This document shows, piece after piece, positions 1-64,000 of a stretch of 64,000 bases of DNA. Position 1 is the stretch's first letter; every line of letters starts with the position of its first letter. Made by a program: the position numbers and the translations under genes. This DNA comes from Methylobacter sp. (lineage in GTDB: Bacteria; Pseudomonadota; Gammaproteobacteria; Methylococcales; Methylomonadaceae): assembly GCA_030653175.1 (NCBI GenBank), contig JAURZV010000072.1, positions 1 to 64,000 of the forward strand, read 5' to 3'. The notes beneath the pieces are model-generated. The model ran no database searches. It had not been told where the DNA came from and worked only from the letters and a program-made list of their open reading frames with translations.

Positions 1-218
1 CCTATTTCGTTAATTATTTTCTTTACTTTTTGATATGCCACAATTACAAACAATATAGCAAATACAAAAACAAAACTTGTCGCAATCAATAAAGCAATAT
101 CAACATCTTTGTAATTTGATGAAAACCAGCCAGCCATACCAAAAATTGCAGCAAATAATGCAAAAAATATCTTTTCCCAAAAACCTAGCTCAGCTTTCTT
201 TTTATCTAATTCACTCAT
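1..218 (-). CDS. Small two-helix membrane protein, partial at left edge
   Basis: Reading the minus strand from an ATG at 218 gives an open frame that runs off the left edge, so the C-terminus is missing. The visible 72 residues start MSELDKKKAELGFWEKIFF and contain two hydrophobic stretches, at about residues 17-32 and 42-62, separated by a short polar loop (SSNYKDVD). This predicts a small inner membrane protein with both ends on the same side. I do not recognise the family, although similar short proteins beginning with a charged helix and FWEK occur in many bacteria. No neighbour is close enough to form an operon, since the next gene on this strand starts 463 bp upstream. Function unknown. 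Confidence 0.55.
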   Translation of the reverse strand, partial: MSELDKKKAELGFWEKIFFALFAAIFGMAGWFSSNYKDVDIALLIATSFVFVFAILFVIVAYQKVKKIINEI

Positions 219-417
219 AATCTGATAGTAGCCTTACTAAATTTATCTGTCAATTTTACATAAGCTACAATTATGCGAGCGGGGAAGAGCGTGCGGGAAA
301 AAGAAGAATTTAAGTTCACTCTGACCCCAGTTATTCTAATATTATATTTTGTGGGGATACCTCAGGGTCTGTCCCCTATTGTTCACTCTGCATTGGTTCA
401 TCATTGGTTCATCAGCT

Positions 418-681
418 TTAAAGTATCTTAACCAGTGCCGCAATGACAGCAACCTGTCCTAACGCCAGGCCGATGCCCCACTTAACCAACTTGTTTTCAA
501 GCTCCAGAAACTTCGAGTCTAAGCGTAACTCCAATTCTCGTAAGTCGCGCTTAGTGGCAATGTCTGTATCGCTTTGTGCGACCTTAAAAGCCTCTGAAAC
601 CGCTTCTGCCTGTTTCGCTTCAAAGCCAGCCTCGATCAATGTGTTGATAAATTTATGTGTATCAAATGTAATCGTTGCCAT
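418..681 (-). CDS. DUF1640 (CCDC90-like) coiled-coil membrane protein
   Basis: This 87-residue protein has the layout of the DUF1640/CCDC90 family. A conserved N-terminal helix (FDTHKFINTLIEAGFEAKQAEA, abbreviated here to FDT..F...L..AGF..KQAEA) leads into a charged coiled coil (about residues 38-65, TKRDLRELELRLDSKF) and ends in one transmembrane helix (about 68-87). Bacterial members are thought to be membrane-tethered coiled-coil oligomers of unknown role. Mitochondrial relatives include the uniporter regulator MCUR1, but that function cannot be transferred. The gene stands alone. Downstream sequence (about 285-400) contains remnants of the CTGACCCCA-type repeat seen elsewhere in the window. 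The family call is confident and the function unknown. Confidence 0.75.
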   Translation of the reverse strand: MATITFDTHKFINTLIEAGFEAKQAEAVSEAFKVAQSDTDIATKRDLRELELRLDSKFLELENKLVKWGIGLALGQVAVIAALVKIL

Positions 682-797
682 AACAAATTCCAGAAAACCC
701 TAAAATGCTCATAATATACCAAATAAACAAGTGAGCCAAACTCAATTTATTTAACATAACCTCCCAATTATGCGAAGTCTGACCCCTTTGTTCCCAT

Positions 798-830
798 AAA
801 AAAACCGCCCCCAGTTTCCCAGGGGCGGTT
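798..830 (-). terminator. Rho-independent terminator after the RAYT gene
   Basis: On the minus strand a GC-rich stem (AACCGCCCC pairing with GGGGCGGTT) is followed directly by seven T residues. It lies 31 bp after the transposase stop codon. Near-identical hairpins recur at 1636-1668 and, less closely, at 1842-1876, so the terminator itself appears to be part of a repeated unit. Confidence 0.75.
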
Positions 831-860
831 CGTTTTCGTTACAGCTTCAAGCGTTTGGGA

Positions 861-1388
861 TCATTCCGATACAGTTGGTAAATCGACCGTATCGCCGCAC
901 CAATCAAGCGGCAAAATACCGTCGGCAACATAGCGATGAAAAGTTGAATATGGCCAATCGGAAACCCGTTGCACATAGCCATGTTTGAGTGGGTTAACGT
1001 GAATATAGTCTATATGTTGAGAGTAGTCACGTTCAGTAATAATGGTATGCTCCCAATAGCGCCGTTGCCAGATACCCCGTTCACCACGCCGTTGCCGGGT
1101 CGCCGATAATCGTTCGGTGCGCGGCAAACCTTTAGAAAACAGCAGCTTAATCAAGCGCCAGCGCAACGGAAAATCATCGGTATCCGGCGGCAGTGTCCAG
1201 ATACAATGCATGTGATCGGGTAACACCACCCAAGCATCAATGTGGAATGGATGTAAGCGGCGCACCCGGCGTACCGAATCGCGAAGTAAATCAATATGAT
1301 CGGTCAGCAGGGACCGTTGCCGTTCCAACAAGTTAACGGTGAAAAAATAACAACCGCCCGCCACAAAGTTCCGTCGATAGTTGGGCAT
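861..1388 (-). CDS. REP-associated tyrosine transposase (RAYT, Y1 family)
   Basis: A 175-residue single-domain transposase of the REP-associated (TnpA-REP) subgroup of Y1/IS200-like enzymes. The N-terminal MPNYRRNFVAGGCYFFTVNL is typical. The metal-binding HuH motif is visible as H59-M-H61 in PDHMHCIW, and the likely nucleophile is Y128 in the conserved DYIHVNPLKHG. Known RAYTs bind and cut palindromic REP sequences carrying a GTAG or GGAG tetranucleotide 5' of the hairpin. Exactly such units flank this gene (1433-1460, 1550-1578, 1781-1808). All key residues are present, so it may be active. The gene sits between repeat blocks A (about 795-858) and B (about 1405-1499). A second A-B pair without the gene follows at 1634-1847. 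Confidence 0.93.
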   Translation of the reverse strand: MPNYRRNFVAGGCYFFTVNLLERQRSLLTDHIDLLRDSVRRVRRLHPFHIDAWVVLPDHMHCIWTLPPDTDDFPLRWRLIKLLFSKGLPRTERLSATRQRRGERGIWQRRYWEHTIITERDYSQHIDYIHVNPLKHGYVQRVSDWPYSTFHRYVADGILPLDWCGDTVDLPTVSE

Positions 1389-1404
1389 ACCCGCTCCACA
1401 TCAG

Positions 1405-1499
1405 TATCATAAAAAATAAATTGTAGCATGGCGTAGGGCGGTTTCGCGTAGCAAACCGCCAATCAACGCACAAGATCAAAAACAATCGGGCATAAAAAC
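1405..1499. repeat. REP block B, copy 1 (with GTAG hairpin)
   Basis: This block is nearly identical to 1753-1847. It contains a GTAG tetranucleotide followed by a perfect hairpin, GGCGGTTT-N8-AAACCGCC, at 1433-1460. The same GTAG-plus-palindrome design is what RAYT enzymes recognise. It lies immediately upstream of the RAYT gene. Confidence 0.85.
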
Positions 1500-1527
1500 C
1501 CCCGCTTGGATAAGTCCAAGCAGGGGT
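1494..1527 (-). terminator. Hairpin followed by T-run
   Basis: On the minus strand the stem CCCCTGCTTGGA / TCCAAGCGGGGG is followed by TTTTT. No gene ends here, so it may be a terminator carried along with the repeat block or a relic of a lost gene. Confidence 0.5.
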
Positions 1528-1549
1528 CAATTTAGATCATCCCGATCGT

Positions 1550-1578
1550 GGTGGATTGCTGACGCAAATCCACCCTAC
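1550..1578 (-). repeat. GTAG-headed REP hairpin (GGTGGATT family)
   Basis: On the minus strand this reads GTAGGGTGGATT, a short loop, then AATCCACC. A second member with GTAA instead of GTAG lies at 1910-1940, just behind the surface-protein gene. Between 1578 and 1610 the sequence continues with a short run of CCGTACGG palindromes. Confidence 0.75.
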
Positions 1579-1633
1579 GCCGTACGGCCGTACGCCGTAC
1601 GGCCGTATTATTCTTGATTGCCAACGTTTGGGC

Positions 1634-1847
1634 ATAAAAAAACCGCCCAAGGTTTCCCAAGGGCGGTTCGTTTACGTTACAGCTTCAAACGTTTGAGACG
1701 GGGTTGCAAACCCCGTCCCGCTTGGGATTACAAACCCCGTCCCGCTTGGTGGTATCATAAAAAATAAATTGTAGCATGGCGTAGGGCGGTTTCGCGTAGC
1801 AAACCGCCAATCAACGCACAAGATCAAAAACAATCGGGCATAAAAAA
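1634..1847. repeat. Solo A-B copy of the RAYT element lacking the transposase
   Basis: Bases 1634-1698 repeat 795-858 (block A, including its terminator hairpin at 1636-1668). Bases 1753-1847 repeat 1405-1499 (block B with its GTAG hairpin at 1781-1808). In copy 1 the two blocks are separated by the RAYT gene. Here only about 55 bp lie between them, so this looks like a non-autonomous derivative or the ancestral unit. The short spacer carries two copies of an ACAAACCCCGTCCCGCTTGG-type repeat that recurs near 39350 and 42740. Confidence 0.75.
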
Positions 1848-1876
1848 ACCGCCCATCCCCGAAAGAATGAGCGGTT
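1842..1876 (-). terminator. Rho-independent terminator of the surface-protein gene
   Basis: On the minus strand a 10-bp stem (AACCGCTCAT with ATGGGCGGTT, one G-T pair) is followed by TTTTTTT. It lies about 70 bp after the stop codon of the 849-residue surface protein and is the only terminator-like structure there. Confidence 0.75.
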
Positions 1877-1944
1877 GTTTCAAGGTGATCCATCACCCAA
1901 GGTCATCATGGTGGATTGCCTCGCGGCGAATCCACCTTACAGCG

Positions 1945-4494
1945 TTAAGCCATCGCAGTAATTGCGTTACCTGCAACAGTAATATTACCAGCAGTTACAC
2001 CAGTCAACTGGATGAGTACATCGGTTGCGCCAACTGCCAAAGTACCGTCCGAGATGAATACCATCGTATTAGCACCTTCCTGCCAAACTGTAGTTGCACC
2101 TGCTACGGCTTGCTGAGCAGCCGCGACCGCAGCAATGTGTTGTGCAAACGTTGTATCCGCTGCGTTGAATGTTGCCAGTCCAGATGTAATTGTGGCTACA
2201 CCAGCTGCAGCACCTGCAGTCTGCACACCCAAAATCAAGGCAGTAGCACTGATTGTGTCAAAAGTCGTCGCACCAGCTGCCTTGGAGTAGTCAGTGATGG
2301 TATCGAAATTCGTAGCTGAAGGCAAGCCAGTTGAAGCAGTCGTAAACGCGAATGTATCAGCACCGCCATTACCAGTCATGACGTCAGCGCCTGCACCGCC
2401 GGTAATAGTATCATTACCTGCACCGCCGATAATAGTATCAGCGTTCAATGTACCAGTGATGGTGTCAGCCTTAGTTGCACTACCTGTGATCTTCATACCG
2501 TTAGCGCCAGTAGCTGAAGATGCATCGAAGAGGAAAGTGCCAGTTACTGCGGATGCATCAATGGTGGTGTTTATTACAGTTGCCAATGCGCCAGTAGTAA
2601 TCGAAACGTTACCCGCGCCTGTGACAGTCATGCCGGTCATCGCTGTTGCGCCAGTCAGTAAGCTCACAGTGATGTTGTCGTTGGCAACAAGATTGATGGT
2701 TTCTACGTTTGCAGCAGTGATGTTGCCCAGTGTGATAGTATTCTTAGCAGCAAGACCATTATCTACAGTCAATTTCAACGTGTCCAGCTGGCCGACTGTT
2801 GACGCGCCAGAAATGCCGAAAGTACCGGCAGAGTTTGCATAGACTGTGACGTTGCCTGCTTGAGCAGCAGTCATATTTGTCAATGTTGCATCGCCACCTA
2901 CCTTAATTCCGGTGATAGTTGAATTAGTGAACAAAGACATGTCAGCAGTTTGTGCAACAACGTCAAGGTTTTCGAAATTGGCGTACAGTTTTGCCTTAGC
3001 AGCAGTTGCAACGTCAGCACTTGCAGCAACGATCAAAGTATCTGTACCAGCGCCAGCATCGATAATTGATGCTGTAGTCGATGTCAGAGCCGCCGTTGTA
3101 ACAACATCAGTACCTTGACCACCCTTGAAGGATGTTACCGCAGCAACCAGAGTCACTCCCAAACCACCCGCAGTCATGGCCGACGCATCAATAGTTGTTA
3201 CTGTCGCAACTGGCGCGCCGATATTTACAGCAGCAGTAACACCGTTATTTGCCACAGTTTGCGCAAAGCCGGTTGCAGCCGCACCTGTCACAGTGATAGC
3301 AGTTTCAGCGCCCGTAGTAATTGCACCTGTCGTCAAACCTGCGGCAGCATTGATTGTAATAGATTTCGATGTTGCTGCAGTTGCAACAGCACCTATTTGG
3401 TTAGCCACACTACCCGTTGAATTTATAACTGTAGAAGTCGTTCCTGCACCAGTAATGGTAAGAGCCCCAGTACCGATAGTGCCACCTGAAATGTTCACTG
3501 TTGCTGCACCAGTTGCGGCCGCAAGGTATCCTACTGTCAATGCTCCGTTAACAACATTGTTGTTACCGATACTTCCAGCAGCTGCGCCAGTTGCAAGACC
3601 GACGATTGTCAAATCACCAGTTGATAAATTCGAATTAACTGTGGTTACGCCAACACCGGCAGTGTAAGTAGCAACAGTACCTGCAGCAGCTGTGTTGCGA
3701 ACCTGTACGGTTTCGATGTTGCTAATCAGTGCTCCATGAGTCACATCAGTGTTTGTTCCTGTTGCAGTGATATTCAGAGTATCGTTACCTGCACCACCAT
3801 CAATGATGTCAGTGACCGTCAACGTATCAGTGGCTGCTGCCACGGTGAGTCCACTTAGGGCATTGAAAGTGTCATTATTGGCTGTACCAACAATGTTATC
3901 CACACCAGTAGTGAGCGTAAAAGTCGTACCTGTTGAAGACGTTCCTGCAGCGGTCGCGGAAGTAACTGCTGTATTCAAGGTGGCCGTTGCCGTTGCAGCA
4001 GTCAGCGTAGCAGCAACATCAGTCACAGTTGCCAACCAAGTGCGAGCGGATGCAGCCGCAGCCGTGCCGGAGTAACCAGTGATTTCGGCAGTAGTATCGA
4101 GCGAGGTAGTGAAAGAATTAGCCGCAGACAGTTTGTTGGCGATGGCGGTTGCATCAGTGCCTTGGGCACTGTAAGTCAGCTGCAGTGCGATGCTGGCAAA
4201 AGTCTGGGTACCCGCTGTCAGTGCGTTAGCCCAAGATGTCAAACCAGCCGGCTCTGCAGCACGTCCGAACAAATTGAGATAAAGATTATTGACTATCTGC
4301 GCATTAGATTGACCGGCATACAGCGCTGCATATTCCGCTGAACCGCTGAAACCGGCGGCAATGGTTGTTAACTGCGCTTGGGTTGCCGCAGTGGCGGGCA
4401 ATTTGCTTTCCCAATATGCTTGCCCAATAGGATCGGACGGACGATTAAAATATGCAACATACAATCTTTGTACAGCATCGGTGTTTATAGCCAT
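1945..4494 (-). CDS. Large RTX-type surface (S-layer-like) protein with DUF4214 N-terminus
   Basis: An 849-residue protein rich in Ala, Thr, Gly and Val, with no cysteine and very few charged residues, as is usual for S-layer and type I secreted proteins. The N-terminal ~130 residues carry two DUF4214-like units (LYVAYFNRPSD..GQAYW and NLYLNLFGRAAEPAGLTSW). A long beta-rich region follows. Calcium-binding GGxGxD nonapeptides occur singly (DGGAGNDTL) and as a block near residues 685-718 (GGAGNDTITGGAGADVM). About 130 residues follow that block, the place where a C-terminal type I secretion signal is expected. There is no N-terminal signal peptide. The layout resembles Caulobacter RsaA. The probable exporter lies at 19.9-24.3 kb on the same strand. 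GGAG nine bases upstream supports this ATG. The S-layer role is inferred; an adhesin is the alternative. Confidence 0.8.
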   Translation of the reverse strand: MAINTDAVQRLYVAYFNRPSDPIGQAYWESKLPATAATQAQLTTIAAGFSGSAEYAALYAGQSNAQIVNNLYLNLFGRAAEPAGLTSWANALTAGTQTFASIALQLTYSAQGTDATAIANKLSAANSFTTSLDTTAEITGYSGTAAAASARTWLATVTDVAATLTAATATATLNTAVTSATAAGTSSTGTTFTLTTGVDNIVGTANNDTFNALSGLTVAAATDTLTVTDIIDGGAGNDTLNITATGTNTDVTHGALISNIETVQVRNTAAAGTVATYTAGVGVTTVNSNLSTGDLTIVGLATGAAAGSIGNNNVVNGALTVGYLAAATGAATVNISGGTIGTGALTITGAGTTSTVINSTGSVANQIGAVATAATSKSITINAAAGLTTGAITTGAETAITVTGAAATGFAQTVANNGVTAAVNIGAPVATVTTIDASAMTAGGLGVTLVAAVTSFKGGQGTDVVTTAALTSTTASIIDAGAGTDTLIVAASADVATAAKAKLYANFENLDVVAQTADMSLFTNSTITGIKVGGDATLTNMTAAQAGNVTVYANSAGTFGISGASTVGQLDTLKLTVDNGLAAKNTITLGNITAANVETINLVANDNITVSLLTGATAMTGMTVTGAGNVSITTGALATVINTTIDASAVTGTFLFDASSATGANGMKITGSATKADTITGTLNADTIIGGAGNDTITGGAGADVMTGNGGADTFAFTTASTGLPSATNFDTITDYSKAAGATTFDTISATALILGVQTAGAAAGVATITSGLATFNAADTTFAQHIAAVAAAQQAVAGATTVWQEGANTMVFISDGTLAVGATDVLIQLTGVTAGNITVAGNAITAMA

Positions 4495-4659
4495 GAGTAG
4501 AGCTCCAGTTGTTTAAGATATAAGGGTTTAGCGATTAAAAGATTAGACAGTTTTTGTTAAAAAGCAAACCTATTTTGCGTTAATATTTGAAGTAAACCGT
4601 TCCATGTGTTTGCCGCACATAAAAACGCATAAACAGAAATCCTTCCTGTACACGATTTA

Positions 4660-4689
4660 ATTATGGCATGGGCAATTGCCAATCTGCAA
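4660..4689 (-). promoter_or_regulatory. Weak promoter candidate for the surface-protein gene
   Basis: On the minus strand TTGCAG and CATAAT are separated by 18 bases, about 165 bp upstream of the start codon. This would leave a long 5' leader, as is common for highly expressed S-layer transcripts. It is based only on resemblance to a sigma-70 promoter. Confidence 0.25.
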
Positions 4690-4753
4690 GTATTTGGTGT
4701 TTTTTTTGTATTTGGGGTAATGTTGTTGCGTTAAGGATAAGGTGCGTCGCGGA

Positions 4754-5050
4754 CTATGCCGCATGTTCCCTCAGCCACGCTTTCAGCGCGTCGTTCATGC
4801 GCGTTTGCCAGCCCTTGCCTGTGGCACGGAAGGCTTCCAGCACGTCAGCATCAAGCCGGATACCGGTAAATACCTTGGGTGTGCGGGTGCGCGGCCGTCC
4901 GGTTTTTTGGGGCTGCAATAACTCAGCCGCATTCCCGGCACCGAACAGTTCCGGCAAAACCTCCGATGCAGGACGCGCGCCGGCGAAGTCCGCCGCCGTC
5001 CATTCAGGGTTATCGTCGTCGATCAATTCATGATTAACGCGCTTAGTCAT
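4754..5050 (-). CDS. brnA: BrnA-type antitoxin
   Basis: A 98-residue protein of the BrnA family. It has an acidic N-terminal part with the family signature DDDNPEWTAADFAGARPA and a C-terminal ribbon-helix-helix-like region (RTPKVFTGIRLDADVLEAFR, then GWQTRMNDALKAWLREH). BrnA binds and neutralises the BrnT ribonuclease and represses the brnTA promoter. It overlaps the brnT frame by 8 bp (5043-5050), as expected for a coupled pair with the toxin first. The antitoxin looks complete, but its partner has lost its N-terminus, so this copy may be an orphan regulator or may protect against BrnT encoded elsewhere. Confidence 0.9.
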   Translation of the reverse strand: MTKRVNHELIDDDNPEWTAADFAGARPASEVLPELFGAGNAAELLQPQKTGRPRTRTPKVFTGIRLDADVLEAFRATGKGWQTRMNDALKAWLREHAA

Positions 5051-5271
5051 ACTGCTTAACCTCTCTTTTGTTAGCCTTACGGAAGCTGATAATGTGCATC
5101 ACGTCCGCTCTGGGCGTAAAAACCACCGCAAACAGGCGCTCGCCGATCATGCCAAATGCCCGAAAGCGGCGCTCACCGTAATCTTTACGGGTATCTTCAA
5201 CGACGACCGCCTGTTGCCAGTCCATTTCAGCTACGCGGTCAAACGGCAGGCTGCGTTCCTCTAAACCAAAA
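5043..5271 (-). pseudogene. brnT: BrnT toxin, N-terminus lost to an inserted repeat
   Basis: The frame from an internal ATG at 5225 gives 60 residues (MDWQQAVVVEDTRKDYGERR, ..ISFRKANKREVKQYD) that match the middle and end of BrnT ribonucleases. Homology continues upstream of that ATG without a start codon (SLPFDRVAEMDW). The conserved BrnT opening, a WD..K...N..KHG-type stretch, is absent. Instead the frame runs into a 95-bp inverted-repeat element at 5272-5366, with an extra copy of the element's tip (CTGCGTTCC) at 5251-5259. No ATG, GTG or TTG lies in frame between there and an upstream stop. I conclude the toxin was truncated by the insertion and is probably inactive, with translation limited to the 60-residue remnant. 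Confidence 0.8.
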
Positions 5272-5366
5272 ATGGAACGCAGATGACGCTGATAAATATG
5301 ATTAAATAAAGATTTTTTATGATTTATCCGTGTTTATCATATCCATCTGCGTCATCTGCGTTCCAT
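5272..5366. mobile_element. 95-bp MITE-like element with perfect 18-bp terminal inverted repeats
   Basis: The ends are exact inverted copies: ATGGAACGCAGATGACGC at 5272-5289 and its complement at 5349-5366. The interior is AT-rich with further partial pairing. A related end, GAACGCGGATGACGCTGATAA, occurs at 19389-19409, directly behind the GxxExxY gene at 19410-19810. The element disrupts brnT. No coding capacity. Its mobility is inferred from its structure and position. Confidence 0.8.
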
Positions 5367-5466
5367 TGTATTTAATAACTAGGTATTTTATTTATTACAA
5401 ATTGCCTTAGTCCTGTAGATACTCGGGTTAGCGTAGCGTAACCCGGCAGTCTACGCTGCTCAGGAT

Positions 5467-5585
5467 GTAGGCCGGAATAAGCCGGTTCGAGCGACAGCGA
5501 AAATTGGCGTTTCCGGCAACACCTGCCAAATTCGCCGGAAACGCCACCTCGCGCTACGCGCTTGGATGGCCTTATTCCGGCCTAC
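5467..5585. repeat. GTAGGCCGGAATAAGCC inverted-repeat element, copy 1
   Basis: A 119-bp unit bounded by GTAGGCCGGAATAAGCC and its complement, with a second internal pair built on GGCGTTTCCGGC / GCCGGAAACGCC. Further copies lie at 7847-7961, 37158-37277, 37490-37609 and 46121-46277. All lie between genes. Just before it, at 5424-5445, is a separate palindrome CGGGTTAGCGTAGCGTAACC that is related to 17685-17714. Confidence 0.9.
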
Positions 5586-5724
5586 ATCCGAGTCTGCCAT
5601 TCCAGCACCCATGCCGAAATGACACTCTTGGACAGACTTGTGTATAACGATGAGAGCTGGAGCTTGGGAACTAGCGAACTTCTTGACATTGATGCGCCTC
5701 ACTACGTTCAGCACATCGAGCTGT

Positions 5725-5991
5725 TTAGTTTTTATAAACCTCTTTTCGATACCCCAATTTAACAAGGGTTATGAGCATCCCGTTATCTCCAATCCGGCAG
5801 ATCAGTCGATAATCCCCTACTCTGTAACGATAGTAATCTGCATGCCGACCTTGCATAGTAAGGCCATTATGCCGAGGATTATCCATAGCAGACAGTTTAA
5901 GAATAAAGTCTTTGATGCGAATTTTTACCGAATTGTCCAGCTTTGAGAATTGTCGTGCAGCTGTTTTAGATAGCTCAACCGTCCAAGCCAT
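5725..5991 (-). CDS. RelE-family toxin
   Basis: An 88-residue protein with the RelE/ParE fold signature. MAWTVELSKTAARQFSKLD opens it, and the core HADYYRYRVGDYRLICRIGD carries the conserved basic and aromatic residues (R in RYRVGDYR, then the C-terminal YRKEVYK) used by RelE toxins to cut mRNA on the ribosome. The start overlaps the end of the antitoxin gene by 17 bp, so antitoxin precedes toxin, the usual order for relBE. The module is followed by dispersed repeats only. The sequence gives no reason to think it is inactive. Confidence 0.9.
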   Translation of the reverse strand: MAWTVELSKTAARQFSKLDNSVKIRIKDFILKLSAMDNPRHNGLTMQGRHADYYRYRVGDYRLICRIGDNGMLITLVKLGYRKEVYKN

Positions 5992-6193
5992 TGTCTTTTA
6001 GAATTTGGTTGAATGACACGGTAGTATCTTGCCCAGCCTGAATACGTTGATAGATTTCGTCAGCTTCAATAATGTCGGCTTTTTCTTCAATATAGTCGGC
6101 TATCAAGCGGCTCAGAAATACATCAATCGGTTGATGAGCATCATGAGCCAACTGGTTTATCTGGGATTCAAGATTGATTGAAATGTTCAACAT
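5975..6193 (-). CDS. RelB/RHH-type antitoxin of the RelE pair
   Basis: About 72 residues, starting MLNISINLESQINQLAHDA. An N-terminal beta-strand and helix (ISINLESQINQLAHDAHQPIDVFLSRL) is typical of ribbon-helix-helix or RelB-type DNA-binding antitoxins. The acidic C-terminal half (ADIIEADEIYQRIQAGQD..ILKDNGLDG) would wrap the toxin. I prefer the ATG at 6193; a TTG five codons upstream (6208) is also possible. The 17-bp overlap with the toxin gene implies translational coupling. It should repress its own promoter, whose position I could not define. Confidence 0.85.
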   Translation of the reverse strand: MLNISINLESQINQLAHDAHQPIDVFLSRLIADYIEEKADIIEADEIYQRIQAGQDTTVSFNQILKDNGLDG

Positions 6194-6532
6194 GTTAGTG
6201 GCCTGCAAATTAATCAGGCTAATAAGTTATCGCATAAAAAGAAAAATGAAAAGAAAAAATCCGGCAGCTAACGCTCGAGTTGATTGCCGGGAACTGTGTA
6301 TTAAGGTGCATCCTTGGGGGTCGTACCTCCTGCATGATCCACATGGATATGGTGAAGAACGGGCTACGATGTATCGGGCTACGCTGCTAAGGAATGAGCA
6401 TGAAACAATTTGAACAACTCGCGGTGTAAGTTTTCAGCGGGAGTGCAAGCTTTGCTTGCGCTTGCAGGCGAAGCCTGCACTCCAGCTATTGGCAACTTGC
6501 TCAAGTTATTTTGTGCACGTTCCTAAGTGCTT
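6194..6532. other. Gene-free stretch with repeat remnants
   Basis: I see no supportable gene here. Bases 6309-6335 carry a piece of the CTTGG..GTCGTACCTCCTGCAT repeat that is complete inside the EVE-domain gene at about 30.6-30.75 kb. Bases 6440-6483 form a separate palindromic repeat. Confidence 0.6.
6440..6483. repeat. GGAGTGCAAGC palindromic repeat
   Basis: An inverted repeat beginning GGAGTGCAAGC and ending GCCTGCACTCC. Sister copies lie at 46417-46460 and 57742-57806. The GGAG head matches the alternative tetranucleotide known from RAYT-dependent REPs. Confidence 0.75.
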
Positions 6533-7114
6533 TTACAACACCGTCAAATGATCGCTGCTTTCGGTATGCACCAGATCACCGCTGCGTTGCAACACAAAAT
6601 AACCGCGTCTTAACGCTTCTTCTTTGGCATCATTATTGATATGGAAGGCCGCTATGGCGCCATATTGCTTAAATGCCCGATAGATCGGAAACAACTGTTT
6701 AAAATGCTTCATTTTACGATCTAATTTATCCAGATCATTTTTATGGGCTTTGTATTTGACTTCAACAACGGCAATGGCATCGCCATTGGTCATAACCAAA
6801 TCATATTCTTCCTGTAGTTGACCTCGGTGTTTTTCCATGTTTTTCACTACATCATCAAAGTGGATTTTACCCAAGTGATTGTCTTTTATCAGGCTTTGGA
6901 AAAAGAATTCTTCGGCAACATCGCCTTGGTTTTGCCCGATGTTACCCAGCGTAATGCCCATACGGTCTAGTTTTTCCGTCAGCATTCTATCGTTGCGCTT
7001 CATTTGCTCATCGGTACGCTTTATTTGTTCATCGGTTCGCTTCATTTGCTCATCGGTTCGATCTTGCGAAACAGCAAGGCTTGCAACCAATGCCTTTAAT
7101 TCATCATCAGTCAT
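6533..7114 (-). CDS. PD-(D/E)XK nuclease-like protein with N-terminal coiled coil
   Basis: A 193-residue protein. The first ~55 residues form a coiled coil with heptad repeats RTDEQMK/RTDEQIK/RTDEQMK. The remainder resembles the DUF3782-type PD-(D/E)XK nucleases. It shows a helix with GDVAEEFF, then the acidic position in EEYDLVMTN, then the VVEVKYK strand with the E-x-K pair. Such proteins are common next to small coiled-coil membrane proteins, and two of those follow here. Activity and substrate are unknown; the presence of the D and ExK positions suggests the site could be intact. It is not part of a recognisable restriction system, and no methyltransferase is nearby. Confidence 0.7.
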   Translation of the reverse strand: MTDDELKALVASLAVSQDRTDEQMKRTDEQIKRTDEQMKRNDRMLTEKLDRMGITLGNIGQNQGDVAEEFFFQSLIKDNHLGKIHFDDVVKNMEKHRGQLQEEYDLVMTNGDAIAVVEVKYKAHKNDLDKLDRKMKHFKQLFPIYRAFKQYGAIAAFHINNDAKEEALRRGYFVLQRSGDLVHTESSDHLTVL

Positions 7115-7159
7115 TTTCTTCTCCTGATATTTAATTTAACTGTCATGAATAATTGTGAA

Positions 7160-7489
7160 TTATTTTAAATAATTAACCACAAAAACAGCACATGACACGG
7201 TAATACCTAACGACCAAAACATGAACCGTTCAAGGCGTCGCCCCATCTCTTCAAAGCGTTTATCCACCTGCTCAAAGCGCTTATCCACCTGTTCAAAGCG
7301 TTTTTCCATTTGCTTGAAGCCTTCAAGCATCAATTCGCGCTGATGCTTTAGCTCTTCCTCAACACGAATCGTTCTTTCCCGCAAATCCAGTTCATAACGA
7401 ACATTAGCATTTAATGCCTCAGGCGACTCCAAAATAATCTTTTTTATTAAGTCCTGAATTTGTTCTATATCTTCTTGAGCTAATGCCAT
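7160..7489 (-). CDS. Coiled-coil membrane protein, short twin
   Basis: A 109-residue protein with an N-terminal helix (MALAQEDIEQIQDLIKKII), a central coiled coil made of KRFEQVD-type heptads (about residues 58-85) and one C-terminal transmembrane helix (FMFWSLGITVSCAVFVVNYL). It is almost identical to the 123-residue twin at 8039-8410. The main difference is that this one lacks two heptads (14 residues, 42 bp). It lies 45 bp upstream of the PD-(D/E)XK-like gene on the same strand, so the two may be co-transcribed. I know of no assigned function; an oligomeric membrane-anchored scaffold is a reasonable structural reading. Confidence 0.75.
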   Translation of the reverse strand: MALAQEDIEQIQDLIKKIILESPEALNANVRYELDLRERTIRVEEELKHQRELMLEGFKQMEKRFEQVDKRFEQVDKRFEEMGRRLERFMFWSLGITVSCAVFVVNYLK

Positions 7490-8038
7490 TGCTTAAACTC
7501 CAGCACCGATAAAATTGAGGTTAACTATAACAAAAAATAATTGGGGGCAAATAATTGAAATTTTTACTCTGACCCCAATTATTGGATATTTTTTCGTGTC
7601 TTTCGCGGACAGTATCTATCAGTAAACCGACTTTGAAACAGCCAAAGCCAGCTTTGGACTCCAGAAGATGTAAATGCCGGAGTTCAAAGCTGGCTTTGCC
7701 TACATGGATGTAGGTAAGGAGCGGAAGCTTTGAAATTTACGATTCTAAACGCCGCGTTTTGTGACGTACAGGAGCAAATGCCAGCCTGGGTGAGTAGTTA
7801 CATCCGGCTAACTATTACCCTACCCTCGATGTAAACGTTCAGTAATGTAGGCCGGAATAAGACCACCCAAGCGTAGCGCGAGGTGGCGTTTCCGGCGATT
7901 CGCGCGAGGCGCCGGAAACGCCCGTTTTCGCTGTCGCTCAAACAGGCTTATTCCGACCTACCGGGCTGTTTCATTTAGTACAGGAGCAAATGCCAGCCTG
8001 GGGTGAGTAGTTACATCCGGTGAACAATTCCCCCCCGA
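7490..8038. repeat. Repeat-filled spacer between the twin genes
   Basis: No gene. The stretch holds a CTGACCCCAATTATTGG remnant (about 7565), a TTTGGACTCCAGAA / GGAGTTCAAAGC inverted pair (7651-7695) related to 54640-54830, a CCTACATGGATGTAGGTAAG unit (about 7699) also found inside the repeat at 46121-46277, and the GTAGGCC element at 7847-7961. A 42-bp direct repeat (TACAGGAGCAAATGCCAGCC and onward) occurs at 7767-7808 and 7979-8020. Confidence 0.75.
7847..7961. repeat. GTAGGCCGGAATAAG inverted-repeat element, copy 2
   Basis: Same family as 5467-5585. Bounded by GTAGGCCGGAATAAG and CTTATTCCGACCTAC, with GGCGTTTCCGGC / GCCGGAAACGCC inside. Confidence 0.88.
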
Positions 8039-8410
8039 TTATCTTAAATAATTAACCACAAAAACAGCACATGACACGGTAATACCTAACGACCAAAACA
8101 TGAACCGATCAAGGCGCCGCCCCATCTCTTCAAAGCACTTATCCACCTGCTCAAAGCGCTTATCCACCTGTTCAAAGCGTTTTTCCATTTGCTCAAAGCG
8201 CTTATCCACCTGTTCAAAGCGTTTTTCCATTTGCTTGAAGCCTTCAAGCATCAATTCGCGCTGATGCTTTAACTCTTCCTCAACACGAATCGTTCTTTCC
8301 CGCAAATCCAGTTCATAACGAACATTGGCATTTAATGCCTCAGGCGACTCTAAAATAATCTTCTTTATTAAGTCCTGAATTTGTTCTATATCTTCTTGAG
8401 CTAATGACAT
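8039..8410 (-). CDS. Coiled-coil membrane protein, long twin
   Basis: A 123-residue paralogue of 7160-7489. The N-terminal ~60 residues are nearly identical, as is the C-terminal transmembrane helix. The difference lies in the coiled coil. Here the KRFEQVD/KRFEQME heptads are repeated two more times, and one copy has a cysteine (KCFEEMG). Near identity at DNA level, including the 5' flank (CTCCAGCACCGATAAAATT), points to a recent duplication followed by gain or loss of 21-bp units. The function is unknown. Confidence 0.75.
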   Translation of the reverse strand: MSLAQEDIEQIQDLIKKIILESPEALNANVRYELDLRERTIRVEEELKHQRELMLEGFKQMEKRFEQVDKRFEQMEKRFEQVDKRFEQVDKCFEEMGRRLDRFMFWSLGITVSCAVFVVNYLR

Positions 8411-8611
8411 TGATTAAACTCCAGCACCGATAAAATTAAGGTTAACTATAACAAAATATTCGTTTTTTTATATTACTGGTTTAGGAAGCTCTTGGTACGG
8501 TATGAAAAAATGGATGGAGCTATCTCGGCTTGCTCATGCTGAGCGCTTCTGTCATCGTCTTATGAAAAATCAAGCGGCAAAACAGGAGCAATATTATTTA
8601 TGGTTAAGTTC

Positions 8612-8902
8612 TTAGTTTTCATTCCTTAACAAGCGATGACCTTCAAACACCGTCAACACCACCAGAGTATCGGACTTGACGCGATAGACGATACGATAAT
8701 TTTTCAGCAAAACCTCACGAATGTCAGCTTGCCCCAATTCAGGAACGATGCGACCAGCCAGTGGATTATCACAGGCCTGTCGAACCCGCTCACGTAACTT
8801 TTTTACCCAGACATTGGCGGTTGCAGAGTTATCACGGGCAATAAAGCGATGAATGCTCAGCAAGTCTTGCTGGGCACGCTCAGCCCATTCTAACAACAGC
8901 AT
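8612..8902 (-). CDS. ParE/RelE-superfamily toxin
   Basis: A 96-residue protein with the ParE-type pattern. It has the N-terminal WAERAQQDLLSIHRFIARDN, a middle helix and the core NPLAGRIVPELGQADIREVLLKNYRIVYRV, ending with FEGHRLLR. The IREV..NYRIVYR strand is the most conserved part of ParE/RelE toxins. ParE members poison DNA gyrase, while YoeB/RelE members cut mRNA, and sequence alone does not settle which applies. It follows the Phd-like antitoxin gene with a 1-bp gap, so the two are one transcription unit. Confidence 0.9.
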   Translation of the reverse strand: MLLLEWAERAQQDLLSIHRFIARDNSATANVWVKKLRERVRQACDNPLAGRIVPELGQADIREVLLKNYRIVYRVKSDTLVVLTVFEGHRLLRNEN

Positions 8903-8903
8903 G

Positions 8904-9179
8904 TTAAGGCACGAGGTTTAGCAGCGCTCCCAACGCTTTATCACTGACCACGCGCCCCGCAACATCATCCTCCAAACCTTGGCGTACAGCGGTCAAAAAG
9001 CTTGCTTGTTCCTGTAGGCGGTCAAATTCTTCCGGCGAAAGCAATACGCCTGTTGGCTTACCGTTTTGGGTGATGACAATAGGACGGTGGACACGATTTA
9101 GCGTTCTGAGTACATCGGCAGCATGACTTTTAAAGTGACCTAAAGGAAGAATATCTTCTGAAACCTGCAAAGTTGACAT
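8904..9179 (-). CDS. Phd/YefM-family antitoxin
   Basis: About 91 residues starting MSTLQVSEDILPLGHFKSHA. The Phd/YefM fold is visible in LGHFKSHAADVLRTLNRVHRPIVITQNGKPTGVLLSPEEFDRL, the conserved DNA-binding and dimerisation segment. The variable C-terminus would block the toxin. The ATG at 9179 has GGAG eight bases upstream; an in-frame TTG four codons earlier is less likely. It is directly followed by the ParE/RelE toxin gene. Autoregulation through an upstream operator is expected for the family. Confidence 0.9.
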   Translation of the reverse strand: MSTLQVSEDILPLGHFKSHAADVLRTLNRVHRPIVITQNGKPTGVLLSPEEFDRLQEQASFLTAVRQGLEDDVAGRVVSDKALGALLNLVP

Positions 9180-9503
9180 GAATCGCTCCAAATTGGTTTA
9201 AATTTGATGCTAAATATAGACTTAATTTCATATTAAGACAAGCAAGGTTATTGGGGACACGGTCACAATAGCCTCGGAATTGATCACCCCCATCCATCAT
9301 CCTAAAAACCGCAGTTAGTCCACGAAAGCCAAAAGTAGGCGCCTCTAGGCGACACGAAACAAATCAATATATTAATTAAACCATTCACCCATCGGGTGAT
9401 GATCTATAACTTGGTATCTATTTGAATATTTTCGTGCTTTTCGTGCTTTTCGTGCTTTTCGTGGATCAATTGATTTTTCCAGGATCATAGGTTACGGGGA
9501 TAT
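9180..9503. other. Gene-free stretch with TTTTCGTGC tandem repeat
   Basis: No gene is supported. Near 9430-9465 a 9-bp unit TTCGTGCTT is repeated four times. It resembles half of the TTCGTGTCTTTCGTGCTTTT repeats at 42.6-42.9 kb. Confidence 0.55.
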
Positions 9504-10505
9504 TTAAACCAGCTTGCTGTTCAACCAGTATTGACTGCCATCCACCAGGGTCTTGCCTACCTGAGAGCAGTTTTTGTACCAATCAACCCGGCATGGCTTC
9601 TCACGGTGTAATTGCCAGCCGTTGCCGAACAGCAGGTCAATCAGCTTGCCCTCAATTGAGCGGCTGTGTGTGGCTATCATCAGGGTTCTGACATTAGCTG
9701 ACAGCCAATCAATCTGGTCTTGCAATAATTCAAATTCGGCGCCTTGAATATCGATATGCATAAAATCGACAACGCCCAGATCCTGTAACAGGGTGGTCAA
9801 TTTCTTACAGGGTATCGAGTTATGGTTAAGCTCCGCCCCACGATAATCGGTATTCTCATCAGCAGCGGTTGCGGCTGCGCCCATATCTTCAACATCTGTC
9901 TCCGGAAACCAAATAACGCCGTCATGCGTCCAAATTGCGCCATTAAATAGCCGGGTAAAGACTGTCCCGCTCTGCGCGTCCTCCTCTGTAACGCCTGCCG
10001 GTCTCAGGTCGTTAGTTTCAAGATGCCGGCGCATCAAAGGAAAACGTTGGGCCGAGGCCTCAACGCCCACCAGCGTAAGTTGTCTAATGCCTCGCTGACG
10101 CCCGATTACCCCCGCAACGGCTATCCACGGCGCCCAACCCGCGCCAATTTCAACGGCACAGAACGATGCATTATTTTGGAAACGGTTCAGCGCATCGGTA
10201 ACGGCCACATACTCTATGGCTTCAGCATGAAAGCCGTCATCCGGAACAGGCAGTTCCAGCCGCTGAATATTTAGCGCTTCCGCTTTTATAAAGGGTACAC
10301 ACTCGTAGAGTGTTTTAACTCCAAAGCCGTCCGTGTAGTGATCAGTAGCCGTGGATGCCGTCATTGTGGCAAACTGTTTGAGGATGGGCAAATCCTGTTC
10401 TTCATAACCGGGATACACCTGCAACGGGGATGTACCCTCGGTGTTGTCAGCTTCAGCTGAATTCCCGAGCAGCCGTCGAAGCGCTGTTTTGATTGTCTGT
10501 TTCAT
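9504..10505 (-). CDS. FkbM-family SAM-dependent methyltransferase
   Basis: A 333-residue protein with a class I methyltransferase core. Motif I is CAVEIGAGWAPWIAVAG near residues 116-132. An acidic strand LTLVGVEAS follows. The FkbM-type DFMHIDIQGAEFELLQ (near residue 245) is the family hallmark. FkbM enzymes usually O-methylate sugars or other hydroxyls, so a role in trimming or modifying the surface polysaccharide is likely. It is the last gene of the run; its ATG directly follows the stop of the glycosyltransferase gene (TAAATG), so the two are translationally coupled. The acceptor sugar is unknown. Confidence 0.85.
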   Translation of the reverse strand: MKQTIKTALRRLLGNSAEADNTEGTSPLQVYPGYEEQDLPILKQFATMTASTATDHYTDGFGVKTLYECVPFIKAEALNIQRLELPVPDDGFHAEAIEYVAVTDALNRFQNNASFCAVEIGAGWAPWIAVAGVIGRQRGIRQLTLVGVEASAQRFPLMRRHLETNDLRPAGVTEEDAQSGTVFTRLFNGAIWTHDGVIWFPETDVEDMGAAATAADENTDYRGAELNHNSIPCKKLTTLLQDLGVVDFMHIDIQGAEFELLQDQIDWLSANVRTLMIATHSRSIEGKLIDLLFGNGWQLHREKPCRVDWYKNCSQVGKTLVDGSQYWLNSKLV

Positions 10506-13079
10506 TTATTCCTTCCTCGTAGTTAGTGGGTGAGTAATGCGCTCAATTAGCTGCCGGGTGCTTTCCTGCCATGTGAGCCAGGGCATGCCCACAGACTGCG
10601 GCGCCAAGCCTTCGGCGTTCAGTTCCAGCCAATGCCTGACGGCATCTGCCAACACTTGTGACTCCAGCCCGCTGAAGTAGTAGGCGTGTTCGCCAGCCAC
10701 TTCGCGGAACACTGGAATATCGCGTGCAATGATAGGCAGCCGGTATTGGGCCGCTTCAATCAGCGGCAGGCCGAAGCCTTCTCCCTCGCTGGCGGCAATC
10801 AGACAGGCGCCGGCGGCGTAGACCTGTTGCAAATACTCGTCGCTGATGCCTTCCAGCCAGAACAGGCGCTGGTTCAATTCGGGGTGCCGAAGCAGCCTAT
10901 CTGCCAGTTGATCAACCAACCAGCCATGCTTGCCAACGATCACCAGATTGATGTCAAGGCCCTGCTGCCAGAGCAGCTCAAAAGCGGCCAGTGTCTGGGC
11001 GTGGCCCTTGCGCGGCTCGACGGTGCCTACCATCAAAAAGCTGCTTTTGGCAGTCATCTGCTCAAGTACAACGGCCGCGCTGTTTGGCATACCCTCTGTG
11101 GGCAGGCTGTTTTCAATATCCGCTCCAAGGTGGAAACTGTCTACCGTCGGCTCCGCAATCCGTGCGGGCGGATTGTCTATCAACCAGCAACGAACCTCTT
11201 CTGCAACGGCCTCGGAGATACAAATCAAGCCGGTAGCGACTTCCGAAAGGCTGCGCAGCCACGCTTCGAAAGCCACGTTAACGCCCTCCGGCCACCAGTC
11301 CGGGCGTTGCAGCAACAAAATATCATAGACGATGAAATAGAGCTGCAGCCCCTGGTTCTGCAAGCGCATATACAGGTCGCGCGCAGAAGGTGTCAGGTAA
11401 ATGTTCAGATCGAGTGCCAGGTAGATATCGTCTTGACAAAAATCGACGATATCATCAGTGTCTGTGGGAGCGGCTTTAGCCGCGATTTCAGCATCCATCG
11501 CGGCTAAAGCCGCTCCCACAGACAAAGACGCGGCAAAGGCGTTCGCATACCGATAGTGCACGCCATCAAAATAGATGGGCCTGACATCGGTATTGGCCGG
11601 AGGATTCTCAAGCAGTTCCCGCAGAATGCTGCGAATGACTCGCTGAATCCCCGATCTGGCATCGCTTTGCACTAAGTCTGAAATATCGAGCATCAACTGT
11701 TTTGGCGTTTCTCTACCCATGTTGAAAGCAATACAATCGGCAACTCTGACCAGATCGGTGTCGCTGGGCACTTCAGTGCCACCCATGTCGGCGATGGCGC
11801 TGACTATTGCAGCGGAGCTTGCACCGAGAGCCCGGGCGACCGGCCGGTCGCCCCTACACGACAACTCAAACGCCTCAAGCGCACTGAGCGCCCGCTTGGC
11901 GCATTCATCCCATGAAAATTTCTTGGCCTGCGCCTGCCCATGCGCTCGCAACCGTTGCCGGAAGGACTCGTCACTTAATGCTTGAGCCATCTTTTCCATT
12001 ATCGATTGCGGCGACAACGGATCAAATAGCGCCTCCGCCAACCCAATAACCTCAGGGAGGCTAGTGCTGTTAGAGCCTATCACCGGCGCCCCGCAAGCCA
12101 TAGCCTCCAACACTGGCAGGCCAAAACCCTCGTGTTTTGAGGGAAAGACGAACAAGGTTGCCTCGGTGTAAAGCGAGATCAGCTCCTCGTCTTCAACATA
12201 GCCCGTCAACACCAGTTCGTGTACAGCAAGACCTGCATAGTCGCCTACCCGTTCCAGCTGACGACTTTCGGCTTCATCCAGCTTGCTGACGATCACCAAT
12301 TGATGGTCGTTGCGCAGTTCGGCGGACAGCAGACTGTAAGCGATGATCAAGCCGCCAATATTCTTGCGCGAATCAGACCCGCCCGGCACATACAAGACCA
12401 TGTTCCTGGTGATGCCCAGGCGCTGTCGTAATGTCGCTATTTCCTGGGGCGATCGGCGCTCAGGCTTGAACTGCGCGTCTGCCCCTGTGGAGATATTGAC
12501 GATGCTATCCGGTTTAAATCCCAGCGCTTCAATGGCCTCCAAGCGCGAATAGTCTGAAATAGCCAGCAGCAGGTCGGCGTTTTTTAGCGATTCAATCTTG
12601 CCTTGGTAATACTGCTTGAGTTCGGGCGCAGGCAAATAAGCGGCAGGATTTAATAACGGTATCAGGTCGTACAGAATCACAGCTGTTTTGGTGTCGCCGG
12701 AAAACGCACCGACTGAGGTCACCGCATCGTCAAGGTAGCCCTCAAACAGACTGGTCACTAGCACCACATCCGGCTGCATCTGTAAAATAAAATGTTCGCG
12801 GATTTTTTCGGCCGCCCGGGTGCGCCAAGCATTACCGGGGCTATTTTCCGCCACTGGCGCGGGCACATCAAATACGCGGATGCGCTGTTTCGGGATGAGC
12901 CCCTCTAAGGCCAGTTGAATATGGCTGATGCTTTCTGCTAATTCGGCATTGAGGATGAGCCAGATTTCATGCTCGCCGGCCTGTCTGATTATGGCTTGAG
13001 TCAGGGCAAGCGAATATCGCCCGATGCCACGAAAGCGGCTTTCTGTTTGGCTGCCTTGCAGGTCAATCACGATACGCAT
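10506..13079 (-). CDS. Two-domain GT4 glycosyltransferase carrying two in-frame palindromic inserts
   Basis: An 857-residue protein made of two GT4-type glycosyltransferase units. The first (about 1-400) begins MRIVIDLQGSQTESRFRGIG and has the donor-site motif HEGFGLPVLEAMACGAPVI. The second (about 465-850) has GTVEPRKGH and GEGFGLPLIEAAQYRLPII. Such fused enzymes, often WbpY/WbdB-like mannosyl- or rhamnosyltransferases, build repeating O-polysaccharide backbones from GDP-mannose or dTDP-rhamnose, both of which this locus can make. Two dispersed palindromes lie inside the gene in frame: 11834-11857, translated as CRGDRPVA in the interdomain linker, and 11461-11522, translated as SVGAALAAMDAEIAAKAAPT in a loop of the second unit. 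Neither touches a catalytic motif. Its start overlaps the upstream stop (TAATG). Confidence 0.88.
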   Translation of the reverse strand: MRIVIDLQGSQTESRFRGIGRYSLALTQAIIRQAGEHEIWLILNAELAESISHIQLALEGLIPKQRIRVFDVPAPVAENSPGNAWRTRAAEKIREHFILQMQPDVVLVTSLFEGYLDDAVTSVGAFSGDTKTAVILYDLIPLLNPAAYLPAPELKQYYQGKIESLKNADLLLAISDYSRLEAIEALGFKPDSIVNISTGADAQFKPERRSPQEIATLRQRLGITRNMVLYVPGGSDSRKNIGGLIIAYSLLSAELRNDHQLVIVSKLDEAESRQLERVGDYAGLAVHELVLTGYVEDEELISLYTEATLFVFPSKHEGFGLPVLEAMACGAPVIGSNSTSLPEVIGLAEALFDPLSPQSIMEKMAQALSDESFRQRLRAHGQAQAKKFSWDECAKRALSALEAFELSCRGDRPVARALGASSAAIVSAIADMGGTEVPSDTDLVRVADCIAFNMGRETPKQLMLDISDLVQSDARSGIQRVIRSILRELLENPPANTDVRPIYFDGVHYRYANAFAASLSVGAALAAMDAEIAAKAAPTDTDDIVDFCQDDIYLALDLNIYLTPSARDLYMRLQNQGLQLYFIVYDILLLQRPDWWPEGVNVAFEAWLRSLSEVATGLICISEAVAEEVRCWLIDNPPARIAEPTVDSFHLGADIENSLPTEGMPNSAAVVLEQMTAKSSFLMVGTVEPRKGHAQTLAAFELLWQQGLDINLVIVGKHGWLVDQLADRLLRHPELNQRLFWLEGISDEYLQQVYAAGACLIAASEGEGFGLPLIEAAQYRLPIIARDIPVFREVAGEHAYYFSGLESQVLADAVRHWLELNAEGLAPQSVGMPWLTWQESTRQLIERITHPLTTRKE
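11461..11522. repeat. 62-bp perfect hairpin repeat inside the glycosyltransferase gene
   Basis: Arms of 26 bp (11461-11486 and 11497-11522) are exact complements around a 10-base loop. The arm contains GTGGGAGCGGCTTTAGCCGC, a well-known REP type in gammaproteobacteria. The whole unit is translated in frame without a stop. Confidence 0.9.
11834..11857. repeat. GTAG-headed 20-bp palindrome inside the glycosyltransferase gene
   Basis: GGGCGACCGGCCGGTCGCCC followed by CTAC, so GTAG heads the unit on the minus strand. A sister copy with one changed base lies between genes at 53571-53595. The unit is translated as CRGDRPVAR between the two glycosyltransferase units. Confidence 0.85.
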
Positions 13080-14320
13080 TAGTTTTTCCCGGCGTCGATG
13101 GTTTGTTTAAGGTTGGCATAAATAAGCGCTGCTCGCGACGACAGGTCGGCTACTTTCTGTGCTGTTATGCATACACTGTCGGACGTAGTTGCCGGTTCGT
13201 GTATAACAAGGTGCAAACAATGCCGTACAGCTCCGGGCAGGAGCCGGAAGATGACGCGTGCCGCTCGCCTGAGCATCGGTTGCTGGCGCAACCTTTGTCT
13301 AAGTTGGCACAGCATCGGCTTGGCGCTGTCCTGAATGGCAGCGCCAAGCCGATGTAATTTGCCGCCAACAAGGCGCAGTGGCAGAGTGACTCGCCATGAG
13401 CGACTATTCAGTACCTCACGCAATTGGCCCTCTATTCGTACGGCGTATGCTTCGGTTTGTGCAAGCTGTGTTTCAGTTTGTGCAAGCTGTGCTTCGGTTT
13501 GTGCAAGCTGTGCTTCAGTTTGTGCAAGTTGTGCATCGGTTTGTGCAAGCTGTGCTTCGGCCTGTACAACACGTGCAGTCAACTCACTCTCCCTTGCCTG
13601 GTATGACGTTACCAATTCTCTGCACAGAGTGGAGCTCGCCGTTAATATCATGTCATCGAAAACATTAGGCGGCGAAGAAAATGCCGCCGCAAGTTCGGCA
13701 TGTTCTTTTGCAATATAAAAACGATTAAGCCCGTCAAAGTAGACAAACTGGTAATCCGCTGCAACGAGGAGTGGATCCCAGCTGGCGTAGTCGACCTCGG
13801 TCGAGTTAGGAATGGTCGCCTCAATCACCATCACCCACGGCCGCAAGGCTTGACTGTCCCAGCCTTTGAGCACTTGACCTTCAAGCCCTTCCACATCAAT
13901 TTTGAGCCAATGTACCTCTTTGCCCGCAAGCGACTGCAAAGCCGATTTTAAGGTTAAAACGGGGACATGAATCCGTTGGCAGTCAAACCCATGCTCGGTG
14001 TGGTGACGCCGGGCATAGGCGTCCACTGCGGTGCTGAGACCGGTTTCCGGTATGACATTGAGTTCAAGCGTGCCTTCAATGTCGGACAGCGCAACTTCCA
14101 GCACTACCTCATCAGGCCGATCCTGGCGCAAGAGCCTGGCGTATTCCGGCACAGGTTCAATGTGGATGCCTCTCCAGCCACGATCATAAAAGGCTTTGCT
14201 GACAGAATCAATAACGGGGTGCTGGGCACCCACATCAACGTAACAGCCTTTTTCGACGTGCCTCAGGGCGCGCCAAAGCATGACATCTTCAAAGTTCTGC
14301 GCGTAGGTAGTAAATGCCAT
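13079..14320 (-). CDS. FkbM-family methyltransferase with C-terminal coiled coil
   Basis: A 413-residue protein. Residues 1-~215 are an FkbM-type methyltransferase: YAQNFEDVMLWRAL opens it, motif I is YVDVGAQHP, and HWLKIDVEGLEGQVLKGW is the family signature. A linker leads into six QLAQTEA heptads (about residues 250-290), encoded by 21-bp tandem repeats at 13449-13574. A basic C-terminal segment with SWRVTLPLRLVGG follows, a motif often found at the end of polysaccharide-modifying enzymes and glycosyltransferases. The coiled coil may set oligomer size or dock partner enzymes. It overlaps the glycosyltransferase start by one base and follows the upstream methyltransferase by 2 bp, so all are one operon. 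Confidence 0.85.
   Translation of the reverse strand: MAFTTYAQNFEDVMLWRALRHVEKGCYVDVGAQHPVIDSVSKAFYDRGWRGIHIEPVPEYARLLRQDRPDEVVLEVALSDIEGTLELNVIPETGLSTAVDAYARRHHTEHGFDCQRIHVPVLTLKSALQSLAGKEVHWLKIDVEGLEGQVLKGWDSQALRPWVMVIEATIPNSTEVDYASWDPLLVAADYQFVYFDGLNRFYIAKEHAELAAAFSSPPNVFDDMILTASSTLCRELVTSYQARESELTARVVQAEAQLAQTDAQLAQTEAQLAQTEAQLAQTETQLAQTEAYAVRIEGQLREVLNSRSWRVTLPLRLVGGKLHRLGAAIQDSAKPMLCQLRQRLRQQPMLRRAARVIFRLLPGAVRHCLHLVIHEPATTSDSVCITAQKVADLSSRAALIYANLKQTIDAGKN
13449..13574. repeat. Six 21-bp tandem units encoding QLAQTEA heptads
   Basis: Units such as GCTTCGGTTTGTGCAAGCTG repeat head to tail six times with small changes. Because the period is 21 bp, copy-number change would keep the frame and lengthen or shorten the coiled coil by whole heptads. 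Confidence 0.85.
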
Positions 14321-14322
14321 GT

Positions 14323-15246
14323 TCAGCCTTTTGTCAGTATGATATTCATAAATTCGCCATCGACCACAAAGTCATCTATGCCGAGTTCGGCCTTGGCGGC
14401 CAGAATGGCACGCGATCGCCCCAAATAGAAAAAAAGATGGAAGCGGGTGAATTCGTAGAGATATTCGAAACACGGCGTCGCATGGGACATTTTGCCGCCG
14501 CTTTTGAGCAGGTCGCGCATGATCGAAAGCTCACGTACCGGATAGCGCAGATGTTCCAGGACATTGTTTGAAAAGATGCCGTCAAATTTCATGGTCGATA
14601 ATTGTTCCATGCTTGAAATAATATAGGGGCTGCTCGCCGTCGCCGAACTGTGCGGCTCATAACCATACACGTTCCAGCCGTCTTGCCGCAGCACATCCAT
14701 GCTCTTCGACCATGCTCCGGTTCCCCAGTTTAGATACACTCGGTCTTTTTCGGGATGGAGCGCATGAAATGCCCTCACCTCTTGTACCGTGGAATCGCCT
14801 TCGGAAAATATCTGGTAATGCCATTCATAGTCCCTGGAAAGTTCCTCCTCCGGCAGGCTCAGCATTTTTTCGGCGCCAAAAATAAGATCGCACTCGGGAC
14901 ACTGGTGACGAATCAGTGTCCCGCCCTCAAATATACAACCCGTAACAAACCTGCCGAACCCGGCAACTTCGCCCCGGTAATCGCAGAGTGGACAGGATAA
15001 ATCCGCGCTCGGAATCCGGTGTCGCTCAAACAGGTCAACCATCTCCCACTTAACGCTGATCTGGTGACGCAGCAGTTGTTTGTGTCCAATATCAGTCGAA
15101 TCTTTGATTTCCTTGAATGCCGGCGCAAGTTGTTCGTCCAGCGTTTTTTCGATAGGTTGATTGACACACAACGACCTGAGCGTTTCTTTCCGAATGAGCG
15201 CAACGCCAAAGTGACTAAGAATTTGGTTGATAAATTTACTGAACAT
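14323..15246 (-). CDS. Zinc-ribbon class I methyltransferase
   Basis: About 307 residues from the ATG at 15246 (MFSKFINQILSHFGVALIRK). A zinc-binding pair CPLCDYRG ... CPECDLIFG is followed by a Methyltransf_23-type domain in which motif I is degenerate (YLNWGTGAWSKSMDVL). DGIFSNNVLEHLRYP and LLKSGGKMSHATPC mark the later strands. Related enzymes are found in polysaccharide and C-methyl sugar pathways. A GTG start 16 codons earlier is possible, but that extension lies in a 120-bp block shared with the 5' end of the next gene upstream and copies the 3' end of wzt, so I prefer the ATG. It is followed 2 bp later by the FkbM-type gene. Confidence 0.78.
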   Translation of the reverse strand: MFSKFINQILSHFGVALIRKETLRSLCVNQPIEKTLDEQLAPAFKEIKDSTDIGHKQLLRHQISVKWEMVDLFERHRIPSADLSCPLCDYRGEVAGFGRFVTGCIFEGGTLIRHQCPECDLIFGAEKMLSLPEEELSRDYEWHYQIFSEGDSTVQEVRAFHALHPEKDRVYLNWGTGAWSKSMDVLRQDGWNVYGYEPHSSATASSPYIISSMEQLSTMKFDGIFSNNVLEHLRYPVRELSIMRDLLKSGGKMSHATPCFEYLYEFTRFHLFFYLGRSRAILAAKAELGIDDFVVDGEFMNIILTKG

Positions 15247-15300
15247 TATGGGAGATTTGTCGGTGTAAAGAAATGCTCGGTTCCAGCCAAACACAACCGG
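15181..15300. repeat. 120-bp block shared by the 5' ends of two methyltransferase genes, copy 1
   Basis: Bases 15181-15300 align without gaps to 16302-16421 at roughly 80 percent identity by eye. The block covers the start codon, about 20 codons of coding sequence and the 3' end of wzt (or a copy of it). Beyond it the two genes are unrelated in detail. Confidence 0.75.
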
Positions 15301-15359
15301 TAAACATAAGCGCCAAGCTGTTGATCAACGCGGTGGCTATCGAAGTCATCCAGAAATTC

Positions 15360-16370
15360 CTAGCAGAGATGGCAAACCAATATGGTTCCAACAGCATTAT
15401 CCGGAGATTCAAATTTTTTCACCGAAAACCCCTTCCGCTCTAACGTGGAGCGAAGATAACTTTCGCGGAACACTAATTCAAACCATCCATGAGTCCTTAT
15501 TTGCCATAAAGCCTCACCATCCGGATTAAGCCCCCAGTCATAGGGCAAATTTTCATTCATAGGCTCACCCGCGAGCGCTAAAATACCACCAGGAGCAAGC
15601 AAAGAAGGTATGGAGTCCAAGAGCTGGAGATGATCGTAGGCATGGTGGAACGACTCAAAAAACAGGACGCAGTCAAACTTTTGATTTAATTTGCCGGCCT
15701 CTTCATAACCCAAACAAGCAAATTCTATGTCGACATTTAATGCTTTAGCGCGTTTGTCGATTAGATCTCCGTACTTTTGATTAATATCCAGAACAGTAAC
15801 TTTGTATCCCATCTGCGCCAAAAATAAGGAGGTGTTTCCCCAACCAGCTCCCATTTCTAAAATAGACGCTCCTGGTGGAAGAGCTAGAGCTTCAATTATT
15901 TTACCGATACCCATTAATTGTCGAGATACGATACGAAAGTCTTGAGTGCAAAAGGGATAGGGGTGCGTTATGTGATATTCGACATCGAAGTCAAAAAATT
16001 CGTTTTTGACTTCATAGGGTTTCCCCGTCAGCTGTTCATACACCGACCACCAATGCTTACGGTATTCAAGGCTCCAAGGATCGCCGACAACGGGCGGAAA
16101 ATCCAGCCAAAAAGAGTGCAACTGCTCAAGAAAATTATTTTCAGATACCATTCTTGCTTCACCGGAAAGACCTAGTGCATCATCAACTTCTGCGAGCGTG
16201 GTTAGGCGTCTACCGGGATAAGGAGGGCAGAGTGAAATTGGTTTTTCAATTGGCACGTCAAGAGTCTCCGGTGAAAGTGACTTTTCGAGTGGTACAGCAC
16301 AAGTCTTTTTCCGAATGACCGCGATGCCAAAGTAACTAAAAATTTGCTTGATATATTTACTGAGTAACAT
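15360..16370 (-). CDS. Class I SAM-dependent methyltransferase
   Basis: About 336 residues from the ATG at 16370 (MLLSKYIKQIFSYFGIAVIRK). The SAM-binding motif I is clear (SILEMGAGWGNTSLFLAQMG), followed by VTVLDINQKY, FDCVLFFESFHHAYDH and LLAPGGILALAGEP. It belongs to the Methyltransf_23/25 group common in O-antigen clusters. The acceptor is not predictable. The ATG lies 14 bases inside the end of wzt, indicating coupling. A start 18 codons earlier would overlap wzt by 68 bp and is less likely. The first ~25 codons match those of the next methyltransferase gene, which suggests exchange of 5' ends. Confidence 0.82.
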   Translation of the reverse strand: MLLSKYIKQIFSYFGIAVIRKKTCAVPLEKSLSPETLDVPIEKPISLCPPYPGRRLTTLAEVDDALGLSGEARMVSENNFLEQLHSFWLDFPPVVGDPWSLEYRKHWWSVYEQLTGKPYEVKNEFFDFDVEYHITHPYPFCTQDFRIVSRQLMGIGKIIEALALPPGASILEMGAGWGNTSLFLAQMGYKVTVLDINQKYGDLIDKRAKALNVDIEFACLGYEEAGKLNQKFDCVLFFESFHHAYDHLQLLDSIPSLLAPGGILALAGEPMNENLPYDWGLNPDGEALWQIRTHGWFELVFRESYLRSTLERKGFSVKKFESPDNAVGTILVCHLC

Positions 16371-16421
16371 GGGAAATTTGACGATGTAAAGAGATGCTCG
16401 GTTCAAGCCAGACACAACCGG
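16302..16421. repeat. 120-bp shared block, copy 2
   Basis: Partner of 15181-15300. Here it spans the true end of wzt (translated as GCVWLEPSISLHRQIS) and the start of the methyltransferase. The same Wzt-like peptide can be read in copy 1, where no wzt gene exists, which suggests this copy is closer to the ancestral junction. Confidence 0.72.
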
Positions 16422-17598
16422 CAAAAATAGGTTTAGTTATGTTTATCACGGTAAACAGTAACGCCAGGTCGCGCCATTCATAATTATTGCCCAGATGGGT
16501 GTCGCTGCTGGTAAGCGCCACAGCCACCGAGTAACTGCCGGCGCCCAGGTTAGCCGGAAAAGTAAAGCTATATTCGACCAAATCACCTGCTTGCATGTCG
16601 TACAGCGGCATCCCCAGATGATGCGTATTTGTACCGTAAATGTGCTGCCCCAGCTTGTCTTTGATCATATAGCCCAGCACCAGCCTGGGCACTAAAACGT
16701 TGGTCTGTACTTTGACACGCAATGTGACTACAGCACCTACGTCGACCGCCTCTACCCTTTCGCCGCGCTCATCAAGCAAGGCAATATCCACAACGGAAGC
16801 TTCGCCGGTGCCCGAGGTTGTTTGTATTCTGCCGTCCTCCGCTGTTGCCTGGGTCACCGTTGAGTTTTCACGCTCGGCAATCAGTGCATTATAGAAATCC
16901 ATCACTTCTTCCGGGGCGCCCTCCTTGACAAGACGACCGCCTTCCAAAAGTATCGCCCTGTCGCAAATGGATTGGATAGCGGCACGGTCATGACTGACGA
17001 TCAGCAAGGTAGTGCCTTGTTTTCTAAATTGTCTGATACGTTCGAAACTCTTGTGCTGAAAGTAGGCGTCGCCGACCGATAACGCTTCATCGACTATCAG
17101 CACATCCGGCCGCCTGGCCGTGGCTACACTGAACGCTACGCGCATTTGCATACCGCTGGAATACACGCGCACCGGCTGGTCGATGTAATCGCCAATCTCG
17201 GCAAAGGCTTCAATCTCTGGCATTAAATTGGTGATTTCTTCAACGCTCATGCCTAGGAGTTGCCCGGCCATGTAGACGTTTTGCCGTCCGGTAAAATCGG
17301 GGTGAAAGCCCATGCCCAGTTCCAGCAGCGCGGCGACACGCCCGGTGATATTGACGCTGCCGGTGGTGGGCTGGGTGGTGCCGGTGATCATTTTGAGCAG
17401 GGTACTTTTACCGGCGCCATTGATGCCAATGATGCCAAGCGCCTCGCCCGGTTTAACGCTGAAGCTGATGTCTTTCAATACCCATTTGAGCTGATGCCGG
17501 GGTTTATTGGTAGGCGTCAGCCATTCGGCCAGCCGCGACCAGCGCGTGGGATATTGTTTGTAGGCTTTGCCCAGATTGGTGATGGTGATAGTGCCCAT
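16357..17598 (-). CDS. wzt: Polysaccharide ABC exporter, ATP-binding subunit (Wzt)
   Basis: A 413-residue Wzt-type protein. Residues ~1-250 are the ATPase: Walker A GINGAGKSTLLK, signature YSSGMQMRVAFSVA and Walker B DVLIVDEALSVGDA, where the VGD version is typical of O-antigen and teichoic acid exporters. The C-terminal ~150 residues form the Wzt carbohydrate-binding beta-sandwich (YMIKDKLGQHIYGTNT..), which recognises the capped non-reducing end of the glycan. This implies export of a completed, end-modified polymer, so the methyltransferases downstream may supply the cap. Its partner Wzm is at 18544-19341, separated from it by a HEPN/MNT toxin-antitoxin pair. Confidence 0.93.
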   Translation of the reverse strand: MGTITITNLGKAYKQYPTRWSRLAEWLTPTNKPRHQLKWVLKDISFSVKPGEALGIIGINGAGKSTLLKMITGTTQPTTGSVNITGRVAALLELGMGFHPDFTGRQNVYMAGQLLGMSVEEITNLMPEIEAFAEIGDYIDQPVRVYSSGMQMRVAFSVATARRPDVLIVDEALSVGDAYFQHKSFERIRQFRKQGTTLLIVSHDRAAIQSICDRAILLEGGRLVKEGAPEEVMDFYNALIAERENSTVTQATAEDGRIQTTSGTGEASVVDIALLDERGERVEAVDVGAVVTLRVKVQTNVLVPRLVLGYMIKDKLGQHIYGTNTHHLGMPLYDMQAGDLVEYSFTFPANLGAGSYSVAVALTSSDTHLGNNYEWRDLALLFTVINITKPIFAGCVWLEPSISLHRQISHVTQ

Positions 17599-17684
17599 AG
17601 TTACAGCGATTTCAATTTTGATTGGTTAGTGTGTTAAAAATTTATGTCATCATTAAGCGTAACCCAACACATTTCGCGGTAAAT

Positions 17685-17714
17685 GTCGGGTTACGCTACG
17701 CTAACCCAACCTAC
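17685..17714 (-). repeat. GTAG-headed palindrome (GGGTTAGCGTAGCG family)
   Basis: On the minus strand GTAGGTTGGGTTAGCGTAGC continues into CGTAACCCGAC, a hairpin headed by GTAG. A related hairpin is at 5424-5445. It lies in the 150-bp spacer between hepT and wzt. Confidence 0.75.
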
Positions 17715-17751
17715 GAACTGAAGTTAAAAACATTGTAAGTGTGTTTTAATC

Positions 17752-18174
17752 TCAGTTGGGCATAGCCGAAATGGGTTTATGCAGGAAAGCGGCAATAAAT
17801 TGCAGACGATCGTTGGTGATCAGTTCGTAAACTAATTGCATATCAATATTCATATAGTCATGCACAATCCTGTTGCGCAATCCAATTGCCGAATTCCACT
17901 GCTGCAACTCTTGCGGGTTTATATCGCCCTGTTGTTCAAGGCCGGCAAAGGTATCATAGGCAGATACAGGTACCGGCCGGCCTGCCGCCTTGAGCAAATG
18001 TTTTGATTTACCGATGGCGTTGTCTATAAGGACTTGCAGTGCATGAAGTACCCCACTTTGTTCAAGCCGCGAAAGAGGCGCTCCCGACAGGATGCGTTGT
18101 TTCGCCTCGGCAAGCAAAGCCATTTGCTCGTTGGCAATACGTGCGCTTTCTGCCTGATACAGATCAAGCCGCAT
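17752..18174 (-). CDS. hepT: HEPN-domain toxin (HepT)
   Basis: A 140-residue all-helical HEPN/DUF86 protein starting MRLDLYQAESARIANEQM. The ribonuclease motif R-x4-H-x-Y is intact as R100-NRIV-H105-D-Y107 in GLRNRIVHDYMN. HepT toxins cleave RNA and are inactivated by their MNT partner, which in studied cases AMPylates the tyrosine of this motif. The start overlaps the mntA end by 11 bp, so toxin follows antitoxin. A longer frame reading upstream to 18279 lies inside mntA and is not credible. The location inside an O-antigen export operon is unusual. Confidence 0.92.
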   Translation of the reverse strand: MRLDLYQAESARIANEQMALLAEAKQRILSGAPLSRLEQSGVLHALQVLIDNAIGKSKHLLKAAGRPVPVSAYDTFAGLEQQGDINPQELQQWNSAIGLRNRIVHDYMNIDMQLVYELITNDRLQFIAAFLHKPISAMPN

Positions 18175-18547
18175 GGTTTTTCCTCCAGTAATAATCTTCC
18201 AGTTCTGCCCATGTTTGGATGAGGTAGTGGCTCCACGCCAGGGTATCCTCTCCCTTGAGAACAACTCCCTCTTCGGCAATCACGGCGTGCATTGCAAGCC
18301 GTGCCGATACCATGTCGATCAGGTCAATTTGATCTTTGTGCATCTCGATTACATCGGCAATTTGTTGTTTCAGGATTTCTGAGTTCTCCAGACGAGTCCA
18401 GCCATTGATGTGTTTTTTCCATCTAACAGCAATGTCCCAGTCGCTCTGATCAGTTGCGGTTCCATGTGCCCGGCTACCAACCAAGACCGCCAACTCAAGG
18501 TCGGGAATGGTTTGCAGCAACCGGGTTAAGTTATCGAGCCGGGTCAT
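18164..18547 (-). CDS. mntA: MNT-type nucleotidyltransferase antitoxin (MntA)
   Basis: A 127-residue minimal nucleotidyltransferase. The catalytic GSX10DXD motif is complete: G24-S25 ... D36-W-D38 in VGSRAHGTATDQSDWDIAV, with a third acidic residue in KDQIDLIDM. MntA modifies HepT with AMP and so blocks its RNase. Its ATG overlaps the stop of wzm by four bases (ATGA), so the toxin-antitoxin pair is translationally coupled to the transporter gene in front of it. Confidence 0.92.
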   Translation of the reverse strand: MTRLDNLTRLLQTIPDLELAVLVGSRAHGTATDQSDWDIAVRWKKHINGWTRLENSEILKQQIADVIEMHKDQIDLIDMVSARLAMHAVIAEEGVVLKGEDTLAWSHYLIQTWAELEDYYWRKNHAA

Positions 18548-19341
18548 AGTTCATCTACCATTTCGCCGGCATGCCTGCTGAAAAGGCGCATGCCGAAAGC
18601 GCACAGGGCAATAGCAAGCAGGGTTACCGGCCACAGGCTTTGCCAGACCGGCCACTGCCCGGTGACGAGAATATCCTGGCAGGCGCCGATAAGCGCAGCC
18701 ATGGGATTATAGCTCATCAGGGAGCGCACGGCTTCAGGCAGTATGCTGACCGGATAAACGATCGGGGTGAGCCAGAACCAAAACTGGATGACGATGCCGA
18801 AAAACTGCCCGACATCACGGAAGAATACGTTGAGCACCCCAAGACTGATGCCCAGGCCGATGGCAAAGGCGACAAGAATGGCAAAAACAGGCAACAAGGC
18901 CAAATAAACCAGGCCGGGGAAGTTCCCGGAAATCAACAAGAAAATGCTGAACAGGCCAAATACGATGGAAAAATTCAATAGGGCATTGGCGACCACAATG
19001 ACCGGCAAACAAAGCCTTGGAAAACTCAGTTTCTTGAGCAGGTTGGCATGCTCAAGAAAGGTGTTTTGTGCGCGCGTCACAATTTCTGCGAATAATCCCC
19101 AGGTCAACACGCCGGCGCAAAGGTAGATGCTGTAAGCAAACGTACTATCGATGCCGGGCAGCTTGGCACGCATGATTTGGGAAAAGATCACGGTATAGAC
19201 GATAATCATGGCCAGTGGATTCAGTACTGTCCACGCCGCTCCCAGCAGTGAGTTCTGGTATTTGCTTTGAAATTCGCGCTTGACGCTGCCGAGAATAAAA
19301 CCCTTATATTGGTATAGGTGCCTGAGTCTGCCGATGATCAT
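18544..19341 (-). CDS. wzm: Polysaccharide ABC exporter, permease subunit (Wzm)
   Basis: A 265-residue ABC-2 type permease. An amphipathic N-terminus (YKGFILGSVKREFQSKYQNSLLG, shown in part as FILGSVKREFQSKYQNS) is characteristic of Wzm/KpsM/TagG, followed by six predicted membrane helices. The conserved VFFRDVGQFFGIVIQFWFWLTPIVYP segment is present in part as FFRDVGQFFGIV and FWLTPIVYP. Together with Wzt it exports undecaprenyl-linked polysaccharide across the inner membrane. It ends in an ATGA overlap with mntA. No gene closely precedes it, so it probably heads the operon running down to 9504. Confidence 0.93.
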   Translation of the reverse strand: MIIGRLRHLYQYKGFILGSVKREFQSKYQNSLLGAAWTVLNPLAMIIVYTVIFSQIMRAKLPGIDSTFAYSIYLCAGVLTWGLFAEIVTRAQNTFLEHANLLKKLSFPRLCLPVIVVANALLNFSIVFGLFSIFLLISGNFPGLVYLALLPVFAILVAFAIGLGISLGVLNVFFRDVGQFFGIVIQFWFWLTPIVYPVSILPEAVRSLMSYNPMAALIGACQDILVTGQWPVWQSLWPVTLLAIALCAFGMRLFSRHAGEMVDEL

Positions 19342-19409
19342 ATAGTTATAAGTTTCATAGAAGTAGCTACTCCGCCATCAATATAATAGAACGCGGATGA
19401 CGCTGATAA

Positions 19410-19810
19410 TTATGATTGAATAAGATTTTTCTTGTTTGAAAAAACTTTGCGTTTAAACTCCGGCTTCTTTCCGAAATTCAACAATAAACCCACTTCAATT
19501 CCTGTTGCTTTCAGATAATTAATTGAAATTCGTGTCCTTTACATAAGGATTCTGCTGCTTTTAATTCAACAATTACACATCCATCAACGATTAAATCTGC
19601 AAAATACTCTCCCACTTCTTTGCCTTGGTAATAAACTTTTATCAGTTTTTGTTTTTCAACGAATAAACCCATCGCGACAAGTTCAATGAACAAAGCATTC
19701 TCATAAACCTCCTCTAAAAATCCATATCCCAATGCATTGCATCCTTTGTAGAATGCCTCAATAATTTGTTCGGTAATTTCTGAATATTTATAATTACCTG
19801 CGTTCGTCAT
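19410..19810 (-). pseudogene. GxxExxY protein, frameshifted near its C-terminus
   Basis: The intact frame (19511-19810) encodes 99 residues of the GxxExxY family, a group of small PD-(D/E)XK-like proteins. The naming motif is G-F-L-E-E-V-Y, and the acidic strand and ExK are in YFADLIVDGCVIVELKA. The frame stops at QLII. Shifting frame restores the expected tail, YLKATGIEVGLLLNFGKKPE and onward to a stop at 19410. The DNA at the break reads CAATTAATTATCTG, where one more AATT unit would restore the frame, so a 4-bp slip in an AATT tract is the likely cause. The end of the gene runs into a GAACGCGGATGACGC repeat. It could be a dead gene or one switched by slippage. Confidence 0.8.
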
Positions 19811-19834
19811 ATTAATCTACGTCGCCTCGGCAAC

Positions 19835-19935
19835 TGCTCCATACAAGTCGTAGAGGCACCTGCTTTTGGCATCTGCGTTCTCGGCAATTGCTCCTGCATT
19901 GCTCTACCTCCTGCATCCATGCAGTCGTATTTTTC
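19835..19935. repeat. TCGGCAATTGCTCCTGCATTG repeat, reference copy between genes
   Basis: A mosaic of short units: CGGCAACTGCTCC, CAAGTCGTAGAGG, TCTCGGCAATTGCTCCTGC and CTCCTGCATCCATGCAGTCG. The same units, in the same order, are found inside the EVE-domain gene at 30597-30752 and, inverted, at about 46540-46655. Confidence 0.8.
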
Positions 19936-19965
19936 TAACTGCTGAGTAGTATAAGGCGCGCACTT

Positions 19966-21279
19966 TTAAGACTTTTCCAGCCAACCGTTGATTTCCTGTA
20001 AATTTTCCTCTGCTATCGAGCCGATGGCATGCATAAAACGGATGCGATTTTTTATGTAGTTGTATTTGGCTTGTGCGAAATCTTTTTTGGCTGAAAATTC
20101 ATCCTGTTGCGCTTTGATCACATCACTGATGGTCACTACGCCATAATGATAGCCACGCTCCATGGCCTCCCGTGATTTGCCGGCAGAGTCCAGCGCTTTT
20201 TGCGAGGCTTTGATATACCGCGCATTGGCATTGGCACTGAGAAAGGCATCGCTGGTTTCTTTAATAATGGCGCGGATTGCGGCTTCGTTGTCGTTTTTGC
20301 TGAGCCGCAAGCGGGACTGGGCCTCAAACAGTTGGTGGGTGGTGGTGCCACCTGAAAACAAGGGTACGGTGACATTAATAGCCGCAATCTGGACTTGTAC
20401 TGGCGGGGATTGGCTGCTCTGGAAGCCGGTGTCGGTGTCAAAATAATTAAGCTGCAGATCAGCGACTGGCAAATATTTGGATTTTTGAGCCGTCACGTTA
20501 TTTTCTGCGGCTTGTATGGCAATTTCTTTTGCTGAAATAGCCGGATTCTGACTTTGTGCCATTTCAATCCACTGTTGAAGATCGCCTTGGATTTCCTGAT
20601 AGTCGACAGTATCTCGAAGTTTATTGAGCGCAGCCGGGGTTACACCCGTTAATTCTCTAAGACTGTCTTGAGCAGTCACGCGCCTGCTTTCCGCTAAAAT
20701 CACATTGGCAATGATTTGATCAAGCCGCGCTTCTACCGCATAGAGGTCGGTGACTTTTAATAATTGCTTGGCGTATTGTTTTTGTATTTGTTCAAGCTGT
20801 TTTTGGGCGGCCTGTTTTTCTGTTTTGGCAAAGTTAAGCTGGTCTTCTGCTTCCAGCACGCTGAAATAGCGATCCACCACGCTGAACATCAGTTGATTGT
20901 GCGCTTCGATAGCTTCAGCGGCATATTGATCTTCTACTTTCGACGTACGTCGCCATTCCCAAAACTTGGCAAAATCAACCAGAGTTTGATTGAGGGAGAC
21001 GATGTAGCGGGTACCTGGATAATTACTGACTGTATCTCGATTTTGTTGAGTAACGGTTTGTCTGTTAGTCGACCAGTTACCGGTGGCGCTAACTTGCGGC
21101 AACATTTGACCCAGTGCCTGGCCTTTTTGTGCAGAACCGATTTCGACTTTGACTTCGGCGTTTTTTAGCTGCGGATCGGCTTGCAGTGCTTGCTGGTAAA
21201 CGGTGATTAGATCTTCGGCTACCGCCGTTTGGGTATACGCAAGAATGATGACTATCAGCCAATATCTAAATATATTCAT
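19966..21279 (-). CDS. TolC-family outer membrane channel of a type I secretion system
   Basis: A 437-residue precursor with a signal peptide ending at about residue 21 (..TQTAVA-EDLITVYQQAL). The sequence then follows the TolC pattern: two related halves, the opening LITVYQQALQADPQLKNAE, and SDVIKAQQDEFSAKKDFAQAKYNYI near the end, given here as SDVIKAQQDEF..AKYNYI. It would form the trimeric outer membrane duct for the ABC exporter and HlyD adaptor encoded just upstream (5-bp gap). The dedicated gene set and gene order are like prtDEF, hasDEF and rsaDEF systems. The likely substrate is the surface protein at 1945-4494. Confidence 0.9.
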   Translation of the reverse strand: MNIFRYWLIVIILAYTQTAVAEDLITVYQQALQADPQLKNAEVKVEIGSAQKGQALGQMLPQVSATGNWSTNRQTVTQQNRDTVSNYPGTRYIVSLNQTLVDFAKFWEWRRTSKVEDQYAAEAIEAHNQLMFSVVDRYFSVLEAEDQLNFAKTEKQAAQKQLEQIQKQYAKQLLKVTDLYAVEARLDQIIANVILAESRRVTAQDSLRELTGVTPAALNKLRDTVDYQEIQGDLQQWIEMAQSQNPAISAKEIAIQAAENNVTAQKSKYLPVADLQLNYFDTDTGFQSSQSPPVQVQIAAINVTVPLFSGGTTTHQLFEAQSRLRLSKNDNEAAIRAIIKETSDAFLSANANARYIKASQKALDSAGKSREAMERGYHYGVVTISDVIKAQQDEFSAKKDFAQAKYNYIKNRIRFMHAIGSIAEENLQEINGWLEKS

Positions 21280-21284
21280 GACGG

Positions 21285-22613
21285 CTAGTCTTCTATGAAT
21301 GAGCGTGCAAAGAAATTAGTGGCGGGTTGCGCCAGGTATTCAAACAACGTTCTTTCTCCAGTATTAATCAAAACCTCTGCCGGCATGCCTGGCAATAATT
21401 GCAAATCACCCAGTTCTTTACGACTTTCCGGGTTGAGCTCGACCCTAGCTTGATAATAGGAATTGCCTTTCTCATCGGTAAGACGGTCGGCGGATAAATG
21501 AATAACCTTGCCTGTCATTTTGGGGGTTTTCGACTGTTTGAAGGCGCTAAAACGGACTTCTGCCTGTAATCCAACGGTAACCCGATCAATATCCATGGGT
21601 GACACTTGGGCTTCTATGATTAACTCGGCATCCTGAGGAACGATGTCAAGAATAGGACGCCCCGGGGAGATAACGCTGTTTTCATTATGCACAGCCAACC
21701 CAAGCACCATGCCACTCGCCGGCGCCTTGATCACAATGCGGTTAAGCCTGTCTTGATTGGCTGCCAAGCGTTCCGCAGCATCGTTAAGCTGGGCTTGGGC
21801 TTCGCTGAGCTTGCCGGTTACTTCTTCCTGAAACTGTTTTTGCACTTGTAACATTTGCAAACGGGTTTCGCTGATCAGCATTTGATTGGTCGCAATTTCG
21901 GCGTTGAGTTGGGCAATTTCACCGCTTTGCAGGGCATGATTGCGCTCTATCTCGCGCAGACGTTGCTTGTCGGTAAAGCCTTCGGCTAGCAGTTCTTTCA
22001 GATCGTGAATTTCTTCGGCGTAGGAGGCTATCAGTTGTTTTTTGCTATCTACCTGGCCTTGTAAACCTTTTATCTTGCTGGAAATTTGACTGATACGCTG
22101 ATTCAGTACCGCGATTTGACCATCATGAGAACTTATTCTGGACTTGAAAATATTATTTTCAGCCGATTTGGCTTCTGTGGTTCTAGGGTCTGATGCATCA
22201 TCAAGCAGCGCAGGATAGTCAATTCTTTTAAGCTGATCTCTTTCGGTGCGCAATCTGGCTACCTGGGCAGCAAGGGTGATATTTTGAGCGCGCGCTATTT
22301 CCAACTGAGCTTTGATTTGCGTATCTTCCAGCATCAGCAACGGCTGACCTTCTTTTACTAAGTCACCGTCTTTGACCAGTATTGTGGCAACAATGCCGCC
22401 GTCGAGATGCTGCACAGTTTTCTTGTAGGATTTTACCACCACAACACCGGGAGCCAGAGCCGAACTATCCATAGGCGCAAAAAATGCCCAAACGCCAAAA
22501 ACACCAAAGCTTGCAAAGACTATTGCTGCACCGATGTTACGAATGCCTCGATCATTTGTATGCAAGACTGTGGGGGTGGGAGTAGTGTTATTCAATGCGT
22601 GTTTTTCTGTCAT
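21285..22613 (-). CDS. HlyD-family membrane fusion protein of the type I secretion system
   Basis: A 442-residue adaptor. A cytoplasmic N-terminus is followed by one membrane helix (about residues 25-50, GAAIVFASFGVFGVWAFFAP). A lipoyl/barrel-sandwich half is at GIVATILVKDGDLVKEGQPL. A long alpha-helical coiled coil follows (about 100-290), then the second half at VIKAPASGMVLGLAVH. The C-terminal PGMPAEVLINTGERTLFEYL is characteristic of the HlyD/PrtE subgroup. It bridges the ABC exporter and the outer membrane channel. It lies between those two genes with gaps of 12 and 5 bp. Confidence 0.92.
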   Translation of the reverse strand: MTEKHALNNTTPTPTVLHTNDRGIRNIGAAIVFASFGVFGVWAFFAPMDSSALAPGVVVVKSYKKTVQHLDGGIVATILVKDGDLVKEGQPLLMLEDTQIKAQLEIARAQNITLAAQVARLRTERDQLKRIDYPALLDDASDPRTTEAKSAENNIFKSRISSHDGQIAVLNQRISQISSKIKGLQGQVDSKKQLIASYAEEIHDLKELLAEGFTDKQRLREIERNHALQSGEIAQLNAEIATNQMLISETRLQMLQVQKQFQEEVTGKLSEAQAQLNDAAERLAANQDRLNRIVIKAPASGMVLGLAVHNENSVISPGRPILDIVPQDAELIIEAQVSPMDIDRVTVGLQAEVRFSAFKQSKTPKMTGKVIHLSADRLTDEKGNSYYQARVELNPESRKELGDLQLLPGMPAEVLINTGERTLFEYLAQPATNFFARSFIED

Positions 22614-22625
22614 AGTACTTCAATG

Positions 22626-24338
22626 TTATGCGGGTTGCGCGACGGGCATGACCGCTTGTTGCTGTTGCTGCAAATGGGCGACAACTTGATCTCTTGGCCC
22701 GTAAACGGCTAGCAAGCCATCGTTAAGGATCAAGAGCTTATCAACTTTTGACAACACGTTATTGCGATGAGTAACGATCAGTACGGTCGATTGTTTTTGC
22801 TTGAGTTGTAACAACGCCTTTTCCAAAGCGGCTTCGCCTTGTTCGTCGAGATTGGAGTTTGGCTCGTCCAGCACCACCAGTACCGGGTTGCCATACAGCG
22901 CCCGCGCCAAGCCGATACGTTGCCGCTGGCCACCCGATAAATTGCCGCCGGTAGAGCCAATAAGGGTGTCGTAACCTTCGGGGAACCGTAAGATGAGTTC
23001 GTGCACATCAGCCATTTTTGCGGCTGCAACGACTTGTTCAGGATCTATCTCGCCAAAGCGGGCGATATTTTCGCTAATAGTACCCTCAAACAGCTCAATA
23101 TCTTGCGGCAAATAGCCGATAAAGCCGCCGAGATGTTCACGATCCCAATTGAACACTTCGGCGCCATCCAAACGTATGGCGCCATTAGCGGTAGGCCAGA
23201 TACCCAATATCGCCCTTGCCAGAGTGGATTTTCCGGCGCCGCTAGGCCCTATAACGCCAACAATATCGCCTTTTTCAATGACCAGATTGATGCCTTTGAT
23301 CACCGGTAATTTACTGCCCGGCGGAACGACCACGGCATTTTCCAACTGAATGCGACCTTCAGGGTCAGGAAGCAACATGTGTTCTTTATCGGCCGGAATT
23401 TGTCGTAGAATGTCGTTAAGGCGTTGGTACTGTCCACGGGCGCCGATAAATCCTTTCCAGGTACCTATAATAAGATCAATAGGAGCTAACGCCCGCCCCA
23501 TTAGAATGGAGCCGGCAATCATTAGTCCGGGCGATATTTCGCGCTCAATTACCAAATAGGCTCCCAAACCTAAAATCAACGATTGCGAAGAAAGACGGAT
23601 AACTTTGGACAGTGCCGATAACAAGCCCGCGCGCGAACTGGCAGTCGCTTGTAGATCCAAAACTTTGACTGCACCAACCATCCAGCGCTCTCTTATTCTG
23701 CCCAGCATGCCCATCGACTCAATAACTTCGGCGTTTCTGAGATTTCTGCCCAGGGCGCCACGCGTCGCCATAGCGACATTATTGGCTTCGGTGATTATTT
23801 TGGTGGTCGCCTTTTCAGTGAACGCGGCGACAATGCACAACAAGATGGCGGTAAATATTGAATACCAGCCAAACCATGGATGAAACATGAATAGTAGCGC
23901 CAAGTACACAGGCATCCACGGCGCATCAAAGAAGGCGAATAGGCCATTACCGGTTAGAAACTGACGCAAGCCGGTCAAATCATCCAGCGGCTGGGTTGTT
24001 GCACGCTGCCCGCCGGAATACAGCGATTGCTTAAAGGCTATTTGAAATAATCGCTGATTTAACAGCATTTCCAAGCGAGTGCTGACTTTGACTAGAATTT
24101 GTGAGCGCACCCATTCCAGTGCGGCCATAGTGATAAACAGCATTACCACTATCAGCGTCAACATCAATAAAGTTGATTTATTACCCGTGGCAACTACGCG
24201 GTCATAAACCTGTAACATGTAGATAGACGGCGTGATCATCAAAAAATTGATGAGTAGACTGAAACCGGCTGCGGACAGGAATGCGCCTTTACAAAGTTTA
24301 AGCGCTTCTTCTAAATCGGACTTAATATTTATTTTCAT
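22626..24338 (-). CDS. Type I secretion ABC exporter (PrtD/RsaD type)
   Basis: A 570-residue fused permease-ATPase. About six membrane helices in the first ~310 residues begin FLSAAGFSLLINFLMITPSIYMLQVYDRV (seen in part as SIYMLQVYDRV, the PrtD hallmark). The ATPase domain has Walker A GPSGAGKSTLARAILG (around residue 365), signature [17 protein letters not shown] and Walker B VLVVLDEPNSNLD. There is no N-terminal C39 peptidase or C39-like domain, which fits RTX proteins with uncleaved C-terminal signals. It is the first gene of the exporter-adaptor-channel operon. Confidence 0.93.
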   Translation of the reverse strand: MKINIKSDLEEALKLCKGAFLSAAGFSLLINFLMITPSIYMLQVYDRVVATGNKSTLLMLTLIVVMLFITMAALEWVRSQILVKVSTRLEMLLNQRLFQIAFKQSLYSGGQRATTQPLDDLTGLRQFLTGNGLFAFFDAPWMPVYLALLFMFHPWFGWYSIFTAILLCIVAAFTEKATTKIITEANNVAMATRGALGRNLRNAEVIESMGMLGRIRERWMVGAVKVLDLQATASSRAGLLSALSKVIRLSSQSLILGLGAYLVIEREISPGLMIAGSILMGRALAPIDLIIGTWKGFIGARGQYQRLNDILRQIPADKEHMLLPDPEGRIQLENAVVVPPGSKLPVIKGINLVIEKGDIVGVIGPSGAGKSTLARAILGIWPTANGAIRLDGAEVFNWDREHLGGFIGYLPQDIELFEGTISENIARFGEIDPEQVVAAAKMADVHELILRFPEGYDTLIGSTGGNLSGGQRQRIGLARALYGNPVLVVLDEPNSNLDEQGEAALEKALLQLKQKQSTVLIVTHRNNVLSKVDKLLILNDGLLAVYGPRDQVVAHLQQQQQAVMPVAQPA

Positions 24339-24503
24339 TCCTAGATAACAACAACATCAAACTTTGTATTTTCACATATTTGGCGAAAAATTAATAGAGG
24401 AGGCGTCCCTCACTACAAGGCAATCGAATTTGACTTTTAAATTTTGAACAAACAATCAATCAAATGTGTTTTTATTTTAATACGGCTACCCTGCTTAGAG
24501 CTT

Positions 24504-24739
24504 GTAGTGCGAGCGCATTGGGCTATTGAAAACAATCTTCACTGGGCTCTGGATATAGCCTTTGATTAAGATAGCAATCGAGCTCGCAAAGGACATAGTG
24601 CCGCAAACTTGGCTGTTATCCGGCATGTTGCTATGAATCTGATTAAGACCAAAAAACATCTAAGGCCGGCATCAAAATCAAGCGATTAAAGGCCGGATGG
24701 AGCAATGATTGTTTACTTCGAATCCCCGGGGTAATTTAA
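24504..24739 (+). pseudogene. Degraded C-terminus of an ISAs1-family transposase
   Basis: The plus strand encodes a decayed DDE transposase tail. VVRAHWAIENNLHWALDIAF is followed by an in-frame stop, then NRARKGHSAANLAVIRHVAM and NLIKTKKHLRPA. A frame change then restores IKIKRLKAGWSNDCLLRIPG. HW.IEN.LHW.LD..F and A..R..A.NL are the ISAs1 signatures. At least one stop and one frameshift make it non-functional. I see no intact IS ends. It fills the 520-bp gap between the secretion operon and manC. Confidence 0.82.
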
Positions 24740-24857
24740 GCGCGATTGCCCTGACCCTGCTTATTTTACACAAATGGTCATTATGTAATGTGAAAAAGAA
24801 TTTTACTCCGCCCCCAATTATCCTCAAACGTCGTAGGCCTTAAAGCAAGCAAGTATC

Positions 24858-26273
24858 TCAGCAGCGTCCATAGGAATCCTCAAACCGCACAATATCATCC
24901 TCACCTACATAATCACCGCTTTGCACTTCGATCATTACACAAGGCGCGGCACCCGGATTGGTCAGACGATGTTTGTGACCGGCAGGAATAAATGTGGATT
25001 CGTTGGTGTTGATGACGATTTCTCGTTCACCATTGATAACCTTGGCTATGCCGCTAACGACAACCCAATGCTCACTCCGATGGTGGTGCATTTGCAAGCT
25101 CAAACTCGCACCGGGTTTGACTTCGATGCGCTTGATCTTGAAGCCGTTGCCTTCTTCCAGTACGGTGTATATGCCCCAGGGACGATGCACGGTGCGATGT
25201 GATTTATGAGCCTCGTGACCCTTTGCCTTCAATTCCGCGTAAATGTGCTTTACATCCTGTGCACTGGATTTATCGACCACCAGAACGGCATCCGGCGTAT
25301 CGATGATGATGAGATTTTCGACGCCAACCGCGCCGACCAGACGGTCATTGCTTTGGATGGTGCAGTTCCGTGTATCGTACAACAGGGCATCGCCCTGGAT
25401 TCGGTTGCCATCGGCGTCCGGCTCGGTAAGGTCGCCCAGCGCCGTCCAGGTGCCAATATCGCTCCAGCCGATATTGCACGGGATAACGACAACCTGATCC
25501 GACTTTTCCATTACGGCATAATCAATGGAATCATCGGCAACATTACCAAAGGTATCGGGGTCGAGCTCAAGCAGCGTAAAGCCGGCGCCTTCGGCGGATC
25601 GCGACTGTTCGATACAAACTTTTGTGGTGGCAAGAATCCGCGGACAATACCGTTCCATCTGTTGCAGCATAGAACCGGCAGTGAAACAGAACATGCCGGA
25701 ATTCCACAGGAACCGGCCAGAAACGAGATATTCCTTTGCTTTTTCAAGTGACGGCTTTTCAACGAAACGCAGCACCGTGTTGCCGTCGGCCTCGATGTAG
25801 CCGAAGCCAGTCTCCGGGGAGTCGGGTTGAATGCCGAAGGTAACCAATTTGCCTGTGACAGCCAGCTCAGCGGCTTTGAGCACCGCTTGTTGGAATGCCT
25901 GCTGATCAGCAATCAAATGGTCCGCAGCAAGCACCAACATGATTGCATCATTGCCATATTTTTGGGCAACTTGGGAAGCTGCGGCAGCAATCGCTGGAGC
26001 GGTATTACGCCCGAATGGTTCCAGGATGAATGATGTTGCGACCCCGTCAGCATTCACCTCACGAAACTCATCTTCTGTTTTAAAGAATAACTCCCGATTG
26101 GTGACGGTTAAAACTTCTTCCACGCCCGGCAATAATGCGCCTCGCAAAAACGCCTTTTGCAAGAGGCTTTGTCCATCGTCCAAGCGTATAAACGGCTTGG
26201 GGTGCAACTCACGTGAGACCGGCCACAACCGGGATCCTGCTCCACCGCAAAGAATTGTTGGAATCAATCGCAC
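24858..26273 (-). CDS. manC: Mannose-1-phosphate guanylyltransferase / mannose-6-phosphate isomerase
   Basis: A 471-residue bifunctional ManC/AlgA/XanB-type enzyme. Residues ~1-290 form the nucleotidyltransferase domain (IPTILCGGAGSRLWPVSREL at the start, then FVEKP). The C-terminal ~120 residues are the cupin isomerase domain (RPWGIYTVLEEGNGFKIKRI, then LQMHHHRSEHWVVVSG). It makes GDP-mannose from mannose-1-P and may convert fructose-6-P to mannose-6-P. I chose the GTG at 26273 because AAAGGAAAG lies just upstream and homology begins there; the 18-codon extension is not conserved. It provides donor sugar for the glycosyltransferases at 9.5-19 kb. Confidence 0.93.
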   Translation of the reverse strand: MRLIPTILCGGAGSRLWPVSRELHPKPFIRLDDGQSLLQKAFLRGALLPGVEEVLTVTNRELFFKTEDEFREVNADGVATSFILEPFGRNTAPAIAAAASQVAQKYGNDAIMLVLAADHLIADQQAFQQAVLKAAELAVTGKLVTFGIQPDSPETGFGYIEADGNTVLRFVEKPSLEKAKEYLVSGRFLWNSGMFCFTAGSMLQQMERYCPRILATTKVCIEQSRSAEGAGFTLLELDPDTFGNVADDSIDYAVMEKSDQVVVIPCNIGWSDIGTWTALGDLTEPDADGNRIQGDALLYDTRNCTIQSNDRLVGAVGVENLIIIDTPDAVLVVDKSSAQDVKHIYAELKAKGHEAHKSHRTVHRPWGIYTVLEEGNGFKIKRIEVKPGASLSLQMHHHRSEHWVVVSGIAKVINGEREIVINTNESTFIPAGHKHRLTNPGAAPCVMIEVQSGDYVGEDDIVRFEDSYGRC

Positions 26274-26485
26274 GAACTTTCCTTTGATATTATTTTGGCG
26301 TCGACGAAAACCGCGACAGCACAACAAGCCTATAAAAATGAAAATTATACCACACGGAGCGGAAGAGAGGTAAATTCTCAGATGCCCCGAAATGACTAAG
26401 AGCCGAGGCCTATTTGGTGGCCGACGCTTTCAAGCGCAAGAACCGCGCCTGGATGACAGATGCCTAACAGCCAATACTATACAGG

Positions 26486-26590
26486 TTAGTTCGGCAGAGT
26501 AATTGGGGGCAAGGTATGCGAATGCGGCCAGAGACGACTGCCACCGGCACCGGCAAGAATAATTGCAGAGCTTAGCTCCCACAAATTTTC
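26486..26590 (-). pseudogene. N-terminal fragment of a second sugar nucleotidyltransferase
   Basis: The minus-strand frame reads SSAIILAGAGGSRLWPHSHT and ends soon after at a stop (26486). This is the nucleotide-binding N-terminus of a ManC/GMP-type enzyme (consensus ILAGGGGSRLWPLSR) with nothing after it. It lies between manC and rfbA on the same strand. It is probably a remnant of an earlier or recombined manC copy. Confidence 0.6.
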
Positions 26591-26686
26591 TCGGAATATA
26601 AGCATCATTTAATCCCTGCTAGACAACCGATTGTTTCACAATCAAGCCATTTCTACGAGTGCTCAATACTTTATTTACTTGATATT

Positions 26687-27568
26687 TCATTCGTCGTTGT
26701 TTTCAGAAATTTCAAATAAATATTCGCCATACTCCGTCTTACCCAGCCCTTCAGCACTTTTTATTAAATCCTGCCGGGTTAGCCATCCTTGATTAAAAGC
26801 GATTTCTTCCAGGCAGGCGATTTTAAATCCCTGTCGATGTTCAACGGTTTGTACAAACTGGCCTGCTTCGATAAGGCTGTCATGAGTGCCGGTATCCAGC
26901 CAGGCAAAACCACGCCCAAGAATTTCTACATTGAGCTTTTGGTTTTGGAGGTAAGCACGATTAACTTCGGTTATTTCCAGCTCACCGCGCTCAGATGGCT
27001 TGATTCGTTTGGCAATCTCAATTACTCGATTGTCGTAGAAATAAAGCCCCGTTACTGCATAATTTGAGCGGGGCTGGGCAGGTTTTTCTTCGATGGATAT
27101 TGCTTTTTTGTTTTCATCAAACTCCACCACACCAAACCGTTCCGCGTCTTTAACTTTATAGCCAAAAATGGTTGCACCTTGGTTACGATTTAGAGCGTGT
27201 TTTAAACTGGCTGTAAATCCTTGTCCAAAGAAAATATTATCCCCCAAAACCAGACAAACATTGCTCTCACCAATAAATTCCTCACCGATCAGAAAAGCCT
27301 GAGCAAGCCCTTCCGGTTTGGCTTGCACTGCATATTCGAGCTGTATGCCAAAATCCGAACCATCACCGAGTAGTTTTTTAAAACTTCGCTGATCTTCCGG
27401 CGTGGTAATAATCAGTATTTCCCGTATTCCGGCCAGCATGAGAACTGACAGCGGATAATAAATCATGGGCTTATCATAGACCGGCAATAACTGTTTAGAG
27501 ACCGCCTTGGTAATAGGATGCAACCTTGTGCCCGCGCCACCTGCCAGAATAATTCCTTTCCAGTTCAT
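26687..27568 (-). CDS. rfbA: Glucose-1-phosphate thymidylyltransferase
   Basis: A 293-residue RmlA/RfbA enzyme. [20 protein letters not shown] holds the nucleotide-binding motif, and [20 protein letters not shown] is the family signature. [11 protein letters not shown] and [16 protein letters not shown] are also present. It makes dTDP-glucose, the first step to dTDP-L-rhamnose. The ATG at 27568 has GGAGAAA just upstream and overlaps the rfbB stop (ATGA). The longer frame from 27628 overlaps rfbB and is rejected. It is last in the rfbC-rfbD-rfbB-rfbA operon. Confidence 0.96.
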
Positions 27569-28635
27569 AATGTTTCTCCAAGCCCCAGCCTTTCCAAGCG
27601 GTAACTGCCATCTTGAATATGACAACACCAGTCAAGGTTATTAAGGTACCACTGCACGGTTTTTCTCATACCTGTCTCAAAGGTTTCTTTAGGTGTCCAT
27701 CCCAAATGATCGGCAATTTTTGTAGCATCGATAGCGTAACGGAGATCATGTCCCGGACGGTCTTTAACATAAGTTATCAGCTCTTGATAATTGCTGAGTC
27801 CATTAGGCTTATTGGGCTGAAGCTCATCCAATATGCGGCAAAGAGTCTGTACAACAATAAGATTAGTTTTTTCATTGTGTCCACCGATGTTGTAAGTCTC
27901 TCCATTTTTCCCTTTTTCCAGCACGACAAGAAGCGCCCTGGCATGGTCATCGACATATAGCCAATCCCTAATCTGCTGACCATTGCCGTAAACCGGTATG
28001 GCCTTACCTTCCAGAGCATTAAGCATAACAACCGGAATTAATTTTTCCGGGAATTGATATGGGCCGTAGTTATTGGAGCAATTAGTGACAACAACAGGAA
28101 GACCGTAAGTGCGATGCCATGCGCGGACAATATGATCCGAGCTTGCTTTTGAAGCGGAATAGGGTGAACTGGGCGCATAAGATGTCTCTTCTGTAAAAAG
28201 AGTGTCATTATCAATCAAATCGCCATAGACTTCATCGGTGGAAATATGATGAAAACGAAATTGTGCTTTTTTATCCTCCGCCAGAGATTGCCAATAGCGT
28301 CGAGCAGCCTCAACCAATACATAAGTGCCGACGATATTGGTTTCTATAAACGCAGCCGGACCATCAATAGAGCGATCTACGTGCGACTCTGCCGCAAGAT
28401 GCATAATGGCATCCGGCCGGTATTGCTGGAGCAGTTGCTCAATTTTAGCCGCATTGCATATATCGGCCTGTTCAAAGCTATAGCGGGAACTGCCCTCTAT
28501 CGGCTGGAGTGATTCAAGATTGCCCGCATAGGTGAGCTTATCAACATTGATTACGCTGTGCTCTGTCTCAGTGAGTAGATAACGGATAAGAGCCGAGCCT
28601 ATAAATCCGGCACCACCGGTGATTAAAATTTTCAT
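27565..28635 (-). CDS. rfbB: dTDP-glucose 4,6-dehydratase
   Basis: A 356-residue extended-SDR enzyme. The NAD-binding motif [14 protein letters not shown] is at the N-terminus. The catalytic pieces are [10 protein letters not shown] (with the acid residues typical of RmlB), [10 protein letters not shown] (Tyr and Lys) and [18 protein letters not shown]. It converts dTDP-glucose to the 4-keto-6-deoxy intermediate. The length is normal. It follows rfbD by 10 bp and overlaps rfbA. Confidence 0.96.
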
Positions 28636-28645
28636 ATATTATGCT

Positions 28646-29551
28646 TCATTGACGATGAACAGTAGCGGCTATATCTTCCATACAAAGCTTTAAAGCTTGA
28701 TCCCATGCAGGCATTTTCAAGCCAAAATGCTGTTCCAATCGACCTACTGATAACCGCGAATTGACTGGGCGCTTAGCGGGCAAAGGGTAATCTTTTGTAG
28801 GTATGGGGTTAATGATGCGGTTTTTTAATGCTTGGCTTCCCTGTTGCCGTGCATAATCAACAATCATCCGGGCAAAACCATGCCAAGATGTTTCGCCCGC
28901 TGATGTTACATTATACAAGTCTGAATTAAAGTCACCTTTGTACCTTTCAAGCAGGGATTGCCGTAAAATATGCGCCGTTGTTTCAGCTATCAATCGCGCC
29001 CAGGTTGGCGACCCAATCTGATCCGCAACAATATTCAGCTCTTCGCGTTCTGCCGCTAAGCGCAGAATACTTTTTAAAAAATTATGACCTCTCGCTGCAT
29101 AAACCCATGATGTTCGAAGGATCAAATAATCGGCTCCAGTCACCTGAATGGCTTTTTCACCGGCTAATTTGCTTTGCCCGTAAATATTGGCTGGATTCGG
29201 TACATCGTCTTCTGCATACGCAGAAATCTTTGTGCCGTCGAAAACATAATCAGTTGAATAATGAATCAACAAGGCGCCGGTTCTTTTTGCTTCTTCGGCT
29301 AAAACACCGGGGGCTTCTGCATTAATAAGAAACGCTAAATCCTTTTCGGTTTCCGCTTTATCCACAGCTGTATAGGCTGCCGCATTAACAATAACATCCG
29401 CGCTGTATTTTTGAACAGTGCGACGCAAACCATCAAGATCAGATAGGTCGACTTGCGAGCGGTTGGTAATAATAACCTCTCCCAGAGGCAATAACGCTCT
29501 GCCCAGCTCCCATCCCACCTGACCATTGCAGCCGGTTAGCAGAATTTTCAT
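28646..29551 (-). CDS. rfbD: dTDP-4-dehydrorhamnose reductase
   Basis: A 301-residue SDR of the RmlD family. It has the cofactor motif MKILLTGCNGQVGWELGRAL, the conserved VNAAAYTAVDKAE, the YSTDYVFDG substrate motif and YGQSKLAGE with the catalytic Tyr and Lys. It carries out the last, NAD(P)H-dependent step to dTDP-L-rhamnose. The start overlaps the rfbC stop by four bases (ATGA). The length is normal and all motifs are intact. Confidence 0.96.
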   Translation of the reverse strand: MKILLTGCNGQVGWELGRALLPLGEVIITNRSQVDLSDLDGLRRTVQKYSADVIVNAAAYTAVDKAETEKDLAFLINAEAPGVLAEEAKRTGALLIHYSTDYVFDGTKISAYAEDDVPNPANIYGQSKLAGEKAIQVTGADYLILRTSWVYAARGHNFLKSILRLAAEREELNIVADQIGSPTWARLIAETTAHILRQSLLERYKGDFNSDLYNVTSAGETSWHGFARMIVDYARQQGSQALKNRIINPIPTKDYPLPAKRPVNSRLSVGRLEQHFGLKMPAWDQALKLCMEDIAATVHRQ

Positions 29552-30093
29552 GCAAACACCTCGGCATCTTGAAAAGACAGTCCTTGCTCATCCTTGGCAG
29601 AAAGAAGGGGGACATGGTTTTCCGGCCAATCGATGTCAATATCAGGATCATCCCAGCGGATACATCGCTCGTATTCAGGAGCATAGTAATCGGTGGTTTT
29701 GTATAAAAAATCCGCTTGCCCGGATAGCACTAAAAATCCGTGAGCGAAGCCCGGCGGCACCCAGAGTTGCCGATGATTTTCTCCACTTAACTCCGCACCA
29801 GCCCAATGACCAAATGTGGCCGACGATTTTCGCAAATCAACAGCCACATCAAAAACACGTCCGGCTATAACACGAACCAGCTTTCCTTGCGGCTGTTTTA
29901 TCTGATAATGCAATCCTCTTAATACATTTTTACCGGATCGCGAATGATTATCCTGCACGAACGTCGCTGTTACGCCAGTTACATCACGAAAAGTTTGCTG
30001 ATTGTAACTTTCCAAAAAAAAGCCTCGCTGGTCACCAAAAACCTTAGGCTCAAGAATGAGTAAATCTGGAATTGCTGTGTGGATTACTTTCAT
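29548..30093 (-). CDS. rfbC: dTDP-4-dehydrorhamnose 3,5-epimerase
   Basis: A 181-residue cupin-fold epimerase of the RmlC family. The signatures VFGDQRGFFLESYNQQTF, FVQDNHSRSGKNVLRGLHYQ (with the catalytic His of GLHYQ) and VPPGFAHGFLVLS are all present. It is the first gene of the rhamnose operon. With rfbD, rfbB and rfbA it supplies dTDP-L-rhamnose for the surface polysaccharide. Confidence 0.96.
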   Translation of the reverse strand: MKVIHTAIPDLLILEPKVFGDQRGFFLESYNQQTFRDVTGVTATFVQDNHSRSGKNVLRGLHYQIKQPQGKLVRVIAGRVFDVAVDLRKSSATFGHWAGAELSGENHRQLWVPPGFAHGFLVLSGQADFLYKTTDYYAPEYERCIRWDDPDIDIDWPENHVPLLSAKDEQGLSFQDAEVFA

Positions 30094-30499
30094 TATTAAA
30101 AAATATTAAGTGAAAAAACGCCTCATGCACTCAATTGCTGAAATCATCTATATTATCCTACCAAGTAAGGGTGTAAATAAATACGTGTAACCGCTTATTT
30201 TCAGAGCCATGCAAGAATTAGGGCGAAGCTTGAAATCCCCAAGCGATCTGTCCGAGCTAAGTCGAGAATTATTAGAAATTACCGCTTATGAATTGGAATG
30301 TAAGTCTCCATGCGCTATTTTTGCTGAGCCATTATCAGAAGCCTCATGAATACAGGGAATTATACTTCTTAATTGAATCCCCATCACTTGTAATACCAGC
30401 ATTAATCACACCCATGCGGATTATGTAGTAGCAATTATCGAGGAACGAACGCTTTTCAGATATTGCCGCAGCTAAACTTAACTTTAAACTCCGTCCGCT
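30094..30499. other. Mostly empty spacer with one short plus-strand ORF
   Basis: The only notable content is a 46-codon plus-strand frame, 30209-30349, starting MQELGRSLKSPSDLSELSRE. The segment LSELSRELLEIT resembles the N-terminal part of IS256-like transposases, but the match is short and the frame ends soon after. It could be an insertion-sequence scrap or chance. Confidence 0.35.
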
Positions 30500-31102
30500 T
30501 TACTCCAGTGAAAGAATAAACTCCCACTGATCTTTGCTCACCGGCATTATGGACAATCGATTACCGCGCCTTACCAGCGCGAGATCTGCCGGCGCTTCCC
30601 GGTGCTTTCGGCAATTGCTCCTGCATTGCTCTGCCTCGGCAACCGCTCCCTGCGTTGCTCTCGGCAACCGCTCCATGCGTTGCTCTACCTCCTCCATCCT
30701 TGGAGTCGTACCTCCTGCATCCATGCAGTCGTCCTGCGTCCATGCAAGTCGTAGTTCTTTAAGGGTGATGGTGCGAGACAAGGTTCTGACATATTTAACA
30801 TCAACCATTATCCAGCGAGGATGTTCAGGGTCGCTTTTAGGATCGAAATGCTTGTCATCCGGATCGAAAGCGGAAAAATCGGGGTAGCCTTCTTTGACGA
30901 CTTCCATAATGCCGACTATGCCCGGCACATCGCAATTGGAATGATAGAAAAAAACCTGGTCGCCCAGCTTCATGTCATCCCGCATCATATTTCTGGCCTG
31001 ATAATTACGCACGCCATCCCAATGCTCGGTCCGGTTGGGCTTGTTGTACAGATCGTTAATTCCGAACGTATCGGGTTCGGATTTCATTAGCCAGTAGTTC
31101 AT
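30500..31102 (-). CDS. EVE-domain protein with a translated repeat insert
   Basis: A 200-residue protein. MNYWLMKSEPDTFGINDL, HWDGVRNYQARNMMRDDMKL, GDQVFFYHSNCDVPGIVGIM and the C-terminal ADLALVRRGNRLSIMPVS make it a standard EVE protein, a PUA-like fold that binds modified bases in DNA or RNA. Family members are about 150 residues. Here some 50 extra residues, encoded by a dispersed repeat at 30597-30752, sit between TLKELR and ADLALVRRG, in frame and without stops. The insert is in a loop before the last strands, so the fold may survive. The ATG at 31102 is the homologous start; the longer frame to 31240 lies inside the 6S RNA gene. Confidence 0.9.
   Translation of the reverse strand: MNYWLMKSEPDTFGINDLYNKPNRTEHWDGVRNYQARNMMRDDMKLGDQVFFYHSNCDVPGIVGIMEVVKEGYPDFSAFDPDDKHFDPKSDPEHPRWIMVDVKYVRTLSRTITLKELRLAWTQDDCMDAGGTTPRMEEVEQRMERLPRATQGAVAEAEQCRSNCRKHREAPADLALVRRGNRLSIMPVSKDQWEFILSLE
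30597..30752. repeat. Dispersed repeat mosaic inserted in the EVE-domain gene
   Basis: It contains TTTCGGCAATTGCTCCTGCA, tandem copies of CGGCAACCGCTCC...GTTGCTCT, CTACCTCCTCCATCCTTGG and CTCCTGCATCCATGCAGTCG. These are the same units as at 19835-19935 and, in reverse, at about 46540-46655. On the coding strand it is open over its whole length and adds roughly 50 residues rich in E, R, Q and A. Confidence 0.85.
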
Positions 31103-31127
31103 GGGGATTTCTTTATGGGAAGCGATG

Positions 31128-31312
31128 TATGGTGCATCTCCCGCCTGCGCCGTAATGTGCTTTCGTCCTTGAACCGGAGGTTCAAGTGGGGACATGGCCG
31201 GTAAATCAGGCTTCCCGTATAAAACGGGCATGCTCACCAATACTGGTATCCGCCCCCGGGGTAAAAACAGGTTCAGGAAACACCCAGCACACTCTCGAAC
31301 GCCGCAGGAAAT
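31128..31312 (-). ncRNA. ssrS: 6S RNA
   Basis: The minus strand between zapA and the EVE gene carries the 6S RNA landmarks in order: a GGCGTTCGAGAG-like 5' arm, TTGGTGAGCATGCCCGTTTT, ATACGGGAAGCCTGATTTA, the hairpin CTTGAACCTCCGGTTCAAGG, and the closing arm GCAGGCGGGAGATGCACC. These match E. coli 6S RNA (TTGGTGAGCATGC, GAGAAGCC, CTTGAACCAAGGGTTCAAGG) in sequence and spacing. The RNA mimics an open promoter and sequesters sigma-70 RNA polymerase in stationary phase. Position directly after zapA is conserved in gammaproteobacteria. The ends are approximate, about 185 nt. Confidence 0.92.
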
Positions 31313-31334
31313 GCAAGATAATAGTTTAGCGTGT

Positions 31335-31634
31335 TTACTGATTTTCTAAAACGTTTTCTATCTTGTGAGTCATTTTCGCCAGACATTCGCTCAAGGCTTG
31401 ATTGAGTACGGCATTTTGACTTTTCATCAATTGTAACTCATGAGCCAAATTGAGCGCCGCCATAACCGCAATTCTGTCAGCGCCGGCTACCTTACCGGAA
31501 TCCCTCATTTGGCGCATTTGAGTATCGAGCTGCCCCGCCGACTGGATCAGGTCGCTTTGCTCGTCAGGTGCGCAGGCAATTTTATATTCTTTGCCCATAA
31601 TGGTCAGCGACACAGGCTGAGGTTTTTTGTTCAT
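31335..31634 (-). CDS. zapA: Cell division protein ZapA
   Basis: A 99-residue ZapA. The N-terminal beta domain has VSLTIMGKEYKIACAPDEQ, and the following segment LDTQMRQMRDSGKVAGADRI plus ALNLAHELQLMKSQN forms the long coiled coil. ZapA binds FtsZ and bundles protofilaments at the division ring. It overlaps the ZapB-like gene by four bases and is followed by 6S RNA, the conserved gammaproteobacterial arrangement. Confidence 0.95.
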   Translation of the reverse strand: MNKKPQPVSLTIMGKEYKIACAPDEQSDLIQSAGQLDTQMRQMRDSGKVAGADRIAVMAALNLAHELQLMKSQNAVLNQALSECLAKMTHKIENVLENQ

Positions 31635-31852
31635 GATCCGTTCTCCATTGCTTTCAGACGAGTAATCATGGCTTCAACCCGGGTTCTGGCCAAAGTGGTT
31701 TTTTCCAAAAGTTTGGCTTTTTCCCGAACCAATGAATCCTGTTTGGTTTTCAGCGAACTGTTTTCATTTTTTACTTGGGTGTACTGCTCGATGAGCTGAT
31801 CCAGCTTGTCTTCGAGGTCTTTTAACTCTAAAGATTGATTTGATTGCGTCAT
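31631..31852 (-). CDS. ZapB-like coiled-coil protein (TIGR02449 family)
   Basis: About 73 residues, entirely coiled coil (LELKDLEDKLDQLIEQYTQV.. and LLEKTTLARTRVEAMITRL). It belongs to the small TIGR02449 family found directly upstream of zapA in many gammaproteobacteria and is thought to be a ZapB-like division factor. I chose the ATG at 31852 (MTQSNQSLELKD); a TTG seven codons earlier is possible. It ends in a four-base overlap with zapA. Confidence 0.85.
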   Translation of the reverse strand: MTQSNQSLELKDLEDKLDQLIEQYTQVKNENSSLKTKQDSLVREKAKLLEKTTLARTRVEAMITRLKAMENGS

Positions 31853-31999
31853 GGTGATACTAGGTTGTTGCAAGGAGATACGTAAAATATTGCGTATTTA
31901 CCGGGCGATTCAAGATTAACAAATATTATCCAAGTTAATGATCATGGTAGCATAAGCGATATTTTTAGTCCGCGATAGTGAAATTATTATGTGGAATTT

Positions 32000-32512
32000 A
32001 TGACTTACCAAATAATTAATGCAATAGTTGTACAAAGCGATGCCGAACTTTCGGCGGCGCAAGCCCACGGCATGGCGACGGGCATGTTGTGCGCCAATGA
32101 GCAGGCCCAAAGTACCGAGTGGCTGACCGAGCTGTTTCGGCATGGAACACCACAGGCTGATGAAGACCGGACGACGTTGGTGCATTTGTTCGAGGATACG
32201 CGAAACTTATTGGTTAGCGATGAATTTGAATTTGACTTACTTTTACCCGGTGATGACGCATTGTTGAGCGAGCAGGTTGAAGCACTTACCTACTGGTGCC
32301 AAGGATTTTTATTGGGCGTGGGTTTTACCCATGCTGCTTCCGATTTGTCCAAGGAAGCAAGCGAAATACTAAAAGATATTGTCGAATTCACCAAGCTGGA
32401 TACCGAGGCTGAAGGCGAAGAAGATGAAAGTGATTTTATGGAAATTACCGAATACATGAGGTCGGCTGTTTTATTGCTGTGTAACGAATTAAATAAAGAA
32501 GGCGAAAGGTGA
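32000..32512 (+). CDS. ygfB: YgfB/UPF0149 family protein
   Basis: A 170-residue acidic helical protein of the UPF0149 family. It has AQAHGMATGMLCANEQAQST near the N-terminus, the LLLPGDDALLSEQVEALTYW stretch, CQGFLLGVGF, and an acidic C-terminal part. The function in E. coli is not settled; in Pseudomonas a homologue is a transcriptional modulator of AmpD. It is transcribed divergently from the zapB-like/zapA/ssrS unit and begins the pepP-ubiH-ubiI operon, as in E. coli. A GTG three codons upstream is an alternative start. Confidence 0.9.
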   Translation: MTYQIINAIVVQSDAELSAAQAHGMATGMLCANEQAQSTEWLTELFRHGTPQADEDRTTLVHLFEDTRNLLVSDEFEFDLLLPGDDALLSEQVEALTYWCQGFLLGVGFTHAASDLSKEASEILKDIVEFTKLDTEAEGEEDESDFMEITEYMRSAVLLLCNELNKEGER

Positions 32513-32572
32513 AGGGCGAAAAAACCTTTTCAACCATGACCTTTAGCCTTTTACCTTTCCCCTGATTTAAAA

Positions 32573-33883
32573 ATGAAACAAAGTGAATTCAAAAAACGCC
32601 GCAAACAATTAATGCAGTCCATCGGCAAAGGCAATATTGCGATTATAGGCAGCGCAGCAGTTCGGGCTCGCAATCGGGATGTAAATTACCCGTTCCGGCA
32701 GGATAGCGACTTTTATTATTTGACCGGCTTTAATGAGCCGGATTCTCTGGCCGTTTTTATCCCCGGACGCAAACAAGGCGAATACATTTTATTTTGCCGC
32801 GAATTCGATGAGAAAAAAGCCTTGTGGGAAGGCGCACACGCAGGTCTTGAAGGCGCTACCATTCATTATAAGGCTGATGATTCCTTTCCGATCGATGATC
32901 TGGATGATATTTTGCCGGGCATGCTGGAAGACAAAGGCAAGGTCTATTATCCGATAGGGCGGGATTCCGATCTTGATCACAGCTTGTTGGTCTGGATAAA
33001 CCATATCCGCAGCCAGTCCAGAAGCGGCGTTAATGCACCGGGGGAGCTGGCTTCGCTGGAGCATATTCTGCACGAAATGCGACTGTTCAAGAGCCCTGAA
33101 GAACTCAAGCTGATGCGTCGCGCCGCTGACGTTTCCGCCAACGCTCATGTCAAAGCCATGCAAAAATGCAAACCCGGACTGTATGAGTACCAGATAGAAG
33201 CGGAAATCATTTATAACTTTATACAGGGCGGCTTGCGTGCGGTGGCTTATCCTTCGATTGTGGCCGGCGGAAAAAACGCCTGCGTACTGCATTACACTGA
33301 AAATGCCGATAAATTAAAAAGCGGCGATTTACTGCTGATCGATGCCGGTGCGGAGTGCGACCATTACGCCGCCGATATTACCCGCACTTTCCCGGTTTCC
33401 GGGCGTTTTAGCGAACCGCAAAAACAGCTTTATCAACTGGTCCTGGATGCCCAGACGGCGGCAATCGCACAGATCAAACCGGGCTTGCCGTGGCATCTGG
33501 CGCATGATGCTTCGGTTGAAGTACTCACCAAAGGGCTGGTCTCGCTCGGCCTGCTCAAAGGCAAGGTGACCAAACTGATCAAGGATGAAAAATACAAACA
33601 GTTTTACATGCACAGGATTGGCCACTGGCTAGGCATGGATGTGCATGATGTCGGCGACTATAAACTGGATAAGGAATGGCGCTTGCTGGAACCCGGCATG
33701 GTGCTGACCGTAGAGCCGGGCTTGTATATCCCTGCGGATTGCCTGACCGTTGACGAGCAATGGCGCGGCATAGGCATACGCATTGAAGATGATGTTCTGG
33801 TCACCGCTCTGGGGCATGAGATTTTGACCGGCGGTGTACCCAAAACCATTGCGGAAATTGAAAGCTTAATGCAGGCGAGCTGA
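32573..33883 (+). CDS. pepP: Xaa-Pro aminopeptidase P
   Basis: A 436-residue M24B metallopeptidase. The N-terminal domain (residues ~1-170) is followed by the pita-bread catalytic domain. The metal ligands are visible: the two Asp in LLIDAGAECDHYAADITRTF, His in HRIGHWLGMDVHDVG, Glu in VLTVEPGLYIP and Glu in GIRIEDDVLVT. It removes N-terminal residues preceding proline. The length matches E. coli PepP (441). It ends in a TGATG overlap with ubiH. A short stretch upstream (32505-32560) has GAAAGGTGAAGGGCG and CCTTTTACCTTTC as an inverted pair. Confidence 0.95.
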   Translation: MKQSEFKKRRKQLMQSIGKGNIAIIGSAAVRARNRDVNYPFRQDSDFYYLTGFNEPDSLAVFIPGRKQGEYILFCREFDEKKALWEGAHAGLEGATIHYKADDSFPIDDLDDILPGMLEDKGKVYYPIGRDSDLDHSLLVWINHIRSQSRSGVNAPGELASLEHILHEMRLFKSPEELKLMRRAADVSANAHVKAMQKCKPGLYEYQIEAEIIYNFIQGGLRAVAYPSIVAGGKNACVLHYTENADKLKSGDLLLIDAGAECDHYAADITRTFPVSGRFSEPQKQLYQLVLDAQTAAIAQIKPGLPWHLAHDASVEVLTKGLVSLGLLKGKVTKLIKDEKYKQFYMHRIGHWLGMDVHDVGDYKLDKEWRLLEPGMVLTVEPGLYIPADCLTVDEQWRGIGIRIEDDVLVTALGHEILTGGVPKTIAEIESLMQAS

Positions 33884-35094
33884 TGCAACATGATTATGAC
33901 TTATTGATTGTCGGCGGCGGTCTGGCAGGCAACTGTCTGGCGCTGGCGTTACAAAAAACCGGGCTACGGATTGCGATAGTTGAAGCAAGCACCCGCGAAC
34001 AGCACCATGACTCTCCCGCCGGCGACAGGGCCTTGGCTTTGGCCGCCGGTACCGTAAAAATGCTTGAAGCGATGGGTATTTGGCAAGGTATCAGCCAGGC
34101 CGCCACCGCAATCAAAAACATCCATATTTCCGATCAAGGCCATTTCGGCAAAGTCAGGCTTTCGGCGCAAAAAGAAAATGTCGAAGCACTGGGCTATGTC
34201 ATTACCGCGCGGAACATTGAAACGCATGTCGCCAGGCTTGTTACTGCGTCCGATATAGAACTGATCTGCCCTGCCCGGCTGGCCGGTTTGATGGCAGGTA
34301 ATGATGCCGTCAATGTCAGCCTGAAGCGCGGCGATGAATCGTTAAACGTTTCGGCCAAACTACTGGTTGGTGCGGACGGCGGCAACTCCTCGGTTCGCAA
34401 GTTGCTGGAAATAACCCAGCTCATCACCGAGTACGGGCAGACGGCGCTGGTCACCACGGTTAAATCATCCCTACCCCATAAGAATGTCGCGTTCGAGCGT
34501 TTTACAGCTTCAGGGCCGCTGGCCATGCTGCCTGTCGATAATAATCATTGCGCCGTCGTCTGGACGCGCACCAGCGAAGATGCCGATGCGCTGATGTCCG
34601 GCAGCGAAACGGACTTTTTGGCCGATCTTCAGCAGTGTTTCGGTTATAGGCTGGGCGAGCTTGGATTGGCAGCTCCTCGGCGGGCGTTCCCGTTGTCTCT
34701 GATACGCGCCGAAAAAATGACTGCGGCTCGAACCGTGGTTATCGGCAATGCGGTACATCAGCTGCATCCTGTTGCCGGACAGGGATTTAACCTAGGTCTG
34801 CGCGATGTTATGCAGCTGGCCGAAATGATCGTCAAACAGCATCAGGCAAATCAAGACATTGGCGCCGCCGATTTTTTAACGGCCTATGCACAATCCAGGC
34901 AGCAAGATCACGACCGAACTATCGGCTTTACCAATAGTGTGGTGCGCATTTTTTCCAATGACTGGCCGGCATTGGCTGCCGCCAGAAATATCGGCCTGGC
35001 GATACTGGATCATATTCCTGCGGCAAAAACATTGTTGACGCGTCACGCCATGGGATTGGCCGGACGCTTGCCCAGGCTGGGTAACAGGGGATAA
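33883..35094 (+). CDS. ubiH: 2-octaprenyl-6-methoxyphenol hydroxylase
   Basis: A 403-residue class A flavoprotein monooxygenase. The FAD GxGxxG motif is LLIVGGGLAGNCLALAL, the DG motif is LLVGADGGNSSVRKLL, and the second FAD motif is GNAVHQLHPVAGQGFNLGLRD, all expected for the UbiH/UbiF/COQ6 family. It hydroxylates the ubiquinone ring. Placement after pepP and before the UbiI-like gene argues for UbiH. The start codon shares a base with the pepP stop. Confidence 0.92.
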   Translation: MQHDYDLLIVGGGLAGNCLALALQKTGLRIAIVEASTREQHHDSPAGDRALALAAGTVKMLEAMGIWQGISQAATAIKNIHISDQGHFGKVRLSAQKENVEALGYVITARNIETHVARLVTASDIELICPARLAGLMAGNDAVNVSLKRGDESLNVSAKLLVGADGGNSSVRKLLEITQLITEYGQTALVTTVKSSLPHKNVAFERFTASGPLAMLPVDNNHCAVVWTRTSEDADALMSGSETDFLADLQQCFGYRLGELGLAAPRRAFPLSLIRAEKMTAARTVVIGNAVHQLHPVAGQGFNLGLRDVMQLAEMIVKQHQANQDIGAADFLTAYAQSRQQDHDRTIGFTNSVVRIFSNDWPALAAARNIGLAILDHIPAAKTLLTRHAMGLAGRLPRLGNRG

Positions 35095-35098
35095 GGTA

Positions 35099-36319
35099 AT
35101 GACTGAGCATTATGAAGTAATTGTCGTCGGCGGCGGCATGGTGGGCGCGGCAACGGCTTGCGCTTTGGCGCATGGCGGCATCAAGGTTGCCTTGCTGGAA
35201 AGGTTTAACCCGGAAAGACAGTGGCCGCCGGAACCTATTGATATTCGCGTCTCCGCCCTCACCAAAGCCTCCCAGAACATTCTGGAAATGTTGGGGGCAT
35301 GGCCGGGCATGGTGCAACGCGGCGTTTGCGCTTACCGGGATATGCGGGTATGGGATGTCCGCGCTGGCGGGGAGTTGCATTTTGATTGCGCCGACACCGC
35401 CTTCTCCGAGCTGGGACATTTGGTTGAAAACAGAGTCACTGTTGCAGCTTTATGGGATGTACTGGACACCTTACCCTCGGCCACCTGCATTACACCCGCA
35501 AAGGTTGTCGATATGCAGCTTAACGAAAGCAGTAGGCAGTTGCGACTGGAAGACGGTCGAATCCTTGAAGCTGATTTGGTTATTGCCGCCGACGGGCGCG
35601 ATTCCGCATTAAGAGCGATGGCGGGTATTGACGTTACCGGCTGGGAATATCATCAGGATGGCCTGGTCGCCACGATAAGCACTGAAAAGAGTCATCAATT
35701 TACTGCATGGCAACGGTTTCTGGATGAAGGGCCTTTGGCTTTTTTGCCGCTGAAAAACGGACAATGCTCAATCGTTTGGACGCTGAGCCCGGAATCGTCA
35801 AAAAGTCACCTGGCGCTTGCCGACAAAGACTTTCTACAGGTTCTGGAGCAAGCCTCAGGCGGCATTCTGGGCAAAATGCTGGATGTAGGTCCGCGCGCCG
35901 CATTTCCATTACGCTTTCAATATGCAAACCGCTATATCGACCAGCGTTTCGCCGTGTGCGGCGATGCCGCTCATGCCATGCATCCTCTGGCGGGACAAGG
36001 CGTGAATGCCGGGTTGTTGGATGCCGCAGCGATTGCGGAGCTGGTCATCCAAACCCGGCAGGAAAAAAGACCGTTATCCAGTTCACGCTTCCTGCGTCGT
36101 TACGAACGCTGGCGCAAAGGCGATAACCTAATGATGATGTCGAGTATGGATGTGCTGAACAAGACCTATGGCGTGACCGCACAGCCCTTTGCCAGTCTAC
36201 GCTCGGCGGGAATGAACCGGGTTAATAACACGGCACCGGTCAAGGCTTATTTTAACCGTTACGCGATGGGCTTGCGTGGCGATCTACCTAAATTGGCAAA
36301 AAGGCAGATATGCTGGTAA
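35099..36319 (+). CDS. ubiI: Ubiquinone biosynthesis flavin hydroxylase (UbiI/VisC type)
   Basis: A 406-residue paralogue of UbiH. FAD motifs EVIVVGGGMVGAATACALA and GDAAHAMHPLAGQGVNAGLL are intact, with LVIAADGRDSALR between them. By position (ygfB-pepP-ubiH-ubiI) it corresponds to E. coli UbiI, the C5 hydroxylase, though UbiF-like specificity cannot be excluded from sequence alone. It lies 4 bp behind ubiH, so all four genes form one operon. Confidence 0.88.
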   Translation: MTEHYEVIVVGGGMVGAATACALAHGGIKVALLERFNPERQWPPEPIDIRVSALTKASQNILEMLGAWPGMVQRGVCAYRDMRVWDVRAGGELHFDCADTAFSELGHLVENRVTVAALWDVLDTLPSATCITPAKVVDMQLNESSRQLRLEDGRILEADLVIAADGRDSALRAMAGIDVTGWEYHQDGLVATISTEKSHQFTAWQRFLDEGPLAFLPLKNGQCSIVWTLSPESSKSHLALADKDFLQVLEQASGGILGKMLDVGPRAAFPLRFQYANRYIDQRFAVCGDAAHAMHPLAGQGVNAGLLDAAAIAELVIQTRQEKRPLSSSRFLRRYERWRKGDNLMMMSSMDVLNKTYGVTAQPFASLRSAGMNRVNNTAPVKAYFNRYAMGLRGDLPKLAKRQICW

Positions 36320-36539
36320 TCGCCGGGGCTAACTTCTAAGTATCGGACAGGTTTGCGGTTTTTTCGAATTAGAGTTTTGCCTACCCACCGGCTTCTGGTA
36401 TATTCCGGCACTAGCGATACGGTTTTACCTGCTTGGATTATAGGTAGGGGCGTGAACGGAAGTTTTACCTGCTGACCGGCGACGCTTAATTTCAAAGCAG
36501 TGATGAAAAAATTAACTTTTAAAGAGGTGGAGAGCCATT

Positions 36540-37109
36540 ATGACTGAAGGGTTGTTTATATTAACTACTATTTTTGTTGCGTATGTTGTTTATGCGATTA
36601 TCGGCGAACAAAAAGCAACTGCTAAATCCAAAACGCCGGCAGCAAAACCTGAAACACAGGCAGCAGCCGTGGAACAACCAAAGCCCCAAGTTGCCGTCGC
36701 AAAAGAAAAATCTGCCGCCATTCCACCGGCTGCGGCTAAAACCGTTGCACCCAAAGCGGCTGCAACCAAGACAGCAGCGCCTAAGCCAGCGGCGGCTAAA
36801 CCGGTAGCAGCCAAACCGGCTGCACCTAAGGTAGCGGCTAAACCAGCAGCCACCAAGGCAACTCCGGCAGCAGCTAAAAAAGCCACTGTTGTCGAAGCAA
36901 AGAGCGCCGGATTAAAGGATCCAAAAACCGGAGAGGTTACCACCGCTTACAGCAATTACCGATTCACCAAACGCTGGATAAAAGATGCCTTGGTTGCAGA
37001 AGGCTTGTTGGAAAAGGTCTATACAGCTAATGAGTTGAATGCCGAAATTGACGCGAAAATAAAAGAGGCCATAGGAAAACTGGAAGTCATGGATAAATAC
37101 AAGGCGTAA
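36540..37109 (+). CDS. Membrane-anchored AKP-repeat protein
   Basis: A 189-residue protein with three parts. An N-terminal transmembrane helix (GLFILTTIFVAYVVYAII) is followed by about 95 residues of Ala/Lys/Pro-rich low complexity (KPAAAKPVAAKPAAPKVAAK type), resembling histone H1 or TonB linkers. A folded C-terminal ~70 residues follow, with LKDPKTGEVTTAYSNYRFTK and RWIKDALVAEGLLEKVYTAN. The tail looks conserved rather than random, and the YRFTKRWIKDALV stretch may be a binding module. AAAGAGGTGGAG upstream is a good ribosome site. I do not know the family. The positively charged linker could bind DNA, RNA or peptidoglycan-associated polymers. Confidence 0.7.
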   Translation: MTEGLFILTTIFVAYVVYAIIGEQKATAKSKTPAAKPETQAAAVEQPKPQVAVAKEKSAAIPPAAAKTVAPKAAATKTAAPKPAAAKPVAAKPAAPKVAAKPAATKATPAAAKKATVVEAKSAGLKDPKTGEVTTAYSNYRFTKRWIKDALVAEGLLEKVYTANELNAEIDAKIKEAIGKLEVMDKYKA

Positions 37110-37438
37110 TGATCTGCAAAGCGCTCTTATCTTAGCTGCCTCATAATTCGCAACCCTGTAGGCCGGAATAAGCCGGTTCGAGCGATAGCGGGAACAGGCG
37201 TTTCCGGCCTACACCACCCAAACTCGCCGGAAACGCCACCTCGCGCTACGCGCTTGGATGGCCTTATTCCGGCCTACAAGTTTTCCGCGTTCCCACACGC
37301 TGTGTCCCCTACGTTGATATACTCTGCATTTCGGCGCGCTGACCGCAACTCGCGGCGCAGCGCGCCTTGACTGCATTCCCACGCAGCGCGTGGGAATGAG
37401 ACAAAGCGTATAAAGGGAGACCGGACAGTCCCCCTTTT
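37107..37438. repeat. 332-bp tandem duplication, unit A
   Basis: This unit begins at the stop codon of the AKP-repeat protein (TAATGATCTGCAAAGCGCTC) and contains a GTAGGCC element (37158-37277), a TACGTTGATATACTCTGCAT block and a GTTCCCACGC-type palindrome. Unit B follows directly. Confidence 0.9.
37158..37277. repeat. GTAGGCCGGAATAAGCC element, copy 3
   Basis: Same family as 5467-5585; nearly identical to 37490-37609. Confidence 0.9.
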
Positions 37439-37702
37439 TAATGATCTGCAAAGCGCTCTTATCTTGGCTGCCTCATAATTCGCAGCCCTGTAGGCCGGAA
37501 TAAGCCGGTTCAAGCGATAGCGGGAACAGGCGTTTCCGGCAAACACCACCCAAACTCGCCGGAAACGCCACCTCGCGCTACGCGCTTGGATGGCCTTATT
37601 CCGGCCTACGAGTTTTCCGCGTTCCCTCACGCTGTGCCCCCTACGTTGATATACTCTGCATTTCGGCGCGCTGACCGCATTCCCACGCAGCGCGTGGGAA
37701 TG
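37439..37702. repeat. 332-bp tandem duplication, unit B
   Basis: It repeats unit A from TAATGATCTGCAAAGCGCTC onward with a few substitutions and one deletion of about 28 bp near its end. It stops just before the end of the outer membrane factor gene on the other strand. Confidence 0.9.
37490..37609. repeat. GTAGGCCGGAATAAGCC element, copy 4
   Basis: Part of duplication unit B. Confidence 0.9.
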
Positions 37703-37708
37703 CGGTAC

Positions 37709-39187
37709 TCACTCCACCGGAAAAATCAAATAATCCGTCCACTTAACTTCGCCGCCCGCCTGGTCGGGGCTGGGCAGCATGGCCACATTCCAGCCGCCCC
37801 CCAAGGCCTTGACCAGTAGCACAGAGGCCGCCAGACGTTCGCCCTGTAGCTGCACGGCGGTCTGCCGGTTGGACAAGGCCGCGGTTTGCGCAGTCATCAC
37901 ATTCAGGTAACTGACGGTTCCCGCCTGATATTGATTAATGGTTAGTGCCAGCGCCTGGTTGGCGGCGGCTACGGCTTTATCCTGCACCTGCTTTTCTTCG
38001 TCCAGTATCCGCAAGGCGGCCAGATTGTCCTCTACTTCCTGGAAGCCGGTCAGCACCGTTTGCCGGTAAGCGGCGACGCTGGCGTCGAAACCGTCGATGG
38101 CCTGCTTGTACTGGGCGTTTTTAGCGCCGCCGTCAAACAGCGTCAACGCCGCACCGGCAGGTCCCAACGCCCAGTAGCGGCGCGCCATGGTGAACAGGGT
38201 CTCCACCGTGGAGGATTGAAAACCATTGGTGGCGGCCAGATTCAATGCCGGGAAATAAGCCGCCTTGGCTACGCCGATCTGGGCGTTGGCGGCGGCCATT
38301 TTGCGTTCGGCGGCGGCAATGTCCGGACGCCGTTCCAGCAGTTCCGAAGGCAGGCTGACCGGAATCGGCGGCGGCTGCACGTCCAGCGGCGCAGGAGCCA
38401 AGGACAGTTCGGCAGGGGTTTTGCCGATCAATACCGCAATCGCATGTTCCAGTTTAGCCCGCTGTACGCCGAGATTAATAGCCTGGGCGCGCACCGATTC
38501 CAGCTGGGTTTCGGCCTGCATCACATCGCTCTTGGCAACCATGCCGACTGCGTAGCGGTTTTTAATGATTTGCAGGGTTCTGCTGTAAGCGGCTACGGTT
38601 TCATCCAGCAACGCTTTTTGCGCGTCCAATGCCTTTAACTGAAAGTAATTCTCGGCCAATGTCGCTTCGCTGGATAGCCGCAACGCCTGCAAGGTGGCCG
38701 CGCCGGCTTGGGCGTTGCCGGTGTTGGCTTCAACCTGACGACCGACGCTGCCCCACAAATCCGGTTCCCAAGCCATTGATACAGCGCTGCCGAACAGGTT
38801 TCTGACCCCTGACACCGCCACGCTTTGGCCGCTGGCGGCGCGGAAACGGTTAAAAGTGCCGGTCAGGTTGAGTATCGGCAAAAAAGCCGATTGCGCGGAT
38901 TGCACCAGATGCTGAGCTTGGCGGTATTGCGCCTCGGCCTGGATTATCGATTGATTGGCGGCGGCGACCTGTTCTTCCAGTCCATTAAGCCGGGGATCGT
39001 TGAAAATTTCCCACCATTTGCCGGACAGCACATTGTCGCGAGGCTGGGCCTGTTTCCAGCCTTTGCTTTCCTTGAACTCATTGGAAATCTTTGCTTCCGG
39101 GCGGACATAGTCGGGACCTACCGTGCAACCGGCCAGTTGAGCGGTTAATAGGGCATAAATCAGAGGTTGGCTAATGCGAACTGTCAT
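37709..39187 (-). CDS. RND efflux outer membrane factor (NodT/OprM family lipoprotein)
   Basis: A 492-residue precursor with a lipoprotein signal (LLTAQLAGC, lipidated at C21) followed by VGPDYVRPEAKISNEFK, the standard NodT-family opening. Two OEP repeats follow, with LAENYFQLKALDAQKALLDE in the first half and the conserved LPSELLERRPDIAAAERKMA in the middle. It would form the outer membrane duct for the pumps encoded just upstream. The 295-bp gap to the second pump gene holds repeats but no obvious terminator. Confidence 0.93.
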   Translation of the reverse strand: MTVRISQPLIYALLTAQLAGCTVGPDYVRPEAKISNEFKESKGWKQAQPRDNVLSGKWWEIFNDPRLNGLEEQVAAANQSIIQAEAQYRQAQHLVQSAQSAFLPILNLTGTFNRFRAASGQSVAVSGVRNLFGSAVSMAWEPDLWGSVGRQVEANTGNAQAGAATLQALRLSSEATLAENYFQLKALDAQKALLDETVAAYSRTLQIIKNRYAVGMVAKSDVMQAETQLESVRAQAINLGVQRAKLEHAIAVLIGKTPAELSLAPAPLDVQPPPIPVSLPSELLERRPDIAAAERKMAAANAQIGVAKAAYFPALNLAATNGFQSSTVETLFTMARRYWALGPAGAALTLFDGGAKNAQYKQAIDGFDASVAAYRQTVLTGFQEVEDNLAALRILDEEKQVQDKAVAAANQALALTINQYQAGTVSYLNVMTAQTAALSNRQTAVQLQGERLAASVLLVKALGGGWNVAMLPSPDQAGGEVKWTDYLIFPVE

Positions 39188-39211
39188 GTAAATCTCGTCT
39201 CGGTTCTGTTC

Positions 39212-39270
39212 TTCACCACGAAGACACGAAGTTTATGTTTTTCTTCGTGCTCTTCGTGTCTTCGTGGTGA
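39212..39270. repeat. CACCACGAAGACACGAAG inverted repeat
   Basis: Arms CACCACGAAGACACGAAG and CTTCGTGTCTTCGTGGTG enclose a short AT-rich loop. A close relative lies between lysA and dapF at 63644-63705. Confidence 0.8.
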
Positions 39271-39482
39271 GTAAAAATACGTAACATTGTGGGATATTAC
39301 CTAAGCGAGCTTATTCGCTTGAGAAGCGGCGCGGTTAAACCTCAAGCGGGGCGGGGTTTGCAACCCCGCTCCTAATGTTTCTGCGATGACTAAGTAAAGT
39401 GGTCGCACTTAGCCAACGCAAAACGTTTCGGACGGGGCAACATGCCTCGTCCGGCTTGTGAGCAGCGGTTGCTGTGAGTTTA

Positions 39483-42400
39483 TCAGTGAGCATCTGTGTC
39501 AATCTGTGGCTGAATGAAAGCGGCGCGGTTAAAAAATCGGTCATGAAACCACAGCCGGAAACGATCCAGGTAAAGATAAACGACCGGCGTCGTGTACAAG
39601 GTCAGCATCTGGCTGAAAATCAGGCCTCCGACGATGGAAACGCCCAGCGGCTGGCGCAGTTCCGCGCCGTAACCGCTGCCCAGCGCCAGCGGCAGCGCGC
39701 CGAACAGCGCGGCCAGCGTGGTCATCATGATCGGCCGAAAGCGCAGCAGACAGGCTTGAAAAATCGCCTCGCGAGAATCCAGGCCCTGCTCGCGTTCGGC
39801 AAACAGAGCAAAGTCGATCATCATGATCGCATTTTTTTTGACGATGCCGATCAGCAAAATCACGCCGATCAGCGCAATGATGCTGAATTCGGTGTCGCAA
39901 GCCATCAGTGCCAGCAGCGCGCCGACCCCAGCTGAGGGCAGCGTGGACAGGATGGTCAGCGGGTGGATATAGCTTTCGTAGAGTACGCCGAGCACGATGT
40001 AGATGCTGAACAAAGCGGCCAGAATCAAAAGAGGCTGGTTGCGTACCGATTCCTTGAAAGCTTTGGCCGAACCCTGAAAGCTGCCTTGAACTGCATTCGG
40101 CACGCCGATGTCGCGCATGGTTTTTTCGATCAGTTGGGTGGCGGTGGACAGCGAGGTGCCGGGCTGAAGATTAAACGACAGCGTAGCGGCGGCAAACTGG
40201 CCTTGATGGTTGACCGACAGCGGCGTGTTGGTCGGCGCGAAACCGGCCAGCGTCGACAACGGCACCTGGAGTGCGCCCGGCTGTTCGCCGGACGGCAAAC
40301 GCTTGGCGGGCACACTGATATAGACCTGTTTCAGGGCTTCCGGGCTTTGCCAATATTCGGGAGCCAGTTCCATCACTACCCGGTACTGGTTGAGCGGGTT
40401 GTAGATCACCGAAACCTGACGCTGACCGAAAGCATCGTTAAGACTGGCGTCGATCATGGCTTGGCTGACGCCGTAGCGCGACGCCATATCCCGGTCGACC
40501 ACCAGGCCGATCTGCCGGCCTTTGTCTTGCTGGCTGGTGCTGACATCGCTGAGTTCCGGCAGCTTGGACAGCGCAGAAACCACTTTCGGCATCCACTCCC
40601 GGAGCAGGCCCAGATCGTCGGATTGCAAGGCATAGTCGAACGAGCCGAACGAGGGCCGACCTCCGATACGCAGTTCTTGCGCCGCGAACATATGCAGATC
40701 GGCGCCGGGAATGCGTTTTACCTTATCGCGCAAACGGCCCATGACTTCTTCAATGGGCTCCCGTTCATCGTGAGGCTTCAGCACCACGAAGACTCTGGCG
40801 CTATTGCCGCCACCGGCAAACCCGGCCACAGTATCGACCGCCGGATCCTCCCGCAACAGCTCGGAAAGCTGGAAAAATTTTTTCTGCAAGGCCCAAAAAG
40901 AAGTGCCTTGATCGGCTTGAATCTCACCGAGCAGTCTGCCGCCGTCCTGAGTCGGAAAAAAGCCTTTGTCGATCACTGTATACAAATAAATATTGAGGCC
41001 TATCGTGCCGAGCAAAATCAGCATCATGATGCGGCTATGACGTAACGCCCAGCGCAACGTGCGTTCGTAAAAATGCTGTACCCGGTCGAAACCCCGGCCT
41101 ATGCTTTGATAAAAACGGCCATGCTGCGGACTTTCCTTGCCCAGCCAGCGCGCGCACAGCATCGGCGTAACGGTCAGCGAGACCAGCAACGACACCAGCA
41201 CTGCCGCCGACAGCGTCACCGCAAATTCCCTGAACAAACGGCCGACCACGCCGCCCATCAGCAAAATCGGCAGGAATACCGCCACCAGCGACACGCTCAT
41301 CGCCAGCACGGTAAAGCCGACTTCTTTGGCGGCCAACAAAGCGGCCCTGAACGGCGTCACGCCTTTTTCGATGTGACGGCTGGCGTTTTCCAGCACCACG
41401 ATGGCGTCGTCAACCACAAAGCCGGTGGCGATGGTCAAGGCCATCAAGGTTAGATTATTCAGGCTGTAGTGAAAAAAATACATAGCCGCGCAGGCGCCGA
41501 GCAATGAAACCGGCACCGCAATAATCGGCACCAGCGTCGAACGCAGGTTCCGTAAAAACAGCAGCACCACCAAAATCACCAAGCCAATGGAGATTAATAA
41601 ACTGTGTTCGACTTCGGTAATCGAAGCCCGGATAGTCAGCGAACGGTCGATAACCACCGACAGGTCGATCGCGCCGGGAATGGAGGCGCGCAATTCCGGC
41701 AACATGGCCTGAACCTGATCGACGGTTTGAATCACGTTGGCCTGCGGTTGCTTCCTGAGAATCAGCAGCACCGAGGGCTTGCCGTTTTTCAGCCCGGTAT
41801 TGCGCAGATCTTCAACAGAATCCACGACCTCGCCGAGATCGGCGATTCTTACCGCCGCGCCGTTGCGGTAGCTGACAATCAGCGGCAGGTAATCCGCGGC
41901 TTTGCGGACCTGGTCATTGGCCTGGATTTGCCAGCGTTGCTCGCCGTTTTCCAGTACGCCTTTCGGGCGGGTGACGTTGGCTTGGGTGATGGTGTTTCTA
42001 ACATCCTCCAGGCCGATGCCGTATTTTGTCAGCGCGTTGGGATTCAGTTCGACCCGCACCGCCGGTAACGCCGCACCGCCGATCTGCACCTGGCCGATAC
42101 CGGGAATCTGCGATATTTTCTGCGCCAGAATAGTCGAGGCCGCATCGTACATCTGACCGCGGCTGAGGGTGTCTGAAGTCAGCGCCAGTATCAAGATCGG
42201 CGAGTCGGCCGGATTATCCCGGCGGTAACTGGGACGATTGGGCATACTGCCGGGCAACAGACTGGCGGCGGCATTAATCGCCGCCTGCACATCGCGGGCG
42301 GCGCCGTTGATATCGCGATTCAGGTCGAATTGCAGTGTAATCTGGGTAGAACCCTGCGAGCTGCTTGAGGTCATTTCGGTAATCCCGGCGATTCGCCCCA

Positions 42401-42611
42401 ATGTCCGTTCCAGCGGCGTAGCGACGGTCGCCGCCATGGTTTCGGCACTGGCTCCCGGCAGCTGGGCCTGCACATTGATGGTCGGGAAATCCACCTGCGG
42501 CAACGACGACACCGGCAAATTCAGGAAAGCCAAGGTACCGGCCAGGGCGATGGACAGGGTCAACAGACTGGTGGCGACCGGCCGGTAAATAAACAGTGCC
42601 GATAGGTTCAT
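39483..42611 (-). CDS. mdtC: RND efflux pump, second subunit (MdtC-like)
   Basis: A 1042-residue resistance-nodulation-division transporter of the AcrB/MdtC class. It has the opening [20 protein letters not shown], twelve predicted membrane helices in two halves, two large periplasmic loops and the family motif [21 protein letters not shown] in TM4 (seen in part as [10 protein letters not shown]). [15 protein letters not shown] lies in TM10-11. Two adjacent, non-identical pumps plus one adaptor is the MdtABC arrangement, where B and C form a mixed trimer. It ends 2 bases after TDAH. Substrates in E. coli include bile salts and novobiocin; here they are unknown. Confidence 0.9.
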
Positions 42612-42900
42612 CTTAGGAAAACCGGTTTTTTGTCCACGAAAGACACGAAAAGCACGAAAAATCCCATAATATGACTGTTCGTGTCTTTCGTGCTTTTCGT
42701 GGACTCATTAAGGATCTTAAATTCATCACTGAGCGTGACGGGGTTTGCAACCCCGTCACTCACGTTTCGTAATCTATTGAGTCCTTGAAACGTTTCGGTC
42801 GGGGTTGCAAACCCCGACCGGCATTGGTATGCCAACACAACATCCTGCTTTTTTCGTGTCTTTCGTGCTTTTCGTGGACTCATTAAGGATCTTAAATTCA
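42612..42900. repeat. Repeat spacer between the two pump genes
   Basis: A 52-bp direct repeat (TTCGTGTCTTTCGTGCTTTT onward to AAATTCATCAC) occurs at 42678-42729 and 42853-42904. The second copy includes the mdtB stop codon. Between them are two GGGGTTTGCAACCCC-type palindromes. A TCCACGAAAGACACGAA arm at 42632-42648 pairs with the first copy. No gene. Confidence 0.8.
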
Positions 42901-45900
42901 TCACAAATTTCCGTCGCTTTCAGCCGGATTCAGGCGTAACCGGCCGGACACGCGCCGGGCCAGACTGTCCATCCATAAATAAATTACCGGCGTGGTGTAC
43001 AAGGTCAATAACTGGCTGAGCAACAAGCCGCCGACCATGGTGATGCCCAACGGATGGCGCAACTCCGAACCGACGCCGCTGCCCAGCATCAACGGCAAAG
43101 CGCCGAGCAATGCGGCCAGCGTGGTCATCAGGATCGGCCGAAAGCGCAGCAGACAGGCTTGGAAAATCGCATCGGCGGGTGACATGCCTTGCTTGCGCTC
43201 GGCATCCAGCGCAAAATCGATCATCATGATCGCGTTCTTCTTGACGATGCCGATCAACAGAATAATGCCGATAATGCCGATGATGCCCAGATCGCCGCCG
43301 GAAACCATCAATGCCAGCAGCGCGCCGACTCCGGCGGAAGGCAGCGTGGACAGGATGGTGATCGGGTGGATATAGCTTTCGTACAGCACCCCGAGCACGA
43401 TATAAACGGTGACGATGGCGGCCAGGATCAGCCACAGGGTGTTGCCCAGCGAGGCTTTGAACGCCAGCGCCGCACCCTGGTAACTGGTGCGGATGCTGGG
43501 CGGCAAGCCGATTTCCTGCTTGATGCGGTCGATGGCATTCACCGCATCGCCCAGCGCTACGCCCGGAGCCAGGTTAAACGATAATGTCGCCACCGGGAAC
43601 TGGTCGAGATGGTTGATGGACAGCGGCGTCGGCCGTTCCGATATTTCGGCTATCGCCGACAACGGCACCTGCGTGCCGTTGCTGGAAGGAATCCGTAAAT
43701 CGTTGAGATCTTCCGGGGAATCTTGGGCGGACGGATCGACTTCAAGCACCACCCGGTACTGGTTGGATTGGGTGAAAATAGTCGATACCAGCCGTTGTCC
43801 GTAAGCGTTGTACAGCGCATCATCTACCGCGGCGGTGCTGACGCCTAGGCGGCCGGCGGTGGTGCGGTCGATGTTGACATAGACTTGCCGGCCCTGATCC
43901 TGCACATCGCTGGCAACATCGGCAAACTCCGGCTGGCCGGAAAGTTCATCCACAAGCTTATGCGTCCAGCGGTTTAATTCGTCAATATCGGGTGTCTCCA
44001 GCGTGAACTGGTACTGGGTGCGGCTGACCCGGTTCTCCATCGTCAAATCCTGCACCGGCTGCAAATACAGGGTAACCCCGGCCAGCTCGGCCAGTTTGGG
44101 TTTCAACCGGGCTATCACTTCGGTTGCGCTCAGTTTGCGTTCGGCTTGCGGTTTCAGGTTAATCAGGAAGCGGCCGGCGTTGGGCGTGGTATTGATGCCG
44201 TCGACGCCGATGAACGACGACAGGCTGTCCACGGCCGGGTCCTCAAGCAGCAGTGCGGCCAGCTTCTGCTGATGTTCGGCCATCGCCGGAAAGGACACGT
44301 TTTGCGACGCTTCGGAAAAACCCTGAATGATGCCGGTATCCTGGATCGGGAAAAATCCCTTGGGAATGAAGACATACAGCGCCACGGTCAGCGCAGCGGT
44401 GGCGAAAAACACCGATAGGGTCAGGGCTTGCCGCTGCATGACCCATTCCAGGCTGCGGCCGTACCCGGCAATCAGCTTGTCGAACCAGTCGTCGCCGGGC
44501 TTTTCGGCATCGGCATGTTCCGATTTCGGATGCAGCAGCTTGGCACACATCATCGGCGTCAGCGTCAGCGACACGATTGCGGAAATCAGGATCGCCACCG
44601 CCAGCGTGATCGCGAATTCCCTGAACAACCGGCCGACCACGTCGCTCATGAACAGCAGCGGGATCAGCACCGCGACCAGCGAAAAGGTCAACGAAATGAT
44701 CGTAAAGCCAATTTGTTCGGAGCCTTTCAGCGCGGCTTTTAATGGCGATTCGCCGCGCTCGATATAGCGGGAGATATTCTCGATGACCACGATCGCGTCG
44801 TCAACCACGAAGCCGGTGGCGATGGTCAGCGCCATCAGCGTCAGGTTGTTGATGCTGAACTCGGCCAGATACATTACCGCAAAAGTACCGACCAAAGACA
44901 GCGGCACCGCAACGCCCGGAATAATCGTGGCCGGGACGTTGCGCAGGAACAGGAAAATCACCATCACCACCAGCGCCACCGCCAGCAGCAACTCGAACTG
45001 CACATCATGCACCGAGGCGCGGATGGTCACGGTGCGGTCGGTCAGCGGCAGCACTTCGACGCTGAGCGGCAAGGATGACTGCAATTTCGGCAGCAGTTCC
45101 TTGATGCGGTCAACCACCTCGATGACGTTCGCGCCGGGCTGACGCTGAATGTTGACGATCACCGCCGCCGTTTTGTTCGCCCAGGCCGCCAGCCGGACAT
45201 TTTCCGCGCCGTCCACCACTTCGGCGACTTCGGACAGCCGTACCGGCGCGCCGTTGCGGTAAGCCACCACCAAATCGCGGTATTCCACCGCCGAGCGCAA
45301 CTGGTCGTTGCTGTCGATAATCGCCGAGCGCATCGGCCCGTTGAACATGCCTTTGGGCTGATTGACGTTGGCGGAGGCGATCGCGCTGCGCACATCTTCC
45401 AGGCTGATGCCGTAAGCGGCCAGCGCTTTATGATTGGCCTGAATCCGCACCGCAGGCCGCTGGCCGCCGCTGATGCTGACCATGCCGACGCCGGACAACT
45501 GGGCGATTTTCTGTGCCAGCCGGGTATCGACCAGGTCTTCGACCTTGAACAACGGCAAGGCTTTGGAGCTGACCGCCAGCGTCATGATCGGCGCGTCGGC
45601 CGGATTGACCTTGCTGTAAATCGGCGCTTGCGGCAAATCGTTGGGCAGGAAGTTGGCGGCGGCATTAATCGCCGCCTGTACGGTTTGTTCGGCAATGTCC
45701 AAGTCCAGGTTCAGGTTGAATTGCAGGGTAATCACCGACGCGCCGCCGGAGCTGGTCGATGACATCTGGGTGAGTCCGGGCATCTGGCCGAACTGTCGCT
45801 CCAGCGGTGCGGTGACCACCGAAGTCATCACCTCGGGACTGGCGCCCGGATACAAAGTCACGACTTGTATGGTCGGATAATCGACTTGCGGCAAAGCGGA

Positions 45901-46032
45901 AACCGGCAACATCCGGTAAGCCAGGATGCCGACCAGCAGCATCGCCACCATCAGCAGCGAAGTCGCCACCGGGCGCAGGATGAACAGCCGGGACGGGTTG
46001 AACTTCGGCAGGGTATGGTTTGAGGGTGTCAT
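42901..46032 (-). CDS. mdtB: RND efflux pump, first subunit (MdtB-like)
   Basis: A 1043-residue RND transporter starting [20 protein letters not shown]. It has [20 protein letters not shown] in TM1, the TM4 motif [21 protein letters not shown] (seen in part as [10 protein letters not shown]), and [18 protein letters not shown]. The architecture is the same as the following pump, but the sequences differ, consistent with MdtB and MdtC. The ATG at 46032 has GAGAC just upstream; the 19-codon extension is in repeat DNA. About 820 bp of repeats separate it from the adaptor gene, an unusual break in an mdtABC-type operon. Confidence 0.9.
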
Positions 46033-46120
46033 ATTTGTCTCGTTCCCATGCGCTGCGTCACTGCCGTTAGATCGCCTCCGCGTTTCCACGCGCCGCGCTC
46101 GTCGTTATACACATCTCGAC

Positions 46121-46277
46121 GTAGGCCGGAATAAGCCTGTCCGCGCGTTAAGCGCAGACTGGCGTTGCCTACATGGATGTAGGTAAGGAGCGTGAGCAGG
46201 AGCGGAAGCTTTTCCGGCGCTCCGATTGCCGGAAACGCCCACCCTTGCTGACGCCGGGCGGTCTTATTCCGGCCTAC
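46121..46277. repeat. GTAGGCCGGAATAAGCC element, copy 5 (expanded)
   Basis: The longest copy, 157 bp. The extra length comes from a block containing CCTACATGGATGTAGGTAAG, also present at about 7699-7720. Confidence 0.85.
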
Positions 46278-46416
46278 ATCCAAGTCCGAATAACGGTCTT
46301 GAACAGACTTGTGTATAAAGGTGAGCGCGCCGCGTGGGAACGAGAGCAACGAGAATATTCCCAAGCGGCTCCTGGGAACGAGGGGTAAATTTCCAGTTGG
46401 AACCCGCACGAAGGCT

Positions 46417-46460
46417 GGAGTGCAGGCTTCGCCTGCCAGCGCAAGCAAAGCTTGCACTCC
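46417..46460. repeat. GGAGTGCAGGC palindromic repeat, copy 2
   Basis: GGAGTGCAGGCTTCGCCTGC to GCAAGCAAAGCTTGCACTCC; inverted relative of 6440-6483. Confidence 0.8.
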
Positions 46461-46855
46461 TGTTTGTGCTAGTTCCCAAGCTCCAGCTTGGGAATTCAGT
46501 ACGGGAAGCTCCAGCTTCCCGTCTCGCGAAGCTGCGACTGCATGGGCAGATATTTTGCTCCATGCAAAATCTGCATTCGCCACGTCCCTGTGGCTTATGC
46601 AGGAGGTAGAGCAACGCAGGGAGCAGTTGCCGAGAGCTTCGTCAACTGGGTTTCCAAGCTGGAGCTTGGGAACCAGCGTAACGTAACTAAATGCAGAATG
46701 TATCAACGTAGGACGCAGCGCGCCTTGACTGCATTCCCACGCAGCACGTGGGAACGAGAGCGGCCATACGGCATGACGCCTCTTGGACGAAGTTGTGTAT
46801 AACGATGAGAGTCTCGTGTGGAAACGAGAGCAGGTATGGTTTACTGGGATCATGA

Positions 46856-48121
46856 TCAAGGACGCTTATCTTTTTTACGCGACTTGCCTTCGGGCTTGGC
46901 CTGTATATTCGGATCCGCCGCCACGGCCAGCCCGTTTTTTTGGGCAATATCGACCTGGCTGCCTTCGTGTAGCTTGTCGACGCCGTCCACCACCACCGTT
47001 TCGCCGGCGGCAAGATTACTGAGCACCGCAACCTTGTCTCCTTCGGTCGGCCCCAAGGTGATGCGGCGCACCTGTGCGGTTTTTTCCCGGCCGACCACGT
47101 AGACAAACGGGCCCTGGGTATCGTGCTGAATGGCGGCGCTGGAAACCACCGTCACGCCGGGCAAGGTATCCAGGTGCATTTTGATGTTGACGAACTGGTT
47201 GGCGAACAGTGTGCCCTCTTTATTGTCGAATTGCGCCTTCAGTTTCAGTGTGCCGGTGGTGGAGTCGATCTGGTTATCGAGCGCCAGCAATTTGCCGTCG
47301 GCCAGCTTGGTTTTACCGGCCCGGCCATAGGCCTCGACGCGGACCGGTTCGTTGGAGCGCCGGCGCTGCACCACCGCTTGCACCTTGTCTTCGGGCAGGG
47401 TAAACACCACGCTGATCGGCTGGAGCTGGGTAATAACCACCAGGCCGTTAGTATCATTAGCTTTGACAATATTGCCCTGATCGATCTGGCGCAATCCGAT
47501 CCGTCCGGAAATCGGCGCGGTCAGCCGCGCATAGCTAAGCTGGAGTTTGGCGTTATTGACTTGGGCTTTATCCATTTCCACAATCCCTTGATACTGTTTG
47601 ACCTGAGCTTCCTGAGTCATGGTTTGTTGGGCGGAAATCGAATCCTGTTCCAACAGGGTCAGGTAACGGTCATGATCTATTTGGGCATTTTTCAGCAGCG
47701 CTTCATCGCGCTGCAACTGACCTTCGGCCTGCTGCAACTGTACCTGAAACGGGCGCGGGTCGATTTCCGCCAGTAAATCGCCTTCCTTGACCATCTGGCC
47801 TTCGCTGAACACCACCCGCACCAGTTCGCCGTCAACTCGGGGCCGTACGGTCACGGTGCGCAATGCGGTTACCGTGCCCAAGCCGTTCAGATACACCGGA
47901 AAATCGGCTTTGCCTGCGGTTTCAATCGCTACCGCCGCCGGTGCATCATCGTTGCGGCCGCGTTTGCCGCCCTTGGAATCGGATTTTGCGTCGGAAGATG
48001 ATGAATACTGGAAATAAAAGGCTGCGGCGATAAGTGCCAGAACGATCAGCGAACCGGGCAATAAAAAAGCCCGGCGTCGGTTGGCGGGCGGGGGTAATTC
48101 GTGGCGATTGTCTTGACTCAT
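46856..48121 (-). CDS. mdtA: RND efflux periplasmic adaptor (MdtA-like)
   Basis: A 421-residue adaptor starting MSQDNRHELPPPANRRRAFL. A membrane anchor (about 22-40) is followed by the hairpin, lipoyl and beta-barrel domains: VRPRVDGELVRVVFSEGQMV, EIDPRPFQVQLQQAEGQLQR (the MdtA/AcrA hallmark), LTAPISGRIGLRQIDQGNIV and PGVTVVSSAAIQHDTQGPFV. It links the inner membrane pumps to the outer membrane factor. The C-terminus is basic (KSRKKDKRP). It lies 10 bp behind the TetR-type regulator gene on the same strand. A start 26 codons earlier would run into tetR and is rejected. Confidence 0.93.
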   Translation of the reverse strand: MSQDNRHELPPPANRRRAFLLPGSLIVLALIAAAFYFQYSSSSDAKSDSKGGKRGRNDDAPAAVAIETAGKADFPVYLNGLGTVTALRTVTVRPRVDGELVRVVFSEGQMVKEGDLLAEIDPRPFQVQLQQAEGQLQRDEALLKNAQIDHDRYLTLLEQDSISAQQTMTQEAQVKQYQGIVEMDKAQVNNAKLQLSYARLTAPISGRIGLRQIDQGNIVKANDTNGLVVITQLQPISVVFTLPEDKVQAVVQRRRSNEPVRVEAYGRAGKTKLADGKLLALDNQIDSTTGTLKLKAQFDNKEGTLFANQFVNIKMHLDTLPGVTVVSSAAIQHDTQGPFVYVVGREKTAQVRRITLGPTEGDKVAVLSNLAAGETVVVDGVDKLHEGSQVDIAQKNGLAVAADPNIQAKPEGKSRKKDKRP

Positions 48122-48131
48122 ACGAACATTT

Positions 48132-48779
48132 TTAATTAAGGGTTTGAGAGCGGATAGCTTGAATGCCGGCCAGCGAGAATTGCACGACGTGTTCGGCAAA
48201 CGCCTTGATGTCGCTCAAATCGCTGGGATGGCTGCGAAACGGCCGGGCGCTTTGCATGTGCTTCAACCGCAACAGCTGAAAGCACTGGCCCATGATGCTG
48301 GCGTGGCAGTATTGGATTTGTTGCTCGCTGGCCGCCTGTCCCAGGCACTCTTTCAGCAAAGTGAACATCTGCATGCGCTGCGGATTGATTTCCTTTTCCA
48401 GAATATCGGCCAGCAGCCGGGTAGGCTGCGCCATTTCCTTATGAATAATCGCAAACGAATAGGAACTCTCGTCGCCGATACGACTAATCAGGGATTTAAT
48501 CCGCCCGGCCAGCCGTTGTTCCGCCGATGCATCGTTCATCAGGCCGCCGTCGGGCGGATACAGATCAAGTTCCTGATTAAAAGCAAAACGCCAGGATTCC
48601 AGATAGAGGGTTTCCTTGTCGCGGAAATGATAATTAACCGAGGCAATATTGGCTTTCGCCTGCTCGCAGATTTCGGCTATCGTCGCTTCCTGAAAACCTT
48701 TCTCGGCAAAAACTCGGCTGGCTGCGGTTAGTAGCCGGTTACGGGTGTTTTCCGACTTGGTGGTTTTAAGATTCGTCAT
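48132..48779 (-). CDS. TetR-family regulator of the efflux operon
   Basis: A 215-residue TetR-type repressor. The N-terminal helix-turn-helix is RNRLLTAASRVFAEKGFQEA, then TIAEICEQAKANIASVNYHF, with RDKETLYLE following. The C-terminal part (DUF1956/CecR-like: AEQRLAGRIKSLISRI, EMAQPTRLLADILEKEINP) resembles CecR (YbiH), which controls antibiotic sensitivity in E. coli. It is the first gene of the efflux operon and so probably represses itself and the pumps. A perfect palindrome 49 bp upstream of its start (48828-48843) is a good operator candidate. Confidence 0.92.
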   Translation of the reverse strand: MTNLKTTKSENTRNRLLTAASRVFAEKGFQEATIAEICEQAKANIASVNYHFRDKETLYLESWRFAFNQELDLYPPDGGLMNDASAEQRLAGRIKSLISRIGDESSYSFAIIHKEMAQPTRLLADILEKEINPQRMQMFTLLKECLGQAASEQQIQYCHASIMGQCFQLLRLKHMQSARPFRSHPSDLSDIKAFAEHVVQFSLAGIQAIRSQTLN

Positions 48780-48827
48780 GTACGAGAATTGAAAACAGGA
48801 TTATGCCTGGCAATTAAAATTATAAAT

Positions 48828-48843
48828 TCAAATGTGCATTTGA
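48828..48843. promoter_or_regulatory. Palindromic operator candidate for the TetR regulator
   Basis: TCAAATGTGCATTTGA has perfect 7-base arms around TG, typical in size for a TetR-family site. It is followed by GATTTTTAAAAATC (48842-48855), another palindrome. Both lie in the promoter region in front of tetR. Confidence 0.55.
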
Positions 48844-48855
48844 TTTTTAAAAATC

Positions 48856-49553
48856 ATATATCAGTTTTGCGGCATTCCAAATGTATTTTTGATCAGGCAA
48901 GCTTTATACCAAGTATTATCATGTTGTTTTTATTTGAACTTTATTCGAGATCAGCTCCCCATTGCTCGAAAATCAGCAGCGATTGCGTAAAACAGTTCGT
49001 TAGCGCCGCCGTCCGGCAGGCAATTTCGCTAAATTATCGGTATCGCGATAGTGACAGGTACGACAAGGCTGTACCTGACGAGCCAATTTCCGCAGGACGT
49101 TTTTGAATGCGGCGTGTCTTTGTTATAACCGTATTAATTATCAGCCGGATGACTTACCAAGACTCTCTCAAGCCAAAAAACCACGAATTTGTCCAGGAAA
49201 GGTGTTTTGATGTTGCAAAGGTGCGTAAAAAAGAACAATTGCACCGGACTGAGGCAATCCGGCGGCTAAAAAATAAACTTTCTTCCAGGATTGTCAGCAA
49301 TCCCCTTTCCTCTTTATATACCCAAAACCTTTGTCAATCATGGCTTGCAGGGAATATTGAGCAGCGCCTTGCGGTCTTTCTCGACTAAAAACAGTTTATG
49401 GCGTGGGTTTTGCTGGTATTTAATCAAAGCAAGTTCTTAAGTAAAAAGCCGGGCATATCGGAATTATCGCCCAAACCTTTTCATCAAATTGTAACCCGCG
49501 TTACTTAAGATATCGTTGCATTAAGTCCACTTAAGTTTATCGAGGATAAGTCA
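48856..49553. other. Gene-poor divergent spacer
   Basis: About 700 bp between tetR and the desaturase gene. A 93-codon plus-strand frame at 49107-49388 has no ribosome site, no recognisable motif and unusual composition; I do not support it. The last 60 bp before 49554 contain several CTTAAG sites and the ribosome site GAGGATAAGTCA of the next gene. Confidence 0.5.
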
Positions 49554-50585
49554 ATGTCCAGCGAAATTACCTCATTAACCACCTTTGTTGAATCCTATTT
49601 AACATGGCTCTCAAGCATGTCAGGAGAAGTGGCGACATTTATCCTGCTTATTGCATTTGTCGTGCTGTCGGCTCTTGAGCTTAACTATCCCAAGCGCAAA
49701 TTATCCCTGAAACAATCGCGTCAGTCTTATCAAACCAATGTCAGTCTGTTTATTTTCAACAGCATCGTTATCTCGTTGCTGTCGGCAACACCCTTGTTGA
49801 TGGTGGCCGAGCACTATTCAGATCGGGGACTGCTAGGTTATATCGCCAATCCTGCATGGAAAGCCCTGCTGTCGTTTCTGTTGCTCGATTTGATGCTCTA
49901 TTGCTGGCACAAAGCCAGTCACAGTTTTGATTGCCTGTGGATGTTTCACAAAGTGCATCACAACGATCCGTATTTAAATGTTTCAACCGCATTTCGGATA
50001 CATATTGTGGAGCTGTTAATCATCACCGTGCTGAAATCGGCTTACATTATCATCCTGGGCGTAAACCAAACGATGGTACTCACTAATGAAACCCTATTGA
50101 CCTTGTTCATCATGTTTCATCACACCAATATTTCATTTCGCGGAGAAAAACAATTGGGACAGGTCATAATCGCGCCCTATTTGCACCGCGCTCACCATTC
50201 GACGGAGCGTAACGAGCACGACAATAACTACGGTGCGGTTTTTTCGATATGGGATCGTCTTTTCGGCACGTTGGCAGAACTGGAACCTGCGGAAATCGGC
50301 ATTAATGACAGCTCGCCGCAAACCGTTTTAGGCCTTGTTAAATTCGGATTCACCCCGAAGAATCCCGTTCCTGTCTATGAGCTGGACTTGAGTCTTAAAT
50401 CGATGATCGCCGAAGCGGCCTATTACAAAGCGGAAAAACGCGCTTTTAAGCCTGGAAATGAGCTTCGTGACTGGCTGGAAGCCAAGAGGGAGATTATCAG
50501 GATGGTTTACGGCGATAAGGCCGTCAGAAAGCAATCAAACGCCTTTGACCGTCCCTCAATGCAGGGGCCTTTTACGCTCTGTTAA
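49554..50585 (+). CDS. Sterol desaturase / fatty acid hydroxylase family membrane enzyme
   Basis: A 343-residue integral membrane protein with the di-iron histidine boxes of the fatty acid hydroxylase superfamily: H119-K-A-S-H123 in YCWHKASHSF, MFHKVHHNDPYLN, FHHTN, and LHRAHHSTERNEHDNNYG, followed by the common WDRLFGTL. Several membrane helices lie in the first ~115 residues and around 150-190. Family members hydroxylate or desaturate sterols, carotenoids, hopanoids or fatty acids. The exact substrate cannot be read from sequence and no lipid genes flank it. It has the ribosome site GAGGA seven bases before the ATG. Confidence 0.88.
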   Translation: MSSEITSLTTFVESYLTWLSSMSGEVATFILLIAFVVLSALELNYPKRKLSLKQSRQSYQTNVSLFIFNSIVISLLSATPLLMVAEHYSDRGLLGYIANPAWKALLSFLLLDLMLYCWHKASHSFDCLWMFHKVHHNDPYLNVSTAFRIHIVELLIITVLKSAYIIILGVNQTMVLTNETLLTLFIMFHHTNISFRGEKQLGQVIIAPYLHRAHHSTERNEHDNNYGAVFSIWDRLFGTLAELEPAEIGINDSSPQTVLGLVKFGFTPKNPVPVYELDLSLKSMIAEAAYYKAEKRAFKPGNELRDWLEAKREIIRMVYGDKAVRKQSNAFDRPSMQGPFTLC

Positions 50586-50654
50586 TCAGGACTGCATGGG
50601 CAGAGAAACGATAATTTGCGGGGATAGCTCGGTGTCGCAATTTTGCATCCCCGC

Positions 50655-50906
50655 TCACTCCCGATGCCAGATCAACTCGCCGTTCTTGTAAACCGACCTG
50701 ACCCGATGCAAGGGAATGGTATGCGTCTGTCCCTCGTGATCGATCAGTTCGAAAACACCGGGGCCATCCTTTGGAAATGCGATTTCGCGAAACGGCACGC
50801 AGATGATTTCGTGCTCAAGCCGGTCGTAATAACCGATAACGAATTCGCCGCGGCCGAATTCCGGATCCCAGCGGATGCGGTGCAGGAGATCTTGAATCGG
50901 GATCAT
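50655..50906 (-). CDS. UPF0248 / DUF504 protein next to rtcA
   Basis: An 83-residue protein starting MIPIQDLLHRIRWDPEFGRG. The family signature is clear: RIRWDPEFG, FVIGYYDRL, then IPFHR-like IPLHRVRSVYKNGELIWHR. UPF0248 is best known from archaea, where it is a small protein of unknown function often linked to RNA-processing genes. Here it follows rtcA by 7 bp, so the two are co-expressed, which supports a role in RNA end metabolism. The ATG at 50906 is preferred because homology begins there. Confidence 0.82.
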   Translation of the reverse strand: MIPIQDLLHRIRWDPEFGRGEFVIGYYDRLEHEIICVPFREIAFPKDGPGVFELIDHEGQTHTIPLHRVRSVYKNGELIWHRE

Positions 50907-50913
50907 GATGGCG

Positions 50914-51975
50914 TTACCCGCTTGCAAGGACTTTGATCAAACCGGTTCCGTCGGCGGCCGGAGCGATGTCTATCCGCGCCAGCCCGAAACGCTCAACCAC
51001 CCAGGCGTTGGTGACCAGATGCGGACTGATGCGCTCGACGCCGAACACGGATTCGCCCCGGCACAAGGCGGCCGGCAGGATCAACTGATCGGCGAGATGC
51101 TGTTCCAGAGCCGCGCCCGAGCGATAGTGATGCAGGAGCGCAAAACAGGCTTCCTCGGCAACTTGCTCGGCGGGCTTGCCGCGCTTCCCTTGGGCGCCGA
51201 AACCGGCCAAGCTGTTTTCGTAATGCGCCGTCAAATACAAACCGGCTCCGGGGCAGGCTGCCTTCATAACGACCGCCTCGATTTCCGCCGCCATCCCGGC
51301 CTGCTCCAGAAGATCGCTTGCGTGGTAAGCCATACGTTCGCAAATATGGGCGGGCAGGTTGGCGGCCAAGGCGCGTCCCGTAACCGCTCGTAGTGGGCCG
51401 CAATGTTCCAGGCGCAGGGGAAGCAATTTTTCAGCCCCCTCGATCCGCAGCCTCACTTCGCCCCGCCCCACCGGGTACCAGCCGGATCGCACCAGGGAAA
51501 GCTCGGCGCGCACTCCCATGCGGGCCAGCGTGGGCAGCCAGACATCATGCACGTAATCGTATGAAGGACTCATGTCAACGTGCGTGCCTCCGCGCAAAAT
51601 GACGATGGATCCGCCCGCAGCCAGCGCCAGCGGCGGCAGCAGGGTTTGCAGCACCAGCATGACCGCGCCGGCGCTGCCGCCTTCCCGCGCCTCGGCCACG
51701 TCCAGGAAATAATCGCCGGCCCGAACCGGTTTGCGGGGGATAAATTGCAGCGTTTGCGAACCGAGTTCCGCGCCTTTCATTTCGGCGGCGCAGAGCATTG
51801 CCGCCGCCCTAACCGAAGTGAGATGCTGCGCCGCCAGGCCCGGTTTTTTCCTGTTCGCGCGAAGGTTCTCGATGCGCACCGGACGCCCGGTGATGGCGGA
51901 CAGACTCAACGTGCTGCGCAGGATTTGCCCGCCGCCTTCTCCGTGGGAGCCGTCGATGATGAGAAAACCTGTCAT
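50914..51975 (-). CDS. rtcA: RNA 3'-terminal phosphate cyclase
   Basis: A 353-residue RtcA. MTGFLIIDGSHGEGGGQILR is the diagnostic N-terminus. RANRKKPGLAAQHLTSVRAA, GSAGAVMLVLQTLLPPL and GGTHVDMSPSYDYV follow. The catalytic histidine that forms the AMP intermediate corresponds to H in LEQHLADQLILPAALC. The enzyme converts RNA 3'-phosphates to 2',3'-cyclic phosphates using ATP. In E. coli rtcA is paired with the ligase rtcB under RtcR control. Here neither rtcB nor rtcR is nearby, and the partner is a UPF0248 gene. Confidence 0.95.
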   Translation of the reverse strand: MTGFLIIDGSHGEGGGQILRSTLSLSAITGRPVRIENLRANRKKPGLAAQHLTSVRAAAMLCAAEMKGAELGSQTLQFIPRKPVRAGDYFLDVAEAREGGSAGAVMLVLQTLLPPLALAAGGSIVILRGGTHVDMSPSYDYVHDVWLPTLARMGVRAELSLVRSGWYPVGRGEVRLRIEGAEKLLPLRLEHCGPLRAVTGRALAANLPAHICERMAYHASDLLEQAGMAAEIEAVVMKAACPGAGLYLTAHYENSLAGFGAQGKRGKPAEQVAEEACFALLHHYRSGAALEQHLADQLILPAALCRGESVFGVERISPHLVTNAWVVERFGLARIDIAPAADGTGLIKVLASG

Positions 51976-52141
51976 ATATTAAATCTCCCCATTGAAAAGA
52001 TGATCCTAAAAACAGTTCGAGTCATTAACCCAGCACAAATACTAAACTCCCTCGACCGACCCCATGTGACGGGAAAAATGCTCAGCCCTACATATCCTCA
52101 TGGATGCGCTAAATGCTGATTTTGAGGCCAACATAACGCAT

Positions 52142-53497
52142 TCATAAGAAAATCCCTTGCTGGACAAGCCAGGGTTTGACGAACAACAGCAACAGCCCCG
52201 CCGCGCCACAAGCACCGATGACAGGAATGACGCCAGTCTTGTAACGGAACAGTGCCAGCAAGGCGCCCACACCGATCAGCGCGGCAATGCCGTCGAAATG
52301 TCCTTCGAAACCTTGCGGCCAGAACACATGCCAGGCAAAAAACACGGCGAGATTAAGAATAACACCGACCACGGCAGCGGTAATCGCCGACAACGGCGCG
52401 GTGAATTTTAAGTTGCCGTGGGTCGATTCCACTAACGGTCCGCCCGCTAAAATAAACAGGAAGCTGGGCAGAAAAGTAAAATAAGTCACTACAACCGCCG
52501 CGACCACACCGGCCATTAATAAGGCCTCGGAGCCGAACGGTAGCTGGCTCCAGCCGCCCAGAAACCCGACGAAGGTAACGATCATGATCAGCGGGCCGGG
52601 CGTGGTTTCGCCCAGCGCCAGGCCGTCGATCATTTGCGTGGCGCTCAGCCAGTGGTAATGTTCCACCGCTCCCTGATACACATAAGGCAATACCGCATAA
52701 GCGCCGCCGAAAGTCAGCAGCGCCGCCTTGGTGAAAAACCAGCCCATTTGCGTCAGCGCACCGTTCCAGCCGTATTGCCAGCACAACAAGCCCATCACGC
52801 CGCCCCATAAAATCAATCCTGCCGCGACGATTTTAAGAAGGTGCGACCAACGGAACAGGGCATGATCGGGAATGGGCATGTCGTCATCAATCAGCGCGGG
52901 ACCGTAGCTTTGTTTGGCCGCGCCATGTCCGCCGCCGACGGCAAATTTGTCAGGGGCGATGCGCCCGCCAATGGATCCCAGACAGGCCGCGATCAACACG
53001 ATCAACGGGAACGGCGCTTGCAATGCGAAGATGGCGAGAAAAGCCAGCGCTGCCAAAGTCCACAGTACGCCGTTTTTTAAAGCGCGCGAACCGATGCGAT
53101 GCGCGGCGAACAGCACGATGGCGGTAACAGCGGGTTTGATGCCGTAAAGCACACCGGCCACCGCCGGAACCTGGCCGAAGCTCAGGTAAATCCAGCTTAG
53201 CAGGATCAGCAGGAACAGCGACGGCAGAATAAACAAAAGCCCGGCGACCACTCCGCCCCAGGTGCGATGCATCAGCCACCCGAGATAAACCGCCAGTTGC
53301 TGCGCTTCAGGCCCCGGCAATAACATGCAGTAATTCAGCGCATGCAGGAAGCGCTTTTCTGAAATCCAGCGCCGCCGCTCGACCAATTCCTGATGCATGA
53401 TAGCGATTTGTCCGGCAGGACCGCCGAAGCTGATAAAGCCGAGTTTGAGCCAGAAATTAAAGGCCGTACCGAAGCTTACGGGTTGCGGTCGTTCCAT
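52142..53497 (-). CDS. chrA: CHR-family chromate transporter (two-domain ChrA)
   Basis: A 451-residue membrane protein of the long-chain chromate ion transporter family. It consists of two homologous halves, each with the GxGGP-type motif: LGFISFGGPAGQIAIMHQEL with YCMLLPGPEAQQLAVYLGWL in the first half, and LLTFGGAYAVLPYVYQGAVE with GLALGETTPGPLIMIVTFVG in the second (each quoted within 20 residues). ChrA proteins export chromate, often as chromate/sulfate antiporters. Its place beside a CysB-like regulator and the sulfate importer fits this, since chromate enters cells through sulfate transporters. Confidence 0.92.
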   Translation of the reverse strand: MERPQPVSFGTAFNFWLKLGFISFGGPAGQIAIMHQELVERRRWISEKRFLHALNYCMLLPGPEAQQLAVYLGWLMHRTWGGVVAGLLFILPSLFLLILLSWIYLSFGQVPAVAGVLYGIKPAVTAIVLFAAHRIGSRALKNGVLWTLAALAFLAIFALQAPFPLIVLIAACLGSIGGRIAPDKFAVGGGHGAAKQSYGPALIDDDMPIPDHALFRWSHLLKIVAAGLILWGGVMGLLCWQYGWNGALTQMGWFFTKAALLTFGGAYAVLPYVYQGAVEHYHWLSATQMIDGLALGETTPGPLIMIVTFVGFLGGWSQLPFGSEALLMAGVVAAVVVTYFTFLPSFLFILAGGPLVESTHGNLKFTAPLSAITAAVVGVILNLAVFFAWHVFWPQGFEGHFDGIAALIGVGALLALFRYKTGVIPVIGACGAAGLLLLFVKPWLVQQGIFL

Positions 53498-53570
53498 AGG
53501 GTTCTCCTTGATCCTAAAAAATCAGTAAGATTTGATATTTTCGTGCTGCCGTAGCACCCGGAGCCATCAA

Positions 53571-53595
53571 GGGCGACCAGCCGGTCGCCCCTACA
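53571..53595. repeat. GTAG-headed palindrome, intergenic copy
   Basis: GGGCGACCAGCCGGTCGCCC followed by CTAC, the intergenic sister of the unit translated inside the glycosyltransferase gene (11834-11857). Confidence 0.85.
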
Positions 53596-53618
53596 ATGCT
53601 CACACCATTCTGTGCCAC

Positions 53619-54518
53619 TTAGTGATGCAGTTCTTTAGCCGCAGCCAGCAGTTCGTCGATAAAATGCTGCGTGTATAAAGGCAGGTAGTTGTTCTTTAAA
53701 TAGGCGATCTTGGTTCTTGAACTGGGAATAAGATGCGATAAATCCCGCGCCACCAGGTCTTGATCCATCGCCGGATCATACGCCATACCGGCGATAATGC
53801 CGACCCCCATCCCCAGGCGGACATAAGTCTTGATCACGTCGGTATCGGCGGCGGCCAGGATAATATCCAGCTCCATGCCGGTGTTTTTAAATGCGGTCTC
53901 GATATTTGAGCGCCCGGTAAAACCGAAACTGTAGGTGAGTATCGGATAAGACGCGAGCCGTTTAAGAGAAATATCGCCCTCGCTCAGCGGATGATTTTTT
54001 GGTACCACCACCGCATGATGCCATTCATAGCAGGGTTTGACGACTAAATCGGTATCTTCGCCGACTTTCTCGGTGCAGATGGCAATATCGGCTTTCCGGG
54101 TATGCAGTTTATTAATCAGTTGTTCGGGCGACGCTTCAATCATATAAATCCTGACGCCGGGATATTTTTCTCTAAAGCGCAGGATAGGTTTCGGTAAAAA
54201 ATACTTGGCCTGGGTGTGCGTGGTCGCAATATGCAGAACGCCCTGATTGCTGTCGATATAGTCGGCGGCTATCGTATGAATATTGTTTTTGGCCAGGTTA
54301 ATGGTTGCGACCTCCTCCATGATGCGCCGCCCCAAGGAAGTCAGGCCTATCAATTTTTTGCCCTGCCGTTCGTATAAAGGTGAACCCAGCTCGGCTTCAA
54401 AAAGCTGCAATTGCCGGCTGACCGCCGATTGCACGATGTGCATTTTTTCCGCCGCTTTTGAAAGGCTGAAATCATTTTCCTGAAGAACGCGAAGCAGTTC
54501 AATTTGGCTTAAGTTCAT
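53619..54518 (-). CDS. CysB/Cbl-like LysR-type regulator
   Basis: A 299-residue LysR-family regulator. The winged helix-turn-helix is at FSLSKAAEKMHIVQSAVSRQ, with LFEAELGSPLYERQGKKL after it. The effector domain starts VLHIATTHTQAKYFLPKPIL. The TTHTQA(R/K)Y motif is specific to the CysB/Cbl subgroup, which senses N-acetylserine, thiosulfate or APS. It is shorter than E. coli CysB (324). It lies between chrA and the sulfate importer genes on the same strand, so it probably controls them. Two matching palindromes upstream of sbp and yezD are candidate targets. Confidence 0.9.
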   Translation of the reverse strand: MNLSQIELLRVLQENDFSLSKAAEKMHIVQSAVSRQLQLFEAELGSPLYERQGKKLIGLTSLGRRIMEEVATINLAKNNIHTIAADYIDSNQGVLHIATTHTQAKYFLPKPILRFREKYPGVRIYMIEASPEQLINKLHTRKADIAICTEKVGEDTDLVVKPCYEWHHAVVVPKNHPLSEGDISLKRLASYPILTYSFGFTGRSNIETAFKNTGMELDIILAAADTDVIKTYVRLGMGVGIIAGMAYDPAMDQDLVARDLSHLIPSSRTKIAYLKNNYLPLYTQHFIDELLAAAKELHH

Positions 54519-54863
54519 TTATTGGAGATTTTCCATCTAATAATTGCACACGGATTTAAACAGATACCCATGGACAAGACTATAAAAAATTCGTAACTGC
54601 CCACCCCTTTTTAAATCGCAAAGCCTACTTTAATGCGACCAAAGCAAGCTTTGGACTCCAGAAAACCTGACAAATCTGTCTGGAACAGATTTGCATTGAC
54701 CCGAAGGGTGTCGGGCAGGAAAGCCCGACATGAATACTGGAGTTCAAAGCTTGCTTTGAACCTTATGAATTTAAACAGCACGTTTTGTGACGTGCAGAAG
54801 CGAGCATTGGCTAGGGCGGAGTGTCGTTACCAAAAAATTCGTGTGCTGATTTTGGATAAAAAA
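54519..54863. repeat. Repeat spacer downstream of cysA
   Basis: No gene. Bases 54640-54830 contain AAGCTTTGGACTCCAGAA ... TGGAGTTCAAAGCTTGCTTT as an inverted pair and GTTTTGTGACGTGCAG, both also found at 7650-7790. An embedded block, CTGGAACAGATTTGCATTGA to GAAAGCCCGACATG, is related to 62313-62370 between lptM and lysA. Confidence 0.75.
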
Positions 54864-55907
54864 CTAATGAAACCAATGCGCATGCCGTATCCGCAAATCA
54901 ACCTTGTCGCCTTTATTCAGGTGCAAGCGCTTGAACTGCTTATTAGGCATTTCTGCATAAACGCTTGCAGCCGGACCATTGGAGCCATTCTTGACCAGTT
55001 CAATACGGATCAGGGCACCCAAATGTTGCCAGTCTTTCAAGGTTACAAACGCATCGCTATTGGCTGTCGATTTTTCAATGACAATATCATGCGGCCGAAC
55101 ATGTGCAATCCTGCCTTTTTGCTGCGCAGTTGATAATCCTGCTGTTTGCAGCCAATCGGCATCATGTTCTTCCAGGTCGAAAATATTGGTATGTCCGATA
55201 AAGCGGGACACGAAAGCATTGGCCGGATTATCGTAAATATCGCCGGGTGCGCCTTGCTGTTCGATGCGCCCGTGATTGAGCACCACCACCTGACTGGCGA
55301 CTTCCATGGCTTCTTCCTGGTCATGGGTGACGAAAATACTGGTAACATTCAGGTCGTGATGCAGGTTGCGCAGCCATTGGCGCAAATCCTTGCGCACACT
55401 GGCATCCAGCGCGCCGAACGGTTCGTCCAGCAATAACACCGAGGGCTCCACGGCCAGGGCGCGAGCCAGCGCGATACGCTGGCGTTGACCGCCGGACAGT
55501 TGATCCGGATAGCGGTCATGCAGCCAGTCGAGTTGCACCAGCTCCAGCAAGGCATGGACTTTTTTAGTGACGGCATCGTTGCTAGGCCGTTCGCGGCGAG
55601 GCTTGACTCTCAAGCCGAACGCCACATTCTCAAATACGCTCATATGCCGGAACAAGGCATAATGCTGAAACACAAAGCCAATCTGGCGGTTTTTGACCGG
55701 TTTATCGGTAACCTTGTCGCCTTTTAAGAAGACATCGCCCTGGTCGGCCCGCTCCAGGCCGGCAATGATGCGCAGCAACGTGGTTTTACCGCAGCCCGAA
55801 GGCCCCAATAAGGCGACCAATTCGCCTTCGGGAATATCAAGGCTGATATTGTCCAGTGCGGTAAACGCGCCGAAGTGTTTACTGATATGGTTTACGCTAA
55901 TGCTCAT
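54864..55907 (-). CDS. cysA: Sulfate/thiosulfate ABC importer ATPase
   Basis: A 347-residue CysA. Walker [19 protein letters not shown], signature [20 protein letters not shown], Walker [16 protein letters not shown] and the H-loop ..[12 protein letters not shown] are intact. The C-terminal ~110 residues form the regulatory TOBE-like domain ([11 protein letters not shown]...). It powers uptake of sulfate or thiosulfate with CysT, CysW and the binding protein. It follows cysW by 85 bp; that spacer has GAAAGGCACAAGGCGAAAG-type repeat sequence also seen before pepP. Confidence 0.95.
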
Positions 55908-55992
55908 GGGATTTCTCTAAATATTTTAAATTCAAGGGATAGATGAAAGGCACAAGGCGAAAGACGAAACAGGAAAACCTTCCCTGGCCCGC

Positions 55993-56862
55993 TCACCCCT
56001 TTAACCTTTTATCTTGGTTTTGTTTCCATTCCAGGACGGTCTTAAGCACCAGCGTCACCACGGCCAACGCGGCTAGGGCTGACGCACCGGCGAAGGAACC
56101 GACGAAATCGTATTCGTTGTAACTGACTTCGACATGCAGCGGCAGCGTGTTGGTGAGTCCGCGAATATGACCGGACACCACCGAGACTGCGCCGAACTCT
56201 CCCATCGCTCTGGCGTTGCACAGCAGCACGCCGTTCAACAACCCCCATTTGACATTCGGCATAGTGACTTTAAAAAAGGTTTGCCGGCCGCTCGCGCCCA
56301 GCGATAAGGCCGCTTCCTCCTCTTCATGGCCGATTTCCTGCATCAGCGGAATCAACTCGCGGGCAACGAACGGGAAGGTCACAAACAAGGTCGCCAGAAT
56401 AATCCCCGGCACGGCGAAGATGATTTTGATGTCATGGTCGGAGAACCACGGCCCCAGCCACCCCTGAGCGCCGAAAATCAGCACATAAATCAAACCGGCA
56501 ATCACCGGCGACACCGAAAACGGCAGATCGATCAGGGTAATCAGCAGGCTTTTTCCGCGAAAGTCAAACCGCGCTATCGCCCAGGCTGCGGAAACGCCAA
56601 ACACAGTGGTCAAAGGCACCGTGACCACTGCAACCAACAGGGTCAACCTCATCGCTGCCAGCGCGTCGGGATGCGTCAGGCTGGCACTATAGGCCGCCCA
56701 GCCTTTGGCAAAGGCTTCAATAAGTACGGTCAGCAGCGGCAAAACCAGAAACAATCCGATAATGCCCAGGGTGAGTCCGATCAAGGCATATCGAATCCAG
56801 TCGGGATCCGACAGTGTGAGCTTTTTTGACGCAATAAAAGAGTATGCGGAAACGGCATTCAT
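55993..56862 (-). CDS. cysW: Sulfate/thiosulfate ABC importer permease
   Basis: A 289-residue inner membrane permease with six predicted helices. The EAA loop reads HEEEAALSLGASGRQTFFKV with the downstream MPNVKWGLLNG. VFGVSAAWAIARFDFRGKSL and DLPFSVSPVIAGLIYVLIFG are typical of CysW. It pairs with CysT, which lies 10 bp upstream in the operon. Confidence 0.94.
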   Translation of the reverse strand: MNAVSAYSFIASKKLTLSDPDWIRYALIGLTLGIIGLFLVLPLLTVLIEAFAKGWAAYSASLTHPDALAAMRLTLLVAVVTVPLTTVFGVSAAWAIARFDFRGKSLLITLIDLPFSVSPVIAGLIYVLIFGAQGWLGPWFSDHDIKIIFAVPGIILATLFVTFPFVARELIPLMQEIGHEEEEAALSLGASGRQTFFKVTMPNVKWGLLNGVLLCNARAMGEFGAVSVVSGHIRGLTNTLPLHVEVSYNEYDFVGSFAGASALAALAVVTLVLKTVLEWKQNQDKRLKG

Positions 56863-56872
56863 CAGGTATCCC

Positions 56873-57700
56873 TCACAGTTGTCCTGAACGGCGGCGTACC
56901 CACCATTGCAGCCCGTTAATCAGTAACAGCAGCAGAAACGACAGGATCAGCATGGTCAAGCCAATCGCGGTTGCCCCGGCGTAATCGTATTGTTCCAGTT
57001 TGGTGATAATCAACAACGGCACGATTTCCGAGATATACGGCATATTGCCGGCAATAAAGATCACTGAGCCGTATTCGCCGACGCCGCGCGCAAAAGCCAG
57101 CGCAAAGCCGGTAATGGTGGCGGGCAGGATGTTGGGCAAGATGACTTTGACAAACGCTTGCAAGCGGGTGGCGCCGAGACTGGCGGCGGCTTCTTCCATC
57201 GCGGTATCGAATTCCTGCAACACCGGTTCAATGGTGCGCACCACAAACGGCAAGCCGATAAAGATCAAAGCAAAGACGATGCCCAGCGGCTTGTAGGCAA
57301 TTTGTATTCCGGTGCCGTCCATCACCAGCTTGCCGATCCAGCCGTGGGGCTCGTAGATCGCCGCCAGCACGATACCGGCCACGGCGGTTGGCAAGGCGAA
57401 CGGCAGATCGATCAGCGCATCGAACAGACGCTTGCCGGGGAATGAATAGCGCACCAGCGACCAGGCGATGATAAAGCCGAACACTGCAGCTATCGCTGCG
57501 GCAATCAGCGATGCGCCAAAGCTGAGGCGGAATGAAGCCTGCACCCGCTGATTGGTCAGTATCGCCCAGTACTCGTCGAGGCTAAGCTGGAACGTTTTCA
57601 GCAGCATCGCGCTGAGCGGAATCAGCACGATCAGCGCCAGATAAACCAGGGTAAAACTGATCGCCGGGCGAAACCCCGGCATGATGTTGCTTTGTGACAT
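56873..57700 (-). CDS. cysT: Sulfate/thiosulfate ABC importer permease
   Basis: A 275-residue permease with six predicted helices. The EAA-type loop is AMEEAAASLGATRLQAFVKV with ILPNILPATITGFALAFARG, and DLPFALPTAVAGIVLAAIYE is typical of CysT (CysU). It forms the transmembrane heterodimer with CysW. It starts 155 bp downstream of sbp, the gap being occupied by a palindromic repeat at 57742-57806. Confidence 0.94.
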   Translation of the reverse strand: MSQSNIMPGFRPAISFTLVYLALIVLIPLSAMLLKTFQLSLDEYWAILTNQRVQASFRLSFGASLIAAAIAAVFGFIIAWSLVRYSFPGKRLFDALIDLPFALPTAVAGIVLAAIYEPHGWIGKLVMDGTGIQIAYKPLGIVFALIFIGLPFVVRTIEPVLQEFDTAMEEAAASLGATRLQAFVKVILPNILPATITGFALAFARGVGEYGSVIFIAGNMPYISEIVPLLIITKLEQYDYAGATAIGLTMLILSFLLLLLINGLQWWVRRRSGQL

Positions 57701-57741
57701 ATCAATTATCTTTTATAGGTTGGCCTGCATCTTTAGAATTC

Positions 57742-57806
57742 GGAGTGCAGGCTTCGCCTGCTATGCAAGCACCAAAAGTGGGCGCTTTAGGCGAAGCTTG
57801 CACTCC
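57742..57806. repeat. GGAGTGCAGGC palindromic repeat, copy 3
   Basis: GGAGTGCAGGCTTCGCCTGC ... AGGCGAAGCTTGCACTCC, in the sbp-cysT spacer. A structure of this kind inside the transcript could stabilise the upstream sbp mRNA, as REPs do in other ABC importer operons. Confidence 0.8.
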
Positions 57807-57855
57807 TGTTGCCAGATGGGTTAACGAAAAGCCGTTAACCCATCAGCCCCCTGCT

Positions 57856-58860
57856 TTAAGGCGCGTAGACTTGATCGAAAGTGCCGCCGTCATCGAAATG
57901 CTCTTTTTGAGCTTGCGGCCAGCCGCCGAATTTCTCATTGACGGTAAACAGCTCCAGTTTCGGAAAGCGTTTTAAGTCTTCAGGACTGGCATGTTCCGGT
58001 TGGTACGGACGGTAAAAATGTTTCGCCGCCAGCTTTTGCCCGACTGGCGAATACAGGTATTGCAAATAAGCTTCCGCCAAATCCTGAGTGCCGTTCTTTT
58101 TGACGATTTTGTCAAGCACAGCCACCGGCGTTTCCGCCTTGATGCTGACCGGCGGCACGACAATATCGAATTTACCTTCGCCAAGTTCGTTAATCGCCAG
58201 AAACGCTTCATTCTCCCAGGCGAGCAATACATCGCCGATACCGCGCTGGATAAAGGTCGTCGTTGAACCCCGTGCGCCGGAGTCGAGCACCGGCACATTC
58301 TTGTACAACTTTTGCACAAAATCCTTGGCGGCGTCCTTGCTGCCGTAACTCTTTTCCGCAAACGCCCAGGCGGCCAGATAGTTGTAACGCGCGCCACCCG
58401 ATGTTTTCGGATTGGGGGTGATGACGGATACGCCGTCTTTCACCAGATCAGCCCAGTTCTTAATGCCTTTGGGATTGCCTTTGCGGACTAAAAACACGAT
58501 GGTAGAGGTGTAAGGCAAGCTGTTGTTCGGCAAACGGCTTTGCCAATCCTTAGGCAGCAAGCGGGCTTTTTCGGCAATTTGGTCAATGTCATAAGACAAC
58601 GCCAAGGTCACTACATCCGCTTCCAAGCCGTCGATCACCGCTCTTGTCTGTTTGCCGCCCCCGCCGTGCGATTGCTGAACATTGACGTCTTCTCCGGCTT
58701 TATCTTTCCAGTATTTGATGAACTCTTTGTTGAAGTCCTGATAAAGCTCCCGGGTCGGGTCGTAGGACACATTCAGCAGAGTTCTATCTGCCAAGGCCGT
58801 ACCGCTTAGCAGCAGGGTTAGCGTGAAGAACAGGTGTTTTAATGCTTGGGTGAATTTCAT
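57856..58860 (-). CDS. sbp: Periplasmic sulfate-binding protein
   Basis: A 334-residue precursor with a signal peptide ending ..[13 protein letters not shown] (residues 1-24). The mature protein has [50 protein letters not shown] and [17 protein letters not shown], all signatures of the Sbp/CysP family. It delivers sulfate to CysTWA. It is the first gene of sbp-cysT-cysW-cysA. An inverted repeat at 58988-59006 lies about 130 bp upstream of the start. Confidence 0.95.
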
Positions 58861-58987
58861 GATTTCTCCTTAATGGAAGATGTTTTATTGGTGTTGCCGC
58901 ATCGTTTTAATAAGCGCCATAGCCAAACTGCATGGTGCTATGGTAGACAAATTGATTGGCCGGTAAAAACGATATATTTAGATATAA

Positions 58988-59006
58988 TTATCTATTAATT
59001 AGATAT
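58988..59006 (-). promoter_or_regulatory. Inverted-repeat operator candidate upstream of sbp
   Basis: On the minus strand ATATCT-AATTAAT-AGATAA, part of a longer AT-rich palindromic stretch (58971-59007). It closely matches 60937-60955 in front of yezD. The size and T-N11-A character would suit a LysR-type regulator. Confidence 0.5.
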
Positions 59007-59027
59007 ACCCATTGGCCGGGCTTACTT

Positions 59028-60551
59028 TTACTTCGGCTTGCCATCGCCAAACGCATTCAGCGACACTTCAAAGTAGAAGAAGTTGCCTGCCTCGCTGGTG
59101 AAAGGGCCGGTATTGGCTTTCGCCTGCGCCCTGGTAAAACTACCCGGCTCAAAGCGGACATAACTCAAGCTCCAGTCTGCATAGGGGTTAAGTTTATGGC
59201 GTAGACGAATGTCGAACTCGTGTCCCAGGAAGCTGCCGCTTTTACCCGTTGTATCTCTCAGGTTAGCCCTGTTCCAAGCCTCGGTTTCGCTTTCCAGCCA
59301 AAAGGCGTTATAGCCGGTGTCGATGCGGACATCCTTGTACGGGGTAAATTCCAACCGGGCCTTGGGCGCACGCACGTTATCCCAGGAGAAATAATCGTTG
59401 CGCGACCACGGCTGGTTGAAGCCGTAAAAAGCATCGAAGCGTTCGTTTGATCCGCTGGAAGCGTTTCTGTTAGGATCCTTGTCGCCGGTACCGAAGCCGT
59501 AATAAACGCTGGCTCTGGGTTTCCAGTCATGGTCGAAGGTGTAGCCGAGTTCCAGCGAGTAAGCCAGGGCGTCATGCTGAAGATTAAGCTGCTTGGCCAC
59601 GCCTGTTCTGGTGTAACCAAACCGGCCGAACTGTTTGTTGATATCCGCATCGAAATCAAAGCCGCTACTGCCGAACAAACCGTAAACCCGCAAACCAGGC
59701 GCATAAATATCCATATCGTTCTTGCGATTGGCGGCAACCTTATTGTACGGGTCGCCATTTACTTTACGGCCCAGGAAGTAGGGCTGGATCGTAATAAATT
59801 CCGACCAACGGCGCAGGCTCAGCACGCCGCCATAAAACCAGGTATCTTCGTCAGGCCGGTCGAACTTGTATTTCAAGCGTTCCACCGGCTGGAACGCAAA
59901 AGTATCCAAATCCCAGTCGTTTTGCTGTTTACCAAAACGGACACGAAAGCCTTCAAAATTGTTGGTGGTGTTGCGGAACTCGTTATTGCCCACCAGACGC
60001 CGATCCAGCAATTCCAGATGCTGGCGGCCGGCGCGGATGCTTAACGGCCGGTTATGACCGAGCGCATGGTCGAAGTACAACTCAGCGTAGCCCTGAATCA
60101 ATTCAAATTCGTTGATATCAGCATCAGTTCTTTCATACAAGCCGTTGTAACTGCGGGCATCTTCAAATTCCACGGCAAAGCGCAGCGGATCAAGAATATT
60201 TTTTACCCCGATATACCCGCGAGTTCTCAGTAGCCACAGATTGTCAGGATCGTTGCGATAAGTTGATAGCGTAGCACCGGTTGTGGGATCATTTCTGCGC
60301 CGCAAATCGTTTTCGCGGTACTCATAGCGGGTACGAAAATCCAGCCCTACATCCAGCCATTCCACATCGCGGAACTGATCGAACTGGGTTTTGCTCAAAT
60401 TGCGTACATAAGGCGGAGGATCGCTGGCCGGTTCGACGCGATAACCTTTTGTTTTGACATAGTAATCCTCTGCGCTTGCCAAGCCGGGCCGTGCCAGTAA
60501 CAGGCCCAGAGCGCCGGTTGCAGACACTGTATTAATGAAATTACGCTGCAT
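59028..60551 (-). CDS. Outer membrane beta-barrel porin (alginate-export family)
   Basis: A 507-residue precursor with a signal peptide ending near residue 27 (..LARPGLASA-EDYYVK). The rest is a beta-barrel of the Alginate_exp (AlgE-like) family: WLDVGLDFRTRYEYRENDLR, YIGVKNILDPLRFAVEFEDA, SIRAGRQHLELLDRRLVGNN and SYVRFEPGSF near the end. Its position between sbp and the YezD-type gene in a sulfate-uptake cluster, with no alginate genes nearby, suggests it admits sulfate or organosulfur anions rather than exporting alginate; that is an inference. It lies 121 bp downstream of yezD and so probably shares its promoter. Confidence 0.82.
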   Translation of the reverse strand: MQRNFINTVSATGALGLLLARPGLASAEDYYVKTKGYRVEPASDPPPYVRNLSKTQFDQFRDVEWLDVGLDFRTRYEYRENDLRRRNDPTTGATLSTYRNDPDNLWLLRTRGYIGVKNILDPLRFAVEFEDARSYNGLYERTDADINEFELIQGYAELYFDHALGHNRPLSIRAGRQHLELLDRRLVGNNEFRNTTNNFEGFRVRFGKQQNDWDLDTFAFQPVERLKYKFDRPDEDTWFYGGVLSLRRWSEFITIQPYFLGRKVNGDPYNKVAANRKNDMDIYAPGLRVYGLFGSSGFDFDADINKQFGRFGYTRTGVAKQLNLQHDALAYSLELGYTFDHDWKPRASVYYGFGTGDKDPNRNASSGSNERFDAFYGFNQPWSRNDYFSWDNVRAPKARLEFTPYKDVRIDTGYNAFWLESETEAWNRANLRDTTGKSGSFLGHEFDIRLRHKLNPYADWSLSYVRFEPGSFTRAQAKANTGPFTSEAGNFFYFEVSLNAFGDGKPK

Positions 60552-60672
60552 GTGTTCACCTTAAGTTAAAAGTTCTCTGTTAGTTCGAGTAACCTCCGGT
60601 GATCCGGTCGGTTTGTTTTCACGTTGTAGTCATGTTTTCGCCGTTTTTTTACGGTAGAAATGGGTAATTATT

Positions 60673-60843
60673 TTATTTATTATCAAAGCGTAATTTCTCC
60701 TTACGCTCGATTTGTACAACTTTGCCTTCGTGAATAATAATTTCAATCGAACCAAACCTAATATCTTGTAAAATATCGGAAATCTGAGTTGCAATTTCAG
60801 ACAGTCTCGGTTCTCTGTGTGTGTTTTCCAATTTAAGCGCCAT
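60673..60843 (-). CDS. YezD/DUF2292 family mini-protein
   Basis: A 56-residue protein, MALKLENTHREPRLSEIATQ, followed by ISDILQDIRFGSIEIIIHEG and KVVQIERKEKLRF. The IRFGSIEIIIHEGKVVQIER core is the DUF2292/YezD pattern. YezD-type genes are typically found in sulfur-assimilation operons and are induced by sulfur limitation; the function is unknown. AGGAG seven bases before the ATG is a strong ribosome site. An overlapping longer minus-strand frame (60630-60848) is a shadow. Confidence 0.85.
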   Translation of the reverse strand: MALKLENTHREPRLSEIATQISDILQDIRFGSIEIIIHEGKVVQIERKEKLRFDNK

Positions 60844-60936
60844 GACAATGCTCCTGAAGGTAAAAACCTGTCGTTTACGTTGGAGGGAAGTTTAAAGAGG
60901 ATTTAATATTTAATAAAACGACATTATTAGATGCGC

Positions 60937-60955
60937 ATATCTAATTAAGAGATAT
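60937..60955 (+). promoter_or_regulatory. Inverted-repeat operator candidate upstream of yezD and the porin
   Basis: ATATCT-AATTAAG-AGATAT, perfect 6-base arms, about 95-110 bp upstream of the yezD start. It shares 17 of 19 positions with the minus-strand site in front of sbp. The rest of 60844-61179 shows no gene. Confidence 0.55.
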
Positions 60956-61179
60956 TAAGATTGACTTTAGTCAACCCTGTAATCTCTTAGCTTAATGGCA
61001 GTAATGCGTTGTGCGGGAAAAAATGCGAATAAAAGCCGAAGTAAAAACTTCGTGCTTTAACTTGATGGGTATGGGGCAAAAAACGTTGTCTGCTTGAGCT
61101 AGTGATGAAACAGCTCGCCCAAACGGATTAAATCAACAGTATTGGTTAAGATCAGCCATGCCTGTGCGCGACCCGGATG

Positions 61180-61674
61180 TCAGATAACATTGGATTCCAG
61201 AAATTCCGCCAATTGTGCGCTGGTAAGTCTGAGTCGCTGGCTCAGAGCTCGGGAAATATTCCAGATAATTTTAAACGCCAGGGTAGGATGCTTGTCAGCC
61301 AGGATCAGCATACTCGATTTGTCTAACGATAAGAAAACCGTTTCCCTTTCTGCGCGGGCAGTCGCTGATCGGGGCTGCGTATCAATAACTGACATTTCGC
61401 CGAAAGTACGTCCGACTCGCAGGGTTGAAATCAGCTTATTATTTTTGTAAATACCAATCGCCCCTTTGACAATAATTCCCATAGAAGAGCCTATCTCGCC
61501 TTCTTTATAAATCACCGTGCCTTTTGGTGCGGCATAAGGTTTAAAATAGTAGCTGATGGCTTGCAATTGCTCCCATGAAAAATCCTCTCCCCAATGTGAA
61601 GCATCTAATATTTGCGCGTTCGATTCTAGCGTACTTTCAATGGTTATTAACTTTGGAACTTTGGATTCAATCAT
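61180..61674 (-). CDS. Stand-alone cyclic-nucleotide-binding domain protein
   Basis: A 164-residue protein consisting of one CAP_ED/cNMP-binding domain. APKGTVIYKEGEIGSSMGII and VKGAIGIYKN lead into the phosphate-binding cassette FGEMSVIDTQPRSATARAER, with the expected Glu and Arg. There is no DNA-binding domain, channel or enzyme domain; the last ~35 residues (LAFKIIWNISRALSQRLRLT) are the C-helices. It may bind cAMP, cGMP or c-di-GMP, or act through protein contacts. It is convergent with nothing and stands alone next to the sulfur block, so co-regulation is possible but unproved. Confidence 0.85.
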   Translation of the reverse strand: MIESKVPKLITIESTLESNAQILDASHWGEDFSWEQLQAISYYFKPYAAPKGTVIYKEGEIGSSMGIIVKGAIGIYKNNKLISTLRVGRTFGEMSVIDTQPRSATARAERETVFLSLDKSSMLILADKHPTLAFKIIWNISRALSQRLRLTSAQLAEFLESNVI

Positions 61675-62031
61675 AATGACGCGGTTTGTCCGGTTATACT
61701 TTTACAAAATGATAACATCTAAGCCCTGCAAATTCAGGGCAATCGCGCTATGCCAAAAATCCCTTATAAATCAATATAAATTATTTTACTTATACCGCTT
61801 ATTTAAAATGTAGATGTTTGAATTTTCAATAAGTTTAAAAGTCAAATCCGATCGCCCTGCTGCAAATTTTGTAAAAAATATACAGCTTTTAGCCAAATAC
61901 GTATCGGCTCATAAATACATGTTTTTGCCGGCTCGCAGGCAGATTGATCTATAGCCTCCAACTTCATATTCACCATAGAAGAACCCGATACTATTAATTA
62001 ATAGGAATCCATTCACTAATCCTTTAAGTTC
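61675..62031. other. Intergenic stretch, no gene seen
   Basis: AT-rich sequence between the divergently oriented cNMP-binding gene and the lptM-lysA-dapF run; it should contain both promoters. I could not define them with confidence. Confidence 0.5.
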
Positions 62032-62151
62032 ATGCCCCAAAAAGTACAACTGTCAGCATTTCTGATGCCTTTTCTTGCAATTGGGCTTATTATATCGGCC
62101 ATTCTTGCCATGGGCTTCAGCTTGCTCATGCTTACCAACAATGATTTATGA
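62032..62151 (+). CDS. 39-residue single-helix membrane protein
   Basis: A short frame, MPQKVQLSAFLMPFLAIGLI, continuing ISAILAMGFSLLMLTNNDL. Nearly all of it is one hydrophobic helix, with polar ends. It sits 9 bp in front of lptM on the same strand. The even hydrophobic composition and position argue for a real small membrane protein, but there is no clear ribosome site and I do not recognise it. Confidence 0.45.
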   Translation: MPQKVQLSAFLMPFLAIGLIISAILAMGFSLLMLTNNDL

Positions 62152-62160
62152 TAATGCGCC

Positions 62161-62310
62161 ATGAAACCTTATAAATTATTAGTGCTTTTGCTGCTAAATC
62201 CGCTCATCGCAGGCTGCGGACAGCCCGGCCCGCTGTATTTGCCGGGACAAGCGGCGCCGATTCATGTAGAACCGGAACCCGCGCCAAAACCGGAACCCAA
62301 GCCCGACTAA
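62161..62310 (+). CDS. lptM: LPS translocon maturation lipoprotein LptM (YifL)
   Basis: A 49-residue lipoprotein. The signal MKPYKLLVLLLLNPLIAGC has the lipobox LIAGC, and the mature part begins CGQPGPLYLPGQ, the conserved LptM motif (CG.KGPLY.P). A proline/glutamate-rich tail follows. In E. coli LptM helps LptD mature at the outer membrane. Position directly upstream of lysA and dapF is conserved in gammaproteobacteria. It is followed by a 74-bp spacer with a CAGATTTGCATTTACCCGAA repeat block. Confidence 0.9.
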   Translation: MKPYKLLVLLLLNPLIAGCGQPGPLYLPGQAAPIHVEPEPAPKPEPKPD

Positions 62311-62384
62311 TCTGCCGGAAGCAGATTTGCATTTACCCGAAGGGGCATGGCAGGGATTGCTATGCATGACAAAGACAAATAACC

Positions 62385-63632
62385 ATGGATTATTTTAATT
62401 ACCGAAACGACGAGCTTTTCGCTGAAGACATTGCTGTTCAGGACATCGTCTATAAATACGGCAGCCCTTGCTACATCTATTCCAGAGCTACGCTGGAGCG
62501 GCACTGGAAAGCTTTTGAACAGGCTTTTGGCGAACAGGCGCATTTGATCTGTTATGCGGTAAAGGCCAATTCCAATATTGCGATACTCAACCTGCTGGCC
62601 CGTTTAGGTTCGGGTTTCGACATTGTCTCTCTGGGCGAATTGGAACGGGTGATTACGGCCGGCGGCGACCCTGAAAAAATTGTGTTTTCCGGTGTCGGCA
62701 AGCGCGAAGATGAAATTCTGGCGGCATTAAAAATCGGTATACGCTGTTTTAATATTGAAGTCAGCGGCGAGCTGGACCGGATTAACCGGCTGGCCGGGCA
62801 GTTGGGCGTTATCGCGCCGGTGTCTTTTCGGGTAAACCCGGATGTCGATGCCAAAACCCACCCTTATATTTCTACCGGTTTAAAGGAAAACAAGTTCGGC
62901 ATAGACATTCAGCAGGCCTTGACTGAATATCGCCGTGCGGCGGCCATGCCCAATATCAGCGTGACCGGCATAGATTGCCACATCGGCTCGCAACTGACCG
63001 AAACCCGGCCTTTTCTGGACGCGCTGGATAAGATTCTCGATCTGGTTGCAGCGCTTGAAGCCGAGGGGATTAACTTGCATCATCTGGATTTGGGCGGAGG
63101 CTTGGGCATTTGTTATAAAGATGAACAGCCGCCTGAACCTGCCGAATATATCCGGGCGATTTTGGCGCGGCTGGGCAAAACAGATTATGAGATTTTACTG
63201 GAACCGGGCCGCGCTATTGTCGGCAATGCCGGTATTCTGGTGACTCAGGTTGAATATCTTAAACCGACCGCCAATAAAAATTTTGCTATCGTCGATGCGG
63301 CCATGAATGATCTGGTGCGGCCTTCTTTATATAGCGCATGGCAGAACATTATTCCGGTAAACCGGCAAAATAACGCGGCGGAAACGACCTGGGATATAGT
63401 CGGCCCGGTCTGTGAAACCGGTGATTTCTTAGGCAAAGACCGTGCGCTTAAAATTGCTCAGGGCGATTTGCTGGCGATACGTTCGTCCGGCGCCTATGGT
63501 TTTACCATGAGTTCAAATTATAATTCCAGACCGCGCCTGGCTGAGCTGATTGTTGATGGAAGCAACCTGCACTTGATCAGGGAAAGAGAAACGATTGCAC
63601 AGCTTTGGGCGGGCGAGCATTTATTGCCCTAA
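62385..63632 (+). CDS. lysA: Diaminopimelate decarboxylase
   Basis: A 415-residue PLP-dependent fold III decarboxylase. The PLP lysine is in LICYAVKANSNIAILNLLAR. SGFDIVSLGELERV, HIGSQLT, LDLGGGLGICY, LLEPGRAIVGNAG and GPVCETGDFLGKDR (the CESGD-type active-site motif contributed across the dimer, here CETGD) are present. It performs the last step of lysine synthesis. The length is normal for LysA. Confidence 0.96.
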   Translation: MDYFNYRNDELFAEDIAVQDIVYKYGSPCYIYSRATLERHWKAFEQAFGEQAHLICYAVKANSNIAILNLLARLGSGFDIVSLGELERVITAGGDPEKIVFSGVGKREDEILAALKIGIRCFNIEVSGELDRINRLAGQLGVIAPVSFRVNPDVDAKTHPYISTGLKENKFGIDIQQALTEYRRAAAMPNISVTGIDCHIGSQLTETRPFLDALDKILDLVAALEAEGINLHHLDLGGGLGICYKDEQPPEPAEYIRAILARLGKTDYEILLEPGRAIVGNAGILVTQVEYLKPTANKNFAIVDAAMNDLVRPSLYSAWQNIIPVNRQNNAAETTWDIVGPVCETGDFLGKDRALKIAQGDLLAIRSSGAYGFTMSSNYNSRPRLAELIVDGSNLHLIRERETIAQLWAGEHLLP

Positions 63633-63643
63633 GACATAAATAT

Positions 63644-63705
63644 TCACCGCGAAGACATGAAGAAATAAGATAAAGCTTCGTGTTCTTCGTGTCTTCGTGG
63701 TGAAC
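63644..63705. repeat. TTCACCGCGAAGACATGAAG inverted repeat between lysA and dapF
   Basis: Arms TTCACCGCGAAGACATGAAG and CTTCGTGTCTTCGTGGTGAA, related to 39212-39270. It lies in the lysA-dapF spacer and could form a hairpin in the transcript. Confidence 0.75.
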
Positions 63706-63733
63706 AATTAAATCCATTATATTTAATATATAA

Positions 63734-64000
63734 ATGATCAACTTCACTAAAATGCACGGTCTCGGTAATGATTTTGTGGTCATTGACGCCATCAATCAGC
63801 ACATCGGCTTAACGTCCGAGCAAATCCGGCTGCTGTCCGACCGGCACTTTGGCATAGGCTTTGACCAGCTGTTACTGGTCGAAAAGGCTGTAAACGCCAA
63901 TGCCGACTTCAAATACCGGATTTTTAACGCGGACGGCGGCGAAGTCGCTCAATGCGGCAATGGCGCGCGCTGCTTTGCCCGTTTTGTACGCGATAAAAAG
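63734..64000 (+). CDS. dapF: Diaminopimelate epimerase, partial at right edge
   Basis: The first 89 codons of Dap[21 protein letters not shown] is the standard N-terminus, followed by [18 protein letters not shown] and [20 protein letters not shown], which holds the first catalytic cysteine in the C-G-N-G-(A/T)-R motif. It makes meso-diaminopimelate for lysine and peptidoglycan. The gene continues beyond the window. Confidence 0.96.

Follow-up and report, generated by a model that had tools for sequence, protein, structure and literature searches.

Sulfate is usually assumed to cross the outer membrane via general porins, and to our knowledge no outer-membrane channel dedicated to it has been described so far. 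Whether such a channel exists is the question raised by a locus in a 64,000-nucleotide stretch of Methylobacter sp. DNA (contig JAURZV010000072.1, positions 1 to 64,000; hereafter the window), where a porin gene stands between the genes of a DUF2292 mini-protein and of the periplasmic sulfate-binding protein and where a first-pass annotation had noticed one palindrome in front of both. The order is oscA-like, porin, sbp, cysT, cysW, cysA and cysB-like, with every gene on the minus strand:

60673..60843, minus strand: oscA-like gene, DUF2292 mini-protein of 56 aa, earlier termed YezD (Pfam DUF2292, 2.5e-16)
59028..60551, minus strand: outer-membrane porin, Alginate_exp, predicted 18-stranded barrel and proposed sulfate channel (PF13372, 1.9e-82)
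57856..58860, minus strand: sbp, periplasmic sulfate-binding protein (NCBIfam TIGR00971, 461.9 bits)
56873..57700, minus strand: cysT, sulfate ABC transporter permease (ORF and order kept in relatives)
55993..56862, minus strand: cysW, sulfate ABC transporter permease (ORF and order kept in relatives)
54864..55907, minus strand: cysA, sulfate ABC transporter ATPase (TIGR00968, 378.9 bits, over the cut-off)
53619..54518, minus strand: CysB-like LysR regulator, proposed activator of both promoters (best NCBIfam match the CysB family)

Profile matches and comparison with relatives bore out the gene calls made earlier (Sbp, CysT, CysW, CysA, CysB-like LysR regulator, Alginate_exp porin and DUF2292 protein). 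Sbp scored well over the TIGR00971 cut-off of 155.5 bits, and the sbp-cysT-cysW-cysA order is conserved in relatives. The mini-protein matches DUF2292 itself and remains under the OscA equivalog cut-off (NCBIfam NF033785, 52.8 versus 85 bits), while the regulator, with its LysR HTH and substrate-binding domains (PF00126, PF03466), reaches 319 bits with the CysB family (PRK12684), under the cut-off of 402; since both scores are below the family cut-offs, we name the two proteins OscA-like and CysB-like.

The coupling of a sulfate-starvation porin to the mini-protein had been put forward as a new functional assignment. The porin-sulfate part of this stands, and the YezD/OscA-sulfur link was already known: OscA (DUF2292) of Pseudomonas corrugata 28 has been linked to sulfur starvation and to resistance against Cr(VI), and its gene reportedly forms one transcriptional unit with sbp (Viti et al. 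2009, as cited in PMC2996968 and PMC3596284). Furthermore, the sulfur genes that respond to silver and tellurite in P. aeruginosa include oscA and sbp (PMC10433965). The window resembles the P. corrugata unit in that an OscA-type gene is located with the sulfate-binding protein gene; however, no porin has been described between oscA and sbp in Pseudomonas, whereas the window has a predicted 18-stranded porin as well as a second promoter in this interval, and its OscA-like protein is below the equivalog cut-off. Hence the OscA-sbp linkage was known before and the porin assignment is new; a search of the open-access literature found no report on a sulfate porin of the Alginate_exp family.

Subsequently, we examined the promoter regions. 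Both copies of the claimed ATATCT-N7-AGATA(T/A) were located, on the oscA side at 60937-60955 (ATATCTAATTAAGAGATAT) and on the sbp side at 58988-59006 on the minus strand (ATATCTAATTAATAGATAA), and the gap to the gene start is 95 bp for DUF2292 (60843) and 129 bp for sbp (58860), in agreement with the distances of about 100 and 130 bp given before. The AATTAAK spacer said to be the same in both did not hold, since the strands are opposite relative to the two genes and the spacers read in gene orientation are AATTAAT (sbp) and CTTAATT (oscA); the AATTAA spacer was therefore rejected as a conserved element, being simply A/T-rich. The bare TATCT-N7-AGATA was likewise rejected as evidence, as it occurs at five places in the 4.0-Mb genome, roughly the base-composition expectation. 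A search of the window for the palindrome with 2 mismatches performed no better than shuffles, and the relaxed TATCT-N-ATTAA-N-AGATA with 3 mismatches was dominated by chance (126 matches versus 142 for the control).

The palindrome proved to open a 66-bp promoter module, TATCT-N7-AGATA-N6-TCTAA-N5-TCGTTT-N21-(-10), of which it forms the first half; at both window sites it is followed, with orientation and spacing unchanged, by TCTAA-N5-TCGTTT and then a -10-like hexamer:

60938..60954, minus strand: oscA-porin promoter palindrome TATCT-N7-AGATA, putative LysR recognition site (top-ranked before oscA in relatives)
60916..60931, minus strand: oscA promoter second element TCTAA-N5-TCGTTT, activation-type, running into the -35 region (fixed register, 29 distinct promoters)
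60889..60894, minus strand: oscA promoter -10-like hexamer TAAACT (conserved distance)
58989..59005, minus strand: sbp promoter palindrome TATCT-N7-AGATA, putative recognition site (top-ranked before sbp in relatives)
58967..58982, minus strand: sbp promoter second element TCTAA-N5-TCGTTT (conserved register)
58940..58945, minus strand: sbp promoter -10-like hexamer TACCAT (conserved distance)

The 39-bp composite of palindrome and second element was matched without mismatch at both window sites, with a chance expectation of about 2e-6 for an exact match, and no other match was found in the 4.0-Mb genome with up to 3 mismatches allowed. The concern that the motif might be common before unrelated genes is thus answered for this genome, where the composite stands only at these two sites and the regulon, as predicted by motif search, is found to be these two promoters only. 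Ungapped alignment of 29 distinct promoters showed the composite followed by about 21 bases and a -10-like hexamer TAnnAT. With the transcription start inferred 7 bases below the -10, the palindrome falls near -64, and the second site, around -43, extends into the -35. LysR activators classically use a recognition site, an activation site over the -35 and then the -10; the T-N11-A dyad near -65, the second site reaching the -35 and the fixed distance to the -10 all follow this pattern, and judged by its sequence the module is a standard LysR-activator layout. In addition, only 22 bp separate the porin stop (59028) from the sbp palindrome and no terminator-like site was found on the minus strand in this gap, so that transcription from oscA-porin likely reads through into sbp as well.

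To follow conservation of the module, we compared the porin loci of about 50 relatives. Among the 1024 palindromes of the 5-N7-5 type, TATCT-N7-AGATA ranked first in the 350 bp before oscA (17/37 loci; next 4; mean of shuffles 0.02) and first again before sbp (14/44 loci; next 3), while it was absent before cysT, cysW and cysA in the surveyed relatives, and more than half of the promoters examined carry no exact palindrome. The composite was matched in 110 of 151 genomes of the family, at approximately 317 sites versus 16 for the reversed control (summed from the per-genome table). These sites precede oscA (also where no porin is present), sbp and its paralogues and the porin itself, as well as cysK (over the TIGR01139 cut-off) and a Porin_O_P gene; they adjoin a cysB-like gene in loci L263 and L264 and precede cysT in L265. 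Many further sites in relatives stand before genes for EAL-domain proteins, sigma-54 activators or chemoreceptors, whose role in sulfur metabolism is unproven, and the site-to-gene tally is a biased census, some loci having been selected for holding oscA. The comparative evidence, including this promoter footprinting in about 50 loci, strongly supports the first suggestion that sbp and the YezD(OscA)-porin unit share sulfur-type control. The 39-bp motif offers a ready means to read the sulfur regulon of the whole methanotroph family.

Several observations were made on the genes behind these sites. In L085 the stretch of about 560 bp upstream of oscA (6101-6657) contains four copies of the palindrome, and a fifth stands before sbp. 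Ranking second among the genes behind the composite site (27/150 sites) is one for a degenerate EAL-domain protein of about 290 aa (L310:2948-3829, L312, L315, L319, L321, L323 and others), a 28% identical relative of which is found between sbp and cysT in Nitrosospira (L198:10863-11771); judging from this placement, there may be a connection between sulfur supply and c-di-GMP signalling. The sigma-54 activators behind composite sites have no receiver domain (L311:556-1743, L332, L338, L259) and are reminiscent of SfnR-type organosulfur regulators.

We propose that the locus serves sulfate acquisition in a Methylobacter-type methanotroph and is composed of oscA-porin and sbp-cysT-cysW-cysA followed by the cysB-like gene. 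When reduced sulfur is short, the CysB-like LysR protein would bind the palindrome centred about 64 bp upstream of the transcription start and, in addition, the second site overlapping the -35 box, and both promoters would be activated; the AlgE-fold porin would then pass sulfate across the outer membrane to the periplasmic Sbp, which would hand it to the CysTWA pump. We consider it very likely that the CysB-like protein activates both promoters under sulfur shortage. Entry of sulfate into the periplasm through the porin, to supply Sbp-CysTWA, appears likely on the genomic evidence, as does the reading as a whole, of a CysB-activated outer-membrane channel for sulfate, a tetrahedral oxyanion, under common control with the sulfate pump; the least certain point is how far the channel would prefer sulfate to other small anions.

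The porin scored over the gathering threshold of Alginate_exp (PF13372; 277.6 versus 25.2 bits), the only one of the two porin families matched (no match to Porin_O_P, PF07396), and its profile found no match in a sequence search of the PDB. A first model built from 13 sequences was poor (pLDDT 67) and was replaced by one from 76 aligned sequences, in which the porin is predicted to be an AlgE-fold 18-stranded barrel (mean pLDDT 86.7). The nearest solved structure is AlgE (Foldseek E 9.7e-18; Z 32.4, rmsd 2.9 over 384 residues), with Occ-type porins for organic acids also close (OpdK, Z 29.1). According to strand parity, the inward-facing strand residues of the predicted model are charge-balanced (18 Arg/Lys and 20 Asp/Glu), and the model therefore gives no direct sign of anion selectivity. 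In Methylocystis, relatives of the porin are 776-1126 aa long (L178:7728-10283, L194:932-4309 and others), the Alginate_exp barrel being followed in frame by a second barrel domain (PF13505), two barrels per polypeptide.

The neighbourhood of the porin was subsequently compared across genomes. Of the 50 family loci compared, all with close porins, sbp is present in 43 and oscA in 36, and with equal 1.5-kb flanks sbp was found beside 25/30 close porins versus 0/21 distant Alginate_exp homologues. The subfamily is spread over methanotrophs and ammonia oxidizers of the gamma-, beta- and alphaproteobacteria, and its linkage to sbp/cysTWA recurs in Methylocystis (alpha) and in Nitrosospira/Nitrosovibrio (beta); in a few cases (L086, L093) the neighbourhood of an orthologous porin is free of sulfate and molybdate genes. 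Where Methylobacter relatives lack the porin, and also in L263, the place between oscA and sbp is filled by a protein of similar length, identified by profile as Porin_O_P in L255, L256 and L263; L257 and L258 carry an ORF of like size in this slot. Furthermore, porins of the same clade adjoin the molybdate genes modABC in L106, L189 and L184 and a molybdate-like ABC importer in L186, and the porin tree requires that the neighbourhood switched between sulfate and molybdate on at least three separate occasions (the porin of L260 forms a long branch, the placement of which is not trusted). One genome holds two nearly identical porin copies, one before sbp and the other before modA. Two porins and two sbp genes in tandem precede cysTWA in Nitrosospira sp. 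NpAV (L198:4389-14547).

Sulfate and molybdate share shape and charge. The linkage to sbp, its recurrence in three classes, the replacement by Porin_O_P and the modABC neighbours therefore point to a channel for tetrahedral oxyanions. A channel dedicated to sulfate is strongly supported by the conserved gene order across the three classes, by the moves to molybdate operons and by the replacement with Porin_O_P, together with the promoter footprinting; this channel would probably carry other tetrahedral oxyanions as well. In a wider reading, which we hold to be somewhat less likely than that of the window locus, this AlgE-type porin subfamily would comprise dedicated sulfate channels that became molybdate channels after repeated gene moves, a sulfate counterpart of OprP/OprO with CysB-type induction and its own promoter code in the methanotroph family. 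OprP is a starvation-induced phosphate channel of the outer membrane, and the Porin_O_P family (PF07396) is named after such phosphate-selective porins; if the proposal holds, both would be starvation-induced outer-membrane channels for a tetrahedral oxyanion, but the window porin belongs to another family and its proposed substrate is sulfate or molybdate.

Among the alternatives, the one that survives best, though improbable, is that the porin serves in sulfur starvation by admitting organic sulfur (sulfonates, sulfate esters), or that it admits small anions in general, rather than sulfate specifically. The closeness of the modelled barrel to the Occ-type organic-acid porins and the sites before sigma-54 activator genes, which could run organosulfur use, would fit such a role; however, the linked importer is the sulfate system sbp-cysTWA in all three classes, the alternative linkage is to another tetrahedral oxyanion, and no sulfonate importer was seen beside the porin.

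The next alternative concerns the regulator. The CysB-like gene, correctly noted as lying beside the cluster, was assigned by its position and by the type of site alone, and the two promoters might be co-regulated by another protein. This is quite unlikely given the LysR-activator layout of T-N11-A dyad and second site over the -35; moreover, besides the CysB-like protein the genome encodes no other close CysB homologue, the next LysR protein being 24% identical. Outside the family of the window the composite showed no excess over the control in 367 gammaproteobacterial genomes, and the two convincing sites found there, both in one family and one with 1 mismatch, abut cysB-like genes whose products are about 51% identical to that of the window. 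Because sites precede sulfur genes family-wide, because the sites outside the family lie at cysB-like genes and because the window protein is the sole close CysB homologue, a CysB-type activator likely reads the composite site. At sulfate-transport genes of enterobacteria and pseudomonads, CysB binds both over the -35 and further upstream. The window shares with these cys promoters a CysB-type LysR activator at sulfate-transport genes; it differs in a composite site that has no excess outside its family and in a regulator below the CysB cut-off.

Very unlikely, in our view, is that the porin is an AlgE-like exporter (e.g. of polysaccharide) that stands in a sulfate locus by chance or via a sulfated product. 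It shares the Pfam family and the 18-stranded fold with P. aeruginosa AlgE (PDB 4afk, 3rbh), its closest fold, but at about 15% identity, with sulfate or molybdate importers instead of alginate genes as neighbours and with uptake as the proposed direction. The earlier remark that no alginate genes surround this alginate-export family member is confirmed (the neighbours are oscA-like, sbp, cysTWA and cysB-like), and the cluster has no polysaccharide genes at all; the absence of sbp beside the distant homologues, the Porin_O_P channel in the same slot of sister species and the repeated moves to modABC loci argue against export as well. Finally, a chance match of the palindrome in A/T-rich intergenic DNA, to which the chance-level genome count of the bare motif could have pointed, is already refuted by the footprinting, the composite being matched exactly at the two sites, found nowhere else in the genome and conserved across the family.

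Under the preferred reading of a sulfate channel co-controlled with the pump, a concrete gene, a promoter code and cultivable hosts (Methylomonas, Methylobacter, Methylocystis, Nitrosospira) can now be named; the porin gene is present, for instance, in Methylomonas sp. LW13. Chromate and selenate resemble sulfate and molybdate in shape, and the channel would therefore also admit toxic oxyanions and molybdenum, for which, if the proposal is true, it would be an entry route. A chromate transporter gene, chrA (PF02417; window 52142-53497), comes after the cysB-like gene and is near the locus in some relatives too, a position that fits a link between sulfate uptake and chromate entry. Upstream of oscA, at 61180-61674, the window encodes a small protein consisting only of a cyclic-nucleotide-binding domain, the position of which is kept in close relatives.
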